Positions 1 through 32,502 of a stretch of 32,502 nucleotides of DNA are shown one piece after another. How positions within the stretch are numbered: the first letter of the stretch is position 1; every line of letters begins with the position of its first letter. Source of the DNA: Methanothrix harundinacea (GTDB taxonomy: Archaea > Halobacteriota > Methanosarcinia > Methanotrichales > Methanotrichaceae); contig LGFT01000018.1 in NCBI GenBank assembly GCA_001509375.1, forward strand, positions 1 to 32,502. Direction: 5' to 3'. The position numbers were made by a program, and so were the translations under genes. The notes under the pieces were generated by a model. That model saw only the letters and a list, made by a program, of their open reading frames with translations. It was not told where the DNA came from and made no database searches.

Positions 1-81
1 GAGAAGTACTTCGTCCGGGTGGACACAACCGAGGTCTTTCCGTTCATGGTCACCAAGATGGCGCCATACTACGACAGGTGA
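1..81 (+). CDS. C-terminal end of an unidentified protein (partial, runs off left edge)
   Basis: The first 26 codons of the window are open in frame 1 and end at TGA (79-81). The visible residues are mixed and non-repetitive and end in APYYDR. I recognise no motif in so short a piece. It lies 27 bp before the start of the small cysteine-rich gene, so the two may be co-transcribed. Because only the tail is present, the function cannot be judged. Confidence 0.5.
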   Translation, partial: EKYFVRVDTTEVFPFMVTKMAPYYDR

Positions 82-90
82 ACAAAAGTA

Positions 91-102
91 AAAAGGAGGT
101 GA
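91..102 (+). promoter_or_regulatory. Strong Shine-Dalgarno before the small cysteine-rich gene
   Basis: AAAAGGAGGTGA lies 7 nt upstream of the ATG at 109. It is an almost full complement of the archaeal 16S rRNA 3' end and the strongest ribosome binding site in the window, so the short reading frame is probably translated. Confidence 0.7.
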
Positions 103-108
103 AAACGA

Positions 109-255
109 ATGGGTACTTGTTGTTCAGTATGTCAAGCCCCTGATGGGACACAGTACGGAGGAGTTACAAAGATAAAGAATGTGTCTAGTTGCCCTCCGCC
201 AGGATACATTCGAGAATGTGGTGAGACCGGTTGGGCTGTGTATTGGTGGTGTTAG
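109..255 (+). CDS. Small cysteine-rich protein, 48 residues, unknown function
   Basis: ATG at 109 and TAG at 253-255 enclose 48 codons. A near-perfect ribosome binding site sits 7 nt upstream and a terminator-like hairpin begins 6 nt downstream, so the frame looks like a complete, deliberately expressed gene. The product has six cysteines at residues 4, 5, 8, 28, 37 and 48. Its N-terminus has a CCxxC arrangement, the middle has SSCPPPGY, and the C-terminus is aromatic (W42, Y45, W46, W47) and ends in cysteine. It has no hydrophobic signal peptide. The cysteines could bind a metal or an Fe-S cluster, form disulfides, or be modified as in a peptide natural-product precursor; the sequence does not decide among these. 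I do not recognise the family. The preceding partial gene is the only neighbour on the same strand. Confidence 0.65.
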   Translation: MGTCCSVCQAPDGTQYGGVTKIKNVSSCPPPGYIRECGETGWAVYWWC

Positions 256-261
256 ATAAAG

Positions 262-297
262 GCTGCCCTCCTGATCGAGGGCAGCTTATATTTTTTA
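262..297 (+). terminator. Hairpin terminator after the cysteine-rich gene
   Basis: GCTGCCCTC (262-270) pairs perfectly with GAGGGCAGC (277-285) across a 6-nt loop and is followed by a TTATATTTTTTAT tract. It is a 9-bp GC-rich stem with a U-run, in the form of an intrinsic terminator, placed 6 nt after the stop codon. Confidence 0.7.
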
Positions 298-526
298 TAG
301 CCTGATTTAACGTCATTTTTTGGGCATGATCGCATCGGCAGTTTACCGTAACTGAGTTAATTCATCTCAGTTGGTGAAGCATATAGTTCTGGTTTTCACG
401 CTCAACAACTATATGGGTAGACTATCATCACTTCTGTCTCAAAAAAATGCTTGAGAGATGAAAGGAAATTTCAGTTCATCCCTCGGAACTTTGAGTCAGG
501 CAGCTGCCCCACCACATAAATACATC
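298..526. other. Non-coding AT-rich stretch with three successive inverted repeats
   Basis: No convincing gene is seen. Three perfect inverted repeats follow each other. AACTGAG/CTCAGTT lies at 350-356 and 366-372. CATATAGTT/AACTATATG lies at 380-388 and 407-415. TCTCAA/TTGAGA lies at 437-442 and 451-456. They lie downstream of the cysteine-rich gene on the plus strand and downstream of the broken TPR tail on the minus strand. They could be 3' structures of either transcript or a small structured RNA. Confidence 0.4.
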
Positions 527-1024
527 TCAATCGTTCAGAAGTTTTGCTTGCACCCCTACGAAGCGCTCGTTAGCAGTGCCCGGCAGGTCTACTGCCCACA
601 GGAAGGCTCTCCAGGTCAGAGCATCTTCATCTTGCAAGGTCCATGTGCTCCATGCAAATGAGGCACTATCTCCTTCCGCTTGTTTCGTCCAGTTAGCAGC
701 TTTAAATTGATTCCCGTAGTGAGCAACCAGAACTGAACTATTCATGCTGGTTTCCATGGTGATGCTGGTACTAACGAGATCGCTCCTGCTGGTACCAGAG
801 CCTTGATTAAATTCTTTGGAGTCAGATGGAGCAAGCAGCCTGGGTAGAGGTTTCAGCCAGTTATCCTCTATCTCCCTGCAAGCTTTGCAAGGCGAATATT
901 CGGGATCAGTTTCGATGTTAAGACGAACATCCGTGGGGCTGCTCTCAACGGGATATGCTCTAATGGTAAGTGGCGGGTCATTGCTGTTCTGACACATAAC
1001 GAGTTTGATTTCATTGAATGCAAA
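527..1024 (-). pseudogene. Decayed second copy of the C-terminal domain of the TPR protein
   Basis: Read from about 1024 down to TGA at 527-529, this frame encodes a clear second copy of the domain that ends the intact part of the TPR protein. Shared pieces include LTIxAYPV, TDVRL, SANWTKQ or AANWTKQ, AWSTW, QDEDALTW, PGTxNERF and GVQAKL. The copy is in a different frame from the upstream gene. About 78 residues present in copy 1 (between EELATRLLET and VEYDKII) are missing at the join near 1015-1030. The simplest reading is a tandem domain duplication followed by an internal deletion of roughly 235 bp, not a multiple of three, which put the second copy out of frame. An in-frame ATG at 995-997 could start a 156-residue fragment, but it has no ribosome binding site or signal peptide. 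Confidence 0.7.
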
Positions 1025-2754
1025 GCCTCTATTAGACGTATGGCCAGTTCTTCAATAGATGACTCATTACCTACCTCTGTATTTTCAGAATTGTTATAGC
1101 TCTGCCTGGTGGCGACAATGCCAGAATCGTTCAGGTCTGTCTGCGTTGAGACATTTCCATCGCTTTGAAGTTTCGCTTGTACTCCCAGGAAGCGTTCGTT
1201 GGGAGTGCCGGGTAATTCCACAGCCCAAAGAAGGGCGTTCCAGGTCAAAGCATCTTCATCTTGAACGACCCATGTACTCCATGCCGATGAGCCATCATTC
1301 CCCTCATCCTGTTTTGTCCAGTTAGCTGATTTAAGCTGGTCGCCGGTGTGGCCAACCAAAGATAAGCTACTCATACTGCTCTTCAGGAGGTCGCTGGTTC
1401 CAACGAAATCGCCACCCACGGACGAGTATTGTTCATAGAACTTCACCAAGGCGTCAGATGGCACCTCATACTTTTGGAGGGGTTTCAAACTGCTCTCCAT
1501 ATCCTCCGTCTTTCTGCACGGCAGATACTTGGGATCGGTATGGACGTCCAGGCGAACGTCTGTAGTACCATCTTCAACAGGATATGCTGAAATGGTCAAC
1601 GCGGGGTTTTTCTTGCCGCGACAAACGATAATTTTATCGTACTCTACCGAATATTTTACGCCCCGGTCACCAGCAGCCATTTGCTCTTTATAGAAGTCAA
1701 ACACCTGCTCAGGAGTCTGATTGACGTCGAGAACTATGCTGATGCGCTTCTGATCTCGGACGATGCTGCCGACAATCCTGGCGTTCTCAGGTATCGGAAA
1801 ATCCATCGGCATATCTTTTGGAATTTCTCCCGCCAGCAGCTGGACCGTATCAAACTCGTAGTTACCCGTGTAAGTTTGTTCCGTTTCTAATAATCGAGTG
1901 GCCAGCTCTTCAACAGGCTTGTCGCGATCATCAACCATCAAATCTATGACATTTGTCGACTTTGTATCAGCTTCTGAGCCGCTGCCCAATGCTTTCAAAG
2001 CCAATTCTTTGCTCTTCAAGACATAGGCATTATCTGGATCCATTTGGAGAACTTCATCATAGGCCAAGATCGCTTCTTCGATTCTTCCCATTGCTTTTAG
2101 CAAATCCCCTTTGCTGATCAGGTCCACAATAGCTAAACGAGGATTTGGTGCTGACTCAATGGCTTTATCATAGGCTTCTATCGCCTCTTCGCGTCTGCCC
2201 ATCTTTTTAAGGATATCTCCCTTTCCCGACCAAGCAAACGTATTATTAAAAAATGTATCTGTTGAATTCTGAATATCATCCTCATAGATCCTCAGCGCCT
2301 CTTCAAAGGCGGATAAAGCGCTTTCATGCGCGCCCAACTCTTCCAGCGCTTCGCCCTTCTCCTCCCACGCTCTCGCATTTTTGGGATCTATCTGGATAAC
2401 TCTCTCGTAAGCCTCAATGGACTGATTATATCTCTTCATGAGAAGAAGCTCGTATGCCATCGCTCCCCAGGCCTGGTCGCTCTTGGGATCAATTTCAGTG
2501 GCTCTCATATAGGCATCTAGCGATTCATCATGTCGTTCTAGGCAGCTCAAAGCCGTGCCTTTCGCGAGCCATGCTGCCATATTGTTGGGATTAAGTTCGG
2601 TGGCCTTATCATATGCTTTAACGGCCTCTTCTCCGTACCCGTTCTCGTACAGTTCGTCGCCCTTTTTCACCCAGTCTTCTGCAATCTCTTCGGCCACTGA
2701 GAAGGCACACAGTGCAACTAGGGCCATCAAGATCGCTAAAACTCTTTTTCTCAT
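868..2754 (-). CDS. Secreted tetratricopeptide-repeat protein with frameshifted C-terminus
   Basis: The protein has 628 residues. Residues 1-21 form a signal peptide ending near SVAEE. Six TPR units follow (about residues 23-250), each with the pattern W-x2-KG-x-L...A-x-x-AYDKA-x-E-x-(D/N)P. A second domain (about 270-540) contains FPIPENARIVGS and VNQTPEQVFDFYKEQM, which resembles small extracytoplasmic domains described as helping bacterial lipoproteins fold, and then a Trp-rich part with SAWSTW and NERFLGVQAKL. The last ~50 residues are frame-shifted nonsense relative to the duplicated domain: the intact reading ends near IEELAIRLIEA (about nt 1025-1050). The start ATG (2752-2754) has a TATA-like box 19-26 nt upstream. 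The likely role is protein-protein contact outside the membrane; no enzyme motif is visible. Base composition is more AT-rich than the genes to the right. Confidence 0.8.
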   Translation of the reverse strand: MRKRVLAILMALVALCAFSVAEEIAEDWVKKGDELYENGYGEEAVKAYDKATELNPNNMAAWLAKGTALSCLERHDESLDAYMRATEIDPKSDQAWGAMAYELLLMKRYNQSIEAYERVIQIDPKNARAWEEKGEALEELGAHESALSAFEEALRIYEDDIQNSTDTFFNNTFAWSGKGDILKKMGRREEAIEAYDKAIESAPNPRLAIVDLISKGDLLKAMGRIEEAILAYDEVLQMDPDNAYVLKSKELALKALGSGSEADTKSTNVIDLMVDDRDKPVEELATRLLETEQTYTGNYEFDTVQLLAGEIPKDMPMDFPIPENARIVGSIVRDQKRISIVLDVNQTPEQVFDFYKEQMAAGDRGVKYSVEYDKIIVCRGKKNPALTISAYPVEDGTTDVRLDVHTDPKYLPCRKTEDMESSLKPLQKYEVPSDALVKFYEQYSSVGGDFVGTSDLLKSSMSSLSLVGHTGDQLKSANWTKQDEGNDGSSAWSTWVVQDEDALTWNALLWAVELPGTPNERFLGVQAKLQSDGNVSTQTDLNDSGIVATRQSYNNSENTEVGNESSIEELAIRLIEALHSMKSNSLCVRTAMTRHLPLEHIPLRAAPRMFVLTSKLIPNIRLAKLAGR

Positions 2755-2772
2755 TTCTATATCCCCACTCCT

Positions 2773-2780
2773 GTTTTATA
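2773..2780 (-). promoter_or_regulatory. TATA-like box for the TPR gene
   Basis: On the minus strand the sequence reads TGTATAAAACAG, centred about 23 nt before the ATG at 2754. Transcription would start at or close to the start codon. An AGGAGTGG stretch (about 2765-2772) may add ribosome binding if the leader is longer. Confidence 0.5.
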
Positions 2781-2924
2781 CACCTAAGGGGTCGTAGAGT
2801 CGCCAGTTGGTCGAATTCCAGTCACCAGATCAACCTCAAACTCATCTAATATTGCCCCTATGTAAGATCAGCATTACATTAAGTCATATAAGAGTTACGG
2901 ATAATTGTGTATCAGGCGCAAGAG

Positions 2925-3185
2925 CTATCGCAGATACTCCGCCTGGATCGCCACGACCTCGGTGCTGTCCTTCGCCGCAGCGTACTCTTCGAGAGGCTCG
3001 CGGTTCAGCTCCAAAAAGACGTGACCCCAGGAAAATTTGGCCAAGATCCCCTCGGCCAGGTCCCTCTCTCTCAGGATGACCAGGGCCGCGGCGAAGGCCT
3101 CCACGGTCGATAGCTTGAAGGGCTTTCCGAAGTTGACCGGGTTTGCGGCGACGAGGAAGGGAAGCGCCCTCTCCTTGAGGCGCAT
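2925..3185 (-). pseudogene. tsr3: Tsr3 (18S/16S rRNA aminocarboxypropyltransferase), C-terminal half only
   Basis: The 87 residues match the C-terminal half of the archaeal DUF367/Tsr3 family. Diagnostic pieces are [44 protein letters not shown] and a closing acidic tail. Tsr3 transfers the aminocarboxypropyl group of S-adenosylmethionine to a modified uridine in small-subunit rRNA. Family members are about 165-180 residues, so roughly the first 80-90 are missing. Reading upstream, the homology continues one codon past the ATG at 3183-3185 and then meets TGA at 3189-3191, exactly where the oppositely oriented valS frame begins. The fragment lacks the N-terminal part of the cofactor site and is unlikely to work alone. 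If the break is an assembly fault, the real gene is intact. Confidence 0.75.
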
Positions 3186-3187
3186 CT

Positions 3188-5749
3188 TTCAAGCAGGTTG
3201 AAGAGAGGTGGGCGGAAAGCTGGGACGAGTCCGTCTACTATTTCGACTGGAACTCTGAAGCTCCCCAGTACATAATCGACACCCCACCACCTTATCCCAC
3301 CGGAAACTTCCACATAGGAAACGCCCTCAACTGGTGCTACATCGACTTTGTCGCCCGTTACAAAAGGATGAGGGGCTACAACGTCATGTTCCCCCAGGGC
3401 TGGGACTGCCACGGCCTTCCCACCGAGGTGAAGGTGGAGGAGATCCACGGGATAACCAAAAACGAGGTTTCCAGGGAGGAGTTCCGCCGCCTCTGTGAGG
3501 AGCTGACGGCCCAAAACATCGCCAAGATGAGGGTGACAATGCGGAGGCTCGGCTTCTCCAACGACTGGTCGAACGAGTACGTGACGATGATGCCGGAGTA
3601 CTACTCCAAGACCCAGAGGTCCTTCGTCCAGATGTTCGAGAAGGGGATGATCTATCGGGAGGACCACCCCGTCAACTGGTGTCCTCGCTGCGGCACGGCC
3701 ATCGCCTTCGCCGAGGTGGAGTACGACTCTCGGACCACGACCCTGAACTACCTACGCTTCGGCTCTCCCCTGGGAGACCTGGAGATCGCCACCAGCCGTC
3801 CCGAGCTTCTAGCGGCCTGCGTCGCCGTCGCCGTCCACCCCGCGGACGAGAAGAACGGAAAGTACATCGGAACCGAGGTTTCGGTTCCCGTCTTCGACTA
3901 CACCGTCCCGGTGATCGCCGACGCGGTCGTCGACCCGGCCTTCGGGACCGGCGTCGTCATGATCTGCACCTTCGGAGATAAGCAGGACGTCCGATGGTGG
4001 GCGGAGCACGACCTCCCCCTCCGCCAGGCCATCGACCGGGCAGGGAGGATGACGGAGGTCGCGGGCAGGTTCGCCGGGATGAAGATATCCGAGTGCAAGG
4101 ACGCCATCATTGAGGAGATGAGATCGAAGGGTATCATCTATAAAGAGGAGCCTCTCGATCAGAACGTGGGCCTCTGCTGGAGGTGCAAGACCGCAATCGA
4201 GATCCTCTCAGAGAGGCAATGGTTTGTGAAGATAAACCCGAGCGAGATCATCGAGACCTCCGCCGAGATCGAGTGGGTCCCCGAGCACATGGAGATCAGG
4301 CTGAAGAACTGGACTGGGACGATGGACTGGGACTGGTGCATATCCCGCCAGAGGATCTTCGCCACCCCCATACCGGTCTGGTACTGCAAAGCTTGCGGCG
4401 AGCCTCTGGTCGCGAAAGAGGAGTGGCTTCCCCTCGACCCGAACCTGGAGATGCCGCCAGTTTCTTGTCCGAAATGCGATTCTGCGGAGTTCGAACCCGA
4501 GAAGGACGTCCTCGACACCTGGATGGACAGCTCCATCTCGGCATTGAACGTCACCGGCTGGCTCAGTGACCATCCGCCCCGCTATCCCGCTCAGCTCAGG
4601 CCCCAGGGCCACGATATCATCAGGACCTGGGCCTTTTACACCATTCTCAGGGCGAAGGCTCTGGTGGGGACTAGGCCCTGGGACTCGATCCTCATCAACG
4701 GTATGGTCCTCGGCGAGGACGGCCACAAGATGAGCAAGTCGCTGAACAACTTCATAGCCCCTGAAGAGGTGGTGGCGAAGCACGGTGCCGATGCCTTCCG
4801 CCAGTGGGCGGCGGTGGGCGGAAGCCCGGGAAGCGACGTCATGTTCCGGTGGAAGGACGTGATCAGCGGCGGCAGATTCCTTCAGAAGCTCTGGAGCATG
4901 TACCGGTTCTCCGCCCCCCACGCTGTCGGGTCCGACGACGCGGCCCCAAACCAGGTGGACCGCTGGCTCCTCTTCGAGCTTTCTTCGATGATCGAGGCAG
5001 TCACCGATTCGATGGATAGGTTCCAGTTCGATGAGGCCTTCAGGGCCATCAGGTCCTTCGCCTGGGACGTTTTCGCCGACAACTACATCGAGCTCGTCAA
5101 GTCCCGGCTCTACGGCCCCGACGGCCCCGAGAAGAGGGCGGCCCAGACGACGATCCGTGCCGCCCTAGAGGCCCTGACCGGCCTCCTTGCACCCTTCACC
5201 CCCTTCATCGCCGAGGAGATCAGGATGAATCTCTCTGGCGAGTCAGTCCACACCTCCAGCTGGCCAGAGCCCTGGGATATCTCGCCCCAGCCCGAGGGAT
5301 GCCTGATCAAGGATGTGGCGGCTGCTGTGAGGAGGTACAAGTCGGACCGCGGGATGGCCCTCAACTCTCCTCTGGTCGGGATCGAGGTCTACTCCGATTT
5401 GGAATTGGAGACGACGGACCTCTCCGGCTCTACCAGCTCACCGGTGGCCGTGAAGCGAGGCAGCCCCGAGATCGAGACTAGGGCCGTCGAGGTGAAGCCC
5501 TCGATGAAGGCGATTGGCCCCGTCTTCAAGAACCAGAGCGGCGAGATAATCAAAAAACTGAAAGTGATGGATCCTGAGGAGGTGGCCAGACGGCGGGAGG
5601 CCGGAAAGATTGTGGTCGAAGTGGGCGAGGAAGTTGTGGAGCTCGGCCCTGAGGCGGTCGAAATCTCCACTGAGACCCTCTCCGCTGGGAAGGCCGTCGA
5701 GATGATCCTTCTCGCGGGCGCTACCGTCCTCATCAGGACAGGATCATGA
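3188..5749 (+). CDS. valS: Valyl-tRNA synthetase, 5' end missing
   Basis: Class I aminoacyl-tRNA synthetase that charges tRNA-Val. The frame is open from 3179, just after TGA at 3176-3178, and is recognisably ValRS from 3188 (FKQVEERW), giving 853 residues to TGA at 5749. The HIGH-type motif is FHIGN (3308-3322) within [14 protein letters not shown]. The KMSKS loop is at 4727-4741. Zinc-binding pairs (CPRC, CWRC, CKAC, CPKC) and the C-terminal anticodon-binding and coiled-coil parts are present. About 10-15 N-terminal residues of the archaeal family are absent. No ATG, GTG or TTG exists in frame between 3179 and 3367. The first ATG (3368) lies after the FHIGN motif and cannot start a working enzyme. 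The gene overlaps the next by 4 bp (ATGA). Confidence 0.9.
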
Positions 5750-6273
5750 TCGAGGTCGAGGTAAAGGCTCGCTCCCCGCCGGATGTCGAGGCGAAGATCG
5801 CGGGCCTCGGCGGCGAGCTGATGGGGGTGGAGACCCATCTCGATCTCTACTTCAAATCTCCCTCCCGCGACTTCGCCCGGACAGACGAGGCCCTCAGGAT
5901 CAGGGTCAAGGAGGAGGGGGCGCGGCTCACATATAAGGGGCCGAAGCTCGACTCCGAGACGAAGTCGAGGAGAGAGCTGACCGTCCGGGTCGACGACCCC
6001 GAAGCTCTCGAGGCGATCCTGGAATCGGTGGGATTTTCGCGAGCCTCCGTCGTAAAAAAGAGGAGGACCAAGTACGCCCTGGGGGAGGCGGTCCTCTGCG
6101 TCGACGAGGTCCAGGGGCTCGGATCCTTCATCGAGGTGGAGCTATCGGGGGACGAGGACTGGGCGGATCAGAAGAGGACGGCCCTCGAGATCCTGGCAAA
6201 GCTCGGCCTCTCGGAGTCGATAAGAGAGTCCTACCTGGAGCTATTGAACGATTCGGAGGCGCGGGATGGCTGA
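5746..6273 (+). CDS. cyaB: CYTH-domain protein, CyaB-type (class IV adenylate cyclase/thiamine-triphosphatase-like)
   Basis: The protein has 175 residues. The family signature ExExK is at the N-terminus (EVEVK, residues 3-7). Alternating charged beta strands follow, including [47 protein letters not shown] and a closing helix, which is the layout of the CYTH triphosphate tunnel with its facing Glu, Lys and Arg residues. Family members bind a triphosphate and divalent metal and either make cAMP or hydrolyse short polyphosphates. In archaea the physiological substrate is mostly unknown, so the cyclase name should not be taken as function. It starts inside the valS stop codon and overlaps the next gene by 8 bp, which implies translational coupling. 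Confidence 0.85.
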
Positions 6274-7144
6274 AACCCTCAGGGAACGAGTCCAGCCCAT
6301 GGCGGTGATGATCTCGCTGGTGGTGGCCGTTCAGCTCCTCTCCCTCGCCCTGATGCCGGCCCTTTCAAAGACAGAGGTGAGGATCTTCGAGAACCCAGAA
6401 TCCGCTGCCAACCCCTTCAGCTACATCATTCTGGTCCTGGGGTTCACCCTCTTCATCCTGATGGCCATGAAGCTGAAGAAGGGCTGGGTCGTGAACGGAG
6501 TCATCTTCCTGGCGGTGGCCATGGGCGTCTACTACGTCCTATCGGCCTTCATCTCACCCCTTCCGGCGCTCCTCCTCTCCCTTGCGATCCTCATCCTTCT
6601 TCGCCTCTACCCTGAATGGTATGTCATCGACCTGGTGGGCCTTCTCGTCTGTGCAGGGGTCGCAACCCTCTTCGGCCTAAGCATGACCCCCTTTCCTGCG
6701 CTCCTCCTTCTGGTGGTGCTGGCGGCCTATGACGCCATATCCGTCTATAAGACCCGCCACATGGTGACCCTTGCTGAGGGGGTGATGGAGATCAGAGCCC
6801 CCCTTCTCTTTGTCGTCCCTAAGACGTGGGGCTACAGCTTCCGGCGCGAGGGGGTCGGATCCGGTGAAGATCGGGGCGCCTATTTCCTGGGCCTCGGGGA
6901 TGCCATCATACCCACGATTCTGGTGATCTCCGCCAACTGGTCCCTGGGCCTTCCGATGGTCGGACTGTTGGGGGTTGGAGCCAACCTTCCCTCTCTGGGA
7001 GCGATGCTCGGGACGGCTTTGGGCTTCGCCGTCCTCTCCACCACCTCCAGGGATAAGCCCCAGGCGGGCCTTCCCTTCCTCAACGGCGGCGCGATCCTCG
7101 GTTTTCTTATGGCGGCTATGATCTCGGGAGCAGTCCTCTTCTGA
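6266..7144 (+). CDS. Presenilin/signal-peptide-peptidase family intramembrane aspartyl protease (PSH)
   Basis: The protein has 292 residues and about nine hydrophobic segments. The two catalytic aspartates stand in the family motifs: YD at 155-156 (LAAYDAISVYK) and GLGD at 209-212. The third signature, the PAL-like loop, is represented by LPFLNGGAILG (269-279). These positions agree with the archaeal presenilin homologue of Methanoculleus, whose aspartates are about 162 and 220. Such enzymes cut transmembrane helices within the bilayer. The start overlaps the CyaB-like gene by 8 bp, so it is translated from the same message as ValRS. The natural substrate in archaea is not established. Confidence 0.88.
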   Translation: MAETLRERVQPMAVMISLVVAVQLLSLALMPALSKTEVRIFENPESAANPFSYIILVLGFTLFILMAMKLKKGWVVNGVIFLAVAMGVYYVLSAFISPLPALLLSLAILILLRLYPEWYVIDLVGLLVCAGVATLFGLSMTPFPALLLLVVLAAYDAISVYKTRHMVTLAEGVMEIRAPLLFVVPKTWGYSFRREGVGSGEDRGAYFLGLGDAIIPTILVISANWSLGLPMVGLLGVGANLPSLGAMLGTALGFAVLSTTSRDKPQAGLPFLNGGAILGFLMAAMISGAVLF

Positions 7145-7202
7145 GGTTTACCGACAACTATTTTTTCGCAGCACCTTATCTCCAGTGCAGGAGGCCGGAG
7201 AG

Positions 7203-7400
7203 GTGGACGATAACGACGTCGTTTTAGAGGCGCAGTTTGTGCCCTTCTGCCCGAAGTGCGGTACTGAGTGTGAGGCGAGAGAGCTGAGGCGAGCCCTCGA
7301 CTCGGACAATTGGAAGAAGATCGTGATCGAGGCGATCTACTACTGCCCCAAATGCGACAATTACTGGAGTGAGGGGCTGGTGGAGAAGGGGTACAAGTGA
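7203..7400 (+). CDS. Small zinc-ribbon protein
   Basis: It has two CxxC knuckles, FCPKCG and YCPKCDNYW, separated by about 28 residues rich in charged helix formers. This is a single zinc ribbon of about 65 residues with nothing else attached. I chose GTG at 7203 because GGAGG (7190-7194) lies 8 nt upstream. An in-frame GTG at 7185 would add six residues but places that ribosome binding site inside the gene. It ends 6 bp before trm1 and is probably co-transcribed with it. Possible roles are nucleic-acid or ribosome contact; no closer family is recognised. Confidence 0.7.
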   Translation: MDDNDVVLEAQFVPFCPKCGTECEARELRRALDSDNWKKIVIEAIYYCPKCDNYWSEGLVEKGYK

Positions 7401-7406
7401 CTTGAG

Positions 7407-8486
7407 ATGGTCCAGATAGTGGAGGAGGGCGCAGTCACCCTCAACGTCGAGGGGGCCTTCTACAACCCGAGGATGAAGATGAACCGCGACATCGGGGTGG
7501 CTGTGGCAGGGGCCCTGGGAATCTCCGATTACCTCGACGCCCTCGCCGCCAGCGGGGCCCGGGGCCTGAGAGTGGCAAAAGAGGCGAAGGTCGATCATGT
7601 GGCCTTAAACGACGTCAGTCCGAGAGCAGCTCGGCTCCTCGAAGAGAATGCAAAGAGAAACGGGCTTGAGGCTTGTGAGATCCTCTCCACCAACGCCAAT
7701 GTCCTCATGCACCAGAGGCACTTTGAGGCCGTGGACCTCGACCCCTTCGGATCCCCATCGCCCTTCATCGCCGCAGCCTCTCGATCAGCCATCGGCTACA
7801 TCTTCATAACCGCGACGGATACCGCTCCCCTCTGCGGAGCCCACCTCAAAAGCGGCATAAGAAAGTACATGGCCGTCCCGGTCAAGGCCGAGCACCACCG
7901 GGAGATGGGGGCCAGGATCCTTCTGGGGGCAACTGCTAGAGAGCTGGCACGGGTAGACAAGGGTATGGAGCCTCTTCTCACCTATGCCTCCGAGCATTAC
8001 GTCAGGGTCTACCTCAAAATCGCGAGAGGGGCGAAGATGGCGGACAAGACCCTCAAGGGCATGGGACACCTTGAGCAGTGTCGAAGCTGCGGCAGATGGC
8101 GCGCCATCCCCGGGATGGCCTGTCAGTCCTCTGGAGTCTGCACCTTTTGCGGAGAGAGGGCAGATGTGGCGGGCCCCCTGTGGCTGGGGCCCATCCAGAA
8201 TCGCGAGCACATAAGAAAAACCCTCGCGGAGCTGGAGGGATCGATCGCCAGGTACGACCGTGCAGTTCGACTCCTTCATCTATGCGCCGAGGAAATCGAC
8301 GATCCTATGTACTATGACCACCACAAACTTTGTAGGAAATTTAAGGTCACTCCGGGCTCTGCTGAGAGCCTCGTCGAGAGGCTGAGATCTGGCGGATGGA
8401 GGGCATCCAGAACTCATTTCAGCGGGGTGGGGATAAAGACCGATGCTCCCTTCGAGGTCCTGAACGAGGTTCTGTGCTCCATTTAA
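7407..8486 (+). CDS. trm1: tRNA (guanine26-N2)-dimethyltransferase Trm1
   Basis: The 359-residue protein methylates G26 of tRNA with S-adenosylmethionine to m2G and m2,2G. Family motifs are FYNPRMKMNRDI near the N-terminus, the SAM-binding LDALAASGARGLRVAKEA, VDLDPFGSPSPF (methyltransferase motif IV), FITATDTAPLCG and YRVYLK-like YVRVYLKIARG. Four cysteines (CRSCG and CTFCG) form the zinc site of the C-terminal domain. The length fits archaeal Trm1 (about 350-390). The gene follows the zinc-ribbon gene by 6 bp and ends the plus-strand block; a 364-bp intergenic stretch follows. Confidence 0.93.
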   Translation: MVQIVEEGAVTLNVEGAFYNPRMKMNRDIGVAVAGALGISDYLDALAASGARGLRVAKEAKVDHVALNDVSPRAARLLEENAKRNGLEACEILSTNANVLMHQRHFEAVDLDPFGSPSPFIAAASRSAIGYIFITATDTAPLCGAHLKSGIRKYMAVPVKAEHHREMGARILLGATARELARVDKGMEPLLTYASEHYVRVYLKIARGAKMADKTLKGMGHLEQCRSCGRWRAIPGMACQSSGVCTFCGERADVAGPLWLGPIQNREHIRKTLAELEGSIARYDRAVRLLHLCAEEIDDPMYYDHHKLCRKFKVTPGSAESLVERLRSGGWRASRTHFSGVGIKTDAPFEVLNEVLCSI

Positions 8487-8619
8487 TTGTTTCAGTCTCG
8501 AGATTGCCCTACCTGCCCATGGATATCTCGACTTCAATTTCGGCTTGACCCGAAAGTTAATATGGGATAAGAGATATATCCAAGATTGACTACAGCGCTA
8601 ATCTCTGCTGTAGTATAGT

Positions 8620-8677
8620 GGCACGAGATGATGAAAATTACCCCCTTCATTGCTACTCCCTTACGTCACCTCGTGCC
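8620..8677. repeat. Long imperfect inverted repeat (GGCACGAG/CTCGTGCC)
   Basis: GGCACGAG (8620-8627) and CTCGTGCC (8670-8677) pair perfectly. The stem extends inward by six more positions with one mismatch, leaving a 30-nt pyrimidine-rich loop. Another 7-bp hairpin (8590-8613) lies immediately before it. It could be a structured RNA, an attenuator or a protein site upstream of npdG. Confidence 0.55.
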
Positions 8678-8813
8678 AACCCTTCATTGAAGCCGACCTC
8701 AGTTTGAAGGCAACCTTTTATATCAGGGTTCACCTCTGGGGTAAATGATCATCTTTCCCTCGCCAGCCTTTTTTTCCTCAATAGACGTTCTTACAAAATA
8801 TCAGAAGAATGCA

Positions 8814-8826
8814 AATAATAAAATAG
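8814..8826 (+). promoter_or_regulatory. TATA-like box of npdG
   Basis: AATAATAAAATAG is centred about 31 nt before the ATG at 8851, and no ribosome binding site precedes that ATG. Both facts fit a leaderless transcript. Confidence 0.5.
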
Positions 8827-8850
8827 GATGAACTACTACAAGCCCTTCCT

Positions 8851-9558
8851 ATGAAGATCGCGATTGTTGGAGGCACTGGTGATTTCGGAAAGGGACTCGT
8901 TATGCGCTGGGCTGCCGAGCATGAGATCATCTTGGGGTCCAGACGGATTGATAGCGCAGAGAAATCCGCTGAAGAGATCTGCTCGACACTGAGGGGCAGG
9001 GGGATAGAGCCCAAGATAAGGGGCATGGAGAACGCTGATGCCATTGAGGTGAGCGATCTCGTCGTCCTCTGCCTTCCGTTCGAGTTTGCCAGGTCGATGG
9101 TCACGGAGCTGAGAGGGAGCTTCGGCGATCAGATCGTCGTGTCTCCGATTGTCCCCATGGTCCGAGCTGGAACGCGGTTCGATTACATCCCGCCTGCGGA
9201 GGGGAGCGCCGCCCTCATGGTCAGGGATCTCGTCCCTACCTCGGCCAAGGTGGTCACAGCCTTTCACACCGTATCTTCTTCGGCTCTCAGGAACCTTGAC
9301 AGAACGATTGAAGGCGATGTTCTCATAGCTGGCGACGATTCCGACTCCAAAAAGATCGTAGCCGACCTCGTCAGGCTCATAGATTATCTTCGTCCCTTGG
9401 ACGCGGGGGACCTGAAGGTTTCAGCCCAGATAGAGGGCCTTACGCCGCTCCTTCTGAATGTAAGCAAGCTGAAGAGCAATGCCATCAAATGCCCAGGGAT
9501 AAGCGTTCTGAGCAGCCTGACAGAAAAGAGGACGATAAGAGTTACAGGTACCTGCTGA
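8851..9558 (+). CDS. npdG: F420-dependent NADP oxidoreductase (F420H2:NADP+)
   Basis: The 235-residue cytoplasmic enzyme transfers hydride between coenzyme F420 and NADP. The Rossmann motif is IVGGTGDFGKGL near the N-terminus. GSRR follows strand 2 and is suited to the 2'-phosphate of NADP. DYIPPAEGSAALMVRDLVP is followed by KVVTAFHTVSS and LLIAGDDSDSKK-like LIAGDD, then RPLDAGDL and GLTPLLLNV, all family landmarks. Family members usually end soon after the position of PGISVL; here the frame runs about 12-15 residues further to TGA, perhaps because an older stop was lost. It converges on the NuoEF-FrhB operon, which also handles F420, so both may serve the exchange of electrons between F420 and nicotinamides. 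Confidence 0.9.
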   Translation: MKIAIVGGTGDFGKGLVMRWAAEHEIILGSRRIDSAEKSAEEICSTLRGRGIEPKIRGMENADAIEVSDLVVLCLPFEFARSMVTELRGSFGDQIVVSPIVPMVRAGTRFDYIPPAEGSAALMVRDLVPTSAKVVTAFHTVSSSALRNLDRTIEGDVLIAGDDSDSKKIVADLVRLIDYLRPLDAGDLKVSAQIEGLTPLLLNVSKLKSNAIKCPGISVLSSLTEKRTIRVTGTC

Positions 9559-9581
9559 GACTATTGGAACCGTCTTTGAGA

Positions 9582-9600
9582 AGGCGGGCCCCACCCGCCT
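9582..9600. terminator. Hairpin between two convergent genes
   Basis: AGGCGGG (9582-9588) and CCCGCCT (9594-9600) pair perfectly across a 5-nt loop, 24 bp after npdG. T-rich stretches follow about 15-30 nt later. A second short palindrome, ATGGTTT-tat-AAACCAT (9662-9678), spans the stop codon of the facing gene. Either could stop transcripts from both sides. Confidence 0.45.
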
Positions 9601-9667
9601 CCAAGATATCCGCGATCCTTTTACCCCATTTTTCCGAGCTTTTTGGCGGTGGAACCCTGCTATGGTT

Positions 9668-11071
9668 TTATAAACCATCGATTATCTTTTTGAATTGCCT
9701 CTCGGCTCTTCTTCTCTTGATGCTGCTAAGTTTGGCGATCTCCCCCTCATCGACTTCCAACTCGGAGCGATCTATTCGCTCCAGAAGCCTTCGTCCGCGT
9801 TCGGATCTGATGATGACTGTGGAGTAGTCCTCCGGGCTCCCCACCGATCCCACCGATATATCTGCCAGTCGAGAGACGAAATCGCTACAAAATCGACAAC
9901 CTTCATTCGCATCCCCCTCCAGGTCGGAAACTTTGCAGGAGAATTCTTTGTCGCCCATGAATATCGAGAACTTTCCCTTTCCTATCTGTATTCTTTCAGC
10001 CTTCTCGAGATCTGCGTCAAACATATCCCGGACATGCCGCCTCAACTCCTCGCGATCGAAGCTCTCGAAACAGAAGAGCCCTATCAGAGTGATCTTCGCA
10101 TCCGGAAACTCTGAGAGGCTCCCTTCGAGCTCCAATTTTCTGACCGCTCTGATCTGGCAGGGGGTCCCCACCACGGCCAATCTCCTCTTACCGCTTCGGA
10201 GCGCCTCAAAAAGAGTCGGAATGACGGGCACCCGCAGATATTTCGTTCCCCGGGAGTCCAAGACGGCTTCGACGCTCTCGGCTACGACGGCATGGGCTCT
10301 ATACTCCTCCCCCTGGAGGACTACGATGGCGGCATCTATCTCCCCTTTATCAATGGCTTTGGCCAGCATGGCAGTGACAGCCCCGCCATCTTGCCCCTCT
10401 CTATGTGTCCTACATGCAAGAATATCGCTGTAGACGCCGATCTCTTCATCTCTCTCTCCCTGAAGGAGGCGGTCCTCGATCTCGATCGTTTCTTCTGGTG
10501 TGAGGGGATAAACATTACTCAATTTTTTTATCGCGTTTGTAGGACAGACCAGGGCACAAGCCCCGCAGGCGATGCAATCATCAGAAAAATCTCTATACGG
10601 CGTGTCGATGGCCCGCTCAACGCCCCGGGAGATGGGGCTTATCGCTGAGACCCCCACCAGCTCCTGGCAGACTCTAGCGCATAATCCGCAGAGGATGCAG
10701 CTCTCATCTGCGAGTCTGAACCTGGGGGATGTGATCCCGTATTCTTTTGCAAGTTTTACAATTTTCGGCTCCTCAGGGCATCGAGCCAATAGGAGCTCGA
10801 GGATCATCGCCCGAAGATGGCGAACATCTGGAGAAGAGGTATTAACATTCAATCCCTCCTCTACAGGATAGTTGCATGAGGTTACGATCTTCTTTCTTCC
10901 ATTTTTTTCGATTTCGACTGAACAAAGCCTGCATGCCCCGGTGGGATCGAGGGCGGGGTGATGACAGAGGGTGGGGATGCAAATGCCCGCATCTTTGGCG
11001 GCCTCCAGAAGGGTCTTATCATCGTCGGTCTCTATCTCCCTATCATCTATCCTCAACATCACCTTCGTCAT
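9668..11071 (-). CDS. NuoG/HydA-type iron-sulfur N-terminus fused to an FrhB F420-oxidoreductase domain
   Basis: The protein has 467 residues in two parts. Residues 1-185 resemble the N-terminus of NuoG, HydA and formate dehydrogenase electron-input domains: a [2Fe-2S] fold with cysteines 36, 47, 50 and 66, then two [4Fe-4S] motifs, CILCGLCARVC (125-135) and CIACGACALVC (166-176). The His-Cys3 cluster usual in NuoG is not visible. Residues 210-467 are an FrhB/FpoF-like domain with GGAVTAMLAKAI, VVGTPCQIRAVRKL, GLFCFESF, GKGKFSIF, CRFCSDF and ADISVGSVGS; this family binds FAD, F420 and an Fe-S cluster. The usual hydrogenase or molybdopterin domain after the N-terminus is replaced by the F420 module. 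Start ATG 11069-11071 has GAGGTGAT upstream overlapping the stop of the NuoF-like gene. It is the last gene of a three-gene operon. Confidence 0.88.
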   Translation of the reverse strand: MTKVMLRIDDREIETDDDKTLLEAAKDAGICIPTLCHHPALDPTGACRLCSVEIEKNGRKKIVTSCNYPVEEGLNVNTSSPDVRHLRAMILELLLARCPEEPKIVKLAKEYGITSPRFRLADESCILCGLCARVCQELVGVSAISPISRGVERAIDTPYRDFSDDCIACGACALVCPTNAIKKLSNVYPLTPEETIEIEDRLLQGERDEEIGVYSDILACRTHREGQDGGAVTAMLAKAIDKGEIDAAIVVLQGEEYRAHAVVAESVEAVLDSRGTKYLRVPVIPTLFEALRSGKRRLAVVGTPCQIRAVRKLELEGSLSEFPDAKITLIGLFCFESFDREELRRHVRDMFDADLEKAERIQIGKGKFSIFMGDKEFSCKVSDLEGDANEGCRFCSDFVSRLADISVGSVGSPEDYSTVIIRSERGRRLLERIDRSELEVDEGEIAKLSSIKRRRAERQFKKIIDGL

Positions 11072-11076
11072 CTAGA

Positions 11077-13044
11077 TCACCTCGTCTTGCTATCTTTTTC
11101 CTTATCGCCTGAGGAGATCGAAGCCGATGGGACTGGAGGAGCAGACGACTTCCCAGAGATCCTCACGACCGCCTTCACCTTCGATGGACATACATGAAAG
11201 CATATGCCACATCGAGAGCATTTCGATTGATCGATGGCCATGACCACCTTCCCGGTTTCTTCTGCCGACTCTTCTTCAGATATCGCCCCCTGGGGGCAGT
11301 TTTCCCTGCAAAGGCCACATGCTATGCAGATATCTGGGCGGATGAAATATGATATGAGTTGCTCGCATACCAGAGCGGGGCATCTCTGATCCTGGATGTG
11401 GGCCACGTACTCTTCTTCAAAATGGCGGATGGTGCTCAATACTGGATTGGCTGCGGTCCTACCCAGAGCACACAAAGACGCCGACTTCATAACACCTGCT
11501 ACTTCCTTGAGGGTCTTCAGATCCTCTGCTTCGCCCCTTCCCGCAACTATCTCGCTGAGGATATCCCTCATCTGTCTTAGGCCCTCTCTGCAGGGAACGC
11601 ACTTTCCACACGACTCATCGCAGAGAAAGTCCACGAAGTAGCGGGCCAGATCCACAGCACAGGTATCCTCATCTAGAACTATTATGCTTCCCGAACCCAT
11701 CATGGAGCCGAGGCTCGTGAGCCTATCGAAATCCACAGGGGTATCCAGATGCTCTTCGGGGATTATCCCCCCCGAAGGGCCTCCCGTCTGGACTCCTTTT
11801 ACTTTTTTTCCACCAGGAATTCCGCCCCCTATGTCGTATATTATCTCCCTCAGGGTCATTCCCATGGGAACTTCTACGAGACCGGTGTTGTTCACCTTTC
11901 CCACCAGGGAGAAGATCTTGGTCCCTTTGCTCCGCTCCGTACCGATGGAGCTGAACCAATGGGCACCTCTGTTTATTATCAGGGGTATATTGGCCCAAGT
12001 CTCCACATTGTTCAGGAGGCTGGGGCGATTCCATAAACCTCTCTCAGAGGTGTGGACGTACTTCGGCTTTGGCTCGCCCACCTTACCCTCCAGAGCGTTC
12101 ATGAGGGCCGTGGACTCGCCCGAGACGAAGGCTCCAGCCCCCCTATGCAATTCGACGTCAAAATCGAACCCCGACCCGAGAATATCCTCTCCCAGAAGGC
12201 CGCACTCTCGAGCCTGCTCTATGGCAATCTTCGCGTTCTGGACGGCCAGAGGATATTCCGCCCGGACGTAGATGAACCCCTTCTCAGATCCTACGGCATA
12301 GGCCCCGATCACGAGCCCCTCGAGAACGCTATGGGGGTTTCCCTCCATTAGAGCCCGGTCCATAAAAGCCCCCGGATCGCCCTCATCGCAGTTTACAATT
12401 ACATATTTGGGGGTACCCAATGCTCTCTTTGCGGCTTCCCATTTCAATCCAGTGGGAAAGCCACCGCCGCCCCGGCCCCGAAGGTCGGACCTCTTCACCT
12501 CGTCGATCACTTCCTGGGGCGTCATCCTTGACAGGGCCAGGGCGAGGGCGCTGTACCCTCCTTGGACGATATAATCAGCTATATTTTTAGGGTCTATTTT
12601 TATGTTGTTATTTATTAAAATTCTGGTCTGATGCTTGTAGAAGGGGATCTCTTCCTCGTGGACTGCCCGGGCCCCCGTAGCCGGATCCGAATATAAAAGG
12701 CGATCTATCAATCTGTTATTCAAGACCGTCTCCTCTAATATCTCCGGCACATCTGTCGGATTGACCTTTACATAGTGAATCCCCTCAGGGTATATCACAA
12801 CTATAGGTCCCTTTTCGCAAAATCCGGGGCATCCTGTCTCCTTCAGCGTGATCTTCGTTGCGAGGCCCCTCTCGTCCAGCTCTTCCCTGAAGGCGTCGAT
12901 GACCTTTCGTGCTCCCAGAGCCAGACATCCCGTGCCTGCGCAGACCGTTATCAGCGGCATCTCTGACTCGCTGGGATCTCTTCGAGACCTCAATTTCTCT
13001 CTCATCTCTTCGAGGTCCCGAAATGAGGCAAGCTTTGGCATCAT
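11077..13044 (-). CDS. NuoF/HydB-like NAD(P)H-binding flavoprotein subunit
   Basis: The protein has 655 residues. Residues 30-115 form a thioredoxin-like [2Fe-2S] domain (C35, C40, C72, C76). The core (about 120-560) is the NuoF fold: RGRGGGGFPTGLKW for NAD(P)H and FMN, VNCDEGDPGAFMDR, GAGAFVSGESTALMNALEG, NNVETWANIP, and the [4Fe-4S] site CGKCVPCREG with a later SLCALG. Two ferredoxin [4Fe-4S] motifs close the protein (CIACGLCRENCP and CSRCGICFHVCP). A thioredoxin-like N-terminus plus a ferredoxin C-terminus is the architecture of the HydB/HndC subunits of flavin-based electron-bifurcating enzymes rather than of respiratory NuoF. It follows the NuoE-like gene by 7 bp and precedes the FrhB fusion by 5 bp. 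The clusters would link the nicotinamide site to the F420 module. Confidence 0.92.
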   Translation of the reverse strand: MMPKLASFRDLEEMREKLRSRRDPSESEMPLITVCAGTGCLALGARKVIDAFREELDERGLATKITLKETGCPGFCEKGPIVVIYPEGIHYVKVNPTDVPEILEETVLNNRLIDRLLYSDPATGARAVHEEEIPFYKHQTRILINNNIKIDPKNIADYIVQGGYSALALALSRMTPQEVIDEVKRSDLRGRGGGGFPTGLKWEAAKRALGTPKYVIVNCDEGDPGAFMDRALMEGNPHSVLEGLVIGAYAVGSEKGFIYVRAEYPLAVQNAKIAIEQARECGLLGEDILGSGFDFDVELHRGAGAFVSGESTALMNALEGKVGEPKPKYVHTSERGLWNRPSLLNNVETWANIPLIINRGAHWFSSIGTERSKGTKIFSLVGKVNNTGLVEVPMGMTLREIIYDIGGGIPGGKKVKGVQTGGPSGGIIPEEHLDTPVDFDRLTSLGSMMGSGSIIVLDEDTCAVDLARYFVDFLCDESCGKCVPCREGLRQMRDILSEIVAGRGEAEDLKTLKEVAGVMKSASLCALGRTAANPVLSTIRHFEEEYVAHIQDQRCPALVCEQLISYFIRPDICIACGLCRENCPQGAISEEESAEETGKVVMAIDQSKCSRCGICFHVCPSKVKAVVRISGKSSAPPVPSASISSGDKEKDSKTR

Positions 13045-13051
13045 ATCTCCC

Positions 13052-13513
13052 TCAACTTCGCTTCTTCAGGATCTTCTCCACCTTTTCCAGGGTCACACCG
13101 CCGTGGTACTCATCGTCCACGGTCAACACAGGGCCCATCGAGCAGCATCCCAGGCAGTTCACTTTTCTCAGGCTGAAAGACAAGTCCGGGGTCGTCTCTT
13201 CAGGCTTAATATTCAGCCTCGATGCGGTGAAGTCCAGGACCTTCTGAGCTCCCCGGACCTGGCAAGCGGTGCCCATGCAGACCTGTATCATATGTCTGCC
13301 CACAGGATTCAGGTTGATGGCCTTGTAGAAGCTGGCGATTCTATAAATCTGACTGGTGGGAACTCTCAACCTCTCGCTCAGATGATCGATGACCTCCCTC
13401 GGTATCCAGTGGAACTCGCTTTGTAGGTCCAGAAGCAGTTGAATTAAGACGCCTTCTCGGCCCCGATATCTCTCAATTATCTCGTCAACCTTCTCCAGAT
13501 CAACCGCATCCAT
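13052..13513 (-). CDS. NuoE/HydC-like [2Fe-2S] subunit
   Basis: The protein has 153 residues. The helical N-terminus contains LLDLQSEFHWIPREVIDHL and FYKAI, typical of NuoE, and the thioredoxin-like C-terminal half carries one [2Fe-2S] cluster through CMGTAC and CLGCC. It is the first gene of the operon and partners the NuoF/HydB-like protein in all known complexes of this type. The start ATG (13511-13513) is preceded by a TATA-like element about 27 nt upstream. Confidence 0.9.
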   Translation of the reverse strand: MDAVDLEKVDEIIERYRGREGVLIQLLLDLQSEFHWIPREVIDHLSERLRVPTSQIYRIASFYKAINLNPVGRHMIQVCMGTACQVRGAQKVLDFTASRLNIKPEETTPDLSFSLRKVNCLGCCSMGPVLTVDDEYHGGVTLEKVEKILKKRS

Positions 13514-13533
13514 TCCTCTACCGCCTTCTTTCT

Positions 13534-13545
13534 TGTTATATTAGC
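13534..13545 (-). promoter_or_regulatory. TATA-like box of the NuoEF-FrhB operon
   Basis: On the minus strand TAATATAAC is centred about 27 nt before the ATG at 13513, a spacing that would give a leaderless message. CTATAAAC about 53 nt upstream is an alternative that would leave a short leader. Confidence 0.4.
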
Positions 13546-13762
13546 ATCGACTTCATTTCTGTTTATAGGTGTAAATAGACAGGGCCGAAGGCTCCTGAAG
13601 ACCCGAAGGGCCCGCATAAACCTATCTCAACTCGCTCAAAGAATGTATCTGTCCGTACCACCACGAGGATTGAGATGGAATTAGAAAGAGAAGTAGTTTG
13701 CGGGGGATATGAGCGATCCATCTCGAAAACGATCCAATTCAGAATATTGGACGACTTAGAAC

Positions 13763-13781
13763 TTATTTATCGCATAAATAA
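13763..13781. promoter_or_regulatory. Perfect AT palindrome, possible operator
   Basis: TTATTTAT (13763-13770) and ATAAATAA (13774-13781) are exact inverted copies around a 3-nt CGC centre. The symmetry and spacing fit a dimeric regulator. It lies about 250 bp upstream of the NuoE-like start and 110 bp downstream of the TraB stop, so its target is uncertain. Confidence 0.4.
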
Positions 13782-13889
13782 TGATGAAATATTATTACAT
13801 AAGTAGACGATATCTGACAATTTATACCGGATGGAAGAGGGACGCCTATGAGGTCTTCTTCCAGGCCGGGTCTTATTAACGGTCTTTTT

Positions 13890-15149
13890 TTAGAGGATGC
13901 CGCCTATAAGTTCATCGGGGCTGAGGCCGGACATCCTGAGGATGAGGTAGGCTCCCAGGACCGTCCCCGCCACGCTCCCGATGTTGGCGAGGGCGGCGAC
14001 CAGTATTACCCTGAATAGGGGTATCGCCATCAGCTCCTTGAAGGTCTCGGCATCGGCGAGCTTCTTGGTGTCGGCCATCGTCGGCTTCCTCTTCCAGGCC
14101 TCCACGATCCCCGCAAACCAGCCCGCGGCCATCAGGGGGTTTAAGCTCGTCAGCCATGCGATCATGAAAGCCGTCAGGGCCGATAAAGGATGGCCCCGAG
14201 CCAGGATCACTCCAAGGGCGCTGAGGACGCCGTTCACCAGAAACCAGACCTTGAGGGCGGAGAAGATGTTCTCGGCGCTAGTGCTGGATATCAGCACTGC
14301 AGCGATGGTTACCACCACCAGGAGCATCAGGGCGGCTCCGAAGAGCTTGGGGGCCGAGATCCTCCTTTTGGAGATCCGGGTCATATTCTCAAAGGGAGGT
14401 ATCTTCTCGGGGTGGGCGAGGTACTTCGTTATACCATCCCTGTGGCCCGCTCCGACGACGGCCACTACGCGCCCCTCGCTTCCCAGGCGGATCAGGTTTC
14501 GGGCGATGTAGGCGTCCCTCTCGTCGATCAGAACTTGGGCTGCCCCGGGCGATACCTCCCGGAACTCCTCTATGATCGCGGAGACGACGTCCTCCTCGGT
14601 GACCTTCTCGATATCGATCTCATCCCCCCGCCCGAAGGCCGCGGGGATCATCGAGGCGAAGAGCTTCGCCTTCTCCAGGAGGCTCATGGCAGACCAGAAC
14701 CTCTGGATGGTGACGGCGATGTCTCTGTCCACCAGGGCCACCCTGGCTCCGGTCCTCTCGGCGACCTCGATGGCGGCGATCATCTCGGAGCCGGGCTTGA
14801 CTCCGAGGTCTGAGCCGATCTTCTTCTGGATGTAGGCGAGGAACCACTGGACCAGGAGGAGGTAGAGCTTCCCCCCGCTCAAGATCTCCTTTATCTGGAT
14901 CTCTCCATCCTCTTCCTGGCCCGTGAGGGCGCGGTACCTGCCCTGACAGAGCTCCACGGCGACGATGTCGGGGTGCAGGTCCTCTATGGCCTGCGTCACC
15001 TCTTGGACGCTCTTTTCGGATACGTGAGCTGTCCCCACGATCACAATCTCGCCCTTTATGCCATCCTCCCGAGGAGCCTGGCGAAGCTCTGCATCTCCTG
15101 CGCCGCCTGAATCTATATCTTCCAAGTCGATTACCCCGCGGTGAGCCAT
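13890..15149 (-). CDS. TraB/PrgY-family membrane protein
   Basis: The family was first known from enterococcal pheromone-shutdown proteins and is widespread in archaea with an unproven, possibly hydrolytic, role. The conserved start is VIVGTAHVSEKSV, followed by VAVELCQGRYRAL, QKKIGSDLGVKPGSEMIAAIEVA, VALVDRDIAVTIQRFW and VVAVVGAGHRDGI; the last holds the second conserved Gly-His motif. The C-terminal 150 residues form about four membrane helices. I chose ATG at 15149 because AGGTGG lies 10 nt upstream and the conserved domain starts about 30 residues later. An in-frame GTG at 15224 would add 25 poorly conserved-looking residues and overlap the upstream stop. It follows the M50 protease gene. 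Confidence 0.85.
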   Translation of the reverse strand: MAHRGVIDLEDIDSGGAGDAELRQAPREDGIKGEIVIVGTAHVSEKSVQEVTQAIEDLHPDIVAVELCQGRYRALTGQEEDGEIQIKEILSGGKLYLLLVQWFLAYIQKKIGSDLGVKPGSEMIAAIEVAERTGARVALVDRDIAVTIQRFWSAMSLLEKAKLFASMIPAAFGRGDEIDIEKVTEEDVVSAIIEEFREVSPGAAQVLIDERDAYIARNLIRLGSEGRVVAVVGAGHRDGITKYLAHPEKIPPFENMTRISKRRISAPKLFGAALMLLVVVTIAAVLISSTSAENIFSALKVWFLVNGVLSALGVILARGHPLSALTAFMIAWLTSLNPLMAAGWFAGIVEAWKRKPTMADTKKLADAETFKELMAIPLFRVILVAALANIGSVAGTVLGAYLILRMSGLSPDELIGGIL

Positions 15150-15217
15150 CAAAGGACGACCACCTAAAAAACCCTTTGTGCACGACGGCGGCGATTCGGA
15201 GAGAAAATCAATTGAGG

Positions 15218-16348
15218 TCACCACCCAGAACAGATCTCTATAGCCCTGAGGAGGTCTGAGCGGGAGACTATTCCGACGAGCTTGCCCTCATCCATCACGG
15301 GAAGCCTCCGGATCTGCCGTTCCATCATCTTCTTCATCGCCTCGGCAGCGTCAGCGTTCGGCTCGATCACGTATATCGACTTCACCATGATCTCTCCCAC
15401 GGTGATCTTCTCCCTCTTCTCCTCGGGAACCCTCTGTACGTCGGAGATCGTCACGATCCCCGCGAGCCTCCCGTCCACCAACACGGGGTACCCCCGATGC
15501 TTCTCGCGGAACATGAGGTTCATGATCTCGGGGAGGGGAGTCTCCGGCGAGACGGTCTTCAGGTCCACCGACATGATGTCCCTCACCTTAACGCCCTCCA
15601 GGGGGACGACGATGGCCGTTGACCTCTCCTCGTCAGAGGCCGCGATGTAGATGAATATGGCTATCACCACCAGAAGGATGCCGCCGCCGAAGAGGCCCAA
15701 AAAGAACATCATAATCGCAAAGAACTTGCCGATATTTGCGGCCCGTCTCGTCGCCTCGACGTAGGCCATCCTGGATGCAAACCAGGCCCGCAGGACTCTG
15801 CCGCCGTCCATGGGGAAGGCCGGGAGGAGGTTGAAGATCATCAGGACTATGTTGATCACCCCCAGGGTCCAGAGGAGGGTGGTGAGGGGGTGGCCACCGC
15901 CCAGAAGGATGGCCGACTGGATGCTCAAGAGGGTGCATCCGACTCCGATGATCCCGCTGACGCCCGGCCCTGCCACCGCCATCCTGGCCTCCATGCTGGG
16001 GTCGCGGGGTATGTCCTCCATCGAGGCGACTCCGCCGAAGATGTAGAGTGTGATGCTCCGGATCTTTATCCCGTACCGCATCGCCACGAACGAGTGGCCC
16101 AGCTCATGGAGGGCGACGCATACGAAGAGGAGAATGGAGAAGGCGAAGGAGTAGGCCCATCTCGCCCCCGAGGGCTCGACGGCTCCAAAGCCGTATGCAA
16201 AATCGAAGACCTGGCCGAAAATTTTGACGGGAAAGGGCTGGGTGAAGGTTGTGAATACATAGGCGACGAAGGGTATGATCGCGAGGAAGGTGACGTGAAG
16301 TCTGATGGGGATTCCAGCGATCCTCCCGATGGAGAAGGCGGAGCTCAT
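15218..16348 (-). CDS. M50 (site-2 type) membrane metalloprotease with two CBS domains
   Basis: The protein has 376 residues. The zinc motif HELGH is at 81-85 in a membrane helix, and the third-ligand motif NLLPAFPMDGGRVLRA is at 173-188. Several membrane segments make up the first 235 residues. The C-terminal third is a pair of CBS domains (about 250-310 and 315-374) that usually sense adenine nucleotides. This matches the archaeal S2P homologue of Methanocaldococcus in layout. Such enzymes cleave membrane-bound substrates. ATG 16346-16348 has an AAGATATTAA element about 28 nt upstream. It is the first gene of a likely two-gene unit with the TraB-family gene. Confidence 0.92.
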   Translation of the reverse strand: MSSAFSIGRIAGIPIRLHVTFLAIIPFVAYVFTTFTQPFPVKIFGQVFDFAYGFGAVEPSGARWAYSFAFSILLFVCVALHELGHSFVAMRYGIKIRSITLYIFGGVASMEDIPRDPSMEARMAVAGPGVSGIIGVGCTLLSIQSAILLGGGHPLTTLLWTLGVINIVLMIFNLLPAFPMDGGRVLRAWFASRMAYVEATRRAANIGKFFAIMMFFLGLFGGGILLVVIAIFIYIAASDEERSTAIVVPLEGVKVRDIMSVDLKTVSPETPLPEIMNLMFREKHRGYPVLVDGRLAGIVTISDVQRVPEEKREKITVGEIMVKSIYVIEPNADAAEAMKKMMERQIRRLPVMDEGKLVGIVSRSDLLRAIEICSGW

Positions 16349-16370
16349 GAAATTAGACTCGTTCTGCCCG

Positions 16371-16380
16371 TTAATATCTT
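16371..16380 (-). promoter_or_regulatory. TATA-like box of the M50 protease gene
   Basis: AAGATATTAA (minus strand) is centred about 28 nt before the ATG at 16348, with no clear ribosome binding site between. This fits a leaderless transcript. Confidence 0.4.
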
Positions 16381-16531
16381 TTTTGAGGGATGGGTGTCGG
16401 AGGCGTAGAAATCACATCGTTCTTCTTTTGTAACATTTCAACGGAAATTGTTATAACCAATTATCGCCAGATACTTCTTTGGCGGCGACTGATCGTCCTT
16501 CAGCTGACCGCCAAATCGGAGAATTGGGATC

Positions 16532-17767
16532 ATGAAGACCAAATTAACACTTGTGCTTTTTTCGCTTCTATTACTGACGATGCCGTCGATAGCTTCGGAT
16601 TACACCCTGCGGATCTTCGGCAACGCCAACATGGACGACGCCATCGACGAGGAGGATCTCGACCTGATCGAGGCGATGATCGGAGGATCGGAGGCGGAGA
16701 CAGAGCTTGCAGACGCCAACCATGACGGCCTCATCGACGAGGACGACCTAACTCGTGTGGAGGAGATAATTCGGGGCGATCCGACGGAGGTCACCCTCAT
16801 CGACTCGACTGAGAGGGTCGTGAAGGTTAAAACGCCGGCGGAGAGGATAGTTCCCCTCAACATGCGCCACGCCACAGCAGTCATCGTTTTGGGTGGCGAG
16901 GACGAGATCGTCGGCGTCGATAGCACCGTTCTGGATCGAGAGCTGCTCTTCGAAAACCTCAGCACGAGGGCTCTCGTCGGCTCCACCAAGGAGCCGGACA
17001 TCGAGGCGATCCTCGAGCTTGAGCCCGACCTCGTCATAACCTTCACCCATCTCGCCCCCCAGGACCAGCTGGACGATAAGCTCCCTTCTGAAGTCGCCCT
17101 CGTCCGGTTCGACCTCTCTCGGTCCGAAAACCTGAAAGAGGAGATGATGGCCCTCGGCTACCTCATTGGCAATCGAGAGGCCGTGAAAGATTATGAAGAG
17201 TGGTACGACCTCTATATGGGGGCCGTTCTGGAGAAGGTCTCCGGGATCCCCGAAGAGGACCGGGTCAGGGTCTTCATGGAGAGGGAAAGTACCGATCGTG
17301 AGGCATCTGTCCGGTGGGCCTACGCCAGCGATACGGGGTACACCGACCTCTGCGACGTAGCGGGCGGGGTGAACATCGCAAAAGAGAAGATCGATTATAA
17401 CGCTGATATAGAGGCGGAGTGGGTGATGGAGGAGAACCCCGAAGTGATCATAGGCCTCTCTTACAGCGGCGGCTACAGGGTGGATGACGACGCTCCCCTG
17501 ATGGCGTATCGGGACGCGATCATGAGCGCCCCGGGCTTCGAGCTGGTGGACGCCGTGAAAAATGGGCGAGTCTACATAATCTCGGGCGATTTCTCCCTCG
17601 GTCCTCAGATGACTATCGGGGCCGTCGCCGTAGCCAAGTGGCTCTACCCTGAGCTCTTCAGTGACCTGGATATCGAGGCGATCCACCAGGAGTTTCTGAA
17701 GAAGTTCATGCACGTCGACTACGACCTCACAGAACACGGGGCCTTCGTCTACCCGCCGCTGGATTGA
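16532..17767 (+). CDS. Dockerin-fused periplasmic-binding protein (FecB/BtuF-like)
   Basis: The protein has 411 residues. A signal peptide (1-22) is followed by a dockerin type I pair of EF-hand-like repeats (29-81): NANMDDAIDEEDL, slightly degenerate, and DANHDGLIDEDDL, canonical. The remainder (from about 86) is a cobalamin/siderophore-type substrate-binding protein: RIVPLNMRHATAVIVLGG, LVGSTKEPDIEAILELEPDLVITF, DLCDVAGGVNIA, NPEVIIGLSYSGG and a long helix bridging the lobes. Such proteins deliver iron, cobalamin or related ligands to an ABC importer, but no permease or ATPase gene lies in the window. The dockerin suggests tethering to a cohesin-bearing surface protein instead of a lipid anchor. 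It is monocistronic and convergent with the aldolase gene, with 43 bp between the stops. Confidence 0.88.
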   Translation: MKTKLTLVLFSLLLLTMPSIASDYTLRIFGNANMDDAIDEEDLDLIEAMIGGSEAETELADANHDGLIDEDDLTRVEEIIRGDPTEVTLIDSTERVVKVKTPAERIVPLNMRHATAVIVLGGEDEIVGVDSTVLDRELLFENLSTRALVGSTKEPDIEAILELEPDLVITFTHLAPQDQLDDKLPSEVALVRFDLSRSENLKEEMMALGYLIGNREAVKDYEEWYDLYMGAVLEKVSGIPEEDRVRVFMERESTDREASVRWAYASDTGYTDLCDVAGGVNIAKEKIDYNADIEAEWVMEENPEVIIGLSYSGGYRVDDDAPLMAYRDAIMSAPGFELVDAVKNGRVYIISGDFSLGPQMTIGAVAVAKWLYPELFSDLDIEAIHQEFLKKFMHVDYDLTEHGAFVYPPLD

Positions 17768-17810
17768 TGCTTGTGAAATGGTCTGGGTAAGGTTTACATC
17801 ATCCCTCGCA

Positions 17811-18359
17811 TCATCCCGCGCTCACCAGCCGCCTGATCATGGCGCTGTGCTCCACCATGCAGACGACGATGTAGGCCTCTTCGAGGGTCGCCCCGATGGC
17901 GAAGACGCCATGCCCCCGGACGATGCATGCCCTGTGTTCTTTGAGGGCGCTAGAGGCATGTTTTGCGAGGCTTAGGCTTCCCATCTCCCCCTCGACGATG
18001 GGGACGGCCCCGAGAAACTTGGACCCTTCGCCGTCCATCGGCTCGAAGGGCCCCTCCTCCAAAATCGAGGTGGCGACGGCGTAGGGGGAGTGGGTGTGGA
18101 TGACGGCCCCGGCCTTCGTCCTCTCGTAGATGGCCCGGTGGACGACCGTCTCGCAGCTGGCGAGGGCATCTTCGGGGCATGGGCCCTCCCGGGACACCTC
18201 GATCACCTGGTCGTGGCCGATCTCGTCGAGCATCGATCCCGTGGAGGTGATCAGGATCTTTCCCTCGGAAAGGAGGCTGATGTTCCCGAAGTGGGCGTAA
18301 GCGAGTCCTTGTGAGACGACCTTTCGCCCGAACTTCGATATCTCGTTTTTGGGGTCCAT
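17811..18359 (-). CDS. Class II aldolase, L-fuculose-phosphate aldolase type
   Basis: The protein has about 182 residues. Class II aldolase/adducin landmarks are GNISLL, ITSTGSML, the zinc ligands in VIHTHSPYA, and IVRGHGVFAIG with the third histidine. In Methanocaldococcus the homologue (MJ1418) makes lactaldehyde from fuculose-1-phosphate, proposed as a source of lactate for coenzyme F420, so a similar role is plausible here. Three starts are possible (GTG 18368, ATG 18362, ATG 18359). I prefer ATG 18359 because GAGGTG, which overlaps the stop of the upstream subtilase gene, then lies 6 nt away. The coupling to a secreted protease is functionally unexpected. Confidence 0.85.
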   Translation of the reverse strand: MDPKNEISKFGRKVVSQGLAYAHFGNISLLSEGKILITSTGSMLDEIGHDQVIEVSREGPCPEDALASCETVVHRAIYERTKAGAVIHTHSPYAVATSILEEGPFEPMDGEGSKFLGAVPIVEGEMGSLSLAKHASSALKEHRACIVRGHGVFAIGATLEEAYIVVCMVEHSAMIRRLVSAG

Positions 18360-18369
18360 CATCTTCACC

Positions 18370-20274
18370 TCAGGTCAGGACGAAAGGGACGGCGGTAGTA
18401 TCCCTCCCCCCGAAGGGGTCGGCAGCCTCCACCGCGATCGAATACTCGCCGGGGGCCCAGAACCTCGTCTCCCAGCGACCTGTGTAGACGCCGTTTCCGT
18501 CGAAATCGCGCATCGGGATCCTGATCTCCCTCTCTTCGCCGATGACGTGGACCTCGACGTCGGAGACGTCTCCAGAGACTCCAGCCTCTATCATGACGGG
18601 ATCTCCAGTCATGGCCTTGGACCTGCTCAAATCGAGGCTAAATACCTCGGGGTCGGACCGGTCCTCGCTCCCCTCCACCCGGGATAAGGCAGCGGAGAGG
18701 TTGAGGGCACCGTAACCGTAATTGTTGTCGGGACCCGATAGCCCCACGTCGTCGGCGGACCTGAGGAGAACCCTCTTCACCCCCGCAGGGTCGAGGGTGG
18801 GCTGCTTTTCGAGGATCACCGCAGCAGCTCCCGCCACTTGGGGTGCAGCCATGGAGGTTCCGTCCATATTGCCCTCACCGCGAAGGGTTCCAGACCGAGC
18901 AGAGGTGACGTTCACCCCCACCGCCACCAGGTCCGGTTTGACCCGGTTGTCTGGGGTCGGGCCCCGGGAAGATCTATGGAAGAGATCCCCGGAGGGGTCC
19001 ATAGCTCCCACGGTTATCACCTTCTCCGCTGTTCCGGGCGTCACGATCGACCGTGCGGCGGGACCTGAGTTTCCGGCAGCGACGCACATCACTATCCCTT
19101 CGTCGACCATCCTTTCGCAGGCTGAGTCGAGAAGGGTGGACCCGTCGCTCGGCCCCTCGCCGCCGACGCTGAAAGAGATCACGTCTATTCCCAGCTCCCC
19201 CTGATTTTCTAGAATCCAGTCGAGAGCGGTGAAGGCATCGGATAGGTAGCATGCACCATCTTCGTCCATCACCTTGATCACCACAAGCTCGGCTCCCGGG
19301 GCCACTCCGCCCCGATCTCCGGTTCCTGCGATGAGGCTTGCGCAATGGGTGCCGTGGCCGTGGTCGTCGTAGGCCTCCTCCTTCCCGTTGACGAAGTCCT
19401 TGAAGGCGACGATCTTTGGATCCTGGGTGAAGATGTCGTCATCCATGTCGTCGAGGGACCTGTGGTTCGGATCGGCTCCGGTATCCAGGATCGCCACCGT
19501 CCTTCCCCTTCCATTATATTCACTGACGTTAAGTCGGGGATCCTTCCTGGGGCTGTACCCTTCTGAGACCCCGCCCAGGATGGTAAGCTTCTTATCCTCG
19601 TAAACTCCTTTGACGCCCTCCGTCCCCGCCAGGCTCTCAAGCTCATCTTTGGGGATCACCATCGAAGTTCCGGGCAGGACTCTGAACGCTTCGTCCTCCT
19701 CCTGAACCCTCATTTTCTCCCTCCTCAGAGAGACGTTCTCCTCGTGGAGGACTATGACCTTCAGTTCTCGGTCTTTGCGCTTCTCGAGGCTGTCTTCGAT
19801 CCGATTGGAATTGAGGTCCAGGGGGTCGAGGACCTTGAGGATCAGGTCAGAGCTCACCGCGGCGTTTCCCGCCCGATCGACGGCGACGATTGCGATCCTG
19901 TAGTCACCGGGCGGCAGGTTAGAGCTACAGTGCCCCTCGTACCTTCCGGTCCGAGCGAGGTCGATCAGAGGCACGTAGCGTCCCCCCACTTCGGCGTAGA
20001 CGATGTCGACCATGATGTCGTCTCTCACCCAGGCGCTGATCTCCACCTTTGGGTCGCCCCGCTTCACGATCATCGGAGCGACGTGAGCGTTGAATATGAC
20101 GGGGGGTTCGATGTCGTCATCGGGGTTTAAGACGGAGTCCATCCTCTGGAGAAACCATCTTGGGGAGACCTCTGGAGGTTGTTCGTTCAAGGAGACGGAG
20201 ATGGCCGCGCCGCTGGAGGCGACGACGAAGATCGCCACCAGGGCGACAAAAAATGGAGGGCTTAGGCGGCTCAT
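18370..20274 (-). CDS. Secreted subtilisin-like serine protease (S8 family)
   Basis: The protein has 634 residues. It has a signal peptide (1-23), an immunoglobulin-like region (about 55-150), a short acidic linker DLNSNRIEDSLE, and a propeptide-like stretch with PKDELESLAGTEGVKGVY. The catalytic domain (about 255-535) has Asp264 in AILDTGAD, His307 in HGHGTHCAS, Asn402 in AAGNSGP and Ser474 in GTSMAAPQVAG, all intact. The C-terminus (about 545-634) is another beta-sandwich domain. The product should be an active extracellular protease. A TTATTAAT element about 30 nt before the ATG (20274) overlaps the stop of the rhodanese gene. The downstream aldolase starts within the subtilase stop region. 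Confidence 0.93.
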   Translation of the reverse strand: MSRLSPPFFVALVAIFVVASSGAAISVSLNEQPPEVSPRWFLQRMDSVLNPDDDIEPPVIFNAHVAPMIVKRGDPKVEISAWVRDDIMVDIVYAEVGGRYVPLIDLARTGRYEGHCSSNLPPGDYRIAIVAVDRAGNAAVSSDLILKVLDPLDLNSNRIEDSLEKRKDRELKVIVLHEENVSLRREKMRVQEEDEAFRVLPGTSMVIPKDELESLAGTEGVKGVYEDKKLTILGGVSEGYSPRKDPRLNVSEYNGRGRTVAILDTGADPNHRSLDDMDDDIFTQDPKIVAFKDFVNGKEEAYDDHGHGTHCASLIAGTGDRGGVAPGAELVVIKVMDEDGACYLSDAFTALDWILENQGELGIDVISFSVGGEGPSDGSTLLDSACERMVDEGIVMCVAAGNSGPAARSIVTPGTAEKVITVGAMDPSGDLFHRSSRGPTPDNRVKPDLVAVGVNVTSARSGTLRGEGNMDGTSMAAPQVAGAAAVILEKQPTLDPAGVKRVLLRSADDVGLSGPDNNYGYGALNLSAALSRVEGSEDRSDPEVFSLDLSRSKAMTGDPVMIEAGVSGDVSDVEVHVIGEEREIRIPMRDFDGNGVYTGRWETRFWAPGEYSIAVEAADPFGGRDTTAVPFVLT

Positions 20275-20301
20275 CTTCGGAGTTTTTACTTATTCATCCG
20301 A

Positions 20302-22056
20302 TTAATAACTTCCTAGCTTTCTGATCCCCGTGCTGGCGGAGGCCGGGGCCGTCTCCTGGACCGGAGCCATGCTATCGATCTCGATCGTCAGGACATCCTC
20401 GAAGTAGGAGGTCTTTCCGCCCGCAGCCGCCGCCAGGGTCACCGTATAGGCCCCATCGGCCGCGCTGGTGGCGTCCCAGGTTCCTACGTATTCATCGCTC
20501 ATGGTAGAGGCGAGCTCGATGGTGGCCATGATCTCCCCATCCAGGTTCTGGATGAGGGCTCCAGCGGCGGTGATCGGAGCGAGAGTGGTCTTCCCGATGG
20601 AGCCGAGCTTGACGCCGCCGGTGATCTCAGAGGGGTTCGAGCCCGAGGCGTAGAGGGCGACGGGGTCGAAGCAGGCGACGCACCCCATCGTCTTCACCGT
20701 CGGCTCCTCCAGGGACGGCTCTGAGAGGATCGCCTCGATCTCGGCTTCGTTGACTATGGATTCTTCCGTCTCGTTGGACCCTTCTTCTACGGCGGCTTCT
20801 TTTGCGGCCTCAGTAACGGCTGCCGAATCTTCGACGGCCGCCTCCTCTGACGCGGCCTCTTCATCGAAGGTCTCCGCCGCGAAGAGCTCTGTCTCAGAAT
20901 CTGCCTCGTCGGGGACGACGTCAAAGGTGGCATAGATCTTCACCGGGCCGGGCCTTGCAGGGTTCGGGTCTGCCCGGGCCTCTTTCAGGACGACCTTGAC
21001 CGGCTCCCTCTTCGCCTCCCAGTCGTTCCAGGTGTAGATGCTCGATTCGTATCCCATCAGTTGGAGGGCGAAGGAGACCATGGCCGCCCTCGCGCCGGCG
21101 TTGGAGTAGACGGCGATCTTCTCTCCATCGTCGAGGCCAGAGAAGATCTCCGCCAGCTCTTCGCCGCTCTTCATCCGGCCGCCAGTCAGGATCTCGTCAT
21201 AATCTATGTGGATGGCTCCCTGAATCTTATCCGCGGCGAACTCCTGGAGGGTCCGGGCGTCGACGAGCTGATACTCGCCGCTGGAAACCCCCACATAGTC
21301 GGCCAAAAGTCCCGATCTCACCCGGGGCTCGTAGGTCACAGCGGGCCTCTCGTTCGCCTTCTTCTCGGTGGCCTTCCCTGCGTCCCTCCACTCTTCCAGC
21401 CCTCCGTCCAGGACCTGGACGTCATCGTGGCCGACGTACCTCAAGGCCCAGAAGACGAAGGGGGCGACGGATATCCCGTCGCAGGGTTCGCAGCTGCCGT
21501 ATACCACTACTGAGTCTTCGGGGGATATGCCGGCGTTCCCGAAGATCTCGGCCATCTCTGCTGCAGGCTTGGGGTTGTTCTTCACGTCGAGAAGCTCGTC
21601 CCAGTAGAGGGGGATCGATCCCTTGATGTGGATTGTCTCGTAGTCGGATCCCACGTCGAGGATCACATCTGCGTCCTCGGCCTCTTCGAGGGAGGCGAGA
21701 AACTCGTCGTGGACAAACTCTCCATTGCTTCTATCGCCCTCGCTCTCCATGGCAGCCCTCGCCAACTGGGGCCGCGAAGGCCCCTCACTCGCGGTGTTGT
21801 CATCGAAGCTGTGGCCAAGGAAGTTATATATGTCCAGTTCGTAGGTCTCCTCTCCCCTACAGGTGGGGCAGCCCCACCTATCCAAGTGTTCTTGAGAGAT
21901 GTTTAAATCCGCGCTTGCGCAGGATACCATGACGAATATCAGTGCCAAAGTCCAGGCCATCTTGCCGATCCTGGACAGGAACCCTGCAGATTTGTGCCCA
22001 GTGTTCTTGTCGGGCCCGTCAATTGAAGACTCGTCTTCTATAACCCCTAATAACAT
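20302..22056 (-). CDS. Secreted double-rhodanese protein with acidic linker and beta C-terminus
   Basis: The protein has 584 residues. A hydrophobic signal segment (about 33-49, AWTLALIFVMVSCASA) follows a 32-residue N-region; ATG at 21960 would give a normal signal peptide. CPTC (63-66) comes next. Rhodanese-like domain 1 (about 115-228) has the loop VVVYGSCEPCDG with Cys189 and Cys192 and ends VQVLDGGLEEW. Domain 2 (about 245-350) reads IAVYSNAGARAAM, so serine replaces the usual catalytic cysteine after the tyrosine. A Glu/Ala-rich linker (about 395-460), a CVAC pair and a beta-sandwich tail follow. Family members transfer sulfane sulfur, but neither domain has the textbook active-site cysteine position. 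Its role outside the membrane is unknown. Confidence 0.85.
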   Translation of the reverse strand: MLLGVIEDESSIDGPDKNTGHKSAGFLSRIGKMAWTLALIFVMVSCASADLNISQEHLDRWGCPTCRGEETYELDIYNFLGHSFDDNTASEGPSRPQLARAAMESEGDRSNGEFVHDEFLASLEEAEDADVILDVGSDYETIHIKGSIPLYWDELLDVKNNPKPAAEMAEIFGNAGISPEDSVVVYGSCEPCDGISVAPFVFWALRYVGHDDVQVLDGGLEEWRDAGKATEKKANERPAVTYEPRVRSGLLADYVGVSSGEYQLVDARTLQEFAADKIQGAIHIDYDEILTGGRMKSGEELAEIFSGLDDGEKIAVYSNAGARAAMVSFALQLMGYESSIYTWNDWEAKREPVKVVLKEARADPNPARPGPVKIYATFDVVPDEADSETELFAAETFDEEAASEEAAVEDSAAVTEAAKEAAVEEGSNETEESIVNEAEIEAILSEPSLEEPTVKTMGCVACFDPVALYASGSNPSEITGGVKLGSIGKTTLAPITAAGALIQNLDGEIMATIELASTMSDEYVGTWDATSAADGAYTVTLAAAAGGKTSYFEDVLTIEIDSMAPVQETAPASASTGIRKLGSY

Positions 22057-22096
22057 GTTTTTTCCCCTAAAACTAAATTGTAAAGCTTGATCTACC

Positions 22097-23590
22097 TTAA
22101 AGTTGTTGAGAAAGGGCCTCGTTGAAGTCCCAGCCGGACCTCGGCAGAAGCTCCAGCTCCCCTATCTCCTCTTCTATCTCGTATCCCTTTGAGTCCTTCG
22201 CCGTCAGCACTATCTTGTACCTCCCCTCCTCCATCAGGGCTGTCTGGAGGGTGCCGACGTAAACGTCCTCTTCAGATCGGTCCATCCGTATGTACTGAGT
22301 CCTTCCCGAGGACCTCAGAAGGCTCTTGGTCCTGGCCGACATCTGAGGAACCCCGTATTTGGAGTCAATGACGGCCGTCACCGTCACCTGGGTGCCTATT
22401 TGGGCGCGGGCAGGGAAAATGGAGGCGTCCACGAGGGTGAGGGGGAGTATCGCGTCGCCCATGATGGGATAGACGTCTCTCGCCCTCTCGTTGATGACGC
22501 GAGGAAGGTCTGCAAAACCGTCGCTCCCCGATACGTTCTGGCCGGGGCCGCCGAATTCGTCGGAGCCGATGTAGTCTCCCCAGAAGTTTCCTCCTACAGG
22601 ATAGGCTGCATACCACTGGTTGACCCCCCTATCCTCGGCGGGGATGACGCAGTCAAAGATCCTGTTCTTGTAGATGTGGTTTCCGTCGCTGTTGACGAAG
22701 ATACCTTTCTGGCTTCCGGACACGTTGTTCTCGAGGATGGTGTTGTTCCCGTCAGGACCCTCCTGGATCTGGATCCCAAAGACGGGGTTATCGACGATCT
22801 CGTTTCCTCTGATGAGGTTGTATCCCGATCCAGACTGGAGGAATAGGCCCACCACGCCATTTTCAGATATCTCGTTTTCGAGGATCTGGTTATCCGAGCA
22901 GCCGTGGATCATCTTGATCCCAGAGTTCTTGTTTCTGGATAGGACGTTCCTCATCACCAGGTTATCGTCGCAGTCGGTGAAGGTGTAGATCCCATAATCG
23001 TTATCCTCCGCCACGTTCCCTCGGATCACGTTCTCGGAGCAGGATGGGAAGAGGGCGATCCCGTACTCGCCGTTGGAGCTTGCGACGTTGTTGAGGATTA
23101 GGTTTCGGTTCGAGTTGGATAGGTATATTCCGTACCACCCCTCCCCGCCCAGGCCGTTGTAGTTCGCGACGTTGTTTTCGATCCTGTTCTCGTCGGAGAA
23201 GACGAGTCCTATACCCCACTGGACAGATCCGGTCACGGTGTTGTTGGAGATGGTGCAGTTTCTTGAGTTCACCAGGTGTATCCCGTAAAACCCGCCCTCG
23301 ACGGTGAAGCCTGAGACTATTACGTCATCTGCCGCGATCTTGATCCCTATATTCCTCTCGCCAGCCCTGATCTTGGCCTCTGTGCCGATGAGGTTCAGGC
23401 TCTTAGTTATCTCCACATTGTCGTAGACGCCGGGACCCGCGAGGATCGTATCTCCGGGTGCAGCTTCGTTTATTGCGGCCTGGAGGTTTGAGCCCGCCTG
23501 ATAAGTGGTCGCCGAGGTCGAGATGATCCATAGAATCGCCAAGATCGCAGTTGCGCCAAAGAGGCGGCAGAGATACGCTGAAGTTCTCAA
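22097..23590 (-). CDS. Secreted NosD-like parallel beta-helix protein
   Basis: The protein has 497 residues. A signal peptide (1-27) precedes LQAAINEAAPGDTILAGPGVYDN, the typical opening of right-handed beta-helix (PbH1/CASH) proteins. About ten short repeats of the type GI-x-L-x-x-S-x-x-N-x-I-x-x-N follow (70-325). NFWGDYIGSDEFGG is the closing cap seen in archaeal NosD-like surface proteins. A beta-sandwich domain with EEDVYVGTLQTALMEEGRYKIVLTAKD completes it. The start is TTG (23588-23590) with GGTGG 6 nt upstream. These proteins are surface carbohydrate-binding or sugar-modifying candidates; no catalytic residues can be assigned. Confidence 0.88.
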   Translation of the reverse strand: MRTSAYLCRLFGATAILAILWIISTSATTYQAGSNLQAAINEAAPGDTILAGPGVYDNVEITKSLNLIGTEAKIRAGERNIGIKIAADDVIVSGFTVEGGFYGIHLVNSRNCTISNNTVTGSVQWGIGLVFSDENRIENNVANYNGLGGEGWYGIYLSNSNRNLILNNVASSNGEYGIALFPSCSENVIRGNVAEDNDYGIYTFTDCDDNLVMRNVLSRNKNSGIKMIHGCSDNQILENEISENGVVGLFLQSGSGYNLIRGNEIVDNPVFGIQIQEGPDGNNTILENNVSGSQKGIFVNSDGNHIYKNRIFDCVIPAEDRGVNQWYAAYPVGGNFWGDYIGSDEFGGPGQNVSGSDGFADLPRVINERARDVYPIMGDAILPLTLVDASIFPARAQIGTQVTVTAVIDSKYGVPQMSARTKSLLRSSGRTQYIRMDRSEEDVYVGTLQTALMEEGRYKIVLTAKDSKGYEIEEEIGELELLPRSGWDFNEALSQQL

Positions 23591-23771
23591 GCTAACCCAC
23601 CGATCTTAAGGAGGATCTTCGGTTAATAAAGCTAACGTGATGGAATGAATGTTGTGGGGCCCGAAATTTCAAAGGCCTCCTCCTCGAGGCTTTTATAGGG
23701 GTCATGTAGGTCAAAGATGAACACAAGTCTTTTTATTCATCCCGATGGCATGAATGCTTGAGGTGTTCAGT

Positions 23772-24365
23772 TTGAAATATCTGTCAAAATTGGGCTGTGC
23801 TCTGGCCTGCGCAGTTCTACTGATGGGAGCGACCTTTGCCATGAGCTGGTCCTCAGAGAAGATGCTGATGGGCGACTCGTACATAGACAAAGGTGCCGAG
23901 GAAGAGAATTTCGGGACAGATGAGATCCTCTGGGTCTCCTCAGAAGAAGGCGAGCCTGTTATGGAATCCTGGCTTTACTTCGATACCTTCCTCATGCAAG
24001 ATGTCCTGGGCGTAGAATCCTCGGATGAGATCGATTCTGCAACTCTGAAGATATACGCCAAGGAGGTCGAGACCCCAGGAGAGGTGGAGATCCACTTCTA
24101 CAACGAGGGTTTCTTCGAGGATACAATCGTATGGGAGGGTAAGCCCGATTATGATGAGGAGGCCGACGACATCATCGAGATCGATGAAGAGGGCTGGTAC
24201 GAGTTCGACGCCACAGAGACGGTGAAGAAGGCGATCGAAGAGTGCCCCGACTGCCCCTTCTCCGTGGTCCTGGTGGCGGCAGGGGACACTTCTATCGGAT
24301 TTGCCTCTAAGGAGGACGCCGACGGGAACGTGCCACAATTTACGATCACCACCATCGAAGAATAA
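23772..24365 (+). CDS. Secreted DNRLRE-domain protein (disaggregatase-related)
   Basis: The protein has about 197 residues. Residues 1-23 form a signal peptide ending TFA. The rest fits a single DNRLRE module: DSYIDKGAEEENFGTDE, ESWLYFDTFL, SATLKIYAKE, EIHFYNEGFFEDTIVWEGKP, EGWYEFDATETVKKAI and a final IGFASKED. This module is common in methanogen cell-surface proteins next to the disaggregatase domain. I chose TTG at 23772 because GAGGTG (23760-23765) sits 6 nt upstream and it gives a standard signal peptide. ATG at 23754 would place that site inside the gene and add six residues. Mature protein is strongly acidic. Confidence 0.82.
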   Translation: MKYLSKLGCALACAVLLMGATFAMSWSSEKMLMGDSYIDKGAEEENFGTDEILWVSSEEGEPVMESWLYFDTFLMQDVLGVESSDEIDSATLKIYAKEVETPGEVEIHFYNEGFFEDTIVWEGKPDYDEEADDIIEIDEEGWYEFDATETVKKAIEECPDCPFSVVLVAAGDTSIGFASKEDADGNVPQFTITTIEE

Positions 24366-24388
24366 GTCGTCTTGGAATCGAGATAGTC

Positions 24389-24417
24389 GGAGCGGCCGGG
24401 GTATATCCCGCTGCTCC
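24389..24417 (+). terminator. Hairpin terminator after the DNRLRE gene
   Basis: GGAGCGGC at 24389-24396 pairs with GCTGCTCC at 24410-24417 (one G-T pair) and three more G-C pairs form inside the stem. It lies 24 bp after the stop codon and is followed by AAATTACCTTTTTAT. Confidence 0.55.
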
Positions 24418-24424
24418 AAATTAC

Positions 24425-24433
24425 CTTTTTATA
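24425..24433 (+). promoter_or_regulatory. TATA-like box of the thioredoxin-CcdA gene
   Basis: CTTTTTATATG is centred about 29 nt before the ATG at 24459, with no ribosome binding site between, as expected for a leaderless transcript. Confidence 0.5.
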
Positions 24434-24458
24434 TGCCCTTGTACCTGTTCCGTCTCTG

Positions 24459-25619
24459 ATGCTTCGAACCCCTTCCTGTCTCAGAGTGTTGATCGGTTCC
24501 AAAATCCAGCCGTTTCTCCTGGCGGTTCTGGCCCTGGTCATGTTTCTCTCACCCGGCTGGGCCGAAGACGATGTGATCCTTATAAAATCTCCGGGATGCA
24601 CCAAGTGCGCCGCCGCGGAAAAGACGCTAGAGGGGGTTCTGGCCGAATATCCTGGTGTCGAGCTGACAGTATACGATGTCTACACCGATGAGGGTCGAGC
24701 TGCCATCAGAGAACGTCGGCTGAAGGGCGGGGTTCCGGCGATGGCGGTGGGGAACCTCTCGATCGCATACAGGGACTATGACGGAGACCAACGCCTTCTG
24801 GAGAAGATGGTCCGCGGAGCCCTCGAATCCGATTCGTCCAGGATCGAGGGCCCCCAGATGTCGACCGCCAACGGCCCGCCCGAGGAGGGGCCAGAGCCAC
24901 CGTCGGAGGCAGCTATTGATGGGGGCGAAGAGGAGATCGATGTATCCTCCCTCTCCATGATGACGGTATTTCTGGCGGGCTTCCTCGCCGGGTTCAACCC
25001 CTGCCTATTGGGGATATTGGCGTTTCTCGCCACCGCCGTCATCTCCAGCACCGGTCGCCGTCGGGACCTGGTCCTGATGGTGGCGTTCTTCTCTTTGGGG
25101 ATATTCGTTATGTACTATCTATTCGGCGTCGGAATGCTCAAGACCCTCCACGCCGAGACGGTGGCATCGAGGTTTCGGATAGCTCTCACCATCCTTCTCG
25201 TGGCTCTGGGGCTCGTTCACGTCGAGGACGCAAGACGTCTTTCGGCCGGAGGCCATTCCCTCTTCAAGGCGAGCTGGTCGCAGAAATACATTGAGGGGGC
25301 CCTCTTGAAGGGAAAGTTCAGCTCTTACTTCCTCCTGGGGGCCCTCTTTTCCCTGGTGAAAGCCCCTTGCGTCGGCGCAGTCTACATCGCCATCCTCGGC
25401 CTCATCTCCGAGGAGGGGTACTCCTCGGGGGCGGCCTACCTCCTCTTCTACAACCTGGGGATCGTATCGCCGATCCTCATCCTCGGCGGCGTCATCGCCC
25501 TGGGCATGAGCCCCGAGAGGGTTGATGACTTTCGGAAAGACCACAGGGCCGGGATCAGGCTGGCGACGGGGTTGACTCTCCTCGCCCTCGCGCCCCTGAT
25601 TTACTGGCAGGTGATCTGA
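24459..25619 (+). CDS. Thioredoxin-like domain fused to a CcdA/DsbD-type membrane thiol transporter
   Basis: The protein has 386 residues. A signal or anchor segment (17-35) is followed by a small glutaredoxin/thioredoxin-like domain (about 38-118) with the redox pair SPGCTKC (Cys47, Cys50) and the cis-proline GGVPAM. A Pro/Glu linker (125-165) leads to six membrane helices with the CcdA signatures GFNPCLLGI and KAPCVGAVY, each holding the conserved Pro-Cys. CcdA/DsbD proteins carry reducing equivalents from cytoplasmic thioredoxin across the membrane; here the external receiver domain is on the same chain. Likely targets are extracytoplasmic disulfides. It has its own TATA box and terminates before Fae-Hps. 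Confidence 0.88.
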   Translation: MLRTPSCLRVLIGSKIQPFLLAVLALVMFLSPGWAEDDVILIKSPGCTKCAAAEKTLEGVLAEYPGVELTVYDVYTDEGRAAIRERRLKGGVPAMAVGNLSIAYRDYDGDQRLLEKMVRGALESDSSRIEGPQMSTANGPPEEGPEPPSEAAIDGGEEEIDVSSLSMMTVFLAGFLAGFNPCLLGILAFLATAVISSTGRRRDLVLMVAFFSLGIFVMYYLFGVGMLKTLHAETVASRFRIALTILLVALGLVHVEDARRLSAGGHSLFKASWSQKYIEGALLKGKFSSYFLLGALFSLVKAPCVGAVYIAILGLISEEGYSSGAAYLLFYNLGIVSPILILGGVIALGMSPERVDDFRKDHRAGIRLATGLTLLALAPLIYWQVI

Positions 25620-25722
25620 GGCAAAGGGCGGTCTCCTCCTTTCCCTCGCCCGGCGGTGACGATTCGGAGCTGTGCAAAAGGATTAATACCGGCGAGATGT
25701 TTTTCGCTTTCGAGGTGAACGC

Positions 25723-26913
25723 TTGTTTTTGATAGGAGAGGCGCTGATTGGGGACGAGCCCGAACTCGCTCATATCGATCTATTAATCGGTGACAAAGAT
25801 GGCCCTGTGGGGATGGCCTTCGCAAACGGCCTTGCCCAGCTCTCAGCGGGCCACACCCCGCTTCTTTCCGTAATAAGGCCCAACCTGCCGCCGAAGCCCG
25901 CCACCCTGATAGTGCCGAAGGTCACAGTTAAGAACATGGATCAGGCCGCCACGATATTTGGTCCTGCCCAGACCGCCGTCGCCAAGGCGGTGGCGGACTC
26001 CGTCGCCGAGGGGATCATCCCTCGGGCCGATGTCGAGAACCTGGTCTTGATCGTCAGCGTCTTCATCCACCCCCAGGCGCGGGACTATGACGCCATATAC
26101 CGGTACAACTACGGCGCCACGAAGCTCGCGATCAAGAGGGCGATGGAGGGCTTTCCGGACATCGGTACCGTCCTCTACGAGAAGGACAGGTCCACCCACC
26201 CGGTCATGGGCTTTCGGGTGATCAGGCTCTGGGACCCGCCCTACCTCCAGGTTGCACTGGACCTGGTGGACCTCTCCGTCGTCCGGAAGGTCCTATCGCA
26301 GCTTCCGGATAGCGACCACCTCCTCATCGAGGTGGGAACGCCCTTGGTCAAGAAGTTCGGAGCGCAGGTGGTGAAGGAGATAAGGAACGTGCGGCCCAGT
26401 TCCTTTGTGGTCCTCGACCTCAAGACCCTCGACACCGGAAACCTGGAGGTGAGGCTCGCTGCAGACTCCACCGCCGACGCCGTCGTTATATCGGGGCTCG
26501 CCCCGAAGAAGACCCTGGAGCTGGCGATCAGGGAGGCGAGAAAGACCGGCATCTACTCGGTGATCGACATGCTAAATGTCCCCGACGCCCTGGCCGTCCT
26601 CAGGTCCCTGTCGGCCCTCCCAGACGTGGTGGAGATGCACAGGGCGATCGATCAGGAGGCTGAGAAGCACAACTGGGAGGTCATAGGAGAGATCAAGGAG
26701 CTGGCTGCGGGCTCCGACCGGAAGATCCTCGTGGCCGTCGCCGGTGGGATCCGGGTCGATACCGTCGCCTCGGCCCTCAAGTCCGGGGCTGACATCGTCG
26801 TCACCGGCCGGGCGATCACCGGATCCAAGGACGTCAAGGACGCCGCCGAGCAGTTCCTGGCGGAGCTGAAGCAGACGGAGATAGATCAGTACAGGGTGAT
26901 GACAGACTTCTGA
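25723..26913 (+). CDS. fae-hps: Bifunctional formaldehyde-activating enzyme / 3-hexulose-6-phosphate synthase
   Basis: The protein has 396 residues. The Fae part (1 to about 165) starts [22 protein letters not shown] with the catalytic His17, and contains [23 protein letters not shown] and [16 protein letters not shown]. Fae condenses formaldehyde with tetrahydromethanopterin. The Hps part (about 180-396) contains [31 protein letters not shown] and [11 protein letters not shown], an orotidine-decarboxylase-type barrel interconverting formaldehyde plus ribulose-5-phosphate with hexulose-6-phosphate. In archaea lacking an oxidative pentose pathway the fusion supplies ribulose-5-phosphate and traps the formaldehyde. 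The start is TTG 25723 with GAGGTG 5 nt upstream; the His17 spacing supports it. The next gene begins 1 nt after the stop. Confidence 0.95.
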
Positions 26914-26914
26914 G

Positions 26915-28276
26915 ATGCGCCTTCTCTTCGCCCTCCTTGTCCTCCTCGTTTTGGCGGGATCGGGCCGTCCCACCACCGAGGTCCTGGTGGGCGATGGCAG
27001 CGATCCTGCTGGCGCCGTCCTCCTCGTCGTCGATGGGATGGGTGCGAACTACGTCTACCCGGAGCTGGAAGCCCGGGCAATCGACGGGAGCCCCCTCGGC
27101 TCCGCCCTTCTCTTCAACCTGACGGGGGAGGGCGCCCGAGTTCTTAACGTGACGGTTCCCGTCCCGGAGACGGGCCCTAGCCACTCGGTTTTAGTTTCGG
27201 GCTGCTCGTGGGTCGACCCCACAATTCTGGGTACCCCCGAAGCGACGATCTTCGATCTCGCCAGGGAGACGGGCCTCGTTTGCCTCGCCGTCCTCCAGCG
27301 GGGAGACGCCATCAGCATGGTCCTAGAGCAGGATGCCCTCCTGTTCTTCGACGACAACTCCCTCTGGGGTGCCGAGCCACTTCTCGGTTGCAGGGCCGAC
27401 ATTCCTGTCGACCTCGTAGAACTCCTCCAGGCGTGGAGAGACCGCTTCCCCCAGTACAACCGGGAGAGGGGCGTTCCCGGATACGTCGGATACAACGCTT
27501 GGGGGCTGGATGTAGCTGCCGCCGTCGTCTCGGCGATGGGATCGAAATCGTGCCCCTTCCTCCTGCTGGTGAACGTCGGGGCCGTCGACAGCGCCGGCCA
27601 CAATTTGGGACCCAAAGGGTACGTCGAGACCATCTCGGGCCTCGACGCGCCCCTGGGACGACTCATCGAGGCGTGTGAATCCAACAATGTCGTTATTCTG
27701 ATCACCGCCGACCACGGCATGTCTTTTCCCGCGGGCCAGGGTAAGGGGGGCCACTCCTCCGCCAAGTACTCGTCCCGAACGGAGTCGGTGATGGTCCCGG
27801 CGGTCTTTATGGGGCCCGGGGTCGACGACCTGATCCTCGCGGGGAACTGGTCGGAGATGGACCTCGCCCCCACCATCCTGTACCTCCTGGGCCTGGAAAC
27901 GGACCTGCCTCTATCCGAGGGTCAAATAATTCCTGTCTCAAAGTGCTTTAATCTCGAAGTCGATGCCGGGAAGGTGACTGACGTCGAGGTTCGAAGAGAT
28001 GGTGACGTTGTGGCCCGAGCCACCGGCGATTCTCATTACATCTTCAGGAATTTGGAACGGGGCTCCTACTCGGTGGAGTCGGGCGGGAGGGGGGCGCTGG
28101 TATTCCTTAATGGTGATCAGTCGGTCGATTTCGCCAGGGGATCTGGAGGAAGCCCAGAGGGGGTCTTGCCCTTGATCTCCGATCGAATGAGCCGCAGATT
28201 CATCGCCGCGATCTTGATCCTGGCGATAAACGTCGCTGGAGCGGTCCTGATATTTAGGGTCGTCAGAAGAAACTGA
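26915..28276 (+). CDS. Membrane-anchored alkaline-phosphatase-superfamily hydrolase
   Basis: The protein has 453 residues. A signal peptide (1 to about 16) is followed by the metal-hydrolase fold: LLVVDGMG (metal ligand Asp40), TGPSHSVLVSG (nucleophile Ser/Thr region), NVGAVDSAGHNLG (Asp and His ligands), ITADHGMSF (Asp-His pair) and GHSSAKYS. This arrangement is shared by phosphopentomutase, cofactor-independent phosphoglycerate mutase and nucleotide or lipid-linked phosphatases. A small beta domain (about 345-420) and a single C-terminal membrane helix ending RVVRRN hold it outside the membrane. It is nearly fused to fae-hps (1 nt between the stop and the ATG) and so is co-translated. Substrate unknown. 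Confidence 0.85.
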   Translation: MRLLFALLVLLVLAGSGRPTTEVLVGDGSDPAGAVLLVVDGMGANYVYPELEARAIDGSPLGSALLFNLTGEGARVLNVTVPVPETGPSHSVLVSGCSWVDPTILGTPEATIFDLARETGLVCLAVLQRGDAISMVLEQDALLFFDDNSLWGAEPLLGCRADIPVDLVELLQAWRDRFPQYNRERGVPGYVGYNAWGLDVAAAVVSAMGSKSCPFLLLVNVGAVDSAGHNLGPKGYVETISGLDAPLGRLIEACESNNVVILITADHGMSFPAGQGKGGHSSAKYSSRTESVMVPAVFMGPGVDDLILAGNWSEMDLAPTILYLLGLETDLPLSEGQIIPVSKCFNLEVDAGKVTDVEVRRDGDVVARATGDSHYIFRNLERGSYSVESGGRGALVFLNGDQSVDFARGSGGSPEGVLPLISDRMSRRFIAAILILAINVAGAVLIFRVVRRN

Positions 28277-28337
28277 TTATATTGCATAGATATAATAAAT
28301 TATATTTTTGAATAAAATCTTTACTTTTCCGGCCAAC

Positions 28338-28345
28338 TTTAAATA
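28338..28345 (+). promoter_or_regulatory. TATA box of thiC with adjacent palindrome
   Basis: TTTAAATA is preceded by CCGGCCAAC and lies about 37 nt before the ATG at 28379. TTCGT-G-ACGAA (28352-28362) lies between the box and the expected transcription start and could be an operator. The leader is too short for a TPP riboswitch. Confidence 0.55.
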
Positions 28346-28378
28346 TCACTTTTCGTGACGAATTAGATGTGATGATTC

Positions 28379-29662
28379 ATGGGACTTATCGATGATGCCA
28401 GAGCAGGAAAGATAACAACTGAAATGGAGATCGTTGCGAAAGAGGAGGGCAAAACCCCCGATTTCATCAGAAGGGGGATCGCTAGCGGGACGATAGTGAT
28501 CCCGGTCTGCCCCTATCGAGACGTTCATTTCTGTGGGATAGGAAAGGGGCTCAAAACGAAGGTGAACGCCACCGTCGGCACCAGCAGCGACATCGTGGAC
28601 CTGGAGATGGAGATTAAAAAGACGAAGGCTGCTGAGAAGGCGGGGGCCGACACCCTGATGGAGCTATCCACCGGCGGCGACTTCTTCGAGATCAGAAAAA
28701 AAGTGATCGAGAATACAAGCCTCTCCGTCGGCTCGGTTCCGCTCTACCAGGCCTTCATCGAGGCGATTAGGAAATATGGCGCCGGCGTCGATATGACCGA
28801 GGACGACCTCTTCCGGATCACAGAAGAGCAGGCGAAGCTCGGGACGAATTTCATGGCGATCCACACCGGGATCAACAGGATCTGTATTGAGAGGATCAAG
28901 CGTCAGGGCGGCCGATACGGCGGCCTCTGCAGTCGGGGCGGTGCCTTCATGGTTGCTTGGATGCTCCACAATGATAAGGAGAATCCCCTCTACAGCGAGT
29001 TCGACTACCTCCTGGAGATCCTTAAAGAGCACGAGGTCACCCTCAGCACGGGAAACGGCTTTCGAGCCGGCGCAGTCCACGACGCCACCGACCGCGCCCA
29101 GATCCAGGAGCTTATCATAAACAGCGAGCTGGCGGACAGGGCCACAGACTTTGGGGTCCAGACGATCGTGGAGGGGCCGGGTCACATCCCCATAGACGAG
29201 ATCGAGGCGAACGTCCTGGTTATGAAGCGCCTCTCGGGCGGGAAGCCCTTCTACATGCTGGGCCCTCTGGTCACCGACATCGCTCCAGGGTACGATCACA
29301 TGGTGGCGGCGATCGGAGCCAGCCTGTCGAGCGCATATGGTGCTGACTTCATCTGCTATGTCACCCCTGCAGAGCACCTCGCCCTTCCCAACGTCGAGGA
29401 CGTGAGGGAAGGTGTGATGGCCGCAAGGATCGCAGCCCACATCGGCGACATGATCAAGAACGGTTCTCGCGACCGGGACCTGGCCATGGGCAGAGCCCGG
29501 CGTGACATGCTCTGGCGCGATCAGTTCGACCTCGCGATCGATCCGGATACCGCGATGCAGATAAGGGCCGAAAGGGCGCCGATCGACAGCAAGGTATGCA
29601 CCATGTGCGGCGACTTCTGCGCCCATAAAATCGTGGCGGAGAATATAGATCTCCGCAAGTGA
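28379..29662 (+). CDS. thiC: Phosphomethylpyrimidine synthase ThiC
   Basis: The 427-residue radical-SAM-like enzyme converts aminoimidazole ribotide to the HMP phosphate of thiamine. It is the short form without the N-terminal extension of bacterial proteins. Recognisable pieces are IPVCPYRDVHFCGIGKGLKTKVNATVG-type N-terminus (CGIGKGLKTKVN), DTLMELSTGGD, GVDMTEDD, MAIHTGIN, SRGGAFM, VEGPGHIPIDEIEANV, FYMLGPLVTDIAPGYDHMVAAIGA and YVTPAEHLALPN. The C-terminal Fe-S site reads CTMCGDFCAHK, a CxxCxxxC spacing. The gene has its own promoter and stands alone between a plus-strand unit and a convergent surface-protein gene. Some methanogens carry two ThiC paralogues; which one this is cannot be told here. 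Confidence 0.95.
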   Translation: MGLIDDARAGKITTEMEIVAKEEGKTPDFIRRGIASGTIVIPVCPYRDVHFCGIGKGLKTKVNATVGTSSDIVDLEMEIKKTKAAEKAGADTLMELSTGGDFFEIRKKVIENTSLSVGSVPLYQAFIEAIRKYGAGVDMTEDDLFRITEEQAKLGTNFMAIHTGINRICIERIKRQGGRYGGLCSRGGAFMVAWMLHNDKENPLYSEFDYLLEILKEHEVTLSTGNGFRAGAVHDATDRAQIQELIINSELADRATDFGVQTIVEGPGHIPIDEIEANVLVMKRLSGGKPFYMLGPLVTDIAPGYDHMVAAIGASLSSAYGADFICYVTPAEHLALPNVEDVREGVMAARIAAHIGDMIKNGSRDRDLAMGRARRDMLWRDQFDLAIDPDTAMQIRAERAPIDSKVCTMCGDFCAHKIVAENIDLRK

Positions 29663-29769
29663 AGATCACTTTCCGGTGAGAAGCGAGGGAGATAGAGTAG
29701 GCCAACGGCTCGTCTCAAGGCGGCCTCACGCAAAGATCCGGCGTGTGACGGAAAATGGAGGGAGAGGAA

Positions 29770-29798
29770 TGCCTTCCGCCCGTTCAGGGCGCAAGGCA
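29770..29798. terminator. Hairpin between thiC and the convergent surface-protein gene
   Basis: TGCCTT-cc-GCCC (29770-29781) pairs with GGGC-gc-AAGGCA (29787-29798) around a 5-nt loop, apart from a 2-nt internal bulge on each side. The stop codon of the minus-strand gene (29784-29786) lies in the loop. Its position between convergent genes suggests a shared end signal, though no long T-run follows. Confidence 0.45.
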
Positions 29799-32502
29799 AG
29801 ATTCAGTACCGCCGCAATAGTTGCAGGTCAGGTCCTCGCAGGCGAGGCCGTCCGCCCCATACCCATAATGCTCTAGCTCCCAGTTTGGAGGCTGCCATAT
29901 CCCGCAAGATATGGGACCGCACTCGTCTTCGACCACCCCGACTTCGATGACGCAAGTTGCTCTGACCGGCTGGACGACAGGCCCGTCGACGGACCGCGGA
30001 TCGACCTCGACGGTGTTTGTGAACCTCCCGTCGCCGGGGGCAAGGGCTGAGAACTCGATCGTCTTCGTCTCGAACGGCTTGATCTCGACGAGGTTCCAGA
30101 CAACAACGCCATTCTCGTAAGATGCGAAGGGGATCGAAGAGTCTATGAGTTTCATGCCAGAGGGCAACGAATCGGTCACTGTAGCCACCCTCGTCACATC
30201 CTCCGCGTTCTTGACCTCGACCTTATATCTGACGACGCTCGCGTTCACCTCGTCAAGCTCTGCGGTCTTGACGACAGACAGTTGCTCCTCTCGGGGTACA
30301 ATGCAGCATGTAACCCAACTGATCTCCTGAGCGCTGAAGTTCGATGCGCAGACCCACTGGTCGCCGTTGTTGATCCCGCCGCAGACCTTGACCCTGTTGA
30401 CGAGCTCGCTCGGGTGGTATTTGGTCACGTCCAGCTTCAGCAAAATCTCCACCACGCCGCCGATCCCGATATTCATCAGCGTCCAGTTGGCGTAAGTCTC
30501 AGTCAGCTCGGTGGGCCTAAGCGAGGACTCGATGAATATCGATCCCGGCGGGAGAAGGTCCTGCACATATACGGGCCCCAGGGCCTTGTTCCCATCGTTC
30601 TCGATAGAGATGGTGTAGGTTGCCACCGTTCTCGTCTTCACTTCGCCTTCGAGATGTTCCTCACCATAACCCCATGGGAGGGTCTCCTCGACGATCCCGC
30701 CCACCAGGGTCTTGGTGACGTTCAGGTGGGGCCGATCGTACTTGGCGATGCCGGTGAAGATGACCCTCCTCTCGACTGAATAGTCGCCCTCATATTGTTC
30801 GTCGAAGTCGACCTCGTCCTCCAGAATTGCCCTGTATCGAGCCCGGCCCGAGAAGTTGGCGGACGTGTCCATCTCGTTCAGGCCTTTGGCAATAGTTTCC
30901 TTGTCCAGCTCTGTGATGCTCGTATACTCCTCGCCGATGAGGCTCGTCTCAGGATTCCTGGAGTACATGCCCTCCGTCCACTTCATGGAGGCTTCGATGG
31001 ATACGTCTCCCGTGAGGCTCTGGTTCATGGGGGCGTAGACGACGGCGATATCTTTAGCGATGTAGTTGGTGTAGGTCTCAATCAGCTCCTCGGAGTCGTA
31101 GGTTCCCGCGCCCGACTCGTAGCTCCTCTGGCTTTCGCCGATCTTCTTGTCCACGACGACGAGACCCTCACCTGACGCCGCCTTCTCGGAAGTGACCGCT
31201 GAGCCGTACTCATCGATCCTCTCCAGGACCCGGAAGCTTCCGACGTAGTCCTCCCGCGCTTCGAATATGGGCGTCGTCTGAGGCGTCGACGAATTCGATG
31301 GCATCTTCAGGAATCCTATGTGGCCCCGGCCATCGAACTCGGAATCAACCTCCATCACCGATTGATTTTCGTCCAGAAACATCCGTGACTCGCGGTCGAG
31401 GAATACGGCATCGTGATAAGTTTCGGTCATGGTGGTGCCGGTAACGTAATTCTTGGCCCGGGCCTTCTTTACCCAGGCTGAGTCGTAGGTGACGATTCTG
31501 TTGTTGTAGAGCCCTATCGAGGTAGGTTTGTAGGTCGCAGATAAGTCCTCTTCCCACTCTATCGACTTATTCTCTGTGAAGATCGCGACCCTCTCTTCGG
31601 CGTCGAAGAGGCCGCTGCCGTACTCTCTCGTTTCAAGCTTGGTTCCCAGCTCTCCCACAGTCACCATCACGCAGTCTGAGATCGGTTTCGCGTTCCAGTC
31701 TGAGGTGACATATGCGCAGTTCTTTAGCAGGTCTTCTTCGAAGGTGGTGCTATAGTCGTTGGCGACGTTGACGAAACCCTCCCCACTGACGCCCTGCAAC
31801 ATCCCGAACTCGAAGTCCTGCCTCTCGGGGACTCTGACCTTGATGGTGATGTCTTCAGACGTATTCGCCGGTATGACCGGGAAGTGCCATTTGCCGTCGG
31901 CTCCTGGTGCTGGCGAGTACGAGAGGATCTCCACGCGTCTGTTGAAGACGTCCCAGACGGTGACGTTGTGGACGTTGTTTCCGCCGTTGTTGCAGATGGT
32001 GATGGTGTATGTCACCTCCTCACCACGTTTGACGTCATACTTGTCGGCGGTTTTATCTATTGTTATGTTCCGGGGATCGTTGAAGAAATCGATATCAGTG
32101 AGGAATTCGTATTCGTCCTTTATGATGACATTCTGACAGCCGGATTCGGGGTCGACTGCATTCCAGCCCTCTTTTAGAACCTCGCATACCTGAATATTTC
32201 CAGGACCGAGACCGCAGATCTGCCAGTAACCCACCCCATTTTTGAGATCGGTATACGTTATGTTAAAGGGTTCGCCATCATCGAATTCGCCGTTTTTATT
32301 ATAATCAACGAATATTCTCCAGTCGTTGAGAGGCTCTCCGGTGATCGAATCATATTTGTGACCGGAAATGCAACAGTCGCGCCCGTTAACGAAGTTCAAG
32401 TCTGATCTTCCGCAATCGCCTGGAAGGGTTATCTCATGGTAGTCGGGATCAGTTGGCGATACGCGAGTCCATCCTTCCTTTAGAACCTCGCTGACCTGAT
32501 AT
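29784..32502 (-). CDS. Large surface protein with SdrD-B-like and DUF11 domains (partial, runs off right edge)
   Basis: The frame has no stop up to the window edge, giving at least 905 residues of the C-terminal part; the true start is outside. At the N-terminal side of the visible part are tandem SdrD-B-like units: SEVLKEGW and CEVLKEGW recur about 100 residues apart, with CCISGHKYDSITGEPLNDW and DYNKNGEFDDGEPFN between. A DUF11 domain (KTADKYDVKRGEEVTYTIT) follows, then a ~350-residue beta-rich region, and two more DUF11 domains (LNVTKTLV..TYTISIENDG and LSVVKTAELDEV). The extreme C-terminus is cysteine-rich (CGPISC, then CEDLTCNYCGGTESC). No membrane helix or sorting signal is seen at the C-terminus. 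This is a structural cell-envelope protein; cysteines could cross-link it. Confidence 0.88.
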   Translation of the reverse strand, partial: YQVSEVLKEGWTRVSPTDPDYHEITLPGDCGRSDLNFVNGRDCCISGHKYDSITGEPLNDWRIFVDYNKNGEFDDGEPFNITYTDLKNGVGYWQICGLGPGNIQVCEVLKEGWNAVDPESGCQNVIIKDEYEFLTDIDFFNDPRNITIDKTADKYDVKRGEEVTYTITICNNGGNNVHNVTVWDVFNRRVEILSYSPAPGADGKWHFPVIPANTSEDITIKVRVPERQDFEFGMLQGVSGEGFVNVANDYSTTFEEDLLKNCAYVTSDWNAKPISDCVMVTVGELGTKLETREYGSGLFDAEERVAIFTENKSIEWEEDLSATYKPTSIGLYNNRIVTYDSAWVKKARAKNYVTGTTMTETYHDAVFLDRESRMFLDENQSVMEVDSEFDGRGHIGFLKMPSNSSTPQTTPIFEAREDYVGSFRVLERIDEYGSAVTSEKAASGEGLVVVDKKIGESQRSYESGAGTYDSEELIETYTNYIAKDIAVVYAPMNQSLTGDVSIEASMKWTEGMYSRNPETSLIGEEYTSITELDKETIAKGLNEMDTSANFSGRARYRAILEDEVDFDEQYEGDYSVERRVIFTGIAKYDRPHLNVTKTLVGGIVEETLPWGYGEEHLEGEVKTRTVATYTISIENDGNKALGPVYVQDLLPPGSIFIESSLRPTELTETYANWTLMNIGIGGVVEILLKLDVTKYHPSELVNRVKVCGGINNGDQWVCASNFSAQEISWVTCCIVPREEQLSVVKTAELDEVNASVVRYKVEVKNAEDVTRVATVTDSLPSGMKLIDSSIPFASYENGVVVWNLVEIKPFETKTIEFSALAPGDGRFTNTVEVDPRSVDGPVVQPVRATCVIEVGVVEDECGPISCGIWQPPNWELEHYGYGADGLACEDLTCNYCGGTESCLAP

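Follow-up and report, generated by a model that had tools for sequence, protein, structure and literature searches.

A stand-alone PatG-DUF gene paired with a hypervariable, leaderless cysteine-rich peptide in Methanothrix-type archaea

Cyanobactin pathways, not all of which include a heterocyclase, are the closest described counterparts of the archaeal locus reported here. PatA and PatG of these pathways end in a DUF (PF18047 plus PF18065; structure 4uvq) that was reported to be conserved across these pathways, and to which no role could be assigned in the 2014 structure paper (PMC4259220). Cyanobactin precursors are described as having the cleavage sites G(L/V)E(A/P)S and AYDG, with PatA-like enzymes cutting after the first of these (PMC10885120). 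A further point of comparison is offered by TIGR04068-type cysteine-rich peptides, which occur with radical-SAM maturases and have in common with the present locus a short, Cys-rich peptide. As in cyanobactin systems, a small precursor-like peptide lies here beside the DUF, and the unit is a cassette of two co-directional genes, the first for a stand-alone PatG-DUF protein (~300 aa) and the second for a short Cys-rich peptide without a leader. A search of freely available full-text articles listed no description of this cassette, which we read as a reduced form of a cyanobactin-like system.

The window, i.e., the whole stretch of DNA that was analysed (32,502 nucleotides), is the entire contig C35 of a 2.38-Mb Methanothrix harundinacea genome (G000), with position 1 at the contig end (Table 1). 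An earlier note, made from the letters of the sequence, had described near this end a compact unit of ribosome binding site, 48 codons, hairpin and T-run, which we confirmed base by base, with its coordinates verified, and had rightly placed its origin in the archaea. The encoded 48-mer has cysteines at residues 4, 5, 8, 28, 37, and 48, and among the 166 ORFs of 35-80 aa in the window (each frame taken from its first start codon) its ORF alone combines at least six Cys with a GGAGG within 18 nt. The terminator-like hairpin is present as described, with a predicted fold of -21 kcal/mol (z -5.95; none of 200 shuffles equally good by RNA folding), while its stem, previously given as 9 bp, is predicted at 11 bp (ten Watson-Crick pairs and one G-U), the 9 bp being the uninterrupted core only. 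The region 3' of the G002 orthologue folds too (z -5.13).

Table 1. Features of the window and of a related region in genome G022, with the basis for each assignment
Feature	Position	Strand	Basis or details
Stand-alone PatG_D-PatG_C (PatG-DUF) gene, 3' end, 26 codons + TGA	1..81	+	PF18065, paralogue and G022 similarity
Shine-Dalgarno AAAAGGAGGTGA	91..102	+	Read off the letters; belongs to the junction common to cassettes
Six-cysteine 48-residue peptide gene (payload)	109..255	+	ATG 109, TAG 253-255; homologues, dN/dS, pairing
Terminator-like hairpin + T-run	260..296	+	Arms 260-270 / 277-287; T-run 291-296
Convergent TPR-repeat protein gene, signal-peptide-like N terminus	868..2754	-	TPR Pfam matches; signal peptide by eye
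Three cassettes flanked by radical-SAM/SPASM pairs, ABC transporters and two 1273-1275-aa proteins	G022:C1 about 2976000-3008626 (L025, L046)		

The 48-mer has no match in Pfam or NCBIfam, and a search of 60 genomes of relatives recovered two homologues in which all six cysteines are kept, a point that the earlier note had proposed to check, at 83% identity in G002 and 59% in G022, with the remaining matches at E 0.003 or worse. Coding constraint was assessed by dN/dS (Nei-Gojobori) for five peptide pairs between genomes, four of which range from 0.08 to 0.35 (G035-G015, 0.08; C105-G012, 0.18; window-G022, 0.34; G002-G022, 0.35), and four pairs were put to a Fisher test, which gave an excess of synonymous over nonsynonymous changes per site for three of them (p 0.0045, 7e-6, and 2e-6, from rounded counts). 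The closest pair, window-G002, stands at 1.41 on 2 synonymous and 10 nonsynonymous changes, a value not different from 1 (Fisher p 1.0). Coding constraint is thus evident between the more distant homologues, while close ones such as the window-G002 pair may be under relaxed or diversifying change. The claim that the unit codes for a protein, for which the earlier note had looked to Cys-conserving homologues and coding constraint, survived this examination, with the closest pair alone showing no constraint; the 48-codon unit is a real gene, the second in a two-gene cassette.

The first gene lies on the side where the earlier note had advised looking, to the left, and enters the window at its left edge as the 3' end of a PatG_C-domain gene; this partner, the paralogous cassettes, and the wider family described below had escaped its notice. 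Against PF18065, the fragment at positions 1-81 gave E 6.5e-5 and 23.3 bits (cut-off 25.9) over profile positions 93-115 of 115. It is 88% identical to residues 278-303 of a full-length DUF protein in G022, and bases 1-105 share 94% DNA identity with a longer paralogue on contig C105 of the same genome. The full-length G022 relative comprises PatG_D and PatG_C in 303 residues, matching PF18047 at E 9.5e-35 (119.9 bits vs a cut-off of 27.0) and PF18065 at E 1.1e-29 (103.2 bits vs 25.9), and the C105 paralogue scores 41.4 and 119.0 bits, respectively, both above cut-off. A structural model of the Methanosaeta DUF protein L060 (mean pLDDT 83), in which low pLDDT marks the segment preceding the DUF as disordered (values below 50 at residues 1-40 and 42-48), matched the PatG-DUF 4uvq at a Foldseek E of 3.9e-14 (Z 21.8; 3.1 A over 244 residues), and 4uvq was the sole Foldseek match at E <= 0.001 for this model, which represents L060 and not the window fragment. 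By domains and fold, the partner protein belongs to the PatG_D/PatG_C family, with the same two domains and the same fold as the cyanobactin DUF. We also aligned model residues 49-179 with VIA-align, which returned many OB-fold chains at a commonplace Z of 5-8, and drew no function from it. A PADLOC scan gave no match for two DUF proteins or for the peptide.

PatG-DUF genes occur in six of the 60 relatives' genomes (G000, G002, G012, G015, G022 with seven copies, and G035), and a search with the Pfam model found them in 6 of 392 genomes drawn from the phylum. Near-identical copies (C35 and C105, 94%) probably explain why the window's left edge falls inside a DUF gene at a contig end; the G002 contig likewise begins inside a PatG-DUF copy. 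The C105 paralogue (L050:1881-2699, minus strand, and upstream) is frame-disrupted twice in its N-terminal half, either by decay or by assembly error, and, the window gene being truncated, no intact DUF copy is seen in this assembly. About 2 kb past the 5' end of the C105 copy, a 181-aa frame (L050:4678-5223) has a Gly/Cys-rich stretch.

Pairing between the two genes is tight. Fifteen DUF copies were examined in the six Methanothrix-type genomes, one of them at a contig end, and all 14 readable copies are followed, after 22-28 nt, by a peptide of 39-71 residues with 6 or 8 Cys. As a control, a Cys-rich follower was found for 12/12 PatG-DUF ORFs vs 0/127 other ORFs on the same stretches, counting ORFs of at least 120 aa with room downstream (two truncated DUF copies fall outside the 12). 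The junction is itself recognizable: the pattern AGGTGAAYAA-N(2,12)-GGAGGTGA occurs 12 times in the 60 genomes, solely in the six DUF-positive ones, leaving two G022 junctions of the known 14 undetected, and its reversed control gave 0 matches in the same 60 genomes.

Paralogous cassettes differ sharply in what follows this junction. For example, G022 copies 2986 and 2989 share 99% identity in the 300 nt that precede the ATG, yet their peptide DNA is 58% identical, a value no better than chance given that shuffled peptide DNA aligns at a mean of 63% identity, so that similarity ends at the peptide start. The same drop is seen between G002 copies a and b (96% over 182 nt upstream, then 67%) and between C35 and C105 (93% over 108 nt upstream, then 59%), while the converse case, G035-G015, combines 88% identity in peptide DNA with 73% upstream. 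The payload peptide has been swapped and the DUF partner kept; near-identical DUF paralogues carry unrelated peptides, and the peptide set is hypervariable. This pattern argues against reading the 48-mer as a metal-binding microprotein (a small metallothionein or an iron-sulfur protein) served by the DUF protein as metallochaperone, where a conserved metal site would be expected to persist, unlike the wholly different peptides carried beside near-identical DUFs. That reading draws on the CCxxC start and high Cys content of the 48-mer, on an ArsR/SmtB-like regulator (below cut-off) near the G022 cassettes, and on the single Zn held by the PatG-DUF crystal, the ligands of which are reported to be poorly conserved (both from PMC4259220), and we regard it as very unlikely. 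Among the three functions suggested in the earlier note, the evidence agrees best with a disulfide-stabilised peptide or a payload resembling a precursor, with the metal-binding microprotein rated lower.

Related DUF proteins extend well beyond the methanogens. When GTDB species genomes were searched with the DUF alignment together with two short peptide patterns, a procedure that gives a lower bound, at least 28 loci were found, four of them Methanothrix-type and 24 others, with DUF proteins of this wider family 43-52% identical to that of Methanosaeta L060. Hosts include Nitrosospira, Nitrosovibrio, Methylococcaceae, Acidobacteria, Brocadiaceae, and actinobacteria, as well as the archaeal Methanophagales (L087) and Nitrososphaerales (L079). 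Each of the 24 non-Methanothrix loci has one or more small ORFs bearing the leader M..P-G-F-T-A-E-A-S-L-Y or a near variant of it, in 22 loci no more than 120 nt past the DUF gene, and the strict motif is present in 46 peptides from 23 loci. An S8 protein lies nearby in 23/24 (the exception is L079, where the contig measures 7.4 kb). For two of the S8 proteins, the best NCBIfam model was mycosin (TIGR03921; E 3.5e-38 and 5.9e-37) and the second PatA (TIGR03895; 3.7e-32 and 8.2e-32), all below cut-off, and subtilase-type models were matched when an S8 protein was scanned with PADLOC. The AEAS of the leader resembles G(L/V)E(A/P)S, a hint that the S8 protease and the leader belong together. Leader peptides are mostly Cys-rich, although leader ORFs with 0-3 Cys are present as well in L069, L079, and L086, and members of the leader-type and related kinds gave no NCBIfam match (0/8 tested) and none above a Pfam cut-off (0/9 tested). 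The form PGFTAEASLY-x5-Y recurs on mostly Cys-rich small proteins, often several per locus (L063, L065-L087).

The Methanothrix-type cassettes share with these split S8 + DUF systems (Nitrosospira, Methylococcaceae, Acidobacteria, Methanophagales, and others) a related DUF protein, but have neither the nearby S8 protein nor the conserved leader: leader-bearing small ORFs are seen in 0/4 Methanothrix-type loci, one chance motif match in a long L062 frame having been dropped, and no S8 protease was found in the four locus stretches. By reading, all 14 Methanothrix-type peptides are without PGFTAEASLY, and the strict leader pattern gave 0 matches in the six DUF-positive genomes, but it also misses one of three genomes known to have the leader. 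At E 1e-5, no PatA/PatG-type S8 protease was matched in G000 or G002, and the S8 matches in G012, G015, G022, and G035 are partial, at 33-36% identity in frames of 622-802 aa. Neither G(L/V)E(A/P)S nor AYDG was seen on reading the 48-mer. In contrast to PatG, the DUF here is separate, without protease, oxidase, or linked heterocyclase, and its peptide is without a leader. PatG likeness in other archaea takes another form: two genomes from a different family of the same class (L116 and L117) encode fused S8-DUF proteins, in open frames of 716 and 735 aa, with small peptides nearby.

We consider it about 66% probable that the 48-mer is the leaderless payload of a reduced cyanobactin-like cassette, predicted to be disulfide-bonded and handled by the DUF protein. 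Such a cassette would be a reduced form of the wider system, in which a PatA-related S8 protease, the stand-alone DUF, and leader-bearing peptides are encoded together, with protease and leader gone and DUF and payload left, and duplication of cassettes with replacement of their peptides would generate a repertoire of different products.

Alternatively, the 48-mer could be a classical modified-peptide precursor, its cysteines being modified by a radical-SAM enzyme, a YcaO, or similar, with the DUF as a recognition element or scaffold only. Genome G022 invites this comparison, with two radical-SAM/SPASM pairs and ABC transporters sharing a region with three cassettes; the best models for the pairs are TIGR04068 and TIGR04193, both below cut-off, and one of the two 1273-1275-aa proteins of that region was tested and is an S8 peptidase. 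Such maturase-like proteins, seen below cut-off near the three G022 cassettes, were not found in G000 or in three of the five other cassette genomes, which sets the cassettes apart from the TIGR04068 type. Relatives of the radical-SAM protein (at least 52% identity) occur in 4 of the 60 genomes (G015, G020, G022, and G030), only two of which are among the six DUF-positive ones, and searching with the G022 protein at E 1e-20 gave nothing in G000, G002, G012, or G035. Radical-SAM maturation as a general mechanism was rejected on this count, four of six cassette-bearing genomes being without a match, as was the G022 ABC exporter as a general partner, with no match at E 1e-30 in G000, the one genome searched. 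YcaO is single in five of the six genomes, on another contig in four and ~0.5 Mb or more away in G022, and was not found in G012; that of the window's genome is on another contig, unlinked to the cassette. No modifying enzyme is reliably linked to the cassette in the window's genome, and we judge enzymatic modification of this kind unlikely.

Genes facing the cassettes raise a different possibility, i.e., antagonism or self-recognition, in which the peptide would be an effector and a convergent secreted repeat protein (TPR, propeller, or HEAT) its immunity protein or receptor. On the gene maps, 13 of the 14 cassettes have a convergent gene ending next to them, and nearly all of these genes encode repeat proteins, by domain search or by eye: four were searched for domains, giving TPR, HEAT, and propeller-like repeats in three and no domain in the fourth, and the others were assigned by eye. 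Among 14 other mapped loci, L079 has a TPR-like ORF and L082 a propeller-like one (by eye), with no repeat partner seen by eye in the rest. The window's genome is rich in such stretches (48 TPR and 9 propeller matches), so that proximity between cassettes and repeat genes may mean little, and an effector role with the repeat protein as counterpart is improbable in our estimate. Positions 521-1027 of the window resemble part of the adjoining TPR gene but lie in a different, stop-containing frame, whereas in G002 the corresponding gene is a single ORF of 957 aa.

For the reduced cyanobactin-like cassette, we infer transcription of the 48-mer and its partner as one unit, binding, disulfide formation, export, and a biological role. 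The DUF protein would bind the co-expressed peptide and assist its cysteine pairing, the folded DUF domains potentially doing the binding and a CxC or CxxC in the N-terminal tail acting as a thiol-disulfide site. The product would be compact, held together by disulfides, and active outside the cell; a secretion signal or exporter was looked for with the peptide and none was found. In an alignment of 25 DUF proteins, made from the 28 loci without the truncated or disrupted L061, L072, and L087, a tail CxC or CxxC is present in 21 DUF proteins and CX4C in one more (L082), and the tail is without Cys in three (L064, which is G012, L083, and L085), whose peptides are Cys-rich, as is that of L082. 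In the two fused S8-DUF proteins of related archaea, the linker at this place contains CGC. Cysteine number is even in 14/14 archaeal peptides and in 44/50 leader-type peptides with at least two Cys (rows above 180 aa or with fewer than two Cys dropped), compared with 125/173 unrelated small ORFs with at least four Cys, giving Fisher p 0.02 for the 14/14 and p 0.03 for 39/44 leader-type peptides, with related sequences counted singly. We did not take parity as decisive: strong against a coin, it is weak when real small ORFs are the reference.

We read the DUF as a peptide-binding folding factor with a thiol tail. This reading is supported by the motif in the tail, by the close association with Cys-rich peptides, and by the finding that none of the other enzymes tested is common to the cassettes. 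Generalized to PatG and PatA, this would make the DUF a dedicated folding factor for Cys-peptides, with its CxC/CxxC tail making or shuffling disulfides, which the Methanothrix group would keep alone, without protease and leader. We offer this extension tentatively and hold it to be doubtful. Against the folding-factor reading, the PatG DUF of the patellamide pathway showed no NMR binding to unmodified or heterocyclised PatE (PMC4259220), 4/25 DUF proteins are without CxC/CxxC, and the parity signal is weak. The window-G002 dN/dS, the lack of an intact DUF copy in the assembly, and the ranking of mycosin ahead of PatA, all given above, also count against the cassette reading.

In these cassettes the DUF is separated from all the cyanobactin enzymes that were tested and linked to a single small peptide, which makes its function approachable with two genes, and Methanothrix-type methanogens have in these peptides a diversifying repertoire. 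If true, the folding-factor reading would describe a self-contained machine maturing hypervariable disulfide peptides inside an archaeon. The search also uncovered a widespread group of peptides, bacterial and archaeal, that share a leader and are for the most part Cys-rich; the group is defined in this analysis, and the members tested matched no family model. Two further leader forms were observed: in the Nitrososphaerales locus, a PGFNAQ-type leader stands on a 530-residue frame with 122 cysteines (L079:5627-7219), and the small peptides near the fused S8-DUF genes of L116 and L117 bear a third leader type, resembling MRVPKQAKPVIRNTS.
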